In this document: piece by piece, positions 1 through 64,000 of the stretch | Layout: each line of letters begins with the position of its first letter | How positions within the stretch are numbered: position 1 is the first letter of the stretch | NCBI GenBank assembly: GCA_913043025.1 | Contig: CAJWLM010000012.1 | Location: 1-64,000 of the forward strand | Source of the DNA: an uncultured Rhodospirillaceae bacterium | GTDB taxonomy: Bacteria; Pseudomonadota; Alphaproteobacteria; UBA8366 | DNA: 64,000 nucleotides | Reading direction: 5' to 3' | Translations under genes and position numbers: made by a program | The notes under the pieces: generated by a model | Database searches by the model: none | Told to the model about the DNA's origin: nothing | Seen by the model: only the letters and a program-made list of their open reading frames with translations

Positions 1-867
1 ATATATTGCAAGCGCGGCTACGGCTATGATTACGATAGTAAAAAACCACTGCACCTGACTGTCAAGCCAAAGAGATCTTAAATTACCACGCAATACTTTT
101 AAATAAAGTACAAAGGGTAAGCTTCCAAGTAGCATGAACACAATAGATATAATTTCTATCCTAATATCTTCGAAGTAACCTATTGAAAGGTCATGAGTTG
201 AGAATCCTCCAGTCGCAATAGTGGTCATTGCATGCGCAATGGCATCAAAACCAGACATGCCAGTGATCCAGTAAAGAAGTGCACAAACTCCTGTGAAGGA
301 GAGGTAGATAAAGCCAATATAGGCGATTAACTGTGCTGCGCGAGGCATAATTTTTTCTGACTTGTCTGAAGACTCCATACGGAATAATTGCATGCCACCA
401 ACTTGAAGAAGTGGCATAATCGCTATTGCCATTCCTATTATCCCAATCCCCCCTAGCCACTGAAGGAGGGCTCTCCACAAAAGAATACCTGGCTGGACAT
501 TGTCTAAGCCCACTATGACTGTGGACCCAGTGGTGGTAATTCCAGACATTGCTTCAAAGAAAGCGTCAGTATAAGTCAAATTCAGGTCAGCGAAGATCAT
601 TGGAAGAGCGCCAAACGCCGGAATAATGACCCACGCAAGGGATGTTAAGAGAAAAGCTTGGCGAACATTGATGCTTTTTTTGCCCCGCCGCGCACTCGAG
701 AAAACAAAAAGTCCCCCCATAAAGCCGGTAAATCCTGCGGAGATTGCGAACACCTGCCAATCCTTGTTACCGCTTACTAAGTCAGCGATAGCAGGTAAAA
801 CCATAGCTCCGGCTAGTGTTGATAACAACACACCGAGAATGAACAGAACTGGGCGAAAGTCGAGCAT
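1..867 (-). CDS. trkH: TrkH-family potassium uptake channel (partial, C-terminus outside window)
   Basis: Reading the minus strand from an ATG at 867 gives 289 residues running off the window edge without a stop. The product is a multi-pass inner-membrane protein. Two pore-loop selectivity filter segments of the Trk/Ktr/HKT superfamily are visible: GITTTGST about residue 112 and TIATGGFST about residue 217. The WRALLQWLGGIGII stretch between them is typical of TrkH. Family knowledge: TrkH is the K+-translocating subunit and works with the cytoplasmic NAD-binding protein TrkA. No TrkA is visible here. An in-frame GTG at 906 is the only alternative start before a stop codon; the ATG at 867 opens directly into the first membrane segment and is preferred. 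Confidence 0.9.
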   Translation of the reverse strand, partial: MLDFRPVLFILGVLLSTLAGAMVLPAIADLVSGNKDWQVFAISAGFTGFMGGLFVFSSARRGKKSINVRQAFLLTSLAWVIIPAFGALPMIFADLNLTYTDAFFEAMSGITTTGSTVIVGLDNVQPGILLWRALLQWLGGIGIIGMAIAIMPLLQVGGMQLFRMESSDKSEKIMPRAAQLIAYIGFIYLSFTGVCALLYWITGMSGFDAIAHAMTTIATGGFSTHDLSIGYFEDIRIEIISIVFMLLGSLPFVLYLKVLRGNLRSLWLDSQVQWFFTIVIIAVAALAIY

Positions 868-965
868 GGCAAAAGGCCCACTCAGGTTTTGTTTCCACTG
901 CCCCACATACTAGTACACCATCACAAATTTGCAAAAATTGGTTCAGTGAATAAGTTTAGGCAGAA

Positions 966-1589
966 TTAGGTAGAGAAACTGGGGCCACCTCCTTCGATAA
1001 AAGAAAGGAATTCACGCCGAGTTTTTGAGTCGTCACGGAATGCACCTAACATGTGGCTCGTTATCATTGACACACCAGATTTTTTAATCCCCCGTGTTGT
1101 CATACATTGGTGTTGAGCTTGGACTACGACACCGACGCCCTTAGGCTCTAACACTTCGTCTATAGTTTTAGCTATTTCAGCTGTCAATTTTTCCTGTATT
1201 TGTAGGCGTCGAGCAAAGATTTCCACGACACGCGCCAATTTACTAATGCCAATAACTCTGCTTGACGGAAGATAAGCGACATGTACCTTCCCAATTATAG
1301 GTACTACGTGGTGTTCGCAGTGCGAAAAAAATTGGATGTCCCGGAGAACCACCATCTCATCATAACCACCCGTTTCTTGGAAAGTGCGTTCTAAAACATC
1401 GACAGGGTCTTCATTGTAGCCCGAGAAATACTCGTCCCATGCTCTCACAAAACGAGCTGGAGTATCTACGAGACCTTCCCGGTCAGGATTGTCGCCAGCC
1501 CACTGAATGAGCGTTCGTACAGCCTCTTCAGCTTGTTTACGGCTGGGCCCTGAATCGACCGAGCCTTTTGCCGTTTGTTGTGCCGCCAT
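966..1589 (-). CDS. folE: GTP cyclohydrolase I
   Basis: A 207-residue protein that converts GTP to 7,8-dihydroneopterin triphosphate, the first step of folate/tetrahydropterin synthesis. The zinc and catalytic signature is intact: [10 protein letters not shown] (Cys91, His94) and the later [10 protein letters not shown] (Cys162). The [13 protein letters not shown] and [18 protein letters not shown] blocks are characteristic of the family, and the length is normal. The reading frame extends to a TTG at 1598, but the ATG at 1589 has GAGG about 10 bases upstream and is preferred. Downstream (leftwards) lies trkH, with no sign of an operon. Confidence 0.97.
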
Positions 1590-1711
1590 TAGTTTCAAAC
1601 CTCGTTCAGCCTAACAATCATCTATTCATTAGATAGCAATTTCTATCTGTGTATTAACTTAGATTATTTACAGGAAAATTCGACCTCTTAAAACCATATA
1701 GTTTAAGCTCA

Positions 1712-2104
1712 TCAATTCAACTGCATTGGCTGATGCGGACTATCAAGTGAGAATGCAGGGATCCGGACGTCAAAACATTCTCCATTTGGTGCTTCCATCT
1801 GATAGGTGCCCACCATTATGCCTGACGGTGTTTGCAAAGGTGTTCCACTAGTGTACTCAAAATCATCGCCCGGGCCTAACACAGGTTGTTCGCCCACAAC
1901 GCCAGGCCCGCGTACCTCTTGCACCCTGCCATCCGCATCCGTTATTTGCCAGTAACGCGTCCGTAACTGCACGGTCTGAATCCCGTTATTCTCTATCTTC
2001 ACGTGATAGGCCCAGACAAAATGGTTCTCGTCTGGTGCAGATTGATCTTCAAGATAGAATGGCTTCACCGTCACATTGATGTCGCGGGTACGTTTCTGAT
2101 ACAT
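1712..2104 (-). CDS. apaG: ApaG domain protein
   Basis: A 130-residue single-domain protein of the ApaG/CorD family, a fibronectin-III-like beta sandwich. Visible hallmarks are [26 protein letters not shown], the glycine-rich [14 protein letters not shown] loop and the closing MVGTYQM. Family knowledge: linked genetically to Co2+/Mg2+ resistance and, in some bacteria, to ApaH; the biochemical role is not settled. The ATG is preceded by AGGAATAGGAA, a good ribosome binding site. It stands alone between the radical SAM gene and folE, all on the minus strand. Confidence 0.95.
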
Positions 2105-2195
2105 TTCCTATTCCTGTGCGCCGCAGCAATATTTAGTGTATAGATTAATCCTCTGTTTAGTCAGTTTGTCAAAGCAAAACCTTAAATTTTTTTCA

Positions 2196-3158
2196 TTATA
2201 CATTGGAATTAGAGCTGCATGAGGCTCCGCCGAGGACGCAGAATTTGCTGCAATGAGGGTGGTTTAACTTTACTGAATGCTGAGCGCTGGCAAGTGTTGA
2301 TCCAAAATCGTATGCTTTCTCATATGGCAAAAGGGTGCAGGGTGAAACAACTGGAGATGAAGCTCCCTTGCGCTTTAATACGACTCGAGAACTTGAGCAC
2401 ATCAACTCACTTGGAGAAATGCCCAGGACATTCCAGCAACTTTCAGTTATCTCTGGCACATCGATTTGGTCATCCATTTCAGGAAAAAGAACTAAACTGG
2501 CAGGATTCAACGCATCAATAGCAATTTTTTCATTATAAAACAGCGCATCAAAGCCCGTGCGCATAATATCTTCGCTATGCGTCCAACAAGTTCGGCTTGC
2601 AACTGAAACCTGGAAACCCTGCTCGCATAGCCATTTTAGTCCTCTTAGAGCTGGTTCCCAGGTATTTTTCCCACGAATCCTCTCGTGCCCTATTTGTGTG
2701 AAATGATCTAATGAAATTCGGAATTTGCATTTTTCTCGAGGATAAAGTGAGAGAAGGGCCTCGGAGCACTTCATCAGTGGGCGCATGCCATTTGTAAGTA
2801 CTAATGCTTCGAAGCCCCGTGAGAGCACATTTTCCAACATATTTATTAGATCGGGATTCATAAAAGGCTCACCGCCGGTAAACCCTATTTCGGTAGTACC
2901 AAGTTGGCTATTAGTAGCCTCGCGAAGGAACCCATCAACTTCTGACGCGCTAAGGTAAACAAGTCTGTCATTCTTGGGGCTGGATTCAATGTAACAATTT
3001 TCGCACTTGAGGTTGCAGAGTGTTCCGGTATTGAACCAAACGGTCTGTAATTCACCAAGAGGAACTTCCGCACGAGGTTCCCCTCGAGCTGTGTAGTCTG
3101 GGTCACGAAATTTCCTCGGGTCGAGCTTTGGCCCTAATCCTATGGTGACACTGCTCAT
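2196..3158 (-). CDS. Radical SAM protein of unknown substrate
   Basis: A 320-residue radical S-adenosylmethionine enzyme. The 4Fe-4S/SAM motif CxxxCxxC is CNLKCENC (Cys48, Cys52, Cys55), followed by a GFTGGEPFMNP loop near residue 95, which is the GGE SAM-contact motif. The C-terminus carries further cysteines (a CTLLPYE segment, then HCSKFCVLGGASC), suggesting a second metal cluster or a SPASM-like remnant. The frame extends to a TTG at 3197, but the ATG at 3158 is preferred. The nearest neighbour is the divergently placed tRNA-Gly gene. The substrate cannot be inferred: there is no precursor peptide or maturase partner nearby. Confidence in the superfamily is high; the function is unknown. 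Confidence 0.88.
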   Translation of the reverse strand: MSSVTIGLGPKLDPRKFRDPDYTARGEPRAEVPLGELQTVWFNTGTLCNLKCENCYIESSPKNDRLVYLSASEVDGFLREATNSQLGTTEIGFTGGEPFMNPDLINMLENVLSRGFEALVLTNGMRPLMKCSEALLSLYPREKCKFRISLDHFTQIGHERIRGKNTWEPALRGLKWLCEQGFQVSVASRTCWTHSEDIMRTGFDALFYNEKIAIDALNPASLVLFPEMDDQIDVPEITESCWNVLGISPSELMCSSSRVVLKRKGASSPVVSPCTLLPYEKAYDFGSTLASAQHSVKLNHPHCSKFCVLGGASCSSNSNV

Positions 3159-3271
3159 AATTACTGCTCTTAAAAAACCACGTCTTAAAGTGTCCAATTA
3201 CAATTTGGGATTTTTAATGCGAATGGGGCAATTGCAACCCTTTTTTCTGTACCTTATAAACGAAACCGTCT

Positions 3272-3346
<75 letters not shown>

Positions 3347-3431
3347 AATTTTTTTCAGGTATCTATTTTGAAAAATATTCTCGGCCAATATTCAAACCCT
3401 ATTGATTCTGGTAGACTGCTAATTTATTCAG

Positions 3432-4898
3432 TTACACCGTTGATGTCAGGTGAGAGATATTCTTCACGATGGTGTAGCAATCGAGACCTTCTGTGCCACC
3501 TTCTCGACCGTACCCACTTTCTTTTATTCCTCCAAAGGGTGTTTCAGCAACCGAGGCGACTAGGTGATTAATCGACAAATTTCCGGACTCAACCCTATGG
3601 GCCAGTTGTTCTGCAACATAGGCAGAATTCGTAAATGCATACGCTGCAAGGCCGTAAGGTAATTTATTAGCGACATTTATAGCGTCGTCCATTGAAGCCA
3701 CTTTGTTCACAATTGCGAGTGGCCCAAAAGGCTCTTCATTAGCGACCCGAGCATTATCAGGTACATCCGCCAAAACGGTCATCTCATGAAAATACCCTTG
3801 ATTTCCAATTTGATGTCCCCCGGCCGAGAGGGTCGCTCCCTTGTCAGTTGCATCATTAATGAACTCTTGCATTGCATTAAGTCGTCGTTCGTTGGCAACT
3901 GGCCCCATTTCGATGCCGTCACCAAAACCATCTCCAACTTTAAGCGAATTTGCTTGTTCCACAAAAGAATCGAGAAACCTATCGTAAATACGATTATGAA
4001 CCAAAAATCGGGTTGGCGATACGCACACCTGCCCGGCATTTCTGGACTTACCAATGGCACACGTTTTCGCCACTTCTACAGGATCCACTGCCTCATCAAC
4101 TAGGACCGGCGCGTGACCACCCAATTCCATTATGGTTGGTTTCATCTGTCCTGCAGCAAGGGCAGCTAGATGTTTCCCCACAGGTATTGATCCCGTGAAC
4201 GTGATGAGACGAGTGATATCACTGTTGATCAGAAACTCAGAAATCTCAGCTGGAACTCCAAAAATTAAATTTACTACACCCGGCGGCACACCAGCATCAT
4301 GATAAGCCCGTACGAGTTCAAACGCACCGGCTGGTGTTTCTTCGCTCGCTTTCAATATAATAGAACAGCCGGCTGCAAGAGCGCCAGCTACCTTGCGGCC
4401 TGGCGAATTTATTGGGAAATTCCATGGTGATAAAGCTGCAACTGGGCCTATCGGCTTCCGCAGTACTGTGTGTGTAAGAGGCATTTGTGAAGGTATAACT
4501 CGACCATATGTTCTACGACCCTCAGAAGCATCCCATTCGATAATTTCACATGCCCTTTGAATCTCTACTTTCGACTGTGCAACTGGTTTGCCTTGTTCTA
4601 GAGTTATAGACTGAGCTATTTCGTCGGAGCGGTCTCGCAAAATGGAGGCTGCATCCCTCATCAAGCCCTCGCGCTTAGCAGGGCTCATTTCTGACCATTC
4701 AAGGAAACCTTTTGACGCTGCATCTACCGACTTTTCCAAGTCTGCAATAGTCGCAAAAGGAACTTCAGCGATGGCCTCACCTGTTGATGGATTAATGACC
4801 GGATTTCCGTCTCGAGATATATATTCGCCATCTATTATAAGTTTAAGGTCTGGATAATAGCGTTTTGCTATATTTTTATTTTCTTGAGATGTGTTCAT
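3432..4898 (-). CDS. NAD(P)-dependent aldehyde dehydrogenase, succinate-semialdehyde dehydrogenase-like
   Basis: A 488-residue ALDH superfamily enzyme oxidising an aldehyde to the acid. It carries the cofactor-site PWNFPIN, the catalytic glutamate block MELGGHAP, the nucleophile NAGQVC and the C-terminal NEEPFGPLA. The overall pattern, with PFGGIKESGYGREGG near the end, is closest to GabD-type succinate-semialdehyde dehydrogenases, but the substrate is not proven by sequence alone. In-frame upstream starts exist (4964, 4907); the ATG at 4898 has GATGGA nine bases upstream and is preferred. It is monocistronic, with about 460 bases of apparently non-coding DNA upstream. Confidence 0.93.
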   Translation of the reverse strand: MNTSQENKNIAKRYYPDLKLIIDGEYISRDGNPVINPSTGEAIAEVPFATIADLEKSVDAASKGFLEWSEMSPAKREGLMRDAASILRDRSDEIAQSITLEQGKPVAQSKVEIQRACEIIEWDASEGRRTYGRVIPSQMPLTHTVLRKPIGPVAALSPWNFPINSPGRKVAGALAAGCSIILKASEETPAGAFELVRAYHDAGVPPGVVNLIFGVPAEISEFLINSDITRLITFTGSIPVGKHLAALAAGQMKPTIMELGGHAPVLVDEAVDPVEVAKTCAIGKSRNAGQVCVSPTRFLVHNRIYDRFLDSFVEQANSLKVGDGFGDGIEMGPVANERRLNAMQEFINDATDKGATLSAGGHQIGNQGYFHEMTVLADVPDNARVANEEPFGPLAIVNKVASMDDAINVANKLPYGLAAYAFTNSAYVAEQLAHRVESGNLSINHLVASVAETPFGGIKESGYGREGGTEGLDCYTIVKNISHLTSTV

Positions 4899-5361
4899 AA
4901 CAAACATTCCATCTATGTGAGTGTAAAAAAAACAGCTTTCTATCAACGAACGCCATGGAATCATCAGGCCTCTACCAACGCAGTATGATTGCTTGACATT
5001 GGTGAGTACTCACAGGTCCTGACGATCACTTATACAAGACCTGTTTCGATTACTTTTTACTCCACCGCTATTAGCCTAGAAACTACCGTAACATTATCTG
5101 GAAGAGAAGCACTCTGTAATTGGACCGTTTGTCGCGGCACAAGTTCATATTTAAGTGTGGGTGGTCAAAATCTCTTAGAATATTCTGATCAATTCCGCTA
5201 AACGAGATTGCATGCCAATCCCAATAACAATAGGAGGTGAAGAGGTTTAGTTGTTAAATTTCCAACTACTTTTCGAAACTTACTCCTGACCAAACGGCTC
5301 ATCACAGCGACTAGTCGAGAAAGTATTAGAAAGCGACAATGCTGCGATAAAATGCGTATTA
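4899..5361. other. Non-coding interval upstream of the aldehyde dehydrogenase gene
   Basis: This 463-base stretch lies between the aldehyde dehydrogenase start and the sufA stop. The short frames in it have no recognisable product and lack good ribosome binding sites. A 10-base perfect palindrome CGACTAGTCG sits near 5310, and a weak inverted repeat AGTTG/CAACT near 5247-5266 has no clear T-tract. It must hold the aldehyde dehydrogenase promoter and the suf operon 3' end; a small RNA cannot be excluded. Confidence 0.4.
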
Positions 5362-5700
5362 CTAGACGTGAAAGGATTCCCCACAACCGCAACGACCCTT
5401 TTCGTTGGGATTACTGAACACAAACCCGGAAGTGAATTTATCCTCCTGATAATCCATCTCTGAGCCAACAAGAAACATAGTTGCGGCAGGATCAACGAAT
5501 ATCGTAACCCCCTTATCTTGGACAATTTCCTCGAACTTTTTCTGCTCTTCGGCATACTCGACAAAATATGACATGCCGGAACAACCTTGTGTCGTAATGC
5601 CAACACGAAGTCCTTTTATAGGTTTGTCAGCTTGTGCAATCAAAACCTTTACATGCTCTGCTGCAGAGTCAGTTAGTGTCATTAATTGTGGTTTTGACAT
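5362..5700 (-). CDS. sufA: SufA/ErpA-type Fe-S carrier (HesB/IscA family)
   Basis: A 112-residue A-type carrier that receives clusters from the SufBCD scaffold and passes them to apoproteins. The three cluster cysteines are in place: Cys40 in TTQGCSG, and Cys104 and Cys106 in the terminal GRCGCGESF. The ATG at 5700 has GGTGAGGA immediately upstream; the longer frame to 5751 would overlap the previous gene and has no such site. It is the last gene of the suf operon, 31 bases after the DUF59 gene. Confidence 0.95.
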   Translation of the reverse strand: MSKPQLMTLTDSAAEHVKVLIAQADKPIKGLRVGITTQGCSGMSYFVEYAEEQKKFEEIVQDKGVTIFVDPAATMFLVGSEMDYQEDKFTSGFVFSNPNEKGRCGCGESFHV

Positions 5701-5731
5701 ATCCTCACCTATTTCTGTCGTTTCGTTTCCT

Positions 5732-6124
5732 CTACCACATATCCAAGGCAAATTTTGCCTCTTCTGTCATCCGTTCTTTGGTCCACGGTGGATCCCAGAC
5801 AAGCTCGACAGTGACTTCTCCAAAACCTTTGACGCCTGCGACTGCTTCAGCCACCATCTTTGGCATTTCCCCAGCAACAGGGCAACCTGGCGCTGTTAAA
5901 CTCATTTTAACTTCGACCGATCCATCTTGATCAATGTCATACTCGTAAATCAATCCCAACTCAAATATATCGACCGGTATTTCAGGATCGTATACGGTCT
6001 TAAGTGCGGTGACCAGATCTGCTTCCGAGGCTAGAGCTACTCCCGCCTCTACTGGCGATCCAGCCATTGCTTTAAAATCGGCCCCTCCGGGCAAGAAATC
6101 TGATAATTCTTTATGACTATCCAT
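5732..6124 (-). CDS. sufT: SUF-associated MIP18/DUF59 protein (SufT-like)
   Basis: A 130-residue protein with a DUF59/MIP18 domain from about residue 33. It contains the DPEIPVDIFELGLIY motif and the conserved cysteine Cys81 in TAPGCPVAGEMP. Family knowledge: SufT/MIP18 proteins assist Fe-S protein maturation, especially under high demand. Its place between sufU and sufA supports that role. The first 30 residues look unstructured. The start ATG lies three bases after the sufU stop, so translation is probably coupled. Confidence 0.92.
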   Translation of the reverse strand: MDSHKELSDFLPGGADFKAMAGSPVEAGVALASEADLVTALKTVYDPEIPVDIFELGLIYEYDIDQDGSVEVKMSLTAPGCPVAGEMPKMVAEAVAGVKGFGEVTVELVWDPPWTKERMTEEAKFALDMW

Positions 6125-6127
6125 ATC

Positions 6128-6592
6128 CTACTCCGTGGATATTTCTTCCACTCCTTTAACTGCTGCATCCAGTGCGTGCCACGCCAATGTGGCACATTTA
6201 ACACGAACAGGAAACTGCCGAACACCTGAAAGCACCTGCAAACGTTCAAGCTCCTCGGCACCATCTTCGCCTTTGAAATCAAAATCATCAGTTGTGCACA
6301 TTTTTATAAAATTATCCAATAGGGCTTTTGCATCAGCAATTGATTTGCCCTTAACAATTTCTGTCATCAGTGAGGCAGACGCTATTGATATTGCGCATCC
6401 TTTACCGAGGAAACTTACGTCAACAATACATTCGTTATGATCAACATCGACATATACCACGAGCTGATCGCCACAGAGGGGATTTTTCCCAGCAGCCTCG
6501 CGCTTGGGCTTGTTAGGGCGACGGAAGTTACGGGGATTTTTTCCATGATCCAAAATTACTTCCTGATAGAGTTCACGAAGCTCGTCTAGCAT
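6128..6592 (-). CDS. sufU: SufU-type Fe-S assembly/sulfur transfer protein
   Basis: A 154-residue IscU-fold protein with the SufU ligand set Cys40, Asp42, Cys66 and Cys133 (LCGDQL, GKGCAIS, VKCATL). Family knowledge: SufU binds zinc and relays persulfide sulfur from SufS to SufBCD, replacing SufE. No SufE is seen here. The start ATG overlaps the sufS stop as TGATG, with AGGAG ten bases upstream, which decides it over a longer frame to 6631. Confidence 0.95.
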   Translation of the reverse strand: MLDELRELYQEVILDHGKNPRNFRRPNKPKREAAGKNPLCGDQLVVYVDVDHNECIVDVSFLGKGCAISIASASLMTEIVKGKSIADAKALLDNFIKMCTTDDFDFKGEDGAEELERLQVLSGVRQFPVRVKCATLAWHALDAAVKGVEEISTE

Positions 6593-7839
6593 CAGCCAAA
6601 AATCTCCTGTACCGTTTCTAATGCTTGGCATAGCTGGTCAGCATCATCTTGATTATTGTAAAGGCCAAAAGAGGCGCGTGCAGTTGCTGGAAGCCCAAGG
6701 CGATCCATTAATGGTTGGGCACAATGGTGGCCAGCGCGAATTGCGACCCCTGACCGATCTAAAATTGTAGCCATATCGTGGGGGTGAGCACAATCAAGTG
6801 TCATTGAGATTACGCTAACCTTATTTGATGCAGTCCCAATGATTTTAAGTCCCTCAATTGCACTTAGCCTGGAAGTTGTATACTCAAGAAGGGCATGTTC
6901 ATGTTTGGCAATCGATGCAAGCCCGATATCATTTATGTAATCGATCGCAGCGCCTAGGCCAATCGCCTGCGCAATAGCTGGCGTCCCAGCTTCGAATTTT
7001 CCTGGAAGCTCGGCCCACGTGCTTTCTTCGAAAGTAACTGTATTAATCATATCCCCGCCACCCATATAAGGGGGCATAGCATCTAGAAGTTCTTTTTTGC
7101 CATAAAGCACCCCAATACCAGACGGTCCATAGAGCTTGTGTCCTGAAAAAGCATAAAAGTCACAGTCCAGATCTCGAACATCGACAGACTCATGCATGAC
7201 AGCCTGACACCCGTCAACCAACACGGCCGCTCCAGAGGAATGGGCAAGCTCTATAATACGTTTAACTGGGAGGACTGTGCCCAATACGTTTGATATATGA
7301 GGAACAGATACTAACTTCGTTCGACTGGTTAAGAGTTTCTCGAAGATATCCATCCGCAACTCTCCGGCATCTGTTATCGGCACGACTTTTAGCACTAAGT
7401 CTTTTTCTGCTTTCAACAGTTGCCAAGGCACGATGTTGGAATGATGATCCATCTCAGTAATTATTATTTCGTCCCCACAATTCAGTTTGTTGCGTGCGTA
7501 ACTCGCGGCAACTAAGTTTATTGCTTCAGTTGCATTTCGTGTAAAAATGATTTCCCCGCGATGTTCAGCATTTAGGAATTCCTGCACTTTGTCCCGAGCA
7601 CCTTCGTAATTATCAGTAACAACTTCACTGAGTTGATAGGCTCCCCGGTGAACATTAGCGTATCCAGAATCATATACAGCACTTATGGCATCTATTACTT
7701 GGCGAGGTTTTTGTGCTGAGGCAGCACTATCAAGAAATGCAAATGGTTGCCCGTGCACTTCTGTAGCCAAGATCGGAAAATCCGAACGAATTTTTTCTAT
7801 GTCGAACGTGTTTGAAGGATGATCGGCAAAATTAATCAT
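6592..7839 (-). CDS. sufS: SufS cysteine desulfurase
   Basis: A 415-residue class V PLP aminotransferase-fold enzyme that releases sulfur from cysteine as a persulfide. The PLP lysine is Lys235 in FSGHKLYGPSG, the active cysteine is Cys373 in RAGHHCAQP, the ring-nitrogen aspartate is Asp209 (VDGCQ), and His132 lies in MDHHSN. The ATG at 7839 overlaps the sufD stop (ATGATTAA) and has AGGA eight bases upstream. This is the normal group II desulfurase length, so the extension to 7914 is not used. Confidence 0.97.
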   Translation of the reverse strand: MINFADHPSNTFDIEKIRSDFPILATEVHGQPFAFLDSAASAQKPRQVIDAISAVYDSGYANVHRGAYQLSEVVTDNYEGARDKVQEFLNAEHRGEIIFTRNATEAINLVAASYARNKLNCGDEIIITEMDHHSNIVPWQLLKAEKDLVLKVVPITDAGELRMDIFEKLLTSRTKLVSVPHISNVLGTVLPVKRIIELAHSSGAAVLVDGCQAVMHESVDVRDLDCDFYAFSGHKLYGPSGIGVLYGKKELLDAMPPYMGGGDMINTVTFEESTWAELPGKFEAGTPAIAQAIGLGAAIDYINDIGLASIAKHEHALLEYTTSRLSAIEGLKIIGTASNKVSVISMTLDCAHPHDMATILDRSGVAIRAGHHCAQPLMDRLGLPATARASFGLYNNQDDADQLCQALETVQEIFG

Positions 7840-9142
7840 TACATTTTCCTGCGGACAGCCAATTAGAAATGGTTGCGCCCAAAGTTGTTTGGATTGAGGG
7901 GTTTGAGATTTCATCCAACGCAGATTTTATAAAGGCTTCGATAAGAAGATTTCGGGCGACCACTTCACTTATTCCGCGCGCCCGCAAGTAAAATAATGCT
8001 TCTTCATCAAGTTCACCGGCGGTGGCGCCGTGTGAGCATTTAACGTCATCGGCATAAATTTCTAGTTCCGGTTTAGAGTCCACTTCCGTGCCTTTGGACA
8101 AGAGAAGTGCCTGATTAAGCTGGTAACCATTAGTTCTCTGACTGTCTTTGCGGACCAAAATTTTGCCCTGAAAAACACCGCGCGCATTGTCATCGAGAAC
8201 CCCCTTGTACATTTCGTGTGATGTGCTGTCTGGCGCGGCATGATCTATTGATGTTGTATGATCACCATGTTGTTTGCCATTCAACAGGTAAATACCCAAT
8301 AAACGACAATCAGCGTTACTCCCAATGATTTGGGCATTAATTTCATTACGTGAAAGCTTCGCCCCAACAGTGACAACAAAATTTTCGTAATTGGATCCGT
8401 CTGCGAGACGCACCTCCGAGGCGGCAATATGAGTGGCATCCTCATGATCGTTCTGCACTTTGTAATGATGCAGGGTTGCATTTGAGCTAAGTTCGATTTC
8501 TGCTACGCAATTACTAAAATAATTGCTACCTTTGGCTCCAATATGGCTTTCAAAAAACGTTACCTTGCTATTTTGGCCGGCGTTTATCATGAAACGAGGG
8601 TGGAACACTACGGGATCAGTCGACGTTTCAGCTACCGAAATCAAATGAATAGGTTTGTTAATACACGCGCCGTCACGAATGTTGAAACACAATGCATCTG
8701 TAAATGCCGCAGTGTTCAGTGCGGCCATTGGGGTGCGTTCAAAATCTAAAAGTCGGGACAGCTTATTTTCGCCAATTTCATCGATTTGTTCTAGTTTTAG
8801 GCCTTCCGGCAAGTCATCAATATCAGACAACGATTTAATTATTGTTCCGTTAATTAAAACAATCTTATAGGCGTCGATCTGGGTAAACTTTTCCGATGGT
8901 AGGGTAATTTTTGAGCAAGAAGAAATATGAGAGGCTGGGACAAAATTTTCCTGCCGGATTTTGTTCAGGTTAGTATACCTCCAGCGCTCATTTCGAACTG
9001 TCGGCAGGCCCAATTCGCCAAAAACATTGAGGCTATGTTCGCGTAGTGTCTGTAGCCAATTCAGATGGCTTCCCGGAAGCTGTCCGCGCATCTCATCGTA
9101 CTGGCTTGCGAAGTCATGGGCTATGTTTGGTTTCATTACCAT
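7832..9142 (-). CDS. sufD: SufD scaffold subunit
   Basis: A 436-residue beta-helix protein of the SufBCD scaffold complex. It shows the N-terminal WRYTNL block and the C-terminal CSHGATAGELDEEALFYLRARG stretch, split here as CSHGATAG followed by EEALFYLRARG, which carries the conserved histidine region shared with SufB. It is smaller and more divergent than SufB, as expected. It lies 17 bases after sufC and overlaps sufS by eight bases. Confidence 0.95.
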   Translation of the reverse strand: MVMKPNIAHDFASQYDEMRGQLPGSHLNWLQTLREHSLNVFGELGLPTVRNERWRYTNLNKIRQENFVPASHISSCSKITLPSEKFTQIDAYKIVLINGTIIKSLSDIDDLPEGLKLEQIDEIGENKLSRLLDFERTPMAALNTAAFTDALCFNIRDGACINKPIHLISVAETSTDPVVFHPRFMINAGQNSKVTFFESHIGAKGSNYFSNCVAEIELSSNATLHHYKVQNDHEDATHIAASEVRLADGSNYENFVVTVGAKLSRNEINAQIIGSNADCRLLGIYLLNGKQHGDHTTSIDHAAPDSTSHEMYKGVLDDNARGVFQGKILVRKDSQRTNGYQLNQALLLSKGTEVDSKPELEIYADDVKCSHGATAGELDEEALFYLRARGISEVVARNLLIEAFIKSALDEISNPSIQTTLGATISNWLSAGKCND

Positions 9143-9159
9143 TTTGTAAGCGCTTATAG

Positions 9160-9912
9160 TTACGCAGCTTGGCTATCAGTAAACATACTGTAGCCTGATT
9201 TTTCTAGCTCAATAGCTAAATCTTTTGCACCAGTTGCTACAATTTTTCCGTTTACTAAAACGTGGATCACATCGGGAACTATGTAATTTAATAGCCTCTG
9301 GTAATGTGTAATTACTAGCATCGAACGTTTTGGACCCCGAAGTCTATTTACCCCGTCTGCGACTGTTTTAAGTGCGTCTATGTCAAGTCCTGAGTCCGTT
9401 TCGTCGAGCACCGCGAGCTTTGGCTCGAGCATGGCAAGTTGCAGCACCTCGTTGCGTTTTTTTTCGCCGCCAGAGAACCCAACGTTAACGGGCCGCTTAA
9501 GCATTTCATCGGAAATGCCAATCTCCTCTGCTTTCTTACGAACGAGCTTCAAGAATTGCATTGCATCCAGTTCGTCCTCGCCACGATATTTTTTTACAGC
9601 ATTAAGCGCTGTTTTAAGAAAAGTCGAAGTAGCAACACCAGGAATTTCCACCGGGTATTGGAAACCAAGAAAAAGTCCTTCCCCAGCGCGTTCTTCCGGA
9701 TTCATTCCTATAAGATTTTTCCCATTAAATGAAACGGTTCCGTCTGTGATTGTGTATTTATCACTGCCAGCTAATACATATGAAAGTGTACTCTTTCCCG
9801 ATCCGTTGGGGCCCATTATTGCATATGTTTTGCCAGCCTCTAGATCTAGGTCGATGCCACGCAATATTTCGTTGCCATCGATGGACACGTGAAGGTTTTT
9901 TATTTTGAGCAT
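9160..9912 (-). CDS. sufC: SufC ATPase
   Basis: A 250-residue ABC-type ATPase that powers the SufBCD scaffold. Walker A is GPNGSGKST (residues 34-42). The signature is FSGGEKKR (146-153), which matches SufC rather than transporters. Walker B is LAVLDETDSGLD with Asp170 and Glu171. It is soluble, with no membrane partner nearby. It sits between sufB and sufD in the standard order. Confidence 0.97.
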   Translation of the reverse strand: MLKIKNLHVSIDGNEILRGIDLDLEAGKTYAIMGPNGSGKSTLSYVLAGSDKYTITDGTVSFNGKNLIGMNPEERAGEGLFLGFQYPVEIPGVATSTFLKTALNAVKKYRGEDELDAMQFLKLVRKKAEEIGISDEMLKRPVNVGFSGGEKKRNEVLQLAMLEPKLAVLDETDSGLDIDALKTVADGVNRLRGPKRSMLVITHYQRLLNYIVPDVIHVLVNGKIVATGAKDLAIELEKSGYSMFTDSQAA

Positions 9913-9944
9913 GTCTATTATATACCTGTCCTGAAGATGAGTTT

Positions 9945-11399
9945 TTAGCCGACGCTGCCTTCGAGGCTAATGCCAACGAGCTTTTGCGCTTCAACAGCAA
10001 ATTCCATCGGCAGCTGCTGGAGTACTTCTTTGCAAAAGCCATTGATAATAAGTGCTACTGCTTCCTCATCAGACAGTCCCCGCTGCCGACAATAAAAAAG
10101 TTGATCTTCACTGATTTTAGCAGTGGTTGCCTCGTGCTCTATTTTTGCAGCAGGATTACGTGACTCGATGTAAGGAACCGTGTGAGCGCCACACTCATTC
10201 CCGATAAGAAGACTGTCACACTGTGTGTAATTACGGGCCCCGTCTCCACCGGGCATAATTTTGACCTGTCCTCTATATGTAGAATCCGATTTACCTGCAG
10301 CAATGCCTTTCGCTATTATGGTGGAGCGGGTGTTTTTCCCAAGATGTATCATTTTTGTGCCAGTGTCCGCCTGTTGATAGTTATTTGTTATTGCGACGGA
10401 ATAAAATTCACCCACCGAATCATCGCCCTCAAGTATGCAACTCGGGTATTTCCAGGTGATTGCTGAGCCTGTCTCCACTTGGGTCCATGAAATTTTAGAG
10501 TTGCGACCGCGGCAGGCACCACGTTTTGTCACAAAATTATAGATACCACCAATCCCATTCTCATCACCAGGATACCAATTTTGGACGGTAGAATACTTTA
10601 TTTCCGCGTTATCCAATGTTACCAGCTCAACTACTGCAGCGTGAAGTTGATTCTCATCACGCATCGGGGCCGTGCACCCCTCAAGATAACTCACGTATGA
10701 GCTTTCATCGGCAACGATTAACGTTCGTTCAAACTGGCCAGTATTCTCGGCATTTATTCTAAAATATGTGGAGAGTTCCATCGGGCAGCGCACACCCCTT
10801 GGAATATATACGAATGAACCATCGGTAAACACTGCTGAATTTAAGCACGCATGTTTATTGTCTCCATACGGCACAACCGAACCAAGATATTTCTTAACTA
10901 ATTCGGGATATTTTTGTACTGCCTCTGATATGGAGCAAAAAATTACACCCTTTTCTTCCAATTTTGCCTTGTACGTGGTTGCAACAGACACGCTGTCGAA
11001 GACAGCATCAACTGCGACACCAGCAAGCATTTCCTGCTCTTTTAAAGGGATGCCTAATTTTTCATAAGTCTCGAGAAGTTTTGGATCGACTTCGTCTAGA
11101 CTATTCGGCTTATCCGCTTCTGTTTTCGGAGCCGCATAGTAGTACGCATCTTGATAATCGACGGGAGGAAATTTTACCTTAGCCCACTGAGGTTCCGGCA
11201 TTTTTAACCAATGAGCGTAAGCTTTTAATCGCCAATTTAAAAGCCATTCAGGTTCATTTTTCTTTGCCGAGATAAACCGTACAATGTCCTCATTGAGACC
11301 TTTCGGAGCAGTTTCAAGTTCGATATCGGTAACAAAGCCAAATTCATACTTATCACCTATTTCTTTTACAGCTTTGGCTGTTTCTGCGGTTACCGACAT
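9945..11399 (-). CDS. sufB: SufB scaffold subunit
   Basis: A 484-residue Fe-S scaffold protein with the typical SufB landmarks: [15 protein letters not shown], the [19 protein letters not shown] segment, and the C-terminal [22 protein letters not shown]. Its ATG lies inside the end of the preceding regulator gene (10-base overlap), so the two are co-translated. Confidence 0.97.
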
Positions 11400-11863
11400 T
11401 GTATAAAACCTCGACGAATCTCTTTAGTTTCTGGGTGATTTACTACTTCAGTAAGTCTTGCTGGCGTACACAACTCTTCGAGCGAAATTTCCTCAAGGGC
11501 GTTTCGAACCGCCGTATTTACACGATCCCAACCACCACGCACGGGGCAGAGCGATTCAACGTTGCATGACTGTTCGGCTCCTTCCACACACGCAGTCAAA
11601 ACAACTGGACCATCTAAGGCTTCAATCATTTCTGCTACGGAGATTTTACTGAGCGGACGACGTTGCGAGTAACCGCCATTCACGCCTCGGTGAGAAGTGA
11701 TTAATTTTTTCTTCGCGAGTTTTTTCAAAATTTTACTCACTGTAGGTAAAGGTAAACCAGTTGTTAAAGACAGACTTGGGGCAGTTATAATTTCATCCAT
11801 GCCGTTACAAACATGTACTAAGATTACTACGCCATAATCGGTCATTCGGTTCAGTTTAATCAT
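11390..11863 (-). CDS. Rrf2-family Fe-S-sensing regulator of the suf operon
   Basis: A 157-residue winged-helix regulator. The N-terminal helix-turn-helix covers roughly residues 1-65 ([16 protein letters not shown] is the recognition region). A three-cysteine cluster motif follows: Cys92, Cys100 and Cys106 (spacings of seven and five residues), close to the IscR arrangement. It heads the suf operon and overlaps sufB, so autoregulation and cluster-dependent control of suf are likely (inference). It could be called IscR or SufR depending on the group; no symbol is given for that reason. Confidence 0.93.
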
Positions 11864-11915
11864 TTAAATATTCTTCAGTGGCTAATATGACGAAATTTTA
11901 TCTGTCATCTAAACT

Positions 11916-11946
11916 GGACCGTTTTAGTACCGTTTTCAAGCGGTCC
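11916..11946. promoter_or_regulatory. Candidate operator of the suf operon
   Basis: About 55 bases upstream of the Rrf2 regulator start, an inverted repeat GGACCG/CGGTCC (11916-11921 and 11941-11946) encloses two direct copies of ACCGTTTT (11918-11925 and 11929-11936) spaced 11 bases, one helical turn. On the minus strand a TTGAAA hexamer lies inside it. Binding by the Rrf2 protein is inferred from position only. Confidence 0.4.
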
Positions 11947-12076
11947 CTGCAAGCACTTTCGCAATGTTACAAAAACCCAAGTTTCAAAAGTAATGGTAGT
12001 CGCAATTTATCCGTTCTAAGGCTTAATGATAAATCACCTACTTTCCCGCCTTGCCAGTTTAGCGTAAGATTTGAAT

Positions 12077-15000
12077 ATGGCAGCTAATGTGACCAAACTT
12101 CGCCGGGCGGATGAAATCGAATCGGGCCCTAGTCTCGCTAATTTGCGACAAGAGGCACAAAGAACAGAACGTCAAGCGAAATTGATGCTCCGAGTTGGAG
12201 CCGGGCTCAGTGGGGTCTGGGCTACAACTTGCCTGTTTTATGTGCACGAGCACTTAGGGTGGGACTTTGCTCAACAACTTTTGCCTCATGAAATGGGCAT
12301 GCTGTTTGCCGGGTTTGCTTTGCCGATAGCCATGCTTTGGGCCGGGATTTCGTCTTTTCGTAGGGCTCATGATGTTCGCTTTCATACTGAAATGTTGCGC
12401 CGGCATCTTGATCTTCTGGGTTACCCTGCTGAAGAATATGAGGGACGTGTCACTACAGTTTCCGATCTTCTGAAAAAACAGGCTGAGGAATTGACACAAG
12501 TAAGTGAACACGCGACGCAGCATCTATCTAAATTAGTGGCGGCGATGGAATCTCAAACGATCGGATTGGGTCAGGCCAGCGATAAGGCTGCAGCCGAAGC
12601 GCACCTTATGCGCGACCGATTAATGATTGATGTTGAAACACTGCAAGATTTAGTCAAGAAAATTGACCAACAGCGAAGTAAAGTTGAGTCTACCGTGTCT
12701 GGCCAAGCCGAAGCCCTTGGGCGCGTTACCCAAGAAGCTCTGGAGCATTCTGATCATATAAACGCTGCGTTAAGAATTCAGGCGGCTGATTTGAGTGGTG
12801 TATCAGATAGGGCAGCCGAACAAGCAAAAAGTCTTGGTGTTTTGTTTGAGCAATACTCCGAAGATCTGCAGGTGGCTAGCCGCAATGCAGAGCAGCAAGC
12901 AGCCGACACGGGAAAACACCTTTCTGAAAGTGCGGAGGATCTCAAGCTTGTTGCGGAAAAGGTTGGGACACGTGCCGCCTCAGTGGCGAGCGGGCTTCAT
13001 GAGGAAATTGGTCATATGGCTGAAAAATTGAGGTCTTCTCTGGAGGAGCAATCTGATGCTGTCGGTGCAATGACTGACCGTACTGGCGAACGGATTGAGC
13101 GAATGGCAGCGGGATTAGCGCGGCAGGCCACGGATGCTACTGGTCATCTTGAGCTTGCGCTTGAAAAACAGTTTAAGGCTGTGGATCATGTTTTGACTAC
13201 TGCTGAATATCGAATGGATGAACTTACAAACCAAGTGGACCAGCAAGTAACGCTCCTCAGTCAGGGGTTGAGAGAATCAATAAATCACAATGCTGGGCAA
13301 ATTGGCGTTACAGTAGATAACGCAAAAGAACAGATTGGCCGTCTCACTTTCGTTATTAACGAACAGTCCCAGAACCTTGCAAATGTAACGGAAAAGTCGA
13401 GCGTTGAAACTGAAAACATGATTGACGCGTTAAAAGCGCAGGCTAGTGATCTGTCAGAAACAGCAGAGCACATAGCTCAGCAGACACAGGTAGTACAAGA
13501 CACGGTGAATCAGCAATCTGAGCAACTAAATAAAGCATCTGATCAGACGGCCGAACGAATTCAAGCGCTCGGTGCTATGTTCCAAGAACAAACTCGATCA
13601 TTAGGACAAGCAACCGATCTTGCCGTGGATCGCGCAGACGCTCTGCGATCTGCACTCGATCGTCAGGCACAAGATCTGCGGGGAGCGTCCGATCATGCTG
13701 CGTCACAAGCCAGAGAGATCGAGGCACTTTTGCAGGCAAAGGCTTCGGAGATTACAGTTGCCGTTAAAGGTAGTGTCAGTGAGATCGGTGAAGCTCTCGG
13801 GCCGTCTGTAACAGAAGCGCAAATGATGGCCGGGACTTTGACACAACAGGCAGCTAATTTGCGCGACGCGGCAGACAGGTCTGCAGCCCAAGCGAGCTCC
13901 ATAGCTGAATTGATGCGCCAAAGAGGGGTTGAACTGAACGAAGCATCCGATCATGTAACAGGAAAAGTAAAAGAAATTCGAGATGCGCTTAATGAAAATA
14001 CGACCGACCTCAATCAAGCGGCCACACACGTTGGCGAGCGTGCCAGTGAGGTCAAAGCTTCGCTGGCCAATGACAGTCGATATTTGTCCGATCTAGCCAA
14101 CTTCTTGCATGAAAGGTCCCAGCAGATTGATACGCAAATCCAGCATCATGCTGAGACTTTAAAACATTCATCACTGCAAGCTTCAGAACAAGCCGATGAA
14201 ATATCGGGTGTCTTGCAGCGTCAGGTTGCCCATTTGCTTGAGGCAGCCGGTACTGTGGCCGAAACCCTCCATGAGGCTGGTCAAAATTTCGACAAAGAAA
14301 CCGCATCAGTGAATACTGCCCTCGTCGAGGGGTTGAGGTTAATGAATGATGCAGGTGAGCATTTTAATGCTCAAACTGAGCGGCTCACTTCAGCTTCATT
14401 GCAAGCGGGCATGCAAATTAATGACAATAATGAGGCTCTCCAAAACGAAACCAAAGAGATCATGCGGGCATCCAAAGAAGCGACAGAGCGGATGCAGCTT
14501 GTGGGTGAAGTTTTTACGGAGCAAATAACAAATTTGTATGGGTCAACCGATCAATTATCTTCCCGTATGGCGACTTTAACCGAAGGGCTCCGTCAACAGG
14601 CTCGCGACATTGGTGAAGCAGGTGACGAGGCGAGTGTCCGCGTTCGTGAGGTCGGCGAAATGCTTGGAAGTCAAACCCAATCGTTGGTGCAGGCGACAGG
14701 TGATGCGCGCCTTGAGATAGACGCTTTAACTGAAAGAGTTGACAATCATAGAAGCAACCTTTTGGAGACTACCGACGCCGTAGTTTTAAAAACATCTGAA
14801 GCAAGCACACATTTTGATCAACATGCTGCAATTCTTACCAAAGCTGCTGCTTCTGCTGCCGATCAAGCAGAAAAACTAAAAGAGCTTGATCTCTCAGGTC
14901 GAAGAAATCTTTTTTTAAAAACGGCTCGCTTCATTATCGAAGACTTGCATTCAACGGCCGTTGACCTCATTAGAATTCTGCGATCAGAGGTGCCAAACGC

Positions 15001-15286
15001 TGATTGGAAGCGCTATGTGAAGGGCGATCGAGGAATATTTACCCGAAAGTTACTTGGTGAAAAGCCTTCTGCAACCGTTTCATTGATAGCTCAGAAGGTT
15101 CAACGAGAAGAGGAAATGCGCCGTTATGTAATGCGCTATTTTGATCACTTTGAAACATTACTGCGAGAGGCAGAAGATGTTGATCCAGAACACCTCTTGC
15201 ATTCGACATTTATGACTGCCGATGTTGGCAAACTCTATCTACTGCTTTGTAGGGCATTGGGCAGGGATGTAATGTACGACAAATAA
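12077..15286 (+). CDS. Membrane-anchored coiled-coil rod protein with 29 25-residue repeats (TipN/GPR-like architecture)
   Basis: A 1069-residue protein. Residues 1-39 are charged and cytoplasmic. Two hydrophobic helices follow at about 40-56 and 73-94. A rod made of 25-residue units then runs from 142 to 922, with consensus A-S-D-x-A-A-x-x-A-x-x-L-x-x-x-L-x-x-Q-A-x-x-L-x-x. A globular, repeat-free domain covers 923-1069 (WKRYVKGDRGIFTRKLL, then MRRYVMRYFDHFETLL). Of 29 units, 25 are exactly 25 residues; three are 40 (15+25) and one is 36 (11+25). Two N-terminal membrane helices plus a long coiled coil recall the alphaproteobacterial polarity factors TipN and GPR; homology is inference. It is transcribed divergently from suf. 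The ATG at 12077 is chosen over the in-frame TTG at 12071. Confidence 0.85.
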   Translation: MAANVTKLRRADEIESGPSLANLRQEAQRTERQAKLMLRVGAGLSGVWATTCLFYVHEHLGWDFAQQLLPHEMGMLFAGFALPIAMLWAGISSFRRAHDVRFHTEMLRRHLDLLGYPAEEYEGRVTTVSDLLKKQAEELTQVSEHATQHLSKLVAAMESQTIGLGQASDKAAAEAHLMRDRLMIDVETLQDLVKKIDQQRSKVESTVSGQAEALGRVTQEALEHSDHINAALRIQAADLSGVSDRAAEQAKSLGVLFEQYSEDLQVASRNAEQQAADTGKHLSESAEDLKLVAEKVGTRAASVASGLHEEIGHMAEKLRSSLEEQSDAVGAMTDRTGERIERMAAGLARQATDATGHLELALEKQFKAVDHVLTTAEYRMDELTNQVDQQVTLLSQGLRESINHNAGQIGVTVDNAKEQIGRLTFVINEQSQNLANVTEKSSVETENMIDALKAQASDLSETAEHIAQQTQVVQDTVNQQSEQLNKASDQTAERIQALGAMFQEQTRSLGQATDLAVDRADALRSALDRQAQDLRGASDHAASQAREIEALLQAKASEITVAVKGSVSEIGEALGPSVTEAQMMAGTLTQQAANLRDAADRSAAQASSIAELMRQRGVELNEASDHVTGKVKEIRDALNENTTDLNQAATHVGERASEVKASLANDSRYLSDLANFLHERSQQIDTQIQHHAETLKHSSLQASEQADEISGVLQRQVAHLLEAAGTVAETLHEAGQNFDKETASVNTALVEGLRLMNDAGEHFNAQTERLTSASLQAGMQINDNNEALQNETKEIMRASKEATERMQLVGEVFTEQITNLYGSTDQLSSRMATLTEGLRQQARDIGEAGDEASVRVREVGEMLGSQTQSLVQATGDARLEIDALTERVDNHRSNLLETTDAVVLKTSEASTHFDQHAAILTKAAASAADQAEKLKELDLSGRRNLFLKTARFIIEDLHSTAVDLIRILRSEVPNADWKRYVKGDRGIFTRKLLGEKPSATVSLIAQKVQREEEMRRYVMRYFDHFETLLREAEDVDPEHLLHSTFMTADVGKLYLLLCRALGRDVMYDK
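12500..14842 (+). repeat. Tandem 75-bp-period (25-residue) protein repeat array
   Basis: Within the rod protein gene, the translated sequence keeps a 25-residue period through 29 units. The only register changes are insertions of 15, 15, 15 and 11 residues, placed at the front of units beginning near 12950, 13145, 13265 and 13760. Nucleotide copies are well diverged, so this is an old protein repeat rather than a recent DNA expansion. Confidence 0.85.
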
Positions 15287-15314
15287 GTCTTTTGAATATT
15301 GAGATCATGTTCTT

Positions 15315-15340
15315 AAATCATGAATTTTTGATTTGTTTTT
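15315..15340 (+). terminator. Weak possible terminator after the rod protein gene
   Basis: AAATCA (15315-15320) and TGATTT (15329-15334) can form a 6-bp stem followed by GTTTTT, between the convergent rod protein and LysE genes. The stem is AT-only apart from one pair, so it would be weak. Confidence 0.3.
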
Positions 15341-15969
15341 CAAAAAAGCCCCCAATCAATTACGGCAAAAACGCCGAAACCAGCGACAATTGCTCCGCCT
15401 AAACGATTTACTGCTGTCATAGTTTTTGGGTTAAGCCCACGACGAAAACTTGCTGCAGCAGTCGTAAGCCCAACCCACCATATGCTCGCACCTAAAAATA
15501 CTCCACCGACGACGGTTATTTGCTGGATAGAGTTTACCGCGCTATCTCCAATTTTGAATCCCCCAAAAACAGCTATGAAGGCGAAAATTGTTGCAGGATT
15601 CAATATGGTAACTAAGAAAGCGCTTAGCCAGTTCTCGGCAATGTTTCGTAGTCGTAAAGCAGAGGTTTTTTTATTAGCATTGACGGCTTTTTCAAAAAAA
15701 ATCAACGTGCCCAAAGTGATTAAAATTATTCCACACGCTGGTTGAAACCAATTCGTTCGATCAAATACCTTTGCTAAAGCAACCGATAGCCCAAAAATAG
15801 AAATCGCTGCTAGTAAGGCGTCGGCGGCGGCAGCGCCTAGCCCTGTGAAGAAGCCCGGCCACCAACCATATTTGAGGCTTCGTTGAACGCACATCATTGC
15901 AATAGGCCCAACCGGCGCTGCTATCGCAATTCCAATGCCTATGGCCTTTGAAAGAAGGACGAGATCCAA
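15340..15969 (-). CDS. LysE-family amino acid exporter
   Basis: A 209-residue inner-membrane transporter with about six hydrophobic segments. The LysE/RhtB signature region is near the N-terminus: APVGPIAMMCVQRSLKYG followed by GFFTGLGAAAADALLA. The family exports amino acids; the substrate here is unknown. It starts with TTG at 15969, supported by AAGGAAG six bases upstream; no ATG fits this frame. The divergent Lrp-type regulator next door is the likely controller, as in LysE/LysG-like pairs (inference). Confidence 0.92.
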   Translation of the reverse strand: MDLVLLSKAIGIGIAIAAPVGPIAMMCVQRSLKYGWWPGFFTGLGAAAADALLAAISIFGLSVALAKVFDRTNWFQPACGIILITLGTLIFFEKAVNANKKTSALRLRNIAENWLSAFLVTILNPATIFAFIAVFGGFKIGDSAVNSIQQITVVGGVFLGASIWWVGLTTAAASFRRGLNPKTMTAVNRLGGAIVAGFGVFAVIDWGLF

Positions 15970-16018
15970 TTTCGGCTTCCTTGTCTCGGAAAGTCATGGG
16001 GACACCTATTACCATAAA

Positions 16019-16032
16019 CCTTGGTTCCAAGG
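16019..16032. promoter_or_regulatory. Perfect palindrome between lysE-like and lrp-like genes
   Basis: CCTTGG-TT-CCAAGG is a 14-base perfect inverted repeat in the 131-base divergent region, 50 bases from the exporter start and 69 from the regulator start. Its placement suits an operator for the Lrp-type regulator; this is inferred. Confidence 0.4.
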
Positions 16033-16100
16033 CCGAAAAAAATTGCTTTTTGTCAACGAAAATTAATAAAATACCCAAAATAAATTAAATTTGTAAAAAT

Positions 16101-16553
16101 ATGAATGAAAAAACATTTCATATAGTAAAATTACTGGTGGCTAATGCCCGATTATCCTTTAATGCCTTAGCCAAACGGGTCGACTTGTCACCGCCGGCAG
16201 TAGCAGAACGGGTTCGCCGTCTAGAAAACACTGGAGTTCTGCTTGGCTATCATGCAAAGCTAGAGCGTAGTGCAGTGGGTTTGCCGGTCACCGCATTTGT
16301 TCGGTTGAGCTGCAAAGGCGCTAAATTTCGAGCAGTGAGGCGTTTGGCTCTCGAATTACCGCAGGTTATGGAATGCCATCACATTACTGGCGAAGCATGC
16401 TTCCTCATAAAGCTCGCTGCTCCATCTATCGTGGCGCTTGAAGGTTTGATTGAGCGCTTTCGGGAGTACGGGCAGGCCGATAGCTCAGTTGTATTGTCTT
16501 CGGTAGTAGAGCAGAAGCCGGTATTCGGGGTTCAAGAAAATAAATGGGAGTAA
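16101..16553 (+). CDS. Lrp/AsnC-family transcriptional regulator
   Basis: A 150-residue regulator. The N-terminal winged helix-turn-helix covers about residues 1-55 (LSFNALAKRVDLSPPAVAERVRRL), followed by a C-terminal RAM-type effector/oligomerisation domain (VMECHHITGEACFLIKL). Family members sense amino acids. It is divergent from the LysE exporter and six bases ahead of a GNAT gene, so it probably regulates one or both. Confidence 0.94.
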   Translation: MNEKTFHIVKLLVANARLSFNALAKRVDLSPPAVAERVRRLENTGVLLGYHAKLERSAVGLPVTAFVRLSCKGAKFRAVRRLALELPQVMECHHITGEACFLIKLAAPSIVALEGLIERFREYGQADSSVVLSSVVEQKPVFGVQENKWE

Positions 16554-16559
16554 GGGCGG

Positions 16560-17126
16560 ATGGCTATTACTGCGAAACCGGATTCATCACGGAGTAACGC
16601 CAAGGGTGGTTTTGACTATAAGATCCGTGTTGCGGACCTCGATGATGCTGAAGCTCTGTTTCACTTCGGGCGCGAACTTTTGTCCGAGACAGATTTTTTC
16701 CTTCGTATTCCTGTGGAACGAGCCAGCTCTATAGATGAAATGCGGATGATCATCCATCGTTTTCAAGAATTACCGAGGCATTTACTTCTCAATGCATGGA
16801 AAGGAAATTTTCCCGTTGGCGAGGCCGTCATAATGGGAGGTGAACTAGAGCGTAATCGTTATACGGCTACGGTGGGTGTCGGTGTATTACAGGAGCATAC
16901 AGGCAAGAAGTTAGGAAGAACGCTTATGGAGGGACTCGAACATTTTGCGCATCACGCTGGCATTCATAGATTAGAGCTGACAGTTATGAGCCACAACGCA
17001 CGAGCTCTGCGTCTTTATGAACAAATGCAATATCGAGTTGAAGGCATGCGTAAGGAGTCATTACATGTAAATGGATCTTATGTAGATGAGTTTGCTATGT
17101 CAAAACTGCTCGGCGACAAGCCTTAA
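16560..17126 (+). CDS. GNAT-family N-acetyltransferase
   Basis: A 188-residue acetyltransferase. The acetyl-CoA binding region appears as VGVGVLQEHTGKKLGRTLMEGL (residues about 101-122), followed by LTVMSHNARALRLYEQMQYRVEG, which fits motifs A and B of the fold. The target is unknown; the C-terminal pattern resembles ribosomal-protein/small-molecule acetyltransferases of the RimJ/RimL type. Its ATG has AAGGG six bases upstream and the gene follows the Lrp regulator by six bases, so they are co-transcribed. Confidence 0.9.
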   Translation: MAITAKPDSSRSNAKGGFDYKIRVADLDDAEALFHFGRELLSETDFFLRIPVERASSIDEMRMIIHRFQELPRHLLLNAWKGNFPVGEAVIMGGELERNRYTATVGVGVLQEHTGKKLGRTLMEGLEHFAHHAGIHRLELTVMSHNARALRLYEQMQYRVEGMRKESLHVNGSYVDEFAMSKLLGDKP

Positions 17127-17295
17127 CGCCATATATTAAATTTGGGCTTAATAACATATGAAAATATTTACTGATTGGCAGATCTCGTACGCCCAATGTT
17201 TATAAGTTAAATTTCTCTCCTGGAACGTTCATGTAAAATGTCCGGGTTTCATGTTCTTGGAGGATGATTTAATTCGCTTTATTGGAAATCTGTAG

Positions 17296-17344
17296 GACAG
17301 TCTTCATACTTTTATAAGTCTACGGTCTGAAGACATCAACTGTC
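17296..17344 (+). promoter_or_regulatory. Hairpin in the meaB leader
   Basis: GTCTTCA (17300-17306) pairs perfectly with TGAAGAC (17328-17334), and GACAGT (17296-17301) can pair with ACTGTC (17339-17344) as an outer or alternative stem. The structure ends about 18 bases before the meaB start. No cobalamin-riboswitch core was recognised. Confidence 0.3.
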
Positions 17345-17361
17345 ATAAAAGAGGTGAATGA

Positions 17362-18333
17362 ATGCTTTATGAAGGAGTGATTTCAGGCAATAGGCGGGCA
17401 TTGGCCCAAGCAATCACGTTACTAGAGTCTACTAACCCCGATCACGAAACAGCGGCATCCGAGCTCTTGACCAAGCTAACACCCCACTCCGGCAAGTCGA
17501 TGCGTATTGGCATATCAGGAGCGCCAGGAGCCGGAAAATCGACTTTTATCGAAAGCTTGGGGCTTCATGTACTTGCACGAGAACATAAGCTGGCTGTTTT
17601 AGCCGTTGATCCTACTTCAAAGCGGAGTGGAGGCTCCATCCTTGGTGATAAGACACGTATGGAGGAACTATCAAGACACGATAATGCTTTTGTGCGACCA
17701 TCGCCAGCCGCAGGAGCGCTTGGTGGAATTGGTAATCGTAGCCGCGAGGCATTGGTAGCTTGTGAGGCTGCTGGGTTTGATGTGATTTTCATTGAGACAG
17801 TAGGAGTAGGCCAGTCAGAGACTGCTGTTGCAGATATGACCGATCTTTTTTTACTACTTCTGTCACCGGCCGGAGGGGATGAGTTGCAAGGCATGAAAAA
17901 GGGTATCGTTGAAATTGCGGATATCGTGCTTGTCAACAAGGCTGACGGAGATTTCGAAAAAGCTGCAAGCATTGCTGCTTCCGACTATGAAAGTGCGATT
18001 AGGATGCTGCGCCCAAATTCAAATAATTGGCAGGTGCCAGTCCTCACTTGTTCCGCTTTAAGTAATACTGGTATCGATGAGGTGTGGGAAGCTGCGGAAA
18101 AATGGCGAAGTGTGATGACGGCAGATGGCACTTTCGCGCAGGTCCGACAAAATCAAGCGGGAATTTGGCTCTGGGATTCCATTCGTGAACGGTTTGAACG
18201 CGAACTTCGTTCTGATTTGGACACTGGTAATGAGCTGAATATGTTAGGTTCTAAGGTTGCTAACGGGGAAATGACGGCGCCTAACGCGGCCTCAGCCTTG
18301 ATCCGTCGCTTTCGTAAAGGAAAACCAACTTGA
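17362..18333 (+). CDS. meaB: MeaB/ArgK-type GTPase chaperone of methylmalonyl-CoA mutase
   Basis: A 323-residue G3E-family P-loop GTPase. The P-loop is GAPGAGKST (residues 53-61); the family blocks DPTSKRSGGSILGDKTRME and ETVGVGQSE follow, and VNKADGD is the base-recognition NKxD motif. Family knowledge: it protects methylmalonyl-CoA mutase and gates adenosylcobalamin loading. The mutase gene lies 2.7 kb away on the opposite strand, which supports the assignment. AGAGGTG precedes the ATG. Confidence 0.96.
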   Translation: MLYEGVISGNRRALAQAITLLESTNPDHETAASELLTKLTPHSGKSMRIGISGAPGAGKSTFIESLGLHVLAREHKLAVLAVDPTSKRSGGSILGDKTRMEELSRHDNAFVRPSPAAGALGGIGNRSREALVACEAAGFDVIFIETVGVGQSETAVADMTDLFLLLLSPAGGDELQGMKKGIVEIADIVLVNKADGDFEKAASIAASDYESAIRMLRPNSNNWQVPVLTCSALSNTGIDEVWEAAEKWRSVMTADGTFAQVRQNQAGIWLWDSIRERFERELRSDLDTGNELNMLGSKVANGEMTAPNAASALIRRFRKGKPT

Positions 18334-18417
18334 CTGGCTGGATCCACTACCCTAAAACGTCGATCGTAGCAGCAAAAAAAATCCGTATATTCCTCTAAAT
18401 TTATGGTGAAATAAAAA

Positions 18418-18714
18418 ATGTCACGCCGTTGTATGATACTGGGAAAAGGCGTTCAGGCTGGTAATAATGTGAGCCATGCGCATAATAAAACGAGGCGTAG
18501 GTACCTGCCAAATCTGCAAAATAGTTCGGTGCTAAGCGATATACTTGGAGAAACTGTGCGCTTACGTGTTACACCAGCGGCGATTCGCACCATCGAGCAT
18601 AAAGGCGGCCTAGATGCTTTTTTGTTAGGTACTCCTAATCGTAAATTAACGCCGGAAGCAAAAAGACTGAAAAAACGATTGGAAAGAGCTGTTGCAAAAA
18701 AAGCTAGGGATTGA
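18418..18714 (+). CDS. rpmB: 50S ribosomal protein L28
   Basis: A 98-residue basic protein with the L28 opening [28 protein letters not shown], here described as residues 1-28, and the WLP-like RYLPNLQ segment. The length is normal for alphaproteobacterial L28. The zinc-binding cysteine pairs of some L28 forms are absent. It sits alone between meaB and tgt. Confidence 0.96.
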
Positions 18715-18783
18715 CTCGCTTTCCTCGAATTGCAAAGTCAAAATTTGAGCGGGCAAGAACCTGCATCAAGCTAAAACTGGTGA

Positions 18784-20001
<1,218 letters not shown>

Positions 20002-20011
20002 TGCTAGGTAT

Positions 20012-22168
20012 TTAATTTCTGGTCTTAATTAGTTTTAGAATTTCTGCTGCTGCAGAGGGAATGTTTGTTCCTGGTCCGAAAATCGCTGCAGCGCCTGCCT
20101 TGTATAAGAAATCATAATCTTGAGGAGGAATGACACCACCGCAAATCACTAGAATGTCGTCCCCCCCAGTTTTTCGAAGGGTTTTGATCAGCTGAGGCAC
20201 CAGTGTTTTGTGGCCAGCAGCTTGTGAAGATACACCAATTATATGAACATCATTTTCAATTGCCTGACGGGCAGCTTCCTCAGGAGTCTGAAACAGCGGA
20301 CCTACATCTACATCAAAACCAATATCTGCGAAGGCGGTAGCTATCACTTTAGCTCCTCGGTCATGCCCATCTTGGCCCATTTTAATCATTAATATTCGGG
20401 GGCGACGTCCTTCACTAGTTTCAAAAGTTTCAATCTGGGACTGTATCTTTGCAAAGTTTTTATCGCCAGCGTAAGCAGAACCGTAAACACCGGAGATCGA
20501 ACGCACAGCGGCGCGGTGACGAGAAAAAACTTTTTCACAGGCATGAGAAATTTCACCAACCGTAGCTCGTGCACGCGCAGCTTCAATTGCTGAGGCGAGG
20601 AGATTGCCCTTTTTGCTTTTTGCCGTTTGTGTAAGTTTTTCGAGCGCAGTCTGGCAGGCATTATTATCGCGATCTGTACGAACACGCTCCAGACGCTTTA
20701 TTTGCGAATCTCGGACTGTCGTATCATCAACATCTAATAACTCGACGGGATCCTTTCGGTCGGGTTTGTATTTGTTCACTCCAACAATTACCTCCTCACC
20801 GCGATCAATCCGAGCTTGGCGCGCTGCAGCTGCCTCTTCAATACGTAGTTTGGGCATGCCGGCCTCAATCGCTCTTGTCATTCCGCCCAACTCCTCAACT
20901 TCTTCGATCAATTTACGTGCGTGTGAGGCCACACTGGCCGTTAATGCTTCGACATAATAACTCCCGGCCAGTGGATCTATTACTTTAGTTATTCCCGTTT
21001 CCTCCTGTAAAACCAGCTGGGTATTGCGCGCAATTCTAGATGAAAATTCGCTCGGCAATGCCATCGCCTCATCAAAGCTATTGGTGTGAAGAGACTGAGT
21101 TCCGCCAAGTGCGCCGGCCATTGCCTCAATAGTTGTGCGGATAATATTATTGTAAGGATCCTGTTCGGTAAGGGTCACACCGGATGTTTGGCAATGAGTT
21201 CGGAGCATCAACGATTGTTCGGTTTTAGGTTGGAAATATTTCTGCATTTGTTCTGCCCAAAGTAACCGTGCTGCACGAAGTTTAGCAATTTCCATAAAAA
21301 AGTTCATTCCAAGACAAAAAAAGAAAGAAAGCCGCGGCGCAAACGTATCTACTTCCAGTCCTTTTTTTATAGCCGCGCGCACGTACTCTATTCCATCTGC
21401 GATTGTAAAAGCTAACTCTTGCACACACGTTGCTCCCGCCTCTTGCATATGATATCCAGAAATGGAGACGGAGTTGAAACGCGGCATGGTGTTTGAGGTA
21501 TATTCAATTATATCGGCAACTATCTGCATAGATGGGGCTGGTGGATAGATGTATGTGTTCCGGACCATAAACTCTTTCAAAATATCGTTTTGAATAGTTC
21601 CAGATAGCTGTGCTGGTGCAATGCCCTGCTCCTCTCCGGCGACGATAAAATTAGCAAGTACGGGAAGTACTGCGCCATTCATCGTCATTGAAACGCTCAT
21701 CTTCTCAAGTGGAATACCATCAAAGAGGATTTTCATGTCCTCAACTGAGTCAATTGCAACACCTGCTTTTCCGACATCGCCAACGACCCGTGGATGATCG
21801 GAGTCGTAGCCACGGTGAGTAGCGAGATCAAATGCTATAGATAAACCCATTTGTCCTGCAGCAAGACATTTCCGATAAAACTGATTTGAGTCTTCGGCCG
21901 TAGAAAAGCCTGCATACTGGCGAATTGTCCAAGGCTTTCCTGTATACATGGTAGCCCTAGGGCCCCGTATGAATGGTGGAATTCCAGGCATTGAATTTAG
22001 GTGATCGAGTGAATCAAGGTCTGCTGCTGTGTAAAGAGATTTGATTGGCACACCTTCGGGGGTAGCCCAGCTAAATGCCTCTGTTGCACCGTCGCCCAAT
22101 TCTTTTTGAGCGCGGTTTTCCCAATCGTCTTTTCCGTAACTCTTAAATGTATCACTAGATTTAATCAT
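20012..22168 (-). CDS. scpA: Methylmalonyl-CoA mutase (single-chain, B12-dependent)
   Basis: A 718-residue mutase interconverting (R)-methylmalonyl-CoA and succinyl-CoA. The N-terminal TIM barrel carries the substrate region [21 protein letters not shown]. The C-terminal cobalamin domain has the DxHxxG motif as DGHDRG near residue 598, with [16 protein letters not shown] and [11 protein letters not shown] following. The length matches the large catalytic subunit, which acts alone in many alphaproteobacteria; no small-subunit partner is adjacent. It converges on tgt with a 10-base gap. The symbol is also written mutB or mcmA. Confidence 0.97.
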
Positions 22169-22319
22169 ATCTCACCGTTTGGTGGTGCTTTGCAAAGTTT
22201 AGCGATTCTGAGCTAACAGGTGGAGTGTGGTATTTTGAATGTACGTCTTTCATGACACTTTTAAAAATTACCTAGATTTGTGTGCTCATCCATCCCGCTA
22301 TCCTCGCACGAGCTCGTGT

Positions 22320-23183
22320 TTATTTAAATCGTGTTCCCCAGAAAGTTGGGGTTATTGCAGTTCTTGAGCAAAGACTATCAACTTCTTTTTGATTCGCTTT
22401 TGAACCGGGAACTGTTTTTAGCTCAAAAGCATGAATGCCACTGGTAATTAGAACTGATTCGATACCTGCATTGCTCGCTCCCGCTATATCGTGATGAAGT
22501 GAATCTCCGACCGCTAATATCTTCTTGGTGGTCGGTGCAAGCTCGAAGCATTTTTGATAAACACTTAGATCTGGTTTTCCATGAATTTTCACGGCTCCTC
22601 CTACCTTGGTGTATGCGTCTCCAACTTGCCCGGGGCACGGGCTTAGCTCTCCATCGGCATTTATGCTAAGCATGTCAGGATTAAGTATGACCATTGTTAA
22701 ATTACGTGCTTTAGCATCGATGAGAATTGGGGTTAATTGTTCGATGGGTCCATGCGGCAAATCACCAACTAATAAAAAATCTGCCGACTTTACGCACGTA
22801 ACGGGATTTAGACCAAGGCCATCTAGAAAGTCCTCACGCCTATCATTGCCGATTATAAAACACTTTTTCCCCAGTCGCTGATAAAAAGGGTCGGTCTGAT
22901 TTTTAATGGCCTCCCACGCTAGTTCACCCGAGGTGAGAATGTGATCATATAGGTCAGGAGTTATTCCAAATTTTGTTAAACCATCCACGCTATCCGCAAC
23001 TCGTCTTGAGGAATTAGACACTAGAATAATTTTTTTCCCGGCTGATTTTATACTGGCCATTGCATCTGCTGCGCCTTTATGGGCTTTGGCACCATCATGT
23101 AAAACACCCCACTGATCAAGAATAAACAAGTCATACTTCCATCTCAGATCTGACACCACTTTTATATATCGGGGTTGGGTCAT
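22320..23183 (-). CDS. HAD-IIA phosphatase (NagD-like, TIGR01459 type)
   Basis: A 287-residue HAD-superfamily hydrolase. The nucleophile motif is FILDQWGVLHDG (about 20-31), motif II is ILVSNSSRR, and motif III/IV is AVGDSLHHDIAGA. Asp-x-Trp at motif I is typical of this alphaproteobacterial branch. The physiological substrate is unknown; NagD relatives act on nucleotides and sugar phosphates. In related genomes this gene often neighbours ribF (recalled); here ribF is 40 kb away. Confidence 0.9.
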   Translation of the reverse strand: MTQPRYIKVVSDLRWKYDLFILDQWGVLHDGAKAHKGAADAMASIKSAGKKIILVSNSSRRVADSVDGLTKFGITPDLYDHILTSGELAWEAIKNQTDPFYQRLGKKCFIIGNDRREDFLDGLGLNPVTCVKSADFLLVGDLPHGPIEQLTPILIDAKARNLTMVILNPDMLSINADGELSPCPGQVGDAYTKVGGAVKIHGKPDLSVYQKCFELAPTTKKILAVGDSLHHDIAGASNAGIESVLITSGIHAFELKTVPGSKANQKEVDSLCSRTAITPTFWGTRFK

Positions 23184-23219
23184 TGTGATGCGGATTGCAC
23201 TGGTTTTAATTCGTCCATT

Positions 23220-24497
23220 CTAAACCACACGTAGTTCTGGAGGTTTGGTGTTATCGCTTGGATCTTTACTCATACGAGGCTCGCCGAAAAGATAGCCTTG
23301 TCCTAGATCAATATTAAAATCGAGCAATTCAATTAGCTCTTGTTCTGTCTCTATGCCATCTATGATAAGATCGACACCTGCCTCATCAAGAGATATTTTT
23401 ATGTTTTGTATAGACTCAGGTGTAGGCATTATATTTTTTTTCAGCAGATGTTTTACATGTATCTTTACAAATCGAAACCCAAGCTGGGCTAGACCAGTAG
23501 GATCAAAGTTTAGATCAGTAACCTCATTCATGCACAGTCTGTAGCCAACATCTACTAATCGCTGAAGGTCCGGGCCTGTGTCATCTGCGCGGGCGGCCAA
23601 ATCAGACTGGGAAAGTTGAAACACCACGCACGGAGCCATGTTCCGATTAATCTCAAGATACTCGATGAAGTCTGACAAAAAATTTTGGTCACCAAACGTG
23701 TCAGCCGAAATATCGCAAAAAAATGCAGTTGAGTAATTTTGTTTGTGCGCGTTCTGCAGTAACTGCACACTTCGAAAAAGAAGCATGTTATCAATTGCCA
23801 GGCTAAGATTTTTTTCCCTCGCCACTCCCACATACTGCAGCGGGGAAATGACTTCGCCGTCAGCTGATCGGATATATATAAAGCTTTCGAAAAACCGCCG
23901 CTTGCGTTGTGGTAGAGTAACAATGGGCTGAAGATGTAAGTCAACTCGATTATGCCGAAGAGCATCGCGTATGATTTCGACTAAAAGATCGCGGCTTATG
24001 TCATTCACATCTCGAGCCCCGACGCTGGGCGCCTTTAATCCGTCCTCTGTAGAGGGGTCAACATCAAGTGATGCCGCCGTGACTGGTCGGGTATCAGTTT
24101 TGCCAGAAGAATAGAGCTGCTCGACGAGCCCATGCAAAACCTTTACCTCGGATGCAACTTCCTCAATGTCTCCCGGTGTCTTCGTGGCATCACCTTTTGA
24201 CTTGAAATTTTCCAGCACTTCGTAAACCCGCCTGAGCTCGTCTCTATTCCGCTCCAAATCTTTTTGATTTTGGTTGTACGCTTTTCGCAGCACGATAAGA
24301 CGCCTCACAGCCTGCCTCTCATTAGCAGTGCGAGAAGATATCTCCTGGATAAGACACCCGGCTAAGATAAACAGCAATCCGAAGAGTATAGAGGTGGAAT
24401 AACTAAGCCCGTGAACATATTTCGGTAAAACAAACATGGCAACAACTGACGCTGCGGAATAGCAACTAAAGATAATAGCGTGAAACTGGATCGACAT
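23220..24497 (-). CDS. Degenerate EAL-domain membrane protein with TipF architecture
   Basis: A 425-residue protein: two membrane helices at about 7-25 and 33-50, a coiled coil at about 52-130, a linker, then an EAL domain at about 171-408. Catalytic residues for c-di-GMP hydrolysis are lost: the EAL triplet is ESF (204-206), the metal-binding Asp pair is Asn324-Glu325, and KID is KIH (345-347). Lys345, Glu383 and the QGYLFGEP closing motif remain. This suggests a c-di-GMP receptor or structural protein, not a phosphodiesterase. The layout matches TipF, the Caulobacter flagellar-pole protein recruited by TipN; orthology is inferred. It lies between the HAD gene and pyrD on the same strand. 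Confidence 0.85.
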   Translation of the reverse strand: MSIQFHAIIFSCYSAASVVAMFVLPKYVHGLSYSTSILFGLLFILAGCLIQEISSRTANERQAVRRLIVLRKAYNQNQKDLERNRDELRRVYEVLENFKSKGDATKTPGDIEEVASEVKVLHGLVEQLYSSGKTDTRPVTAASLDVDPSTEDGLKAPSVGARDVNDISRDLLVEIIRDALRHNRVDLHLQPIVTLPQRKRRFFESFIYIRSADGEVISPLQYVGVAREKNLSLAIDNMLLFRSVQLLQNAHKQNYSTAFFCDISADTFGDQNFLSDFIEYLEINRNMAPCVVFQLSQSDLAARADDTGPDLQRLVDVGYRLCMNEVTDLNFDPTGLAQLGFRFVKIHVKHLLKKNIMPTPESIQNIKISLDEAGVDLIIDGIETEQELIELLDFNIDLGQGYLFGEPRMSKDPSDNTKPPELRVV

Positions 24498-24583
24498 GCG
24501 GTAGATGCTTCTTGGCTGGTTATTATTACTACAGAATCACTTAGAGGTTACGCAGCGATTGGGTTGGGGGCAAGTGCTGTAGT

Positions 24584-25630
24584 TTATTTTGCTTGGCTAC
24601 CAATTGCATCAGCTACGCAATTAAAGCCGCCCTGCTTGAGCGAAGTAGCAAGATCATCCTTAATTCTGCGCACTAATTTCGGCCCTTTATAAACAAGCCC
24701 CGTGTAGAGCTGGACAAGTGATGCGCCAGCACAAATCTTGTTATATGCGTCACTACCCGAGGTTATGCCGCCTACCCCGATCAAGGCAATTTTACCTTTT
24801 GTACGAACATACATCTCTGACAGCAATTCTGTTGAGGGTCTCAATAATGGTCTTCCACTGAGCCCTCCCATTTCTGTTTTAAGAGGATTTTCTATGCCGG
24901 CATCGCGTTTTGTGGTCGTGTTGGAGACAATTAATCCCGCAATGCCAGAATTAATAGCAACATCTGCAATGTCGCCTCTTTCCACTTTAGTGAGATCAGG
25001 TGCTATTTTCACAAAGATCGGTTTGGGTTTTCTTTTCATAGCCTTCAATACTGCTTCGATCAGGCGATGCAACGTATCTTTATTTTGTAATGATCTGAGG
25101 CCCGGTGTATTTGGGGAAGACACATTGATGGTTAGGTAATCACAGTATGGAGACACCCCCTCGGCACCGGTAATATAATCGGAGATGGGGTCTGTCGAAA
25201 CCTTATTATGCCCAATATTGGCACCTACAATGCCAGTATTTAGTTTGTGCGCTTGGAGTCGTTTTGTGAAAGCCGATAGTCCTTGATTATTGAAGCCAAG
25301 TCGATTGATGATTGCTTCGTCTTCGGGAAGCCGAAAAACACGAGGTTTGGTATTACCCTTCTGTGGTTTTGGCGTAACTGTACCTGTTTCGACAAATCCA
25401 AACCCTGCTTTAAGCATCGGGCTTATAACTTCTGCATTTTTGTCAAAGCCTGCTGCTAAGCCTATTGGGTTATCAAAGGAGAGGCCAGCAACCTCGACTG
25501 CAAGGGATGTTTGATCTGCATAAGGATCTGAAGATCCAAAACCCATCTTTAAGGCGAGTAGGGTAAGACGGTGAGCACGTTCCGGATCTATCCGGCGCAG
25601 AAATGGTATAATTGTAGATGGCAAGTCCAT
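24584..25630 (-). CDS. pyrD: Dihydroorotate dehydrogenase, quinone-linked (class 2)
   Basis: A 348-residue FMN enzyme oxidising dihydroorotate to orotate in pyrimidine synthesis, coupled to the membrane quinone pool. Class 2 is indicated by the N-terminal helical extension (LLALKMG) and the catalytic serine motif NVSSPNTPGLR near residue 170. The FMN-binding IGLAAGFDKNAE and GVGGITSGSDAYNKI blocks are clear. It starts six bases after the DUF952 gene, so the two are probably co-transcribed. Confidence 0.97.
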   Translation of the reverse strand: MDLPSTIIPFLRRIDPERAHRLTLLALKMGFGSSDPYADQTSLAVEVAGLSFDNPIGLAAGFDKNAEVISPMLKAGFGFVETGTVTPKPQKGNTKPRVFRLPEDEAIINRLGFNNQGLSAFTKRLQAHKLNTGIVGANIGHNKVSTDPISDYITGAEGVSPYCDYLTINVSSPNTPGLRSLQNKDTLHRLIEAVLKAMKRKPKPIFVKIAPDLTKVERGDIADVAINSGIAGLIVSNTTTKRDAGIENPLKTEMGGLSGRPLLRPSTELLSEMYVRTKGKIALIGVGGITSGSDAYNKICAGASLVQLYTGLVYKGPKLVRRIKDDLATSLKQGGFNCVADAIGSQAK

Positions 25631-25636
25631 TTTTGT

Positions 25637-25978
25637 TCACTCCAAATTAGGGAATATGTGCAAGCCGTCTTTTCCCAAACACAGCGGTTTAACCCACTCT
25701 ACATCCGATGGATCTAAATACGCATACAGATGAGGAAATAATTTCCCCCCGCGAGTGCTCTCCCACTTTAACGCTGTACCCAGTTTGTAGTCAAAAACCG
25801 CAATCAACAGTAAATCTTCCATACCCTTGTAATACAATTCTGTACTTGCCTTTATCTCTTCGGCATTAGAAAAGTGAATGAATCCTTCTTTGTCGAATGT
25901 ATCTCCTCCTTTGTAAAAGCCTAAACCTTGTGCGGTTCGCCAATCAGGCTCATGAGCGATGTGATAAATGATTGTCAT
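25637..25978 (-). CDS. DUF952 domain protein
   Basis: A 113-residue small protein of the DUF952 family, recognised by IYHIAHEPDW near the start, DKEGFIHFSNAEE and the closing FPHLYAYLD segment. The fold is thought to be related to ADP-ribosyltransferase-like domains; no activity is established. It is the first gene of a two-gene unit with pyrD. Confidence 0.9.
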   Translation of the reverse strand: MTIIYHIAHEPDWRTAQGLGFYKGGDTFDKEGFIHFSNAEEIKASTELYYKGMEDLLLIAVFDYKLGTALKWESTRGGKLFPHLYAYLDPSDVEWVKPLCLGKDGLHIFPNLE

Positions 25979-26089
25979 ACGAAGAGGAGTAAAATAATTC
26001 TTCCTAAAAGCCTAGGTCACATACCTGTTTCGATGTAAAATTGCAGCACTAAACTAAAACTATTTACTTAAAATTATACAGAGAAATAA

Positions 26090-27457
26090 ATGCTTAGTGC
26101 GTTTGATTTACCTCTAGAAAAACTTATCCCTAAAATAACTAATGATTCCTCTCTGAAAGACAGAGTGATTGAAACTGCGGCCTCACGGTACCGAGAACAT
26201 GAAGAAATTTTGTGTGCCTATCGTCATTGGTCACCAGTGACAAACGACAATGCGGGTATTTTAAGTGGAATTCCCGTTTCAATTAAAGATCTGTTTGGTT
26301 TGAACGGCTTTGAAACATATGCCGGCACACCCCATCCGCTACCTAAGAAATGGTGTTCCGAAGGGGAAGTGGTTCATAGTTTGAGGAATGCTGGCGCCGA
26401 GTTTACGGGTAAAACGCATATGGTTGAATTTGCCTTCGGCGGTTTGGGCACAAACCCACATTGGCCAACACCTGTGAATCCATGGAGCATTGATGAGCCC
26501 CATGTGTCGGGTGGTTCAAGCTCTGGCTCGGGTGTTAGCATACAAGAAGGTTCTGCGCTGGCCGCGCTAGGAAGTGACACTGCTGGGTCTGTGCGAGTGC
26601 CTGCCAGTTTCACGGGAACCGTTGGATTAAAGATCACAAAAAATCGTTGGTCGACTAAAGGTATAGTGCCGCTGAGTCATTCTTTAGATACTCCTGGAAT
26701 AATAACTCGATCAGTTTCTGACGCAGCGGTGATGTTTTCGGTCATTGACCCGGAGACCCATATCCCATTCGACCAATTCTTGATAAACCTGCGCTCGCAA
26801 GACGTGTTGGGATTGAAGATGGGAATATGCAGTTGGTTTTTTGATAGTTGTGACACGAACATAGGAGAAGTAGCGATTAGAGCGACGCGTGCTATTGAAA
26901 GGAAGGGAGCAAATTTATCAGAAGTAACCTCTTACGCAATTCCTGAGGCAGGACAAATATTTTCTCAGGGAGGACTTGCGGCATCGGAGTTTGCGACGTT
27001 GATCAACAAGGAATTTCCTGACTGGAAAGAAACGTTGGACCCAAACGTAAAGTCTCGTTTTGAGAGCATGGCGAACATCTCAGCCTCTGATTACGATGAT
27101 CGGTTGCAACGATTAAAGCTACTTGCAAAAGAAATTGAGCAGGTCCTATCGGACCTCGATGTTTTGGTTGGGCCCACAGTTCCAATAACTCCACCAACAA
27201 TCCGCGAGGTGGCGGAGCCACATTTATATCGACAATTGAATATGAATGCTCTTCGTAACACTTCTATAGTCAATCTGTTAAATTTGTGTGCGATCACAAT
27301 ACCTGCAGGATTAGATTCTAACGGTTTCCCTGTAGGACTTCAATTTATTGGCCGTAGAGGAGAAGACAAAAAGCTCCTTGCAGCAGCGTTAGCAGCTGAA
27401 CGTACACTTGGATCAGCTAGTGAACAAATAGGGAAAGCGCCGTTGGTCACAGATTAG
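26090..27457 (+). CDS. Amidase signature family hydrolase
   Basis: A 455-residue amidase. The Ser-cisSer-Lys triad is readable: Lys66 in VSIKDLFG, Ser143 in GGSSSGS and the nucleophile Ser167 in GSDTAGSVR. The spacing of 24 residues between the two serines is standard. It is a stand-alone amidase; the absence of gatB/gatC nearby and the sequence pattern argue against being the GatA subunit. The substrate is unknown. Its stop overlaps the convergent lysK stop by four bases. Confidence 0.92.
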   Translation: MLSAFDLPLEKLIPKITNDSSLKDRVIETAASRYREHEEILCAYRHWSPVTNDNAGILSGIPVSIKDLFGLNGFETYAGTPHPLPKKWCSEGEVVHSLRNAGAEFTGKTHMVEFAFGGLGTNPHWPTPVNPWSIDEPHVSGGSSSGSGVSIQEGSALAALGSDTAGSVRVPASFTGTVGLKITKNRWSTKGIVPLSHSLDTPGIITRSVSDAAVMFSVIDPETHIPFDQFLINLRSQDVLGLKMGICSWFFDSCDTNIGEVAIRATRAIERKGANLSEVTSYAIPEAGQIFSQGGLAASEFATLINKEFPDWKETLDPNVKSRFESMANISASDYDDRLQRLKLLAKEIEQVLSDLDVLVGPTVPITPPTIREVAEPHLYRQLNMNALRNTSIVNLLNLCAITIPAGLDSNGFPVGLQFIGRRGEDKKLLAAALAAERTLGSASEQIGKAPLVTD

Positions 27458-29046
27458 TTTTTTTCTTTGGTTTCATCCATCTCTGCCAACACTTCGCGAA
27501 TTAAACTTATTGTCTCAGAGACACCGTACAGTGCTATAAAAGATCCCATGCGCGGGCCCTGCTCTTGTCCGAAAAGCACCTCGTAGCAAGCCTTAAACCA
27601 ATGTCGCAGATTTTCGAAACCGCTTTCTTTACCCGCTTGGAATACTTTACTCTGCAGATCTTTCGCAGAAGTATTTGGACCCACGCTTTCTAGCATGTTT
27701 GCTAGGTTATTAAGGGCCGTACGTTCTTGTCTTGAAGGGCTTCGAAATTTCTTGGAAGGTTTGACAAAATCTTTGTAGTAACGGATTGAATATTCTACTA
27801 GCGCATCTAGCGTGGGATTCATTTCAGGGCTAGCACTTGGCGCGTAACGAGTAATGAAACCCCATAAAATAGTCTTGTCTTCCGTATTACACACACTCAC
27901 CAAGTTTAATAGAATCGCGAAGGTTAAGGGGGAATCATTTTCTGGAGGGGCTCCCCCATGGATATGCCACGCGGGATTTTCAATTTGTTGGATTGGTGTT
28001 TCTAGGGAAAATTTATTAAGGAAATTTAAATATTCGTCTACATTGCGAGGAATTATATCGAAATGAAGTCGCTTTGCGGATTTGGGCTTCTGATACATGA
28101 ATAGCGAGAGAGACTCCTGAGGAGCGTAGTTCAGCCATTCGTCGATCGTGAGGCCGTTGCCACGTGATTTTGAGATTTTCTCTCCATGCTCATCAAGAAA
28201 TAGTTCATAAGTAAGGTTTTGGGGAGGTTTGCCGCCCAATTCTTTCGTGATTCGGCCCGATTGCTGAACCGAATTTAATAAGTCTTTGCCTGACATTTCA
28301 TAGTCAACTTCAAATGCATACCACCTCATTGCCCAGTCTGGTTTCCATTGTAGCTTGCATTTGCCACCCGTGACCGCAGTTTCGATTTTTTTCCCATCAT
28401 CTCGAAGATATACAATTGTGTTTGTACTGGGGTTAGTCTCGAGAACAGGGACTTGCAACACGTGATCGGTTTCGGGGCAAATTGGCAGAAATGGGCTGTA
28501 AGTTTTTTTACGTTCTTCTCCAAGTGTTGGCAGCATAATACTCATCACCTTGTCATAGACCTCCAGCATACGGCATAAGGCGGCATCAAATTCTCCCGTG
28601 CAGTAACTCTTGGTTGCACTCTTAAATTCGTAGTCGAAGCCAAAATGATCCAGAAACTCTCGCAGTTTATTGTTATTGTGGTGGGCAAAACTCTCGTGCG
28701 TGCCGAATGGATCTGGAACTTTTGTAAGCGATTTATGTAGGTGTTCTCGTAGCATTTCCTTTTCGGGCAGATTTTCCGGCACCTTACGAAATCCATCCAT
28801 ATCATCTGAGAAAGCAATTAGTTTCGTTGGAATGTCTGAAATTTGTTGAAAAGCTTGCCGTACCATTGCTGTGCGCTGCACCTCTCCAAACGTACCAATG
28901 TGTGGTAAGCCAGATGGCCCGTAGCCAGTTTCGAAAAGAACATAGCCTTTTTCAGGCTTTTTTTTCTCAATACGCTTTAGAAGACGGCGTGCCTCTTCGA
29001 AAGGCCATGCCTTCGCTTTTTCTGAAATTTCTTTATCAATGATCAT
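27454..29046 (-). CDS. lysK: Lysyl-tRNA synthetase, class I
   Basis: A 530-residue class I aminoacyl-tRNA synthetase. The HIGH motif is HIGT (residues 49-52 in GPSGLPHIGTFGEV) and KMSKS is KISKS near residue 290 (DEHGEKISKSRGNG). The archaeal-type class I enzyme is the usual one in many alphaproteobacteria, in place of class II LysS. It is divergent from the helicase gene. Confidence 0.96.
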   Translation of the reverse strand: MIIDKEISEKAKAWPFEEARRLLKRIEKKKPEKGYVLFETGYGPSGLPHIGTFGEVQRTAMVRQAFQQISDIPTKLIAFSDDMDGFRKVPENLPEKEMLREHLHKSLTKVPDPFGTHESFAHHNNNKLREFLDHFGFDYEFKSATKSYCTGEFDAALCRMLEVYDKVMSIMLPTLGEERKKTYSPFLPICPETDHVLQVPVLETNPSTNTIVYLRDDGKKIETAVTGGKCKLQWKPDWAMRWYAFEVDYEMSGKDLLNSVQQSGRITKELGGKPPQNLTYELFLDEHGEKISKSRGNGLTIDEWLNYAPQESLSLFMYQKPKSAKRLHFDIIPRNVDEYLNFLNKFSLETPIQQIENPAWHIHGGAPPENDSPLTFAILLNLVSVCNTEDKTILWGFITRYAPSASPEMNPTLDALVEYSIRYYKDFVKPSKKFRSPSRQERTALNNLANMLESVGPNTSAKDLQSKVFQAGKESGFENLRHWFKACYEVLFGQEQGPRMGSFIALYGVSETISLIREVLAEMDETKEKN

Positions 29047-29110
29047 TTTTTACTCCACTAAGTATTGGACAGTATGAAGGAGACGCGCTGGCGTCAATGT
29101 GGATTCGGTT

Positions 29111-29139
29111 TTCAAATATTCACGAATTTTCGCTATAAT
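29111..29139 (+). promoter_or_regulatory. Possible promoter giving a leaderless helicase transcript
   Basis: TTCAAA (29111-29116), a 17-base spacer and a perfect TATAAT (29134-29139) end seven bases before the preferred helicase ATG at 29147. If used, transcription would begin at or next to the start codon. No Shine-Dalgarno is visible for this gene. Confidence 0.35.
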
Positions 29140-29146
29140 AACGATA

Positions 29147-31909
29147 ATGGTTACAAATAACCCTTTCCGACTAGAAGAAGCGCCAATTCTTGTTGCTGGA
29201 GTTGCCTCCGCAGTGTGGCTTACACAAGATGGTGAAATTCAGGAGCTGTCTCTGGAGGATACGAAATCACGAATCATTCAGGGTAAACGACCAATTTTGT
29301 GTCATATGCCTGCTGTGGCAGGTCGGTTAGGCCTCAATCTATTTGAAGCATTCGATATTCTCGAATTATTCGCATTTGTTTTGCCGGCTACGTTTACGAT
29401 CCCGACCCCATCCGGCCTTGCCAAGACACTGAAACTACCTTTGCCCAAATCGCTGCCGGAAGAGGCCTCTATTTTACGAAGGGTGACTCTGGATTTATTT
29501 AGGCAATTTGCGGAGTTACCTAGTACCAACATCTCCGAATTACTAGGCCCAATGTCTCAGGGCGGTTGGTCTTGGGGGGAATCACTTTTTGAAACTTTGA
29601 AAGTTGAAAATGACAACAATAAAAAAAAACCAGGTGCAGGACTAAAAATCTGGACACAGATTTCCGAGTGGTCGGAACATGCGCCAACGGTTCCTCCGGG
29701 TGACAAAGGCGTTGACCCTGTTGAGGCGCGCGAGCGATTAAGGCAAATGGTAGGGGTTGTGTCCGAGGATCGTCCGAGTCAGGCTGACTATGCCTCTGCT
29801 GCATCTGCTGCGTTTCAACCTAACATAAACGGTGGTGCGCCGAATATGATATTGGCAGAGGCCGGAACTGGAGTTGGAAAAACCCTAGGTTATTTGGCGC
29901 CGGCCAGTCTCTGGGCTGAAAAAAATGAATCCCCTGTTTGGATTTCGACTTATACCCGCAATCTTCAACATCAAATTGATCAAGAGCTAAGCAAGCTCTT
30001 TCCCAACAGTTCGGAGAGAGCACGGCAAGTTGTCGTCCGTAAGGGGCGAGAAAACTATCTTTGTCTATTGAACTTTGAGGATTCAGTAAAACAAGTAACC
30101 ATTCGAAAAAGAGATGCGGTCGGCCTCGGATTACTAGCGCGCTGGGCTTTGGCGAGCCGAGATGGGAGTATGACCGGTGGAGACTTTCCAGCTTGGCTTA
30201 TAGATCTTGTAGGACGCCAGCATACTCTCGACCTTGCCGACCGTCGGGGTGAGTGTATATACGGAAGTTGCACTCATTATGGGAAATGTTTTATTGAAAA
30301 AAATATTCGGGAAGCTCGTCGGGCAAAATTGGTAATCGCTAACCATGCGCTTGTGATGGTCAATGCTACCCGTGGTCTATTTTCTGGTCCTGGATCTCCA
30401 ACGCGGATGGTTTTTGATGAAGGGCATCATATTTTTGATGCCGCTGACAGTGCGTTTTCCGCCTATTTAAGCGGCCGCGAAACCGCCGAGCTCCGTCGAT
30501 GGCTTCGAGGTGCTGAAGTGGGGACACGGAGCCGAGCGCGGGGGTTAAAGCGACGCATCGAGGGCTTGATAGCGGATGATGATGAATTGATGGCGTGTCT
30601 CGAAAAGGTCGTGAAAGCTGCGCGATCTCTGCCGGGAGAGGGTTGGCATCAACGCTGTGCCGATGCTCGCCCGATTGGCTCTGCCGAAGCATTTTTATAT
30701 CAAATTCGATCTTATGTTTACAGCCGTAGCCAGGCTTCCGAAAGTCCATATAGTCTCGAATGCGACACAGTAGGGGTGCCAGATAATTTCCTTGAAGCTG
30801 CGTCAAAGCTTGAGGGCGAGCTTTTTCTATTGGAGAGGCCACTGAGAGAACTTCGGCGTAGTCTCGAGTCAAAGCTCGATGACCAAGCAAATGAGCTGGA
30901 CACAAAAAGTCGTAATAGAATTGAGGGGTTGGCGCAATCGATCCTCAACCGTGGTGAACAACCTGTATCCGCGTGGCGGGACATGCTTGCGTCTCTCAAC
31001 TCGGAGCTGGAAAATATTAGCGAGGGATTTGCCGATTGGCTAAGTGTTGAACGATTTGAAGGACGTGATTTTGATGTTGGTATGCACCGTCATTGGATTG
31101 ACCCAACGATACCTTTCGCGGACCGAGTTGTGGGGCCAGCACACGGAGTCCTGGTAACCTCCGCAACTCTACGCGATGGCACAGGCGACGCGGACTTTGA
31201 TTGGCAAGCTGCGGAGATGCGAACTGGTGCGTGCCACAATCTCGAAACGGCAATTAGAGCAGAGGTTCCCTCCCCATTTGATTATGGTGCATTAACGCGA
31301 GTTTTTATTGTTAAAGATGTTCGGAAGGATAAGCTTGATCAGGTGGCGGCAGCTTATCGAGAACTATTCCTTGCCGCAGGGGGAGGAGGGCTTGGCTTAT
31401 TCACGGCTATCAGCCGGTTGCGAGCAGTTCATAAACACATTATCGGAGCACTAGACGCTGAAGGTCTGGCTTTGTATTCTCAGCATGTTGATCGTTCTAA
31501 TCTTTCCACATTAGTGGATATCTTCCGTGCGGAAAAAAATTCATGTTTGCTTGGTACTGATGCAGTGCGTGACGGCGTGGATGTGCCCGGGGAGAGCCTG
31601 CGGATGATTGTTTTTGATCGGGTGCCTTGGCCACGTCCTACGATACTTCATCGCGCTCGGCGAAGCTTTTTCGGGAAGAAAAAATACGACGATATGATTA
31701 CACGGTTGCGTTTGAAGCAGGCCTACGGCCGTTTGGTGCGTAGGGCTGATGACCGTGGCGTATTTGTCATGCTTGATCCGATGACGCCGTCTCGTTTGCT
31801 AGGTGCATTCCCAAGCGGCGTTGAAGTGCAGCCGGTTGGGTTGGCGGAGGCAGTGGCCGAAACACGAAAATTTTTTAATAATAAGATAATACTTTCGGCA
31901 CAGGCTTGA
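29147..31909 (+). CDS. DinG/XPD-family ATP-dependent DNA helicase
   Basis: A 920-residue superfamily 2 helicase of the Rad3/XPD group. An N-terminal region of about 220 residues has no recognised catalytic motif. Walker A follows at about 237 (AEAGTGVGKT). A candidate Fe-S cysteine set has Cys near 304, then Cys in CIYGSCTHYGKC (about 369-381). The DEGHH box is near 424, and the C-terminal helicase motifs include GVDVPGESLRM and QAYGRLVRR. Family knowledge: the Fe-S cluster supports 5'-3' unwinding of structured DNA or R-loops. The ATG at 29147 is preferred over the GTG at 29099. Confidence 0.92.
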   Translation: MVTNNPFRLEEAPILVAGVASAVWLTQDGEIQELSLEDTKSRIIQGKRPILCHMPAVAGRLGLNLFEAFDILELFAFVLPATFTIPTPSGLAKTLKLPLPKSLPEEASILRRVTLDLFRQFAELPSTNISELLGPMSQGGWSWGESLFETLKVENDNNKKKPGAGLKIWTQISEWSEHAPTVPPGDKGVDPVEARERLRQMVGVVSEDRPSQADYASAASAAFQPNINGGAPNMILAEAGTGVGKTLGYLAPASLWAEKNESPVWISTYTRNLQHQIDQELSKLFPNSSERARQVVVRKGRENYLCLLNFEDSVKQVTIRKRDAVGLGLLARWALASRDGSMTGGDFPAWLIDLVGRQHTLDLADRRGECIYGSCTHYGKCFIEKNIREARRAKLVIANHALVMVNATRGLFSGPGSPTRMVFDEGHHIFDAADSAFSAYLSGRETAELRRWLRGAEVGTRSRARGLKRRIEGLIADDDELMACLEKVVKAARSLPGEGWHQRCADARPIGSAEAFLYQIRSYVYSRSQASESPYSLECDTVGVPDNFLEAASKLEGELFLLERPLRELRRSLESKLDDQANELDTKSRNRIEGLAQSILNRGEQPVSAWRDMLASLNSELENISEGFADWLSVERFEGRDFDVGMHRHWIDPTIPFADRVVGPAHGVLVTSATLRDGTGDADFDWQAAEMRTGACHNLETAIRAEVPSPFDYGALTRVFIVKDVRKDKLDQVAAAYRELFLAAGGGGLGLFTAISRLRAVHKHIIGALDAEGLALYSQHVDRSNLSTLVDIFRAEKNSCLLGTDAVRDGVDVPGESLRMIVFDRVPWPRPTILHRARRSFFGKKKYDDMITRLRLKQAYGRLVRRADDRGVFVMLDPMTPSRLLGAFPSGVEVQPVGLAEAVAETRKFFNNKIILSAQA

Positions 31910-31917
31910 TGCAAAAA

Positions 31918-32397
31918 TCAGGCAGCGGGAACTCTCCGACGCGGACGTTCTCCCAATAGCATCGTAAGAGCGTCGGCAAATTCACCAGTCCTTTTGCCAA
32001 GTCCGGTAAAAAATCCAAGGTCTGTTGCAAGCATTTTTGGAAGGACTTCACGTAACAAATTTTCGCCTCTTTTTGTGAGGGTTAATTGGATTGCGCGTCC
32101 ATCTCTCTCATGTTTGTCGCGTTTCAAAAGCTTGCGTTTTTCCAACGATCGAACAACTTGCGACGTCATCATAGCATCAGCTCCACAATAATTGGCTAAT
32201 TCGGATTGCTTAATTAATTCAGAATCTGATGCCATCTCCTCTAATCCCGCTAACAGTAAAAGTTGAACCGGAGTTATGTTGTGGGTAGCCAGAACAGATT
32301 TGTGTTCTTTTTGCCATTTGTTTACCACTCGCCAGATTAAAAATCCGATACTTTGGGCGGCCATACTTTTATGGCTTGTTGTTGGCAAATATTCCAT
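31918..32397 (-). CDS. MarR-family transcriptional regulator
   Basis: A 159-residue winged-helix regulator. LLLAGLEEMASDSELIKQSELANYCGADAMMTSQVVRSLEKRKLL spans the DNA-binding region (residues about 46-90, shown here by its ends LLLAGLEEM and SLEKRKLL), and the wing is RDKHERDGRAIQLTLT. The target is not known. It is divergent from heme A synthase across a 348-base gap and ends eight bases after the helicase gene on the other strand. Confidence 0.92.
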   Translation of the reverse strand: MEYLPTTSHKSMAAQSIGFLIWRVVNKWQKEHKSVLATHNITPVQLLLLAGLEEMASDSELIKQSELANYCGADAMMTSQVVRSLEKRKLLKRDKHERDGRAIQLTLTKRGENLLREVLPKMLATDLGFFTGLGKRTGEFADALTMLLGERPRRRVPAA

Positions 32398-32745
32398 TTT
32401 ATTAGTTTATAAGTGCGCATGGCTTTTGGCTAGCACCAAGTGCGGTGTTTTTTTAATCCTACTGCTGATTAAAGTCTTAAGTGCTACCTCCCCTTTGGTT
32501 TGGCAACTGTTTTTCCGGTGTTTGCCTGCAATTTGGCATTTTAAAAAATAGTTATTAGAGGCAGTTGGCAAGAGTATTTTTGAATGCCATATCTTGAATA
32601 TAGTTTGTACTCCGACATGAATACCGGGTGTGTAGATGTTGAATAGTTTTTCAATTCAAAGAAGTGTTCACGTAATGTTAAAAAACTTGTCTTGTAGCAA
32701 AGTGACTTGGATTCTTTCAGTGCGTGCACCTATGGAGAGGATTTA
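32398..32745. other. Divergent regulatory interval between marR-like gene and ctaA
   Basis: This 348-base gap has no convincing gene. It contains an imperfect hairpin followed by seven Ts (CACC/GGTG, 32435-32453), two copies of AAGTGCG 27 bases apart (32411 and 32438), and an inverted repeat TTGAAT/ATTCAA with a 9-base spacer (32639-32659). Any of these could be regulatory; none is diagnostic. Confidence 0.3.
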
Positions 32746-33756
32746 ATGGATACAGCCGTAAAACCAATAGTTTTTTGGCTCTACGGTTGCGCAGCAATGG
32801 TAGTCGCCATGATGCTGATAGGTGCTGCAACAAGATTAACAGAATCTGGACTTTCAATGGTCGAATGGCGCCCGTTATTTGGCTGGTTACCCCCAATGAC
32901 TGCGGCAGAGTGGAATCGTATTTTTGAGCTTTACCGTCAAACTTCTGAATATCGTATTCAGCACTTTGGGATGGAGTTGCCAGCCTTTAAAACTATTTTT
33001 TGGTGGGAATACATACACAGAGTTTGGGGCCGTCTCATAGGCTTAGTATTCGTCTTACCCCTTTTGTGGTTCGCATTGAAACGTCGGCTACCATGGCGCC
33101 TTACCCCACACCTAATTTTGCTTCTTTTGCTTGGCAGCATGCAAGGACTTGTTGGTTGGTGGATGGTGAAAAGTGGTTTTGTCGATCGGGAAGATGTAAG
33201 TCAGTATCGACTCGTAGCTCATTTGTCCGTGGCTTTATTAATTTTGGCTTACCTCCTGTGGTTAGCTATAGGGCTTCACTTTAACAAAAAACAGCAAGAG
33301 GAGCTCAGTAACAAATGGCCGGTATGGGTGATTTTCACCATTTTTCTTCTAACCATAATATCCGGCGGTTTTGTTGCCGGACTTAATGCGGGGGTTATAT
33401 ACTCCGATTGGCCATCTATGGGTGGCACGTTTATGCCGGCAGATTACAGTGTATCCAAATTTTGGTGGCTTAATGCCCTTGAAAACCCGGCCGCCGCTCA
33501 ATTTCATCATCGGTTATTAGCATATTGCAGTGTCGCCGCTGCATTATGGTTTTGTTGGATTATCCATCGAAAGGAAATCGATCCAAAATGGTTGAGATTA
33601 GCTAAAGTTGTGGCAGCGGTCGCTGTCCTCCAACTCATCATCGGGATTGTGACTCTGTTGTCTGTGGTGCCAACTGGGTTAGGTGTCATACATCAGTTGG
33701 GTGCCATTACACTATATTGCCTTGCCGTTCTGAGCCTGCGATTAGCTTATCTGTGA
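32746..33756 (+). CDS. ctaA: Heme A synthase (COX15/CtaA family)
   Basis: A 336-residue polytopic membrane enzyme converting heme O to heme A for aa3-type cytochrome oxidase. Eight hydrophobic segments are visible. Family markers include GAATRLTESGLSMVEW, the heme-ligand WWEYIHRVWGRLIG, NAGVIYSDWPSMGG and the later FHHRLLAY histidine. GGAGAGGATTTA precedes the ATG at 32746 and fixes the start over an upstream in-frame ATG at 32707. Oxidase genes are not in this window. Confidence 0.96.
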   Translation: MDTAVKPIVFWLYGCAAMVVAMMLIGAATRLTESGLSMVEWRPLFGWLPPMTAAEWNRIFELYRQTSEYRIQHFGMELPAFKTIFWWEYIHRVWGRLIGLVFVLPLLWFALKRRLPWRLTPHLILLLLLGSMQGLVGWWMVKSGFVDREDVSQYRLVAHLSVALLILAYLLWLAIGLHFNKKQQEELSNKWPVWVIFTIFLLTIISGGFVAGLNAGVIYSDWPSMGGTFMPADYSVSKFWWLNALENPAAAQFHHRLLAYCSVAAALWFCWIIHRKEIDPKWLRLAKVVAAVAVLQLIIGIVTLLSVVPTGLGVIHQLGAITLYCLAVLSLRLAYL

Positions 33757-34052
33757 TTGCTAAAAAACTAATTCATCGCCCAAATAAACTCTATGTTTGA
33801 GGATGTTACTGCTGTGCTGAAAGCATAAAAAGGTTGGAGGACCTGTTTCACTCTTTATTTTTTTATTAGGTAGGTCGGCAGTGTTAATTTCGATGTGGGT
33901 TGTTGCGAACGGTTTAGCGTTTCAATTAAGTCAGTTTAATCGTGTGGAGTCAGTCCGTGATTTAAGCATTTGGCTCGAATATGTCTCCCAAAAAAAGTCC
34001 GGTTTGTTTTTGCCTAGGTTTTTTGTTTGTTGGCATCAAATGTTTGTTTTTT

Positions 34053-34535
34053 TTAAGCTGACTGCCAAGCGCTATCGTGCAATCGGCAGGCTGATGCTGT
34101 CGATGTCATTGTCTCGTTTCGGACAGTGATCTGTGTTTGGAGATGACGACAGGTTCGGCCTTGCTTATCTACGAATTCTTCAGTCGGTACAAAGCTTCCG
34201 TGATTGCCCGTCTCGTTGTCACGCCAATTTATTTTTTCTCCTATAGATGCATTCTCTAAGCTTCGATAAGCGGCATCATTGAAAGCCTTTTGTTCCTCTG
34301 GCAGTAATTCCTGAGCCAAATAGTAACCTGCGGCTGCTCCCGCTGAACCGAGCAAGAACATAGCCAGCGCTCCGCCCGTTCCCACCCCGTAGAGCTCGGC
34401 CGCTAGTAATGCTCCGGCACCTGAACCAACAATCGTAGCCCCGGCAATTTTGTTATCACGATCGGTGAGAACTTGGCAGCCTGAAATAGATAGTGCCATC
34501 GTGCCTGCGACGATGATGAATTTTATTGGTTTCAC
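34053..34535 (-). CDS. Glycine-zipper surface lipoprotein (17-kDa antigen-like)
   Basis: A 160-residue predicted lipoprotein. A GTG start with GGAG seven bases upstream gives a signal peptide ending in the lipobox LSISGC (Cys at about residue 18). A glycine/alanine-rich zipper (about 35-75) follows. The C-terminal part, with NHGSFVPTEEF, GRTCRHLQT and STASACR, has the two cysteines of the RT0821/17-kDa surface antigen family. The longer frame to 34592 would bury the signal peptide. Probably outer-membrane anchored; function unknown. Confidence 0.82.
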   Translation of the reverse strand: MKPIKFIIVAGTMALSISGCQVLTDRDNKIAGATIVGSGAGALLAAELYGVGTGGALAMFLLGSAGAAAGYYLAQELLPEEQKAFNDAAYRSLENASIGEKINWRDNETGNHGSFVPTEEFVDKQGRTCRHLQTQITVRNETMTSTASACRLHDSAWQSA

Positions 34536-34815
34536 ATCAGAGCTCCAAAGTGGAAAGAATTCAAAGAGTTCGGAATGCAGAAGTCGTGCCACTTCCCTTC
34601 AATTCCCATGTTTCACATTGTTTTTTAATAATTCAAGCGGAAAATTTTCGGTTTGGAATAGTTTTCTGCAATCAATAGTAATGGTAAATGTTCAGAAATA
34701 TTGGTATTCGATTGAAAGAATTTCCATGAGTTACGGAAGCATACGAGGAGTTGTAGGCTTCATACTTCATTAATAATCTTCAAGGCTCGCAACTCAGAGA
34801 ACCTCCGGTCAGTTA

Positions 34816-36678
34816 ATGGGTGATTTAGTGCCAGGCAAATCCCACAAATTTCAGTTTGATAAATCCACCCGCGAGCTAGCAGGAAGATTGATCAAAAATT
34901 ATTTAAGTGCCCACATAGGGAAAATTACATCAGCAGTATCCCTTATGTTAGTCGTCGCCATTGCAACAGGTGTGCAAGTCAAAATGCTTGAACCCGCCAT
35001 TAACGAGGTTCTAGGAAAAGGAAATAGAGACTTGGCATTGGTTCTTCCAGTATTATTCTTGGTTATTTCAGTGGTAAAAGGGTTTGCTAGTTATGGGCAG
35101 ACCATATTAATGCAAAAGACCGGCCTTAGAGTGGTGGTGGCCTTGCAAAACCAAATGTTTCATCGAATCGTTGATGCGGATCTAGCTTTTATTAATAGAG
35201 GGGCTACTGGAAAATTAATTTCGCGCTTTACTATTGATCTTCTTTTCCTTCGAGATGCTGTGACTAAAGCTTTTACTGGCATAGGGCGCGATCTGATAAA
35301 GGTAGTAGTTTTAGTAGCAGTGATGATACATACCAACTGGCAACTCGCACTAATGGTAATATTTGTGTTCCCAGCTAGCATTTGGCCGATTGTCTATATC
35401 GGTAAGAGAATGCGAAGCATTTCTGACCAGACTCAGCAACGACTTGGAGGTATCACCAGTTTTCTTGACGAGGTCTTTAAGGGCATGCGTCAGGTCAAAG
35501 CCGATGGAATGGAGGGTTTTGAGCGTCGTAGGGCGGCAGAGGAATTTGAGACGGTTTTTGCTCTTCATTACAAGGCCGGTAAAACGAGATCAAGAACCTA
35601 CCCGATTATGGAGATTATGATTGGTATAGCCGGCTCAGGCATACTTGGATACGCTGGTTACAGGGTCATTGCCGGAGATAATGACGTTGTTATGGATATA
35701 AATGCTGGCCAATTTGTTACTTTTTTCCTTGCTATGGTGGTTGCATATCAGCCGGTAAGAGGGCTTGCAAATCTGAATGCGAGCCTTCAGCAAGGAATGG
35801 CGGCGGCTGAGCGGGTTTTTTCTATGATTGATTATAAACCGGAAATAGCCAGTAAGCCTGAGGCCATTGTTCTCGACGTAAAAAAAGGTGAGGTGTGTTT
35901 CGAAAACATAAGTTTTGCATATGAGGAAGGTAAGCAAGCTCTGTCGTCTATCAATTTATTAGCACCCCCGGGGCAAACTGTAGCTTTGGTTGGTCCGTCT
36001 GGAGCGGGGAAATCAACCATTCTCAATTTGATTCCGCGATTTTATGACGCAGATCAAGGGCAAATCAATATTGATGGTATCAACGTGTGTGACGCAACGC
36101 TAGAGTCGTTGAGGTCACAAATCTCTCTTGTGAGTCAGGAGGTGATCCTTTTCAACGATACGGTACGCGCTAATATTGCCTATGGCTGTCCAGGCGCAAA
36201 GGAATCTGAAATAATTGACGTGGCAAAAGCGGCTGCTGCGCATGAGTTTATATCGGAGCTTGCTGACGGGTACGATACAGAAGTCGGTGAGCGGGGAGTG
36301 AAGCTCTCCGGCGGGCAACGCCAACGCATCTCAATCGCCCGCGCAATGCTACGTAATACACCGATACTGTTGCTGGATGAGGCTACTTCAGCCCTCGACT
36401 CAGCTTCCGAGCGTAAGGTGCAGCAGGCACTTGGGCGCTTGATTGATGGTAGAACTACGCTTGTCATAGCGCATCGTTTGTCCACGGTGATAAACGCAGA
36501 TTTGATCTACGTCTTCAATGAAGGCCGGATTGTCGAACAGGGAACGCATTCGTCTTTGCTTGCGGAAGACGGTCTTTATGCTCAATTGTGCCGTATTCAG
36601 TTTGAAGATAATGCTGCTTTGGGAGGTGATAGTGCTACAAGCATGGAACCGACCTCTACTAATACTAAGAAGGCCTAA
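34816..36678 (+). CDS. msbA: Lipid A export ABC transporter, MsbA-type (fused permease/ATPase)
   Basis: A 620-residue half-transporter. Residues about 35-330 form the six-helix exporter domain. The ATPase carries Walker A GPSGAGKST near 393, the Q-loop LVSQEVILF, signature LSGGQRQR near 497, and Walker B LLLDEATSALDS near 521. It flips lipid A-core across the inner membrane; the assignment is supported by the acyltransferase, kdtA and lpxK genes that follow directly. Confidence 0.93.
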   Translation: MGDLVPGKSHKFQFDKSTRELAGRLIKNYLSAHIGKITSAVSLMLVVAIATGVQVKMLEPAINEVLGKGNRDLALVLPVLFLVISVVKGFASYGQTILMQKTGLRVVVALQNQMFHRIVDADLAFINRGATGKLISRFTIDLLFLRDAVTKAFTGIGRDLIKVVVLVAVMIHTNWQLALMVIFVFPASIWPIVYIGKRMRSISDQTQQRLGGITSFLDEVFKGMRQVKADGMEGFERRRAAEEFETVFALHYKAGKTRSRTYPIMEIMIGIAGSGILGYAGYRVIAGDNDVVMDINAGQFVTFFLAMVVAYQPVRGLANLNASLQQGMAAAERVFSMIDYKPEIASKPEAIVLDVKKGEVCFENISFAYEEGKQALSSINLLAPPGQTVALVGPSGAGKSTILNLIPRFYDADQGQINIDGINVCDATLESLRSQISLVSQEVILFNDTVRANIAYGCPGAKESEIIDVAKAAAAHEFISELADGYDTEVGERGVKLSGGQRQRISIARAMLRNTPILLLDEATSALDSASERKVQQALGRLIDGRTTLVIAHRLSTVINADLIYVFNEGRIVEQGTHSSLLAEDGLYAQLCRIQFEDNAALGGDSATSMEPTSTNTKKA

Positions 36679-36679
36679 G

Positions 36680-37417
36680 ATGAGATTGATCAAATCAGTC
36701 ACAGGGTCGTCTGTAGTACAGAGCATCATATGCTGGATAATGTTTATATATATGCGGCTGCTAGCATGGACCGGCCGGTGGCAGATTGTCGGTCAAGAAG
36801 TCCCTGAGTATTGGGTGGAGAAGGGTAAACCTTTCATCGTGGCCTTTTGGCATGGTCGATTATTAATGATGTTCCTGGCCTGGCGGTATCCGGACAGGAT
36901 TCATATCTTGATATCCGGACATCGTGATGGTCGCCTCATCAGTCGAACAATTGGTCACTTTGGCACCAGAACTGTAGTGGGATCGCGTCGGCATGGTGGA
37001 ACGAGCGCTGCATTAGGGATTGCGCGGCTGCTTAAGAAAGGGAAGGTTGTTGGTGTAACGCCGGATGGACCCAGTGGCCCGCGGATGCGCGTAAAAGAGG
37101 GGATTATCACTTTAGCACTCATGTCTGGTGTTCCTATCATCCCTCTCACTTATGCATGCCGACCGCGTAAAGTTTTTGAAAGTTGGGATAGATTTAACTT
37201 GCCTCTTCCATTCTGTAGGGGCGTTTTGATGTGGGGTGCACCAATGGAAATGCCCGGCGATGCAGACGCTGGGTTAAAAGAATGTTTGCGTCTCGAACTG
37301 GAGACTAAACTTCAAGAAATTACAGACTTGGCAGATGAAATGTTGGGCAACCCGAGGACGTTGCCAGATGATGCAAATGTGGCTGAATCGTTACGGAAAA
37401 CTCATAGGGCGGTATGA
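36680..37417 (+). CDS. DUF374 lysophospholipid acyltransferase-like protein
   Basis: A 245-residue protein with an N-terminal hydrophobic segment. FWHGRLLMM matches the DUF374 version of the acyltransferase HxxxxD region; SGHRDGRLISRTI and VGVTPDGPSGPRM follow. Family knowledge: it is found beside kdtA/lpxK in alphaproteobacteria and is presumed to acylate lipid A or a phospholipid; the substrate is unproven. The ATG lies one base after the msbA stop, with AAGAAGG upstream. Confidence 0.92.
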   Translation: MRLIKSVTGSSVVQSIICWIMFIYMRLLAWTGRWQIVGQEVPEYWVEKGKPFIVAFWHGRLLMMFLAWRYPDRIHILISGHRDGRLISRTIGHFGTRTVVGSRRHGGTSAALGIARLLKKGKVVGVTPDGPSGPRMRVKEGIITLALMSGVPIIPLTYACRPRKVFESWDRFNLPLPFCRGVLMWGAPMEMPGDADAGLKECLRLELETKLQEITDLADEMLGNPRTLPDDANVAESLRKTHRAV

Positions 37418-38709
37418 GGACTCTCGCTATTTACCGTGTCATGACATTATTGGCAACGCCGCTCGCTTGTTTGTTGCTTAAGTTTCGTTGCGTAAAAGGT
37501 AAAGAAGACCCACTTCGTCTTGACGAGCGCAAGGGGATTGCCCAGTTTTCGAGGCCTCCCGGGCCTCTCGGTTGGCTGCATGCCGCTAGCGTTGGTGAAG
37601 CTCAGTCTGCTTTGGTGCTAATTAACCGTTTGTTGGAAGAATATCCTGGCCTGCAAATTCTCGTGACTACTGGAACAGTTACATCCGCAGGTTACCTTGA
37701 GGAACGATTACCTTCAGGAGCTTTTCATCAATACCTACCCCTCGATTGTCCGCATTGGGTAAGCCGTTTCCTTGCTCATTGGAACCCTGACATAGCATTT
37801 TGGATGGAATCCGAGTTTTGGCCTAACTTGGTCACAGAGACTGTGCAGCGTAATATACCAGCCGTTCTAGTAAATGCCCGAATGTCTGCAAGTGCATTTC
37901 GTGCTTGGCAGCGGTTACGAGGAATTGCGTTTCGCCTGGTTTCTGGATTTGAAATTTGTTTAGCCCAAAATGAGCAACAAGCTGACCGGCTTCGCAAACT
38001 GGGTGCGAACAATGTCCTTTCTCTTGGGAATATAAAGTATTCGGCCGAACCTCTCGGGTTCGATGCCGCTCGATTGGAATCGCTACAGAATGATATTGGT
38101 GGGCGCTCCGTATTTGTGGCTGCTAGTACTCACGCTGGTGAAGAGGTGATGGTATCAAATGCACACACCGCATTGCTTTCCCAGGTCCCAGACTTGTTAA
38201 CGATAATAGTCCCGCGCCATCCGGGGAGGGCACTTCAAATTCAAACTGAATTAGCACGTCGTGGCCATCAGTGTGTTCGGCGCTCAACCGGGGAAAAGAT
38301 TACAACTGATACAACAATTTATATTGCAGATACCCTCGGCGAACTCGGTCTCTTTTACCGGCTCTCTAGAATAGCTTTTATTGGGGGAAGTATGGCGCGT
38401 CATGGCGGTCATAATCCACTTGAGGCGGCTCAGCTCGGCTGCGCCATTGTGCAAGGGCCTGATATGAGTAATTTTCAAGGCGTCGCTGATGCATTGTTGG
38501 CTGACGGGGGTGCAGTGACAGTTCACAATGCGAAGGATTTGGCCACAGATGTAGGACAAATGTTTGAGGATCGCGATCTTTGGTTAGAAAGGATTGAGGC
38601 AGCAGAGATGGTTGCAGGGAGCAACAGTGACGTGATTGATAGAGTTTGTGATGTAATCAAGCCGATCGTCATGTCAGCACTTAGGAATGAAATTGATGCC
38701 GATGCCTAA
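37414..38709 (+). CDS. kdtA: 3-deoxy-D-manno-octulosonic acid transferase
   Basis: A 431-residue GT-B glycosyltransferase (GT30) that adds Kdo to lipid IVA at the inner membrane. An N-terminal membrane anchor is followed by LHAASVGEAQSA, WMESEFWPNL, NARMS and IVPRHPGRA, with GGSMARHGGHNPLEAAQLG in the C-terminal donor-binding half. It overlaps the preceding gene as ATGA. Also known as waaA. Confidence 0.97.
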   Translation: MRTLAIYRVMTLLATPLACLLLKFRCVKGKEDPLRLDERKGIAQFSRPPGPLGWLHAASVGEAQSALVLINRLLEEYPGLQILVTTGTVTSAGYLEERLPSGAFHQYLPLDCPHWVSRFLAHWNPDIAFWMESEFWPNLVTETVQRNIPAVLVNARMSASAFRAWQRLRGIAFRLVSGFEICLAQNEQQADRLRKLGANNVLSLGNIKYSAEPLGFDAARLESLQNDIGGRSVFVAASTHAGEEVMVSNAHTALLSQVPDLLTIIVPRHPGRALQIQTELARRGHQCVRRSTGEKITTDTTIYIADTLGELGLFYRLSRIAFIGGSMARHGGHNPLEAAQLGCAIVQGPDMSNFQGVADALLADGGAVTVHNAKDLATDVGQMFEDRDLWLERIEAAEMVAGSNSDVIDRVCDVIKPIVMSALRNEIDADA

Positions 38710-39646
38710 TTTTTGGAATGAGAAGGGTATCTTATCAGGTTGTCTTATCCCGGTGAGTTGGATTATTACTTTGATAGGTAGGCACCGTCGGCAGATGGGG
38801 CTGCCGATACCCGTCCCGGTACCCGTAATATGCGTAGGGAATCTTACGGTTGGTGGGGCAGGAAAGACCCCAGTTGCACTTGATATAGGGGCTCGTTTAC
38901 AGGCGAGGGGTGTACAAAGTCATTTTTTAACCCGAGGTTACAAGGGCCAATTAAAGGGCCCCGTGAGGGTAGATATAAAGTTGCATACCCACGAGGACGT
39001 TGGTGATGAACCATTGCTACTCGCTAGATGTGCGCCTTGTTTTGTGTCCACTAACCGACCGGCGGGCGCTCGGGCTGCTGCTACTAACGGAGCGCAGGTA
39101 ATTGTTATGGATGATGGTTTCCAAAATCCAAGCATAAAGAAAGCACTATCACTCGTTGTTGTTGATGGAGGGTACGGGTTTGGAAATTGCAGAGTTATAC
39201 CGGCAGGTCCTTTGCGAGAACCAATCAAAGATGGACTCATGAGAGCGGATGCCATCATATCGATTGGGCCACCATTTTTAAAGATAGATACGGAAAAGCC
39301 TGTTTTGCGAGCCAAGATGCAGCCTGTTTGTGGAGATGAAATTGTAGGCAAAAGGGTCATTGCGTTCGCTGGAATAGGTCGGCCAGAAAAATTTTTTGAA
39401 AGTCTTCGGAAACTGGGTGCCGAGGTAATATCGACTTATTCTTTTCCTGATCACCACCCTTACAGCACCTGCGAGATAGAAACAATTTTAGCCAAAAAGA
39501 CACGCGATGAAGATCTCATTGTTACAACAGAGAAAGACATGGTGCGGCTACCACCCATGGCTTTAAAATCGATCATTGCACTCCCTGTAGAAATAAAATG
39601 GGAGAACGTAGGGTTGATTGAGGCACTGCTTGGTGAAGTCACTTAG
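38696..39646 (+). CDS. lpxK: Tetraacyldisaccharide 4'-kinase
   Basis: A 316-residue P-loop kinase that phosphorylates the lipid A precursor at the 4' position. The Walker A-like loop is VGNLTVGGAGKTP near residue 46, preceded by a membrane helix; VMDDGFQNPSI and VTTEKDMVRLP are family blocks. It overlaps kdtA. Three in-frame ATGs are available (38687, 38696, 38702); 38696 has AGGA nine bases upstream. Its stop overlaps the convergent peptidase stop by four bases. Confidence 0.95.
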   Translation: MPMPNFWNEKGILSGCLIPVSWIITLIGRHRRQMGLPIPVPVPVICVGNLTVGGAGKTPVALDIGARLQARGVQSHFLTRGYKGQLKGPVRVDIKLHTHEDVGDEPLLLARCAPCFVSTNRPAGARAAATNGAQVIVMDDGFQNPSIKKALSLVVVDGGYGFGNCRVIPAGPLREPIKDGLMRADAIISIGPPFLKIDTEKPVLRAKMQPVCGDEIVGKRVIAFAGIGRPEKFFESLRKLGAEVISTYSFPDHHPYSTCEIETILAKKTRDEDLIVTTEKDMVRLPPMALKSIIALPVEIKWENVGLIEALLGEVT

Positions 39647-40461
39647 TTCCTAGTTCTGGAATCACGATCCAACAAAAGTTCGGGGTCCAACCGTCGTTTG
39701 AATAGGTTAATACGCCAATCTAAATGTGGCCCGGTAGCCCTGCCGCTAGCTCCTATTGTGCCGATTACGTCGCCTCGCGTGATACGCTGGCCTTCTTTCA
39801 CAGCAATTGACTTTAGGTGCAACAATGCGGACGAAACACCGTGGCCATGGTCTATTATCACTGTGCCGCCGGACAAATACATATCGTTGTGTACCATTCG
39901 TACTATACCCGAGTTGGGGCTCACAACCTTTGTCCCCATTGGTGCAGCTATGTCGATGCCGTAATGAGGTCTTTTAGGTAAACCGTTAAGAACTCGTTGA
40001 CTGCCATAAACACCACTTACTCTCCCAATAGCGGGCCACACCCAACTTTGAAGGAAATGGATTTCTGGCGTGTCTATCTTGCGCGCCTTAGATACTTGCT
40101 TAGCCTCAAATTTTATCCTAGCTAGCACTTTCCTCGGAGGCGACACCTTTGAAGAGGGTAAGCCTGTTATCTTTTCGATTTTATATTTCCGCTTGGCAAT
40201 TGATAGAGTCTTGTGAATAACTTGATCATTTTTATGTATAAGTTTGAGATGTGCGATTGGTTTGGCATCGCGATTGAATCCTATTACAAAAGTCCCTTTT
40301 GGTGAGACACGTATTTTTTTTCCATTGAAAATAACTATCGTTTTTGCTGTGGTGTGTCCGATTACAAGGCCACCCTGGGTGAAGTGGCCATTGAGTGTGA
40401 GAGATTCCGCCGCACACGAGAAAAACAAGATGGGAAGTACCCAACAGATAATGCGGTTCAA
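39643..40461 (-). CDS. Secreted M23-family metallopeptidase
   Basis: A 272-residue protein with a signal peptide (hydrophobic residues 4-18), a beta-rich middle region and a C-terminal LytM/M23 domain (about 160-260). Zinc ligands are seen in HYGIDIAAP and GPHLDWRI; the HLH segment is ALLHLKS. It probably cleaves peptidoglycan cross-links, or activates an amidase, in the periplasm. It overlaps the xseA stop by four bases, so the two are co-translated. Confidence 0.93.
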   Translation of the reverse strand: MNRIICWVLPILFFSCAAESLTLNGHFTQGGLVIGHTTAKTIVIFNGKKIRVSPKGTFVIGFNRDAKPIAHLKLIHKNDQVIHKTLSIAKRKYKIEKITGLPSSKVSPPRKVLARIKFEAKQVSKARKIDTPEIHFLQSWVWPAIGRVSGVYGSQRVLNGLPKRPHYGIDIAAPMGTKVVSPNSGIVRMVHNDMYLSGGTVIIDHGHGVSSALLHLKSIAVKEGQRITRGDVIGTIGASGRATGPHLDWRINLFKRRLDPELLLDRDSRTRN

Positions 40462-41870
40462 AGCAGCTCTCCTTGGTGTTTGTCGGGATCAGATGAGACA
40501 CTGAGTCTTTTTTCTTTTTTCTGCAGGCCGTCGTTAATAACTGCATTTTTTTTCCCGTCGGTGAATTCCACAACGACCGGCATCCCAGAAGTAGCTGCAG
40601 CGGCTGAAGTTATTGGGTTGCCATTTTTGTCCCATATCACTGTATAGCCGCGATCAATAATACGCTTGAAGGAAACGCTTTCCAGAAGCTCGCTGGACGC
40701 TTTGAGCTGTTGAACCCGTCGCTGTGTTAAGTGACGTCCTGCTTGGCGCAGTGTCTCAGTTTCTCGCGATAACCTTTTCGCATCATTGTTAATGATTTGC
40801 TGTGGTGCCTTATTATGGCGACCTAATGACGATAAAGACTCCTGCAGCGTTTTTATAAGTCGGATACTTCCTTGTTCTAGGCGCTCTATGGCAATATCTA
40901 GCCTTTGATTATGGCCTGCTAGCAACATTTTCAGATCTGGAAGACCGCGGCAGAGCCCCTCAAGCCGGATACGATTTTCGTTACTCTCTCGGACCATAGC
41001 TGAAAGATGGCGGCGGCCTAAACTTATGACTGTTGCCATAAGCTCGTTCCGCACAGGTACGGCTATCTCCGCCGCTGCAGTTGGCGTCGGCGCCCGCTGA
41101 TCTGCGGCATAATCTATTAGTGTCGTATCGGTTTCGTGACCTACCGCAGAAATCAGCGGTATCCTGGACCCTGAGGCTGCTCGAACTACGATTTCTTCGT
41201 TGAAGGGCCACATGTCTTCAAGGCTACCCCCGCCACGTGCTACAATCAAAAGATCTATAGGTTGAAGCTGGCCGTCATGATTCAAAGCATTGAAACCATT
41301 AATTGCATCGGCTATTTGCTGCGCTGCTTTTTCTCCCTGCACTAGCACCGGCCAAAGCAGAATGTCACGCGGGAATCGATCATCTATTCTATGTAATATA
41401 TCGCGGATAACTGATCCTGTTGGAGAAGTAATTACGCCAATCCGAGTAGGCAGAAAAGGTAAGGGTTGTTTTTTTTCTTTATCAAATAAACCTTCTTCAG
41501 CAAGTTTTTTTCGACGGTTTTCAAGTAGCTTGAGGAGGGCACCCTCGCCTGCAACCTCTATTTGCTCCAGGACTATTTGATACTTTGACTGCTGAGCATA
41601 GGTTGTAATTTTTCCTGTAGCTATCACTTCAAGCCCATCCTCAGGCTTTGCATCCAAGCGGTTAACCACACCGCGCCAGCAAACGCCACTTATTACAGCG
41701 TTGTCATCTTTCAGAGTCATGTAGATGTGGCCAGAGGCCGCACGTTTTAAGCCTGATATTTCTCCTCGCACACGCACATGACCGTACGAGGACTCGACAG
41801 TGCGTTTGAGTGCTGCAGAAAGTTCCGAGACAGAATATTCCGCTTTATTTGAAACAATGTTACCGTTCAT
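40458..41870 (-). CDS. xseA: Exodeoxyribonuclease VII large subunit
   Basis: A 470-residue nuclease subunit degrading single-stranded DNA. An N-terminal OB fold (SVSELSAALKRTVE, VRVRGEISGLKRAASGHIYMTLKDD) is followed by the catalytic domain with RIGVITSPTGSVIRDIL, DLLIVARGGGSLEDMWPFNEE and ISAVGHETDTTLIDYAADQRAPTPTAAA (given as family landmarks, residues 120-280), then a coiled-coil tail. The small subunit xseB is not in the window. Confidence 0.96.
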   Translation of the reverse strand: MNGNIVSNKAEYSVSELSAALKRTVESSYGHVRVRGEISGLKRAASGHIYMTLKDDNAVISGVCWRGVVNRLDAKPEDGLEVIATGKITTYAQQSKYQIVLEQIEVAGEGALLKLLENRRKKLAEEGLFDKEKKQPLPFLPTRIGVITSPTGSVIRDILHRIDDRFPRDILLWPVLVQGEKAAQQIADAINGFNALNHDGQLQPIDLLIVARGGGSLEDMWPFNEEIVVRAASGSRIPLISAVGHETDTTLIDYAADQRAPTPTAAAEIAVPVRNELMATVISLGRRHLSAMVRESNENRIRLEGLCRGLPDLKMLLAGHNQRLDIAIERLEQGSIRLIKTLQESLSSLGRHNKAPQQIINNDAKRLSRETETLRQAGRHLTQRRVQQLKASSELLESVSFKRIIDRGYTVIWDKNGNPITSAAAATSGMPVVVEFTDGKKNAVINDGLQKKEKRLSVSSDPDKHQGELL

Positions 41871-41953
41871 ATTTAATATCGGGAAAAGTAATCCATGGTT
41901 GTCTGTTATATGATATGTAGAATGCAGGTACTTTGCAAAGGCAGAACTTTAAA

Positions 41954-43243
41954 ATGAAGCTTTTGGTTGTAGGTTCAGGAGGGCGCGAACACTCACTGTG
42001 TTGGGCGTTGTCGGGATCGCCGTTAAGCGAAGTGATATATTGTGCTCCCGGTAACGCTGGGATAGCAGAAGTGGCTGAATGTGTTGACATAAGTCCAGAT
42101 GACATCGACTCATTGGTCGATTTTACGAAGACAAATCATATAGACTTCGTTTTAGTTGGCCCGGAAGCGCCGTTGGTAAACGGATTGGTAGACCGTTTAA
42201 AAAATATTGGAGTGAGATGTTTTGGGCCAACGGCGTCTGCAGCCCAGTTAGAAGGCTCGAAGAGATTTACAAAATCACTTTGCGAGAAGTACAGCATCCC
42301 AACAGCGTCTTACCGTCACTTCAGCCAAATCGAAGATGCTCGTTCGTATATCAACGAGAAGGGCGCTCCAATAGTTGTCAAGGCTGATGGCTTAGCTGCC
42401 GGCAAGGGCGTGACAGTAGCCATGAATATTGAAGAAGCATTGGCTGCAGCAGAAGATGCTCTTGTTGGGGATCGTTTCGGAAATGCTGGGGCATCCATTG
42501 TAGTTGAAGAATATCTTTCCGGAGAAGAAGTCAGTATTTTCGCTCTGTGCGATGGAGATAACGTTTTAATGCTCGCTTCCGCTCAAGATCATAAGGCCGT
42601 TGGCGATGGAGACACTGGCCCTAACACCGGTGGGATGGGAGCATATAGTCCGGCGCCTATTATGACAGATGTACTTCAGGCAGAAATAGGGGATCAAATT
42701 ATCTCCCGTACGGTCTCTGCCATGAAATCAGAGGGAATACCTTATACGGGTGTTCTGTTTGCTGGGATAATGATCACTGACAGCGGACCCAAACTTATTG
42801 AATTTAATGTTCGCTTTGGAGATCCAGAGTGCCAAGTGCTTATGATGCGTTTAAAGTCAGACTTGTTACCAGCGCTTATTGCGGCAGCTGATGGAGAGCT
42901 TAAAGATTTTGATCTACGTTGGCATAACCAAGTAGCGCTGACGGTTGTACTAGCTTCTAAGGGTTATCCCAATAAGTTTAAGCAGCCAACAGAGATTAGC
43001 AATCTTGAAAGTATTTCAGTGATGGAGGATGTTAAGTTGTTCCATGCCGGCACAGCCCGTGACTCAAGTGGAAAGTTGCAGGCAGTCGGTGGTAGAGCCT
43101 TAAACGTCACTGCTGTTGGTGAAACCGTCACTGAAGCACAACAAAAAGCATATAAAGCGGCCAATGCTATTGATTGGCCAAATGGGTTTTACAGGCGCGA
43201 TATTGGATGGCGTGCGGTGGCACGTGAAATAAAAAAAATCTAG
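41954..43243 (+). CDS. purD: Phosphoribosylamine-glycine ligase (GAR synthetase)
   Basis: A 429-residue ATP-grasp enzyme of purine synthesis. Markers are MKLLVVGSGGREHSLCW at the N-terminus, GPEAPLVNGL, VVKADGLAAGKGVTVA (ATP-grasp lysine loop), GPNTGGMGAYSPAP and EFNVRFGDPECQ. The frame extends upstream to 41933, but the ATG at 41954 matches the family N-terminus. It is divergent from xseA. Confidence 0.97.
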   Translation: MKLLVVGSGGREHSLCWALSGSPLSEVIYCAPGNAGIAEVAECVDISPDDIDSLVDFTKTNHIDFVLVGPEAPLVNGLVDRLKNIGVRCFGPTASAAQLEGSKRFTKSLCEKYSIPTASYRHFSQIEDARSYINEKGAPIVVKADGLAAGKGVTVAMNIEEALAAAEDALVGDRFGNAGASIVVEEYLSGEEVSIFALCDGDNVLMLASAQDHKAVGDGDTGPNTGGMGAYSPAPIMTDVLQAEIGDQIISRTVSAMKSEGIPYTGVLFAGIMITDSGPKLIEFNVRFGDPECQVLMMRLKSDLLPALIAAADGELKDFDLRWHNQVALTVVLASKGYPNKFKQPTEISNLESISVMEDVKLFHAGTARDSSGKLQAVGGRALNVTAVGETVTEAQQKAYKAANAIDWPNGFYRRDIGWRAVAREIKKI

Positions 43244-43244
43244 A

Positions 43245-43703
43245 TTACCGTTTATTACGAAAAAATGCTGTTAGTAATTTATGTGATTCAGTCTCCTGTA
43301 TACCCCCGTATATTTCGGGCACATGGTGGCAGCTCGAATGGTCGAAAAATTTAACCCCATTTTCTACCGCACCACCTTTAATGTCCATAGCACCAAAATA
43401 AAGTCGTCGAAGGCGTGCATGTGAAATTGCGCCGGCGCACATCGTGCACGGTTCAAGTGTCACGTAAATATCACAACCTTCTAACCGTTTTTGACCTAAT
43501 ATTGCACAAGCCTTGCGAATGGCTAGAATTTCAGCATGTGCGGTTGGATCATGCAGCTGTTCGACACGATTACTGGCCCGAGCGATGATCTTGCCTGTAT
43601 TTCCGTCGACAATGACTGCCCCAACCGGAACCTCATCGCGAGGTACTGCGCTTTCAGCCTCGCGAAGTGCAATGTTCATATTCAGCGAATAAAGTCTATT
43701 CAT
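43245..43703 (-). CDS. tadA: tRNA-specific adenosine deaminase
   Basis: A 152-residue zinc deaminase converting A34 to inosine in tRNA-Arg(ACG). The zinc and catalytic residues are His56 and Glu58 (HAE) and Cys86 and Cys89 (PCTMC). LRRLYFGA near residue 98 and the DPTAHAEILAIR block match TadA. It converges on purD with one base between the two stops. Confidence 0.94.
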   Translation of the reverse strand: MNRLYSLNMNIALREAESAVPRDEVPVGAVIVDGNTGKIIARASNRVEQLHDPTAHAEILAIRKACAILGQKRLEGCDIYVTLEPCTMCAGAISHARLRRLYFGAMDIKGGAVENGVKFFDHSSCHHVPEIYGGIQETESHKLLTAFFRNKR

Positions 43704-43797
43704 TGCTGGAATTTGCCTTCATTACGAGTACATGGTCAAGCAAGCTTATTCATTGCGTCTACGCAAATAACGCCATATGTATCGATACATGGAAAAA

Positions 43798-44595
43798 ATG
43801 ATGAAGTGGAACGCCCAGCCCGCGCGAATTGCCAAAGTTATCGCCAGGGCTGGGTTGTGTTCACGCCGCGAAGCCGAGCGCTGGATCAAGGCTGGGCGTG
43901 TCACGATTAACGGTGAAGTATGGAAAGACCCAGCAATAAATATTGACACTATTGATGGTGTGGAAGTTGATGGTGTTGCGTTACCCGTTAATGAACCCGT
44001 GCGTGTTTGGCGTTACCACAAGCCAGTTGGTTTGCTGACAACGGAAAGAGACCCGGAAAAACGGAAAACAATCTTTGATTTTTTGCCATCTGACTTGCCC
44101 AGAGTCATATCGGTTGGCCGGCTCGATGTGAATTCTGAAGGTTTGTTGTTGCTCACAAATGATGGAGAATTATCGCGCCAATTTGAATTACCTGCCATGG
44201 GCTGGGAAAGGCACTACCGCGTGCGAGTATTTGGCCGGCCACAGAAGGATTCATTGAGAGCGTTAGCGAATGGTATATCCGTGGCAGGTATTCGTTATGC
44301 TCCTATAGATGTAAAATTAGATGATCGATCTGGCGCAAATGGTTGGCTCACAATGACTTTGAGGGAAGGTAAAAATCGCGAAATTCGAAAGGTTTGTGAG
44401 TATTTTGGGTGGCGGGTTAACCGCTTAATCAGGATAGGTTATGGCCCTTTTGAGTTAGGTAACTTGAAACGTGGCGAAATAGAGGAAGTGCTTCCCAGGA
44501 AGTTAGCAGAACACATTGAGCCGAAAATTATTTCGCATATGGAGAAGAGAGAGAAAGGAATAAATCAAAACGATAAAAAAGTTAGGCGAATTTAA
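43798..44595 (+). CDS. rluB: Ribosomal large-subunit pseudouridine synthase (RluB type)
   Basis: A 265-residue enzyme with an N-terminal S4 RNA-binding domain (RIAKVIARAGLCSRREAERWI, residues about 10-30) and an RsuA/RluB/E/F catalytic domain with GRLDVNSEGLLLLTNDGE, whose Asp is the nucleophile, and LREGKNREIRKVCEYFGW. It probably modifies 23S rRNA position 2605; discrimination from RluE/F rests on general similarity. Several in-frame ATGs exist from 43777; those at 43798/43801 follow GGAAAA and give a family-like N-terminus. Confidence 0.9.
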   Translation: MMKWNAQPARIAKVIARAGLCSRREAERWIKAGRVTINGEVWKDPAINIDTIDGVEVDGVALPVNEPVRVWRYHKPVGLLTTERDPEKRKTIFDFLPSDLPRVISVGRLDVNSEGLLLLTNDGELSRQFELPAMGWERHYRVRVFGRPQKDSLRALANGISVAGIRYAPIDVKLDDRSGANGWLTMTLREGKNREIRKVCEYFGWRVNRLIRIGYGPFELGNLKRGEIEEVLPRKLAEHIEPKIISHMEKREKGINQNDKKVRRI

Positions 44596-45161
44596 TGCGT
44601 CTCGTGGCAGGGAAACATAAAGGAAGAGCTTTAGTTGCACCCTCTGGCATTGGCGTGCGTCCAACGAGCGATAAGGTGCGGGAGTCTTTGTTCAATGTTC
44701 TTGCTCATGGTGGGTACCGTGCCGGAGAGCAGTCAGTGCTAGAAAATGCAAGCGTACTAGATGCCTTCGCCGGCAGTGGAGCTTTGGGTTTTGAAGCCCT
44801 GAGTAGGGGAGCTGCTGAATGTATTTTCATGGAAAAGGCTGAGGCTGCTTTAGAAGCGATTAAAAAAAATTCTTTCGAACTGGGTGAAACCTCTCGTGTT
44901 CGTGTGCTGCGAACTGATGCGACAAATCCGCCTTCTAACACGGAACCGGTAGATTTGTTATTTCTCGATCCTCCATATAAAGGGATGTTATTGCTGTCGG
45001 CTCTTACAGGCCTCTTAGCTGCAAATTGGGTGGGAGTGGACACAGTTTGTTGCGCAGAACTTGATGCATATGATGAATTTAGCATTCCATCCAACATGGA
45101 GTTACTTCTGGAGCGTCAATACGGGCGAACTCGCATAATAATTCTGAAGGTTGCTTGCTAG
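44595..45161 (+). CDS. rsmD: 16S rRNA (guanine(966)-N2)-methyltransferase
   Basis: A 188-residue SAM-dependent methyltransferase. The RNA-contact opening MRLVAGKHKGRALVAP, RPTSDKVRESLFNVL, the SAM loop VLDAFAGSGALGFEALSRGA and the catalytic LFLDPPYKG motif are all present. The start overlaps the rluB stop as TAATG. Its stop overlaps the convergent mutL stop by four bases. Confidence 0.96.
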   Translation: MRLVAGKHKGRALVAPSGIGVRPTSDKVRESLFNVLAHGGYRAGEQSVLENASVLDAFAGSGALGFEALSRGAAECIFMEKAEAALEAIKKNSFELGETSRVRVLRTDATNPPSNTEPVDLLFLDPPYKGMLLLSALTGLLAANWVGVDTVCCAELDAYDEFSIPSNMELLLERQYGRTRIIILKVAC

Positions 45162-46945
45162 CGTCTCCCGAATAATTTCTCGATATCTGACAATTGAAGC
45201 TTTATGTGAGTAGGGCGACCATGATTACATTGGCCAGAGTGAGGTGTGATTTCCATCTCCCGCAAAAGTGCATTCATCTCTGAAGCATTGAGAATGCGTC
45301 CCGCACGAACGCTGCCATGGCAAGCCATCGTACTGCACACCTGTTCGAGTTTTTCCTTGAGTGAAAATGACTCCCCAAGTTCACTGAGTTCATCGGCTAG
45401 ATCCTTGACTAATTCCTTAATGTTTGTATGACCCAATAACTCTGGAACTTCACGTACGAGAACTGCGCTCTCGCCAAATGCTTCTAGTGTCAAACCAAAC
45501 TCTGCCAACTCTGATGAACGGTCCGTAAGCAAAGCAGCTTCGGCTGAATTGAGTTCAACAACCTCAGGGATTAAAAGACCCTGCCGGGCCACGCCACTAA
45601 CTGCCAGGTCCTTTTTTAATCGCTCATAAACTAATCTCTCATGTGCAGCATGCTGATCGACTATCACAATTCCGTCATGTGTCTCAGCGACAACATAGGT
45701 TGTATGGAACTGAGCGCGCGCTGCTCCCAAAGGATAGTTTAAAGTTATGGATGAGATATCTGGGTCTGGAGCTCTTGCGGCAGGTCCTAAATCTCCTCCT
45801 TCTCCGAGATCAGTTTGAGGCTCAAAAGTATCTCTTTTAAGAGATTGGGCTGATGATGTGGGATAACTCGGTTGGCCGCGGTTAGAAAACTCCGGGGATA
45901 GGAAAGTATCGATTGCTGCGTAGCTATTAGAAGAAGATGCCTGATGTCCTGCTTCTAAAAGTGCGTGCTTCAACGCTCTAACAATTAAACTGCGCACCGA
46001 TTTTGGATCCCTGAATCGAACCTCGGATTTTGCGGGGTGTACATTTATGTCTACAAGGTGTGGATCAATTTGAAGATACAAGGCGACCAGCGGGTGGCGG
46101 TTTCGAGCCAGAAAATCTGCGTAGGACCCGCGCACTGCTCCTACTAAAAGTCGGTCAACGACAGGCCGATTATTAACAAAAAGATACTGCATTGCTCCAT
46201 TGGCACGGTTAAAAGTTGGCACTCCAGCGAATCCAGTCACCTGCATTCCGGTTTTTTGGGCATCAATTGATAGCGCGTTTTCAGCAAATTCAGCGCCCAT
46301 CACTGCTTTCAGTCGCGCCAACCGCATGCTTACTGGTTCACCTTTCCCAGCTATATATCGTAATCTAGGCCGACCATCGACCGTGAGCCGGAATCCCACC
46401 TCCGGGTGCGACATGGCAATGCGTTTAACAGCCTCGATAATTCGCTGAGACTCCGTTCTTTCAGTGCGAAGAAATTTGAGCCGCGCAGGAGTCGCATAAA
46501 ACAAATCACGTACGACTGCCGTTGTGCCGCGCAAATGAGATGTAAGAGTTGGGCTTTTTACGACACCGCCCTCTACGTTGATCATCCAAGCCGCATCTTT
46601 TTGGCTGGCGCGGGATTGCAGAGAAAAGCGGCTTACAGCACCAATAGACGGTAGTGCTTCTCCTCGGAACCCAAGCGTTGTGATTGCTTGCAAATTATTA
46701 TTTGGTAGTTTTGAAGTCGCATGACGCTCTATTGCGAGTTCGAGATCTTGACGGGTCATCCCAACACCATTGTCAGCGACTGACAACATTGATTTTCCCC
46801 CGTCTCGAACAGTTATTTCGATGTCACTTGCGCCTGCATCAATACTGTTTTCGACTAATTCCTTTGCCGCAGAGGCGGGTCTCTCAATCACTTCACCGGC
46901 GGCGATGCGATTTATAGTTTGTTCAGGTAGGCGCTTGATCAACAT
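45158..46945 (-). CDS. mutL: DNA mismatch repair protein MutL with endonuclease motif
   Basis: A 595-residue GHKL ATPase. The N-terminal motifs are VENSIDAGASDIEI, VADNGVGM and TLGFRGEALPSI. The C-terminal domain has the metal-binding endonuclease motif DQHAAHERLVYE and the supporting ACHGSVRAG and QCNHGRPTH elements, so it should nick DNA by itself, unlike E. coli MutL. It begins seven bases inside the end of pgi. Confidence 0.97.
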   Translation of the reverse strand: MLIKRLPEQTINRIAAGEVIERPASAAKELVENSIDAGASDIEITVRDGGKSMLSVADNGVGMTRQDLELAIERHATSKLPNNNLQAITTLGFRGEALPSIGAVSRFSLQSRASQKDAAWMINVEGGVVKSPTLTSHLRGTTAVVRDLFYATPARLKFLRTERTESQRIIEAVKRIAMSHPEVGFRLTVDGRPRLRYIAGKGEPVSMRLARLKAVMGAEFAENALSIDAQKTGMQVTGFAGVPTFNRANGAMQYLFVNNRPVVDRLLVGAVRGSYADFLARNRHPLVALYLQIDPHLVDINVHPAKSEVRFRDPKSVRSLIVRALKHALLEAGHQASSSNSYAAIDTFLSPEFSNRGQPSYPTSSAQSLKRDTFEPQTDLGEGGDLGPAARAPDPDISSITLNYPLGAARAQFHTTYVVAETHDGIVIVDQHAAHERLVYERLKKDLAVSGVARQGLLIPEVVELNSAEAALLTDRSSELAEFGLTLEAFGESAVLVREVPELLGHTNIKELVKDLADELSELGESFSLKEKLEQVCSTMACHGSVRAGRILNASEMNALLREMEITPHSGQCNHGRPTHIKLQLSDIEKLFGRR

Positions 46946-48222
46946 TTGTCTGTGAATTTTTTAAGGTATTGTTTTGTTCGCGTTTTACCTTTTTCGACTG
47001 CAGGCTGGTTGAACGGGTCAACCTCTAACAAGTCAGCAGTGATTATCGTTTCCAGCATAAAATGCATCATGAGGGCACCTAATGTGGTCTCATTTAACTC
47101 ACCTGTGGTTATCGTTCGAACCGGACGGTTTGCAGCCACAAGTGCGTCTATAGTTCCACGCTGGCTAGCGTTAATTAAATCCCCCAGTGTCCTTTGTTCC
47201 AGCGTGCCAAGGTCAACGCCACCGGTTGCAGAAGCATTAACCAACATTCCGGAGTCCCTATAATCGTGCATTATTGCAGAAAATAATTTGTCTGATGGGC
47301 CATCAAGGTAGAGCTGTAGTTGGCTATGCTGGTCAACTGTACCTACAAAAGGCACGGGGGTCGCGCCGTAACCGTTCTTGCCGATACTCTCAGCCCATAG
47401 TTGTCTATACCACTGACCAAACCAAAATAATTTATCGCTGTAAAACATTAGAATGTTTGTTGCTAATGTTGCGTGCTTTGCAGCGGCTAACTTAAGTGCG
47501 GCGCCCTGGGCTGGCGCACTGTCGTGACGTTTTTTTCGGGTGTGAATAAGTGTGGTGGCGGCGCCTTTGCGGAACGAACCAACGTCGATACCAGCAATTA
47601 ACGCCGGCAGAACTCCAACTAGCGAAAATGCCGAAAAACGGCCGCCGATGTTCGGGTCGTGATTTAGAATATCAAAGTTTTTTTTGTGACCGATCTCTCT
47701 CAAAATACTGCTACGTTGTTGTGTGATGATTTTTACCCGGGCAGAGACCTGGCTTGGAGTCAAGCGCTCCTGAAACCACTGCAAAAATAAGTTGAATTGG
47801 GCTAGGGTTTCTGAGGTATCACCAGACTTTGATATTACAATCAAACCCGTGGTGACGGGGTTTAAAACAGCAAAAAGTTCGGCAAATGTCACAGGATCAA
47901 CATTATCGACGAAATGGAGGTTAGGCTTATCGCTCTTAGCAAACGCACAAATGCATTTTCCCCCTAGACTTGATCCACCAGTGCCGAGAATGACAACGTC
48001 GGTGAATTCACTTTGGAACGCGTAAGCTATTTCTCTTAATTCCGGAAGATCATCTTTACACTCGACAACTCTCAAAGCGGACGGAATTTCTAATCCACCG
48101 TCCCCACATATACGGGCAACACTCCCCTCCAGAAGCATATTATATTTCTCGTTTAGGGGGTGCTTTAACCCGTTAAATGTGTAGCAATTTGAGACATCTT
48201 GATTATAGAGCATCATCACCAT
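46939..48222 (-). CDS. pgi: Glucose-6-phosphate isomerase, short form
   Basis: A 427-residue sugar isomerase-fold protein. Pgi signatures are VVILGTGGSSLGGKC (phosphate loop), VISKSGDTSETL, and GKNGYGATPVPFVGTVDQHSQLQLYLDG near residue 280, shortened here to its ends. The short length matches many alphaproteobacterial forms rather than the 550-residue E. coli type. It interconverts glucose-6-phosphate and fructose-6-phosphate. Confidence 0.9.
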   Translation of the reverse strand: MVMMLYNQDVSNCYTFNGLKHPLNEKYNMLLEGSVARICGDGGLEIPSALRVVECKDDLPELREIAYAFQSEFTDVVILGTGGSSLGGKCICAFAKSDKPNLHFVDNVDPVTFAELFAVLNPVTTGLIVISKSGDTSETLAQFNLFLQWFQERLTPSQVSARVKIITQQRSSILREIGHKKNFDILNHDPNIGGRFSAFSLVGVLPALIAGIDVGSFRKGAATTLIHTRKKRHDSAPAQGAALKLAAAKHATLATNILMFYSDKLFWFGQWYRQLWAESIGKNGYGATPVPFVGTVDQHSQLQLYLDGPSDKLFSAIMHDYRDSGMLVNASATGGVDLGTLEQRTLGDLINASQRGTIDALVAANRPVRTITTGELNETTLGALMMHFMLETIITADLLEVDPFNQPAVEKGKTRTKQYLKKFTDKC

Positions 48223-48343
48223 CTATATTGCCCTGAGCTGGAGATCGTATGCAACAAGGTCTTGGAATCGGTACTAGCAGCGAATAAGCGGCCTTTAAAA
48301 GCTATATTATTGCAGGAAAGTTTGCGAATCGCACTTACCTTGC

Positions 48344-48991
48344 TCACCGCTCAGGGCAACTGTCATCAATAAGAGCTATGTATATCGTCGTTCCCTGTTG
48401 ACAAAACGAGGTAACAGAGGGGGGGCCGCAAACGCATACACGGTCGCCCGGGCCGAAACCTCGCAATGGCCCTCCCAGGGTGAGTAAGCGTCCGTCACCT
48501 GTGCGCATAGCTTGGCAGGTGACACCCTCTTTTGTCAGTATTCCTTCATAACAATTATTTGAGGTCGATGTAGGTAGTATATTGCTTGCGCCAAATAATC
48601 GATTCCACCAATTGGCATTCTTTTTTGAAGCGGGGGGGGGCGCGTAGCCCGGCACGGTATCCCCTTTGTGCAAATTGAGCTGTTGACGGTAATATTGGTC
48701 AACCAAAACTGGAGTTTTTTCAGAAGTTCTCGATTTTAATTCGCTAGAAATTCTCGCATGACGGTTCTGTTCACCTGAGTTAATTTTGCTATGAAGTCTT
48801 AAATCTGTGCTTTTGGTTTTTGAGATGGATTGCGCGGTATTTTGCTTCGCTGCATGTCGCTTATCGGCCGGCGGGGTTGCGTATTTACTTTTGGATTTGT
48901 TGTTAAAGTCGGGTCGGAATATGGAATTGGGATTGATCATACAACCAGATAGCAAAAATAAAATAAAGAACGCTGAGGATACGAACTTCAT
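48344..48991 (-). CDS. Putative lipoprotein with C-terminal cysteine-rich beta domain
   Basis: A 215-residue protein. The signal peptide ends in the lipobox LLSGC (Cys17). A charged, low-complexity linker (about 25-105) follows, rich in Lys, Ser, Thr and Arg, then PGYAPPPASKK and a C-terminal domain of about 75 residues with six cysteines (NCYEGIL, VTCQAM, DRVCVCGPP, SFCQQGTTI, DSCP), resembling DUF5818-type OB-like domains. It overlaps the accA stop by four bases and is probably co-transcribed with it. Function unknown. Confidence 0.78.
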   Translation of the reverse strand: MKFVSSAFFILFLLSGCMINPNSIFRPDFNNKSKSKYATPPADKRHAAKQNTAQSISKTKSTDLRLHSKINSGEQNRHARISSELKSRTSEKTPVLVDQYYRQQLNLHKGDTVPGYAPPPASKKNANWWNRLFGASNILPTSTSNNCYEGILTKEGVTCQAMRTGDGRLLTLGGPLRGFGPGDRVCVCGPPSVTSFCQQGTTIYIALIDDSCPER

Positions 48992-49944
48992 TCGGTAATC
49001 TCCTCCCCAAGTTTGAGGTACCTTTTCCGGCGTTGGGCACAGAGGTCGCCGCTATTTCGTGATTTTAAATTTCCGAGGGCTATTTCAATCGCATTTCCTA
49101 CGGCATTGATAGTACCGAGTTTATCTCGGTGTGCCCCTCCCAAAGGCTCATTCACGACCATATCTATTAGGCCAAATTTTTTAAGGTCTGTGGCTGTTAG
49201 GCGCAGTGCTTCCGCGGCTGTTTGAGCCGCGCCTGCGTCTCGCCATAATATCGAAGCGCAGCCTTCAGGCGAAATAACGGAGTAAACGCTGTGTTCTAAC
49301 ATAAGAACTTGATCTCCCGCTGCGATTGCTATCGCACCTCCAGAACCTCCTTCCCCTATTATTATGCTAATCAACGGAACCTTTACGGTAAGACAGGTTT
49401 CGATACACTTAGCAATAGCCTCGGCTTGCCCACGCTCTTCAGCGCCGATGCCGGGGTATGCGCCCGGAGTGTCTACAAAACTAATGATTGGAAGTCGAAA
49501 GTGATCTGCCATACGCATAAGTCTATTTGCTTTTCGGTATCCTTCCGGCCGGGGCATACCAAAGTTGTATCTCACTCTTTCGCTTGTGTTAGCCCCTTTC
49601 TCTTGGCCGATTACCATGCAGCTCTGGTCCCGAAACTTACCCAAACCACTTGTTATTGCTTTGTCATCACCGAATTGACGGTCACCAGCGAGTGGCGTGA
49701 AATCCCTGATAAGCTCGTCTATGTAGTCGACACAATGTGGGCGTTCTGGGTGCCTAGCGACTTGAACTTTTTGCCACGGTGAGAGATTGTCGTAAGTATG
49801 AAATAAAAGTCTTTGTGATTTTTCTTTTAACCGCCCCACCTCTTCGGTGATGTTAATATCATCATTGTTTGACAAATGGCGTAATTCTTCAATCTTGCCC
49901 TCTAAGTCGGCTATCGGCTGTTCAAAATCCAAGAATGTTTTCAT
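48988..49944 (-). CDS. accA: Acetyl-CoA carboxylase carboxyltransferase subunit alpha
   Basis: A 318-residue crotonase-fold subunit that, with AccD, transfers carboxyl from biotin to acetyl-CoA for fatty acid synthesis. Clear family blocks: LDFEQPIADLEGKIEEL, GMPRPEGYRKANRLM, FVDTPGAYPGIGAEERGQ, IGEGGSGGAIAI and YSVISPEGCASILW. Normal length. Located downstream of xerD, with an 87-base gap. Confidence 0.97.
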   Translation of the reverse strand: MKTFLDFEQPIADLEGKIEELRHLSNNDDINITEEVGRLKEKSQRLLFHTYDNLSPWQKVQVARHPERPHCVDYIDELIRDFTPLAGDRQFGDDKAITSGLGKFRDQSCMVIGQEKGANTSERVRYNFGMPRPEGYRKANRLMRMADHFRLPIISFVDTPGAYPGIGAEERGQAEAIAKCIETCLTVKVPLISIIIGEGGSGGAIAIAAGDQVLMLEHSVYSVISPEGCASILWRDAGAAQTAAEALRLTATDLKKFGLIDMVVNEPLGGAHRDKLGTINAVGNAIEIALGNLKSRNSGDLCAQRRKRYLKLGEEITE

Positions 49945-50031
49945 ATCAATAATTTTGTTCTTACTGTTGCTAATTTCCTAGCACAGGCTCACTAAAACAA
50001 CTAGCGAGTGGCTTCATTCAGATAGAAAGGT

Positions 50032-50967
50032 TTAAAAATTTGTCTGCGCCAGGGGGTGGAAGTCTCCAACAACTTTTCTGAGGCGTTCGTCTAATACATG
50101 AGTATATATTTGTGTAGTCGTGAGATCTGAATGTCCGAGCATTTGCTGAACAGCTCTGAGATCAGCGCCGTTTGCGAGTAAGTGGCTAGCAAAAGCATGG
50201 CGTAGTACGTGCGGACTTACTTTTGTCGGATCAATTCCAGATTTGAGCGCCAATTCTTTTAACTGTTGACCCAGACGCTGCCGGGTTAGATGACCGGTTT
50301 TTGAATTTGAGGGGAACAACCAAGAAGATTTATTTAACCCTCTCAGAAATGTGTTTCGCACCTTTTTGTAGGCTTTAACTGCCTGCTTCGCTGGTTTTCC
50401 TATTGGCACCATACGCTCTTTGTTCCCTTTTCCTTGTACGATTAGAACTTCTCTATCATCCATAACGGATATCAAAGGAAGTGAGATCAATTCAGTTACC
50501 CTGAGGCCAGTAGCGTAAAGCACTTCAAGTAAAGCAGTTAGCCGCAACCCTTTTGAGCTCTCATCCACAGCAGCGGTTTCAAGTAAAAGTGTAACCTCTG
50601 CCTCGGAAAGTATTTTCGGCAACTGCTGCGCTTTTTTTGGGCTTTGAAAGATGGTGCTCGGATCATCTTCTCGTATAGTCTCTGCATGTAAGAATCTATA
50701 ATATTGTTTCAGTGCCGAAAGCCGTCGGGCTTGCGTGGAGGCAGACATAGCGTCGGCACATAATTCACCCATGTAGATGCTTACATCTTGGGCTGTAGCA
50801 CTCACTGCCTTTGTTCCCCGACTATCACAGAATTTAGCAAAATCAGTCAAATCGCGTTTGTAAGCTTCAATAGTATTTGCTGCAAGACCCCGTTCGGCAA
50901 CTAGCATCTCTAGGAACGTCTCAACGTGGCAGGACTGAAAAGCTTTTGTCATTGGATCGCTGTACAA
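50032..50967 (-). CDS. xerD: Site-specific tyrosine recombinase XerD
   Basis: A 311-residue tyrosine recombinase that with XerC resolves chromosome dimers at dif. The core-binding N-terminal domain is at about 10-100. The catalytic residues appear in ATGLRVTEL (Arg), QGKGNKERMVP (Lys region), HVLRHAFASHLL (His-x-x-Arg) and HSDLTTTQIYTHV (His and the Tyr nucleophile). The start is TTG at 50967, supported by AAGGAGG nine bases upstream; an ATG five codons later has no such site. It follows a 46-residue membrane microprotein gene. Confidence 0.95.
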   Translation of the reverse strand: MYSDPMTKAFQSCHVETFLEMLVAERGLAANTIEAYKRDLTDFAKFCDSRGTKAVSATAQDVSIYMGELCADAMSASTQARRLSALKQYYRFLHAETIREDDPSTIFQSPKKAQQLPKILSEAEVTLLLETAAVDESSKGLRLTALLEVLYATGLRVTELISLPLISVMDDREVLIVQGKGNKERMVPIGKPAKQAVKAYKKVRNTFLRGLNKSSWLFPSNSKTGHLTRQRLGQQLKELALKSGIDPTKVSPHVLRHAFASHLLANGADLRAVQQMLGHSDLTTTQIYTHVLDERLRKVVGDFHPLAQTNF

Positions 50968-50983
50968 GGAGATAAGCCTCCTT
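50966..50983 (-). promoter_or_regulatory. Shine-Dalgarno-sequestering hairpin at the xerD start
   Basis: On the mRNA strand AAGGAG (50983-50978), a 6-base loop and CTCCTT (50971-50966) form a perfect 6-bp stem. The first A is the last base of the upstream TAA stop, and the last two Ts are the first two bases of the xerD TTG. Both the ribosome binding site and the start codon would be occluded until a ribosome terminates upstream. Confidence 0.55.
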
Positions 50984-51123
50984 TACCTTTGGAAACGGCT
51001 ATTATCGATTACTTGTTCCACAGATTTTGAGGGTGGCGGGAACTCTCCTGTTCCAAGAAAGACTGCACCCCCAATAACCGATAAAATAAGCAAAATTATT
51101 ATAAATTTTGTTAAACGAGCCAT
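50983..51123 (-). CDS. 46-residue single-pass membrane microprotein upstream of xerD
   Basis: ATG at 51121-51123 (minus strand) to TAA at 50983-50985. The sequence opens with a basic MARLTK, has one hydrophobic helix (about residues 7-23, FIIILLILSVIGGAVFL), then a proline-bearing GEFPPPSK and a charged tail ending SRFQR. The stop codon abuts the xerD Shine-Dalgarno. I recall short proteins of this layout (helix, then a P-rich segment) upstream of xerD in other alphaproteobacteria, but cannot verify it. No function is known. Confidence 0.65.
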   Translation of the reverse strand: MARLTKFIIILLILSVIGGAVFLGTGEFPPPSKSVEQVIDNSRFQR

Positions 51124-51275
51124 CTTGTCTTATATCTCGCAGTTGTTTTAACGTTTAAAGATTATTGGCCTTAACAAACTTGGCCCGCTACGTACACTAA
51201 TTATTGAAATCAATGTAATTAGTCTAAAGAAATATTGTTCAGCATACGAGTACTTCTGGTTATAACTTAAAATAA

Positions 51276-51848
51276 ATGGAAAAAATTGAAATAATAAGAT
51301 CTGACTTGCTTGAGCTCTCAAAGCCATTGGTTCTTGTTGGCTTGATGGGGGCTGGAAAAACAGCCATTGGGAAGCGTTTGGCGTTACGTCTAAACTTACC
51401 TTTTACGGATGTAGACCAGGAAATAGAGATGGCTGCAGGATGTACGGTAGTCGATTTCTTCGAAAAATATGGAGAAGCAGAGTTTCGTCATGGTGAACGT
51501 CGAGTGCTCTCTCGTTTGTTGTGTGAGGGAGCGGGTATTCTTGCCACTGGCGGAGGTGCATTTATGGATGCAGGCACCCGGACTGAAATATTAGGACAGG
51601 GTATTTCGATTTGGCTTAAAGCCGACATTGAGACTTTATGGAAACGAGTTTGCCGGCGGGAGACAAGACCGTTGTTGAAAACTTCTTCTCCACGACAAAC
51701 TCTTTCTCAGCTTCTAGTCAAACGATATCCAGTTTATGCAGGAGCAGATATAACAGTTATTAGCAAAGATAGCTCTTTAGAATCGACGGTTGACGATGTC
51801 CTCGCAAATGTTGCAGCAATTTTGGATGAAAGAAGACACGGACAATGA
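51276..51848 (+). CDS. aroK: Shikimate kinase
   Basis: A 190-residue P-loop kinase of the shikimate pathway. Walker A is GLMGAGKT (22-29), the shikimate-contact DVDQEIE follows, FRHGERRVL contains the conserved Arg, and ATGGGAFMD and CRRETRPLL (lid Arg) complete the site. No clear ribosome binding site precedes the ATG. It overlaps aroB as ATGA. Confidence 0.96.
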   Translation: MEKIEIIRSDLLELSKPLVLVGLMGAGKTAIGKRLALRLNLPFTDVDQEIEMAAGCTVVDFFEKYGEAEFRHGERRVLSRLLCEGAGILATGGGAFMDAGTRTEILGQGISIWLKADIETLWKRVCRRETRPLLKTSSPRQTLSQLLVKRYPVYAGADITVISKDSSLESTVDDVLANVAAILDERRHGQ

Positions 51849-52957
51849 ATAATGAAACGGTTTCGGTTGAACTCGGTGAACGAAGCTACGACATCGTGGT
51901 TGGCGAAAACCTCATACAAAATAGCGGCCACATTATTGCGCCTCTACTGCGCCAACCGCGAGTGGTAATTATCAGCGACTCAAATGTCGCACCACATTAT
52001 AATGAAGTACTGGCAGATTCTCTTGAGTCCGAGGGTATAAAGCACGAAAGCCTAGTGCTTCCGGCCGGAGAAAGCACAAAAAGTTTTAAATATTTTGTGG
52101 AACTCGTGGATGGTATTTTAGCGTTAGGTATTGAGCGTGGCACATGCCTTGTGGCGCTTGGTGGAGGTGTAATTGGGGATTTAGTTGGATACGCAGCGGC
52201 CTCAGTGCTTCGCGGCATAGATTTTGTTCAAATCCCAACGTCATTGCTGGCTCAAGTTGATAGTTCGGTCGGAGGTAAAACTGGAATCAATACTGTTCAT
52301 GGGAAAAATCTTGTGGGTGCTTTCCATCAGCCACGGTTGGTCCTCTGTGATGTTGGTGTCTTAGATACGCTCCCCGAACGTGAACTGAAGGCTGGATATG
52401 CAGAAGTTGTAAAATATGGACTGATAGGAGACGAACAGTTTTTCAACTGGCTAGAGTATAACGGGTCGAAGGTTTGTAAAGGTGACAAGGTAAGCCGACA
52501 ACGCGCTGTGGTTCAGAGCTGCAAAGCCAAGGCTAAAATAGTGTCGGAAGATGAACAAGAAGCAGGACGTAGAGCATTGCTAAACTTTGGTCACACATTT
52601 GGTCATGCATTGGAGGCGGAAGCAGGTTTTAGTGATATTTTATTGCATGGTGAGGCTGTTTCAATAGGAATGGTAATGGCGCTCACGCTTTCGACCAAGC
52701 TCGGCCATTGCAAATCAAACACACAGGATACTGCCCGTAACCATCTTCGCCACGTTGGGCTGCCCGTTTCAACCGCTGATAGGCCGGCTGTAAATTGGGA
52801 TACGGAAGCTCTTCTCAATCATATGGCGAAGGATAAAAAAGTCACTGACGGCATGATGACATTTGTATTAGCGCGTGGCATTGGGCAGGCTTTTCTGAGT
52901 CGTGATGTTGAGCGCGAGGCCTTAATTGAAGTTTTGGAGAGTGGAGGTGAGCTATGA
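51845..52957 (+). CDS. aroB: 3-dehydroquinate synthase
   Basis: A 370-residue NAD- and zinc-dependent enzyme converting DAHP to 3-dehydroquinate. Markers: ALGGGVIGDLVGYAAAS, FVQIPTSLLAQVDSSVGGKTGIN (residues about 125-147, shown by its ends), AEVVKYGLIGD, and the zinc-ligand block LLNFGHTFGHALEAE. It forms an operon with aroK and the CorC-like gene by 4-base overlaps. Confidence 0.97.
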   Translation: MNNETVSVELGERSYDIVVGENLIQNSGHIIAPLLRQPRVVIISDSNVAPHYNEVLADSLESEGIKHESLVLPAGESTKSFKYFVELVDGILALGIERGTCLVALGGGVIGDLVGYAAASVLRGIDFVQIPTSLLAQVDSSVGGKTGINTVHGKNLVGAFHQPRLVLCDVGVLDTLPERELKAGYAEVVKYGLIGDEQFFNWLEYNGSKVCKGDKVSRQRAVVQSCKAKAKIVSEDEQEAGRRALLNFGHTFGHALEAEAGFSDILLHGEAVSIGMVMALTLSTKLGHCKSNTQDTARNHLRHVGLPVSTADRPAVNWDTEALLNHMAKDKKVTDGMMTFVLARGIGQAFLSRDVEREALIEVLESGGEL

Positions 52958-54264
52958 GCGCGGAATATTTTCTGGTCACCGAGCACATGGTGGTCATTGG
53001 ATTCATAGCACTGTTGATTGTTGTCTCCGGCTTTTTCTCTGGATCAGAGACTGCGCTAACAGCGGCATCCAACCCCCGCATGCATGAACTCGTTCGTAAC
53101 CAGAGTCGGCGTGCTGAGGTTGTGCTTGCTCTTTTACAGCGAAAAGAACGTCTTATCGGGTCTATTTTATTAGGCAATAATCTTGTCAATATTTTTGCTT
53201 CAGCGTTGGCAACCAGCTTGTTTTTGGACGCGTTTGGAGAGGCAGGAATTCTATATGCCACTGGCGCAATGACTTTAGTTGTCGTTATTTTTGCTGAAGT
53301 TTTGCCCAAAACTTACGCTCTCAGCCATGCTGATCGGATGGCTTTAGCAGTTGCGCCAATGATGCGTTTGATAGTGAGTTTGTTACGGCCTTTTGCTACT
53401 AGCATTAATTTTCTGGTTAAACACTCGCTTAAAGTTCTTGGGGTACAACTCTCAAATGCACAAGTTGAGCAAGAGCGCGAGGAAGAACTGCGAGGCGCGA
53501 TTGCCCTTCATACCGGTGAACCAGATTTGCGACAGGAGCAGCAGATGCTGCGGGGTATTCTTGACCTTGATGAAGTTGAGGTGGACGAAGTAATGACACA
53601 TAGACGCAATGTGGAAATGCTCGACTCAGAAACCTCAAATGAAAGCTTGATTGAAGCCGTCCTTGAAAGCCGCTTCACGAGACTTCCATTATTTGAAGGT
53701 GAGCCGGAGAATATAGTCGGTGTTGTGCATGAAAAAGCACTTCTTCGCGCTGAGCACTCTAGCGGTTCGGGATTTTCTGAACTCAGTATAACAGAAATAG
53801 CTGGGGACCCGTGGTTTATTCCAAACACTACAACCTTGCTTGAACAGCTTCAGGCATTTCGGGAAAGGCGCGAGCACTTTGCGCTTGTTGTTGACGAATA
53901 CGGTGCTTTTCTTGGGATTGTAACTCTTGAAGATATCTTAGAGGAAATTGTTGGTGAGATTGAGGACGAGCATGATCGTGCTTTCCATGGAGTTAAGCCT
54001 CAATCAGACGGAACTTTCATTGTGAGTGGATCGGTTACACTTCGTGATTTGTCCCGCGATTTTGATTGGAGATTACCAGACCAACAAGCTGCAACTATTG
54101 CTGGGTTGGTGCTTTATGAAGCACGGTCAATCCCAAAAGCCGGGCAGGTATTCCAATTTCACGGTTTTCGCTTTGAGGTTTTGAGACGTCAACGTCACCA
54201 AATCACATTGTTGCGTGTAACTCCACCACAATTACCGACGAACGCTACTTCTAATGGTGAATAG
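52954..54264 (+). CDS. HlyC/CorC-family (DUF21-CBS) membrane protein
   Basis: A 436-residue protein with an N-terminal DUF21 transmembrane domain (about 10-150, including GFFSGSETALTAASNPR), a CBS-domain pair (about 205-325, with VMTHRRNVEML and LVVDEYGAFLGIVTLEDILEEIVGEI, shown by its ends) and a C-terminal CorC/HlyC domain. Related proteins (CorB/CNNM) transport or sense Mg2+/Co2+. It follows aroB with a 4-base overlap, a common alphaproteobacterial order. Confidence 0.93.
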   Translation: MSAEYFLVTEHMVVIGFIALLIVVSGFFSGSETALTAASNPRMHELVRNQSRRAEVVLALLQRKERLIGSILLGNNLVNIFASALATSLFLDAFGEAGILYATGAMTLVVVIFAEVLPKTYALSHADRMALAVAPMMRLIVSLLRPFATSINFLVKHSLKVLGVQLSNAQVEQEREEELRGAIALHTGEPDLRQEQQMLRGILDLDEVEVDEVMTHRRNVEMLDSETSNESLIEAVLESRFTRLPLFEGEPENIVGVVHEKALLRAEHSSGSGFSELSITEIAGDPWFIPNTTTLLEQLQAFRERREHFALVVDEYGAFLGIVTLEDILEEIVGEIEDEHDRAFHGVKPQSDGTFIVSGSVTLRDLSRDFDWRLPDQQAATIAGLVLYEARSIPKAGQVFQFHGFRFEVLRRQRHQITLLRVTPPQLPTNATSNGE

Positions 54265-54547
54265 ATTGATGCAACACTGCGCATTTTTCATAGTGCTTGG
54301 TCAGGGTTGAAGCTTCTCAGATTACAGAATGCTTCACAATCGTAATCTCGATCCATGTAGGACACCCCTCAGTTGATTGCAGCTGCAGGTCACTCCGTAT
54401 AAACGGAAATGCGCTCCGGAGATAATTGATATAATAAAGCAAATAGGTATTACAATTCGGGCGCTTTTTAATTGATGAATGCAGACAATTTTCCTTATCG
54501 ATGAGGTGAAAACTTGGCATATTTTTTGGATTATCTACCGCCAACAG

Positions 54548-54829
54548 CTATGATGCCCGCTCGGCTTCGTCTGGTGTCATTGTCGAAAGTGACAAGGCAT
54601 GGACCGGCCCAGCCAGTTCATCTGCTAGTATCTCGTAAACTTTTCGTTGACGAGCTACTTGAGTTTGGCCCTCAAACGCAGCCGCTGCAACAGTAACGTG
54701 AAAATGGCTTTCTCCACCCTCTGGTGCATGTGCATGACCTGCGTGAAGGTGCGATTCGTCGACTATCTCAAGCCTGACTGGTTCAAGTGCGGCAGCCAGT
54801 TTCTTTTCGATTAATGCTGCTACTGACAT
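54548..54829 (-). CDS. bolA: BolA-family protein
   Basis: A 93-residue BolA protein with the class II KH-like fold. The ligand-type histidines in HLHAGHAHAP and the invariant SHFHVTV segment are visible, and RKVYEILADEL precedes the C-terminal helix. Family knowledge: it pairs with monothiol glutaredoxins in Fe-S trafficking. It is divergent from the J-domain gene, with 80 bases between the starts. Confidence 0.95.
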   Translation of the reverse strand: MSVAALIEKKLAAALEPVRLEIVDESHLHAGHAHAPEGGESHFHVTVAAAAFEGQTQVARQRKVYEILADELAGPVHALSLSTMTPDEAERAS

Positions 54830-54909
54830 TTTTCCTCATCCTGGTCTGTATTCCCATAACTTCCGGTTTGTCGCTTGTCACATCTGATTTGACTATACAT
54901 ATTAGAATA

Positions 54910-55476
54910 ATGAAGCGGAAAAATAAAAGGATAGAAATTGACGACCAAGCTTCCGAGCGGATCTGTGATCATCCAGATTGCATTGAGCTGGGTGAGTATC
55001 GAGCGCCTAAGTCACCTAGCAGGCTCAGTGATTTCCATTGGTTCTGCCTTGAGCACGTGCGGGATTACAATTTAAAATGGAATTACTACAAGGATATGCA
55101 GGAGCCCGAAATTGAGGCTGAAATTCGTAATGATACTGTTTGGCGGCGGCCAACATGGCCCATGGGTACCAATATTCGATCCGGCCGCAACCATGCTAAA
55201 CGGCATAATTTTGACGACTCATTCGGCATTTTTCGGGAACACGGAGCTGAATCCAAGGCTTCGGCTGAAGGTGGAAATTATGACGCCGAATCCCACCATA
55301 GTTTTACCGTAATGGAAATAAGGCCACCGACAACCTTGACCCAATTGAAATCCCGCTATAAGGAACTCGTGAAGAAGCTGCATCCGGATGTTAATGGTGG
55401 TGATCCTGCCGCCGAGGAGAGGCTTAAAGATATTAACCAAGCGTATGCAAAACTGAAAAAAGTAGTCCGTTCTTAG
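54910..55476 (+). CDS. C-terminal J-domain protein with N-terminal Cys/His motif
   Basis: A 188-residue protein. The N-terminal part (about 15-60) has [15 protein letters not shown] and [17 protein letters not shown], a possible zinc site. The C-terminal J domain (about 130-188) has the HPD motif as [11 protein letters not shown] and ends [11 protein letters not shown] domains stimulate DnaK/Hsc70. Known gene order bolA/dnaJ-like/cobS/cobT is conserved in many alphaproteobacteria. The ATG at 54910 is chosen because residues before it would run antisense through the bolA start. Confidence 0.92.
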
Positions 55477-55528
55477 AACAATTTTTCAATATCATCTGTG
55501 GCTTGACAATCAGAAAGCGAATATCGAA

Positions 55529-56533
55529 ATGGCTGAGTCAAAATTAGAAGATCGCGCACGGGCGCATGAATTGGATTTACCGGATACTGAGCTCTCGGTC
55601 AAAAAAACCTTTGGCCTCGACACTCCTATGAAGGTGCCCGCCTTTTCTGTCGGATCTGAGTATGTTCCTGACATTGATGAAGCATACGTTTTTGACTATG
55701 AAACCACAATGGCAATTCTAGCAGGGTTCTCGCACAATAGGCGGGTCATGATACAGGGGTATCATGGCACTGGTAAGTCGACACATATAGAGCAGGTAGC
55801 TGCCCGGCTCAATTGGCCCTGTATTCGGGTAAACTTGGACAGTCATATCAGCAGAATTGATCTAATAGGAAAAGACGCGATTGTAGTGAGAAGCGGTAAG
55901 CAAGTAACAGAATTTCGCGAAGGCATACTTCCATGGTGTCTCCAGAATCCATGTGCAATTTGTTTCGACGAATACGATGCTGGTCGCCCCGATGTTATGT
56001 TTGTGATTCAAAGAGTGCTCGAGGTTGATGGTAAGCTAACCCTTCTTGATCAAAGTAAAGTTGTGAGACCCAATAAATACTTCCGTCTTTTTGCAACAGC
56101 GAATACGGTTGGGTTAGGTGACACAACTGGACTCTATCATGGTACCCAACAAATAAACCAAGGCCAAATGGACCGCTGGAATATTGTAACAACGTTAAAC
56201 TACCTGCCGCATGAACAGGAGGTAGATATAATTCTTGCGAAGTCGCCTAGCTACAATAATAAAGTTGGTAAGGAAAAGATCGGGGCGATGGTTGCTTGCG
56301 CCGAGCTGACGCGCTCGGGATTTATGAATGGTGATATTTCGACTGTGATGTCGCCGCGGACTGTGATTACGTGGGCTGAGAACGCAGAAATATTTTCTGA
56401 TATTGCGCTTGGTTTTCGGATGACATTCCTTAACAAGTGTGATGAGACTGAACGGCCCATGGTCGCTGAGTATTATCAGCGTTGTTTTGGTACAGAATTG
56501 CCAGAAAGCACTGTATCAGCGACCATATCGTAA
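55529..56533 (+). CDS. cobS: Cobaltochelatase subunit CobS
   Basis: A 334-residue AAA+ ATPase. Walker A is GYHGTGKST near residue 80, followed by [16 protein letters not shown] and Walker [10 protein letters not shown]. With CobT and CobN it inserts cobalt into hydrogenobyrinate a,c-diamide in the aerobic B12 pathway. CobN is not in this window. It is separated from the cobT start by 19 bases. Confidence 0.97.
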
Positions 56534-56552
56534 TTTCGGCGTAGGACGCGCT

Positions 56553-58427
56553 ATGGCTGATAGTGATTCTCCAGTAGAGCAGTTTAAGTATGCGACCGGC
56601 GCAGCGTTACGTGCAATTGCCGAAAAAGAAGATATAGAGGTCTCTTATTCAAATGAACCATCCGGCTTAACTGGTGAGCGGGCGAGACTGCCGTTTCCAA
56701 GCCGTGATCTGCCGCCTGAGGAGGTTGCCCACGTGCGTGGGGAAGCAGATTCAATGGCGCTTAAGTTACGCCATCATAATCCTGAGACACATGCGAAAAA
56801 TATGCCTAGTGGGGATGTTGCTCCCATGCTTTATGAAGCATTAGAGGAAGCGCGATGTGAAGCTCTTGGTGCTCGTAAAATGCCGGGTCTTGGAGATAAT
56901 TTGTCTGCAATGTTAGAAGAGAGGTATCGGCGTTTGGGCCTTCATCGAATAGATGACCGCACCGAGGCAACTATGCCTGAAGCTCTCAGAATGATGGTCC
57001 GTGAGCACCTTACCGGTGCGCCGCCGCCGCGCGCAGCCCAAAAGGTCTGCGAACTTTGGGAACCGTGGCTTCGTGAGCGTGTTGGTAAGATCATGAATGA
57101 GCTTGAAGATCGCATAAACGATCAGACAAGCTACGGTAAAACGGTTTGCCAATTAATCAAGGACCTTGAAATCGATATAGAAGCTGAGGCCCCTGATGAT
57201 GGGGAGCCCGACCCTGCAGAAGATGAACAAGAGAGTGACAGTGATTCTGACCCCGGGCAAGACTCAGAGGGCGAGGCTGATGAAAATGCAGAAGCTATGG
57301 CTGATGCGACAGAGCAGACCGGAGGCGAGGAAGATTTCTCAGACATGATGCCCGACGACTTTGCGGATGACTCACAGCCAGCGGACGGAGGGGATGAGGA
57401 TGGCGAGCCCGGCACCCCATGGAGGCCGCAGCATGATCTCTCAAATGTCCCCCGCGAACCGTTTTATAAGGCTTTCACTGAGAGTTATGATGAGCTGATA
57501 GCGGCAGATGAACTCTGTGACCCCGATGAACTCGTCCGTCTGAGGCAAATGCTAGATCAGCAATTATTGAATCTGCAAGGTGTCATTGGTAAACTTGCGA
57601 ATAGATTGCAAAGGAGATTAATGGCAAAACAAATGAGGTCATGGGAGTTTGACCTCGAAGAGGGGCTCCTCGATACGGCCCGCCTTGATCGGGTGGTAAC
57701 CAACCCACTATATCCATTGTCATTCAAGATGGAGCACGATACGGAGTTTCGGGACACTGTTGTTACGTTATTAATAGATAATTCTGGCTCGATGCGTGGT
57801 CGTCCAATCACTATTGCTGCGATGAGCGCCGATATTTTAGCCCGTACGTTAGAGCGTTGTGGCGTAAAGGTTGAGATACTGGGTTTCACTACCCGTGCTT
57901 GGAAGGGTGGCCAGAGCCGTGAGAGGTGGATCCAGGACGGTAAGACAGCAAATCCTGGTAGGCTTAATGACCTTCGGCATATCGTTTACAAATCTGCTGA
58001 TGCGCCGTGGCGGCGGGCGCGTAAAAATTTGGGTTTGATGCTTCGTGAAGGCTTGCTTAAAGAAAATATTGATGGAGAGGCGCTCCTATGGGCACATGAA
58101 CGGCTTCTTGGACGATCGGAGCAGCGGCGGATATTAATGGTTATATCAGATGGCGCTCCAGTTGATGATTCTACGTTATCGGTAAACCCTGGCAATTATC
58201 TCGAACGCCATTTACGTGACATGATTGAGTTTATAGAGCAGCGTTCGCCCGTTGAACTCGTTGCTATAGGCATTGGTCACGATGTTACCCGCTACTATAA
58301 ACGTGCAGTGACAATCGTAGATGTTGATCAATTGGGAGGTACGATGATGGAACAGTTAGCGGATTTGTTTGACGATGACACTCGTGAACTACAAAATAAA
58401 CGCCCACGAAGAAAAATCAGTGCATGA
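56553..58427 (+). CDS. cobT: Cobaltochelatase subunit CobT
   Basis: A 624-residue partner of CobS. An alpha-helical N-terminal domain is followed by a strongly acidic, Asp/Glu/Ser-rich linker (about 208-289) and a C-terminal von Willebrand A domain with the MIDAS motif DNSGSMRG near residue 409. AGGA lies upstream of the ATG at 56553; a longer frame overlapping cobS is rejected. Confidence 0.96.
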
Positions 58428-58464
58428 AATCAGTAATCATGGTGCAGCTCAGAAATTTCGATAC

Positions 58465-58956
58465 TTAAATGTTCCGGTTTTTCTGACGTCGGAAACCCCT
58501 GCTCAAAAGCCAACTGACAAACCATCCCAAAAAAGCCCCTAGTGAAAAATAATATGCACCCTCGACCGTAATTGGCACAGCTGGTCGAAAGGACTCTAGA
58601 GTGGGGATAGCTGTATCGTTATTGAAATGGTGTGCAAACCGCACTGATCTCCATAATGGGTTAGAGCTGTTCAAGTCGTCAAAGGTACGTTGCAATTTGA
58701 TTTGTTTTCCTAACAAGCGAGCAAGGTTATAACCCTCATTTTGTACAATAGGATCGTTGTTTTCTAAAAGGCGACGAATGTATTCAAAACGATTTTTCTG
58801 GACTGACTCTGCACGTTGATCCAAATCAGTTATTTCAAGTCGAATACCGTCCAACTGGCCACCTACCCGTTGAAGGTATTGCTGATAGAATTCAGGGAAT
58901 TGCGACAAAAGCGCGCCCAACAGCAATGCTGTTATAACGGTGAATATTGATTTCAT
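58465..58956 (-). CDS. DUF2937 membrane protein
   Basis: A 163-residue protein with an N-terminal membrane helix (about 3-18), the conserved FPEFYQQYLQRVGGQLD segment, a helical periplasmic or cytoplasmic middle (RAESVQKNRFEYIRRLLENND) and a second membrane helix near 137-153. It matches DUF2937 as I recall it; function unknown. An in-frame GTG at 58986 is the alternative start. It converges on cobT. Confidence 0.8.
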   Translation of the reverse strand: MKSIFTVITALLLGALLSQFPEFYQQYLQRVGGQLDGIRLEITDLDQRAESVQKNRFEYIRRLLENNDPIVQNEGYNLARLLGKQIKLQRTFDDLNSSNPLWRSVRFAHHFNNDTAIPTLESFRPAVPITVEGAYYFSLGAFLGWFVSWLLSRGFRRQKNRNI

Positions 58957-59005
58957 GTTAAATGTATAGCGTGACTTTCCCTCCACGTCTCGAAAGAGTT
59001 ATCAA

Positions 59006-59611
59006 ATGTTAGACGGTCTAGTGATTGAAAATCTAACCCGCCCAGGTTTGCATCCGACATCTCTACGGGTGGGCAAGGGAAAGTGTGTTGTAATACATGG
59101 GCCATCTGGCTCCGGGAAGAGCCTTTTTTTGAGGGCCGTGGCGGACTTAGATCCAAACAATGGGCACATTGCTCTTAATGGCGAAACGCGGGCTATGATG
59201 TCAGCACCCGAGTGGCGAAAAAAAGCGGCCTACTTGCAACCAGAATCAGCGTGGTGGCATGACATAGTTGGAGCACATTTTACACATTTACCAGCAGCAA
59301 AGACATTAGCAGAAGCATTTGGGCTCTATGAGCCGATTTTTGATTGGCCAACCAGTCGGCTTTCAACTGGCGAGAGACAGCGTCTTTCGCTAGCTATGGT
59401 GTTGGCATCTAAACCGCCCTTACTTTTATTAGATGAGCCCACTTCTGCTCTAGACCCTGAAAATACAAAGGCAGTCGAGCTGGAATTACAAAAACAACTG
59501 GCTGGGGGCTCGATCATTCTCATGGCGACGCACGATAGGGCCCAAATGTATCGGATGGCATCGGACAGCTTGACCTTTTGTAGTGGTAAGTCAACTATGG
59601 AAAAATTGTGA
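59006..59611 (+). CDS. fetA: ABC transporter ATPase, FetA/YbbL-like
   Basis: A 201-residue single-domain ABC ATPase. Walker A is GPSGSGKSL (Leu in place of Thr), the signature is LSTGERQRLSLA and Walker B is LLLLDEPTSALDPE. Paired by a 4-base overlap with a UPF0014 permease, the arrangement of E. coli FetAB, linked to iron export and peroxide resistance. The assignment to iron is by analogy. Confidence 0.9.
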   Translation: MLDGLVIENLTRPGLHPTSLRVGKGKCVVIHGPSGSGKSLFLRAVADLDPNNGHIALNGETRAMMSAPEWRKKAAYLQPESAWWHDIVGAHFTHLPAAKTLAEAFGLYEPIFDWPTSRLSTGERQRLSLAMVLASKPPLLLLDEPTSALDPENTKAVELELQKQLAGGSIILMATHDRAQMYRMASDSLTFCSGKSTMEKL

Positions 59612-60417
59612 GTACTGAAACAATATTTCTTACATACACGGACCTTGCGATCGCCGCATCGCTGCTGCTTGTCAATGCCATTTTATCTCTCTGTTTCGGC
59701 CTTGGTCTCGAAAAACGATTGTTAATCGCCGCTGCCCGTATGATCGCCCAGTTCGCTTTAATTGGCCTGGTCCTGGTTTGGCTTTTTAATAATGTATCTC
59801 TGTTATTCACCGGTTTAGCGGCTGCAATAATGATAATTTTCGCGGGCAGGGAGTCTGTTGCCCGACAAGATAGGCGCTTTGTTGGATGGTGGAGCCTTGG
59901 TATCGGTGTGAGTTCAATGGCTTTAGCTGGAATATTAGTAACAATCTTCGCGTTAGCTCAGATGCGACCAGATCCTTGGTATCATCCGCAGTATGCCATT
60001 CCTCTACTCGGACTGATTTTAGGTAATGCTATGAATGGAGTTAGCCTTGGGCTTAATAATCTCACGAACGGTGCTGCACAGGGAAAGTTAGCAATCGAAA
60101 CAAGGCTCTGTCTTGGTCAGTCAAGAGAAGAGGCACTTCGTCCAATAGTGCGTGAGGCACTTCGTACTGCCATGCTGCCCATTATAAATTCGATGGCGGC
60201 TGCGGGAATTGTGTTTTTGCCGGGTATGATGACTGGACAGATACTCGCTGGCGTTGATCCGGAGGAGGCCGTTAAATACCAACTGCTGATTATGTTTATG
60301 GTTGGGGGGGGTACCGCTTTCGGCTCTCTATGTGCGATATTAGGCGGCGCAAGACTTTTGAGTGACTCCCGACATCGACTTCGGCTTGACCGATTACAGA
60401 CATTCAAAAGTGAGTGA
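59608..60417 (+). CDS. fetB: UPF0014 ABC permease, FetB/YbbM-like
   Basis: A 269-residue protein with about seven hydrophobic segments. Family blocks ILGNAMNGVSLGLNNL, REALRTAMLPIINSMAAAGIVFLPGMMTGQILAG (residues about 187-220, shown by its ends) and DPEEAVKYQLLIMFM are clear. It starts with GTG overlapping the fetA stop. Confidence 0.92.
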   Translation: MSTETIFLTYTDLAIAASLLLVNAILSLCFGLGLEKRLLIAAARMIAQFALIGLVLVWLFNNVSLLFTGLAAAIMIIFAGRESVARQDRRFVGWWSLGIGVSSMALAGILVTIFALAQMRPDPWYHPQYAIPLLGLILGNAMNGVSLGLNNLTNGAAQGKLAIETRLCLGQSREEALRPIVREALRTAMLPIINSMAAAGIVFLPGMMTGQILAGVDPEEAVKYQLLIMFMVGGGTAFGSLCAILGGARLLSDSRHRLRLDRLQTFKSE

Positions 60418-60437
60418 ACACAACGTAAGAAAGTTTG

Positions 60438-61664
60438 TTATTTAGATTGGATAGCGGCCTTGGTATTTGGAAGGAAAAGCACAGCGCAAAAGATTACTGA
60501 TGCTCCAATCCCCATTAAAACAAATAAGCGGGTGAAGCCCCAATTAGCGTGGATATAGGATAAAGCTGGTATCGTTGTCGCCATCACTGCAAAGGTTACT
60601 ATGTAGCGTGCTGAAAACGCTCTCGCTCTCCATTCACTTTTAGCAACGCGGCCAACTAGAACATCATTTATCGGAATTTGACCGAAGACAACAAGCATAA
60701 AGCATACTGCTACAATAAGTGCTTGCACACCCTCAAGATTTAACATTAATCCGAAAAAAACTGCTTGTGATGCAGCAACTATTGCAAAAACTAGGCGTGC
60801 AGAGTAACGGTCTACGGTATATCCCACAATCAGTTGAGCAAAAGAAGCAATTGCAAATACTGCGAAGGACCACCAACCTATTTCTCGGCTGCTTGCAGCA
60901 AAACCTGTGAGCCGTTCATCAAATATTTTGGGAAGTGCAAAAGTTGTACTTTGAAATATAAAACTGCCTATTGCCGCTGTGAAGAAAATTATTGCAAAGA
61001 CGCGAAAAAGAAGAATTCGATCCAAATTAAGAATAGAGGCGTCTACTGAGGCCTTTTTTTCTGCTGAAACCACTCCCGGATCGGGCCCTGCACGCAAAAA
61101 TATGGCATACGCAATGCCAACGGTAAAACAGATAGCGCCTGGAATGAAGAAGGCGGCACGCCAACCGGAATATTCAATTAAAAAGAGGGTTACCAAAGGA
61201 GCAGCTGCAACACCAAGATTGCCAAATATGCCATTAACCGCCAAAGGAACGCCTGTATTGACCTTTCCCTGAACCACGAGTGCCAAGCCTACTGGGTGAT
61301 ATATAGCCCCCATAACCCCGATAAGGAATACCGCGCCGCCGAGTTGAATGGGGGTTTGTGCAAGCGCAGCCAGCATTGAAGCCAGACCCATGCCAACAAA
61401 AAATACTCCGATCATACCAGATCGGCTCCATTTATCGGCTACCCAAGCTGCAGGGATAGAGAATAATCCGAAAGCTATAAAACCGGCAGTTGCGAAAGGA
61501 ATAAATTCTGAATAGGTAAGACCCCAATCATTTGTGATCCCAGGAATATCAATTCGGCGATCTACAGCTAACGCCACGGCTACAGTTGCAAAGATCAATA
61601 TCAAGAAATGATCAAAGAAATGGCCAAGATTTAGGAAAAAGAAATTTGTTTTTTCACGTGTCAT
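60438..61664 (-). CDS. Major facilitator superfamily transporter
   Basis: A 408-residue polytopic protein with about twelve hydrophobic segments. The loop 2-3 motif appears as AAWVADKWSRSGMIG. The N-terminus (NLGHFFDHFLILIFATVAVAL) resembles fosmidomycin-resistance-type MFS proteins, but the substrate is unknown. The ATG at 61664 opens directly before the first helix; the frame extends to a TTG at 61703. It converges on fetB, with 20 bases between the stops. Confidence 0.9.
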   Translation of the reverse strand: MTREKTNFFFLNLGHFFDHFLILIFATVAVALAVDRRIDIPGITNDWGLTYSEFIPFATAGFIAFGLFSIPAAWVADKWSRSGMIGVFFVGMGLASMLAALAQTPIQLGGAVFLIGVMGAIYHPVGLALVVQGKVNTGVPLAVNGIFGNLGVAAAPLVTLFLIEYSGWRAAFFIPGAICFTVGIAYAIFLRAGPDPGVVSAEKKASVDASILNLDRILLFRVFAIIFFTAAIGSFIFQSTTFALPKIFDERLTGFAASSREIGWWSFAVFAIASFAQLIVGYTVDRYSARLVFAIVAASQAVFFGLMLNLEGVQALIVAVCFMLVVFGQIPINDVLVGRVAKSEWRARAFSARYIVTFAVMATTIPALSYIHANWGFTRLFVLMGIGASVIFCAVLFLPNTKAAIQSK

Positions 61665-61911
61665 GGCGTGCTCATTCCGAGAGATCAAACGGGGTGATCT
61701 CAATTTCTTTGTTGAATTTTTTTAAAATCAAAAAATACCGATTATCATTAGTCATCCCAGTAATTTAGGGGTATGCCCAATTAAAAATTTCAATTAATAA
61801 AAAAAACCTCTCATGTTTAGGTCACAAATAAGCTATAGAAATTTTAATATTCTAGTCTTGAAGATTTGTTACTTCTCAAAAATTATCTAGAACTCAACCT
61901 TTCTAACTTGA

Positions 61912-62142
61912 GTGACTTTTGTGCCGAAGCCTAGCAAAATACCGTTATCCTCATGTAAAGCAAATGGTAATCCATCATCACCTTGCATTGGCGTTTGTCA
62001 CATTGATGGCAAAACGGGTTTTTGTCTCGGGTGCTACCGAACTCTTCCGGAAATAGCGCAGTGGCATAAGAAGACCGATAGTGAGCGCTGTAATGTGATT
62101 GATGAAGCTAAAAAACGCAAAAAGTTAGTTGAGAATGAATAA
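61912..62142 (+). CDS. DUF1289 small cysteine-rich protein
   Basis: A 76-residue protein with the DUF1289 core: [25 protein letters not shown] and a W in QWHKK, giving four cysteines likely to bind metal. Function unknown; members are often linked to Fe-S or redox genes. The start is GTG at 61912 (another GTG at 61921 is possible); no strong ribosome binding site is seen. Confidence 0.85.
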
Positions 62143-62255
62143 ATAAAATTGGAAAATGTTCGCTAGGCTTCATGATTGCTGGCAAAGAGCAACATAGATA
62201 TATTGCAACGCACAAAACGTACCAGAAATAAAAACGAGTCCAAGAGGTGCCTAAT

Positions 62256-62708
62256 ATGGAATCAGCAGTATCGAGAATAGATTTGCATGGTTATTTTATT
62301 GAAGATCTTACAGTAGGCATGTCAGCGTCTTATGCTAAGACTATCACAGAGGCAGATATTGTTATTTTTGCGGGTATCTCGGGCGACAACAATCCGTTAC
62401 ATCTAAATGAAGAATTTGCTAAAGAGTCGATTTTTAAGGGGCGTATAGCTCACGGCATGTTGACAGCGGTTTTTATCTCGACCGTGCTTGGTACCAAGCT
62501 CCCAGGCCCGGGCTGTGTGTACATGAATCAGGAGGTCAAATTCCGAGCTCCAGTACGGCCGGGTGAAACAGTAACTACAACCGTCACCATCTCTGATGTA
62601 ATTCTTGATAAGAAGCGTGTCATAGCTCAGTCGGTATGCAAAGTTCGTGATAAGATTGTGGTTGAGGGTAAATCTGTTTTATTGGTGCCCTCTCGTAAAG
62701 ATAATTAG
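62256..62708 (+). CDS. MaoC-like (R)-specific enoyl-CoA hydratase
   Basis: A 150-residue hot-dog-fold hydratase. The catalytic Asp/His motif is GDNNPLHLNEEFA and the following RIAHGML is family-typical, as in PhaJ. It hydrates trans-2-enoyl-CoA to (R)-3-hydroxyacyl-CoA, linking beta-oxidation to polyhydroxyalkanoate or lipid pathways. The ATG at 62256 has AGAGG eight bases upstream; the in-frame GTG at 62247 lies over that site. Confidence 0.9.
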   Translation: MESAVSRIDLHGYFIEDLTVGMSASYAKTITEADIVIFAGISGDNNPLHLNEEFAKESIFKGRIAHGMLTAVFISTVLGTKLPGPGCVYMNQEVKFRAPVRPGETVTTTVTISDVILDKKRVIAQSVCKVRDKIVVEGKSVLLVPSRKDN

Positions 62709-62732
62709 TAAACTGCGTTACCGCTCAACATA

Positions 62733-62766
62733 GGAAAACACTGAGCATGGACGTTTCAGTGTTTCC
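62733..62766 (+). terminator. Strong hairpin between the MaoC gene and ribF
   Basis: GGAAAACACTGA (62733-62744) pairs with TCAGTGTTTCC (62756-62766) with one bulged A and an 11-base loop. There is no T-tract after it, so it may be a processing, attenuation or Rho-independent-like element rather than a classical terminator. Confidence 0.4.
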
Positions 62767-62799
62767 TGTCGTGTATTGTATGTCTTAATGGGAAAAGCG

Positions 62800-63753
62800 A
62801 TGAAAATTTACCGTAGTGTTTTGGAGGTGCCAAAACAGTATCGTTGTGGGACAGTGGTGTTAGGTAACTTCGATGGTCTGCATCGTGGGCACCAGGCGGT
62901 AATTGGTGCAGCGGTAGCGAAGGATAGACCGCTAGGAGTGGTCACCTTTGATCCTCATCCTCGTAAATACTTCCGCCCTCATGACGCTCCATTTTATCTT
63001 ACTGATACCGATGAAAAAGCACGATTTATGGCCGCAATAGGAGTTGATTTTTTATTAGTACTTACTTTTGATCAGACTCTTTCGAGCCAGTCGCCAGAAG
63101 ATTTTGTTCGCCAGGTTTTGGTTGATGGGCTTGCTGCGCAGCATGTCTCTGTTGGATATAATTTCAGATTCGGATGCAAGCGCAGTGGCGATGGTGCTCT
63201 ATTGAAAAGATTGGGCGAGAAATATGGCTTTGATGTATCTTTGGTAGAGGCGGTGGCATCCCCTGGAGGAGGAATATATTCTTCGACCCGTATCCGCGAG
63301 AATTTAGTCTCAGGCAAGCCAGCGCTCGCTGCTGCTTTACTTGGGAGGCCATTTGAAATTGTGGGCTCCGTAATCAAAGGAGACCAGCGGGGCCGTGACC
63401 TTGGGTTTCCGACTGCAAATATCGATCTCGGAAACTACCTACGTCCAGCCTTTGGAGGCTATATTGTTCGTGCAGGTTTGAATGCTAAAAATGAGAGTGA
63501 AGATACCCGTTGGTTTAATGGCGTTGCCAATATTGGCAATCGTCCAACATTAGATGGGACACGTGTTTTTCTAGAAACACACATTTTCAATTTTTCGCAA
63601 AATATTTATGGGGAAACTCTACGCGTTGCACTTATTGAATTCTTGCGCCCTGAGCAGAAATTCGATGGTGTTGATGCACTCAAGGAGCGTATTGAAATTG
63701 ATAGTGCTATCGCCAAACGGACCCTCGAAATTCGTGCTGCTGGTGCACGTTGA
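62800..63753 (+). CDS. ribF: Bifunctional riboflavin kinase / FAD synthetase
   Basis: A 317-residue enzyme making FMN then FAD. The N-terminal nucleotidyltransferase has VVLGNFDGLHRGHQAVI and VGYNFRFGCKRSGD, and YSSTRIRENL is the adenylylation signature. The C-terminal kinase has GDQRGRDLGFPTANI. The ATG at 62800 follows GGGAAAAGCG; upstream in-frame TTG/ATG (62776, 62788) are alternatives. ileS follows 85 bases later. Confidence 0.96.
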   Translation: MKIYRSVLEVPKQYRCGTVVLGNFDGLHRGHQAVIGAAVAKDRPLGVVTFDPHPRKYFRPHDAPFYLTDTDEKARFMAAIGVDFLLVLTFDQTLSSQSPEDFVRQVLVDGLAAQHVSVGYNFRFGCKRSGDGALLKRLGEKYGFDVSLVEAVASPGGGIYSSTRIRENLVSGKPALAAALLGRPFEIVGSVIKGDQRGRDLGFPTANIDLGNYLRPAFGGYIVRAGLNAKNESEDTRWFNGVANIGNRPTLDGTRVFLETHIFNFSQNIYGETLRVALIEFLRPEQKFDGVDALKERIEIDSAIAKRTLEIRAAGAR

Positions 63754-63838
63754 GCTGTGCTTGATTAAAAAGCTGCGGCATATAGGATAACTCGGCATTT
63801 GATAATTTGCGGTATTTGCAGGGCAAAGATGTGAACTG

Positions 63839-64000
63839 ATGACAACAGATTTTAAAAAGACACTCTTACTACCGAAAACAGATTTCCCTATGAAAGCCGG
63901 GCTTCCAAAACGGGAACCGGAACTGTTAGAGAGATGGCAAAAAATTGACCTGTGGTCACAATTACGATCCCAGGCCCACGGTCGTGAACGGTTTATACTT
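63839..64000 (+). CDS. ileS: Isoleucyl-tRNA synthetase (partial, N-terminus only)
   Basis: ATG at 63839 opens 54 codons running off the window. The start ([20 protein letters not shown], then [15 protein letters not shown]) is the recognisable IleRS N-terminus; the HIGH motif lies beyond the edge. The ribF-ileS order is conserved in proteobacteria. Confidence 0.93.

Follow-up and report, generated by a model that had tools for sequence, protein, structure and literature searches.

The window, that is, the whole 64,000-nucleotide stretch that was analyzed (contig CAJWLM010000012.1 of an uncultured Rhodospirillaceae bacterium), carries on its forward strand the gene of a long rod protein. As read from the sequence, the protein contains an N-terminal membrane segment, approximately 830 residues of coiled-coil units of 25 or 40 residues, and a conserved C-terminal domain. 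The features of the gene were as follows:

12077..15286, + strand: rod protein gene; one open reading frame with its ATG at 12077 and its stop codon ending at 15286, encoding a membrane-anchored protein of 1069 amino acids
12182..12247, + strand: probable membrane helix 1, residues 36-57, placed from its position and a low-confidence model helix at residues 20-60
12293..12358, + strand: membrane helix 2, residues 73-94, with 19-residue hydropathy up to 1.85 and a model helix at residues 70-97
12377..12451, + strand: juxtamembrane segment, residues 101-125, with a mean conservation of 0.75, the highest of any 25-residue window excluding the C-terminal domain
12419..12943, + strand: first 25-residue block, residues 115-289, 7 units by segmentation; lags 75, 50 and 25 lead
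12944..13303, + strand: three 40-residue units, residues 290-409; lag 40 leads, and the length changes here by whole units in L092-L094
13304..13753, + strand: second 25-residue block, residues 410-559, 6 units by segmentation and lag analysis
13754..13786, + strand: 11-residue extra stretch, residues 560-570, by segmentation
13787..14911, + strand: third 25-residue block, residues 571-945, 15 units by segmentation and lags; the original prediction stopped counting at residue 920
13802..13804, + strand: proline P576, conserved, the sole proline in the rod of the window protein
14894..15268, + strand: C-terminal domain, residues 940-1064 (approximately 125 residues), all-helical in a model of intermediate confidence, with no Pfam family above cut-off

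The first membrane helix was weakly hydrophobic and fell below the hydropathy threshold of 1.4. The rod protein was the single match in its own genome. Upstream, on the other strand, lie genes for SufB and an Rrf2 regulator, and downstream those for LysE, Lrp/AsnC, a GNAT acetyltransferase and MeaB. The MeaB and methylmalonyl-CoA mutase genes (window positions 17362-18333 and 20012-22168) are close together downstream of the rod gene. The GNAT acetyltransferase gene was found near 18 of 38 order loci and the MeaB gene near 9 of 38 (flanks mostly of 1.5 kb), and no functional link of these two neighbours to the rod gene was seen. Among the 14 largest neighbour clusters (open reading frames of at least 90 amino acids, flanks of approximately 5 kb), none was conserved class-wide. 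Promoter-like sites were fewer than in shuffled sequence (2 versus 3.7), and terminator-like sites were about one standard deviation more frequent (6 versus 3.8).

The original prediction had described the rod as 29 tandem units, and this count was reproduced: residues 140-920 comprise 25 units of 25 residues, three of 40 and one of 36, or 781 residues in total, and an independent segmentation by dynamic programming on a 27-sequence alignment agreed. The set of units was also the same, although the earlier register began two residues later (position 12500 corresponds to residue 142). The segmentation score was 556, compared with 93 ± 6 in the null of 40 column shuffles (maximum 107). Over its full extent, the segmentation yielded 31 units from residue 115 to residue 945, and the extra residues within 140-920 fell into stretches of 15 (315-329), 30 (355-384) and 11 (560-570). 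The 25-residue period was confirmed by repeat detection over residues 131-950, where identity at lag 25 was 16.6% compared with 8.0% in shuffles (z 9.6); lags 50 and 75 were as strong (z 9.3). The consensus of the 25-residue unit was ..Asd.Aa.qa..i.eaL..Qa..L, and in our reading of the segmentation positions 3, 7, 11, 14, 18, 21/22 and 25 of each unit form seven core layers. The units of the window protein shared a mean identity of 17% with one another, and TRF detected no tandem repeat at the DNA level.

The three 40-residue units had been counted correctly in the original prediction; the refinement is that they are contiguous (residues 290-409) and have a period of their own. In this block, lag 40 was on top (z 5.4 in the window protein and 9.5 in the alignment) and lag 25 was weaker (z 2.2 and 4.2, respectively). 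Conversely, lag 40 was absent from residues 115-289 and 410-930, where the leading lags were 25 or multiples of it. The hydrophobic layers, 230 in all, followed one another at intervals of 3 or 4 residues (mean 3.576 residues per layer) and ran unbroken through the extra stretches; core hydropathy was 2.47 compared with 1.31 in shuffles and remained at 2.2-2.9 inside the extras of 15, 30 and 11 residues. A repeat of 25 residues over seven turns gives 3.571 residues per turn and a weakly left-handed coil, and 40 residues over eleven turns give 3.636 and a near-straight one, so that the 40-residue block is the near-straight part of the rod. The rod contained almost no aromatic side chains (F 1.2%, Y 0.5%, W absent) and was net acidic (-55). 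Its charges had a 25-residue period of 0.23 on the alignment (null standard deviation 0.035), and the filament stagger predicted from them showed no strong parallel optimum.

A single continuous helix of 115 nm, which the original prediction had considered, is disfavoured by these sequences. P576, directly after the 11-residue extra stretch, was kept in 38 of the 39 sequences that cover it (26 of the 27 aligned sequences, L029 being the exception; all six of L092-L097, at the matching place; and all six partial relatives that reach it), suggesting that the helix is broken or kinked there. Because the only proline of the rod is conserved, we consider two stiff segments with a joint more likely than an unbroken helix. 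A second proline, at residue 868, was present in 5 of the 27 sequences. The full-length structure model, built from a three-sequence alignment, had a mean pLDDT of 45.8 and is usable for secondary structure only. The model of the C-terminal domain (pLDDT 64.3) was all-helical; a Foldseek search with it returned nothing at E ≤ 0.001, and weak helical-bundle hits were disregarded. L031, with 31 unknown residues, was excluded from structure modelling.

Rod length was then compared among relatives from the same order. The protein was matched in 42 of the 43 genomes of the order sample and in 50 of all 59 genomes searched, the own genome being included in both counts; the named relatives were Rhodospirillaceae MAGs. 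The 42 order matches comprised 27 full-length aligned sequences, six that were added, and nine cut by contig ends or truncated, all of which were examined separately; L016, L017 and L030 were excluded from the 27-sequence alignment, and L031-L033 appear by identity to be duplicates of L003-L005. Rod length was exactly equal in 27 of the 34 near-full-length members, and exact length persisted down to 30% identity. Among the 26 full-length relatives (30-93% identity), the sole indel in residues 26-1062 was one residue after position 997 in L023, outside the rod. The distance from proline 117 of the juxtamembrane motif to tryptophan 977 of the C-terminal domain was 860 residues in the window protein and in 26 of 26 relatives, and thus in 27 of the 33 order members measured; in the six divergent members it was 889 (L095-L097), 1060 (L093 and L094) and 1220 (L092). 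In the seven partial relatives that reach the rod, the stretches covered were free of rod indels. Among the nine cut or truncated matches, L165 had several rod indels and lacked about its last 50 residues, and the other eight had none within the portions they cover; L170 covers no rod, and L017 differed by 4 residues where its N-terminus is cut.

The exceptions among the 34 members were insertions of 29 residues (three members), 200 (two) and 360 (one), together with one genome that carried four changes. The insertion of 29 followed residue 647 (L095-L097). The insertions of 200 and 360 followed residue 314, within the 40-residue block, and equal five and nine extra 40-residue units; the copy number of this unit was therefore three in the window protein, eight in L093 and L094, and twelve in L092. 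The enlarged blocks of L092-L094 retained the 40-residue period (lag-40 z 8.2-9.8, with lag 80 slightly higher in L092), and the remainder of these rods retained lag 25. In L165 (genome G021, family f4), the rod differed from that of the window protein by -33, +11, +29 and -11 residues, and the changes of -33, +11 and -11 recurred in the comparison with its relative L095, to which it is 59% identical and with which it shares the insertion of 29. Eleven residues make three turns of a hendecad; the changes in L165 keep the helix phase, yet the lock on length is not absolute. A 2-residue deletion ahead of the rod was also among the length changes in the order. The strong selection on register proposed in the original prediction is thus supported, in that the units hold their length and the helix its phase, but total length is not absolutely fixed (7 of 34 exceptions). 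Residue-exact length after approximately two thirds of the letters had changed suggests that evolution preserves packing and length.

Orthologous units were 27-61% identical, compared with 17-18% between different units. In a relative of 63% identity, all 29 units were closest to their own counterpart, and in relatives at approximately 30-37% identity only 7-11 of the 29 were. We read this array as probably old and free of recent turnover except in the 40-residue block, the low-identity form of the comparison being low in power.

Two control proteins from the same genomes were used to judge how unusual this conservation is. Counted over all pairs, indel events per 1000 aligned residues numbered 0.23 for the rod (22 sequences with a mean identity of 41%), 1.93 for SMC (22 sequences, 58%) and 4.41 for a DEAD/Helicase_C_2 helicase (18 sequences, 63%), so that the lengths of SMC and the helicase changed 8 and 19 times faster than that of the rod. 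The control set did not contain L165 or L092-L097; G040 was excluded from the SMC and rod sets, and the helicase set was without G006, G022 and G040 (partial), G028 (stop) and G030 (no match). These rates bear on the explanation that coiled coils in general tolerate phase-shifting indels poorly and that the exact length reflects nothing more, with no spacing function. Evidence for it comes from SMC, which had at most one indel event in each of the 11 relatives outside family f3; since SMC is near-locked there, some of the length constraint is shared by coiled coils at large, the rod being held to it more tightly. The differences in rod length between families and the changes of L165 by multiples of 11 at several sites are also in its favour. 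The rod, however, accumulated approximately eight times fewer events than SMC despite its lower identity, and in 10 of 10 f3 genomes (L155-L164), in which SMC exceeded that of the sister families in the order by 66-112 residues in a few large jumps, the rod was unchanged. The SMC arms of four genomes had top lags of 7, 14 or 77, with lag-25 z of -0.6 to 2.9. We regard general intolerance as a serious contender that nevertheless falls short of an even chance. A further possibility is a quantized ruler, in which fixed 25-residue units and an adjustable 40-residue block would set the distance from the envelope to a C-terminal organizing domain at alphaproteobacterial poles, and the 22-residue 'apolipoprotein' rod of GPR would be derived from this coiled-coil ruler. 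The indels of L165 weigh this idea down and general intolerance up, and we consider the ruler somewhat unlikely.

A profile of the C-terminal domain matched 106 of 289 alphaproteobacterial genomes, the own genome included; the open frames that carry it span 266-2752 codons, and the family thus occurs in more than one third of the genomes sampled. In Pfam, nothing over the domain exceeded the cut-off, PNMA (17.6 of 25 bits) being the only match, and NCBIfam and Pfam scans of the domain and of the f16 proteins likewise gave nothing above cut-offs. The class-wide comparison covered 63 loci: the window, two named records, six members of the order and 54 of the 109 C-terminal matches. The top lag was 25, 50 or 75 in 44 of these loci, at least one such locus occurred in 32 of the 42 family labels, and lag-25 z was at least 3 in 61 of 63. 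Among the other 19 loci, the top lags were 22 for RgsE, 22 and 44 for f74, 47 twice for f41, 29 and 11 for f7, and 11 and 29 for f8; 18, 18 and 11 for f16, 11 and 69 for f71 (25 in a third f71 locus), and 58 for f116 (50 in the other); and 14 for f64 and f126, 18 for f120, and 11 for f109. The unit profile of the window's order fitted 48 contiguous units in L087, 37 in L062, 36 in L083, and 26 in L056 and L057, with scores of 337-812 in L087, L062 and L083 compared with 50-55 for the reversed profile and below 5 for permuted profiles; hardly any unit fitted on the f16 rods (scores 9-17).

Total length was variable across the class and inside f71, f86, f97, f108 and f116, and pairs were equal in f18, f41 and f45. 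Since it differs between and inside families, no universal distance is kept. The idea that rod lengths differ between families in steps of 25 was rejected, as the lengths modulo 25 looked spread. With a reliable N anchor, 23 of 48 rods were proline-free, the longest having 1922 residues. The proline-free rods of L089, L070, L060, L087 and L071 (1637-1922 residues) would measure approximately 243-285 nm as single helices, a sizeable part of cell width. Co-occurrence with PopZ was weak (92 of 106 genomes versus 141 of 183, p 0.046, uncorrected for phylogeny). MreB offered no contrast, since all 289 genomes matched it, some only at 1e-7 to 1e-17; the match was only 1e-14 to 1e-16 in three f74 genomes (G112, G230 and G323).

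The C-terminal domain identified the closest described relatives of the window protein. It was 37% identical over 116 amino acids (E 1e-11; profile 5.4e-30) to the product of a Sinorhizobium meliloti gene of 2089 codons, which is the published length of RgsE. On the strength of this length and the C-terminal match, we judge from sequence comparison that the window protein is a homologue of RgsE and, by the published homology of the two, of GPR. The N-terminal profile matched RgsE only at 4.9e-5; in the window protein the second membrane helix was clear and the first weak by hydropathy, and both had counterparts in the low-confidence model. In the available text, GPR and RgsE each have two membrane helices at the N-terminus, together with a long helical rod; the window protein has an N-terminal membrane segment and a long, presumably cytoplasmic rod, which was helical in the model and had sub-threshold apolipoprotein- and SMC-like matches, as in the GPR/RgsE family. 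The differences are that the window protein is half the size (1069 versus 2089 and 2115 amino acids for RgsE and GPR), that its units are of 25 residues whereas the top lags of RgsE are 22 and 11, and that RgsE has a proline-rich stretch ahead of the C-terminal domain, which the window protein lacks. In addition, the window's genome has MreB (1.2e-150), unlike the Rhizobiales, which the literature available to us describes as lacking it; the homologue is therefore not tied to a growth mode without MreB. Distant homologues in Rhodospirillales were already known from the RgsE paper. Our literature search found no experimental work on any family member whose rod is built of 25-residue units, and for length conservation in coiled coils it gave a single, unrelated paper. 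A 3.7-Mb PLSDB record named 'pSymB' (CP090106.1) carries an rgsE-length gene, petA and other chromosomal-looking genes, and is probably mislabelled.

In the available text of one study, GPR formed a 200-nm ring of six foci approximately 100 nm from the growing tip, and deletion of the C-terminal 221 residues of the Agrobacterium tumefaciens protein abolished its function (PMC8262873). Deletion of 332 C-terminal residues left more function than the 221-residue deletion, and paired foci still formed (PMC8262873), so that the end domain is dispensable for ring assembly in GPR.

Three other identities were weighed against these comparisons. The GPR papers, as far as their available text goes, classify GPR as apolipoprotein-like, and the rod of the window protein could accordingly be an amphipathic surface lying on membrane lipid. 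PF01442 did match it at 2e-9, although the 37.9 bits are below the curated cut-off of 90 and the same model matched in 7 of 14 control genomes, never above that cut-off; bacterial 'apolipoprotein' annotations deserve caution in general. Apolipoproteins typically have a period of 11 or 22 residues, whereas the dominant lags here were 25, 50 and 75, the hydrophobic layers formed a core spaced by 3 and 4, aromatic residues were few, and SMC and ZorA models matched as well, at 25 bits each and below their cut-offs. We consider a lipid-lying rod improbable. The 22 and 11 lags of RgsE would attract PF01442, and, judging from these periods, the label of RgsE and GPR may be an artefact of coiled-coil periodicity; GPR may still bind lipid.

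ZorA is anchored in the membrane and has a long helical tail in the cytoplasm, and a relationship to it would cast the rod as such a tail in a proton-driven motor. At E ≤ 0.01, the PDB gave a single sequence match, 8vvn_C, a MotA/TolQ/ExbB-type protein that we take to be ZorA (residues 353-721, E 0.0024), and RgsE matched the ZorA_1 model at 1.5e-19 (69.8 of 190 bits). The window protein itself, however, reached 25.2 of 190 bits, below the curated cut-off and in the coil alone, Pfam found no MotA/TolQ/ExbB domain, and the matched tail had top lags of 22 and 11, with 25 in fifth place (z 3.4). The likeness is therefore one of weak coil-level similarity, with differences in motor domain and period, and a motor tail is highly improbable. 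The SMC model was similar in this respect (25.4 of 567 bits, missing its cut-off), and a true SMC is encoded elsewhere in the genome. An orthologue of Caulobacter TipN would instead mark the new pole for flagellum or chromosome partners rather than growth. TipN is a coiled-coil landmark protein that the available literature calls similar or analogous to GPR; f16 frames with the C-terminal domain have 786, 879 and 884 codons (761, 863 and 874 from the first Met), close to the 882 amino acids stated for TipN in the available text, and the window's genome has PopZ (E 4.7e-22). Against this, the f16 rods were almost without the 25-residue unit, and the N-terminal profile failed to match f16. The suggested relation comes from literature wording and f16 frame lengths, and we hold it to be unlikely.

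Taken with the length conservation, the homology leads us to favour, at a probability of roughly 60%, an inner-membrane-anchored cytoplasmic scaffold homologous to GPR/RgsE, in which rods lie in register and packing, perhaps with spacing, is the function. The rods would come together in register, with a parallel coiled coil as the most likely form, and would extend into the cytoplasm or along the membrane. Each would hold its C-terminal domain up to approximately 120 nm of helix from the membrane attachment (831 residues at 0.1485 nm give a maximum of about 123 nm), with a kink at P576; a 25-residue unit contributes approximately 3.7 nm and a 40-residue unit approximately 5.9 nm. The C-terminal domain may be a partner-binding site that gathers partners at the pole or growth zone. 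This function would explain why register and length are conserved; length changes mostly by indels that keep phase (40, 29 or multiples of 11). In design, with no claim of homology, the rod resembles that of myosin II, which has a fixed-length charge repeat of 28 residues with skip residues in the available text (PMC2204051); the rod described here has units of 25 and 40 residues, a net acidic charge and no strong parallel stagger. GPR and RgsE organize polar growth in Rhizobiales and have hitherto been read as apolipoproteins. In the window protein this family has a simpler layout, in which a coiled coil of exact 25-residue units joins the membrane anchor to a C-terminal domain that is so far uncatalogued. 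Near-exact length across divergence, combined with growth of the 40-residue block by whole units, makes the question of a ruler testable through whole-unit changes.

Two recurring neighbours were observed near rod genes elsewhere in the class. In a cluster of eight loci with seven family labels, a small gene for an Hpt phosphotransfer domain sits upstream of the rod gene in divergent orientation; it is absent from the window. It was located at L044:2102-2470, at L045:3652-3945 and in the upstream flanks of L048, L050, L051, L052, L072, L085 and L086, with the Hpt annotation obtained in L044 and L045, and it is possible that this gene links a phosphorelay to the scaffold. Downstream of the rod gene, on the opposite strand, L047, L048, L051, L052, L065, L072, L085 and L086 carry a lipid-transport-like ABC operon, whose genes for an ABC ATPase, a permease, an MCE-like protein and a lipoprotein-like protein were judged by eye from their translations.
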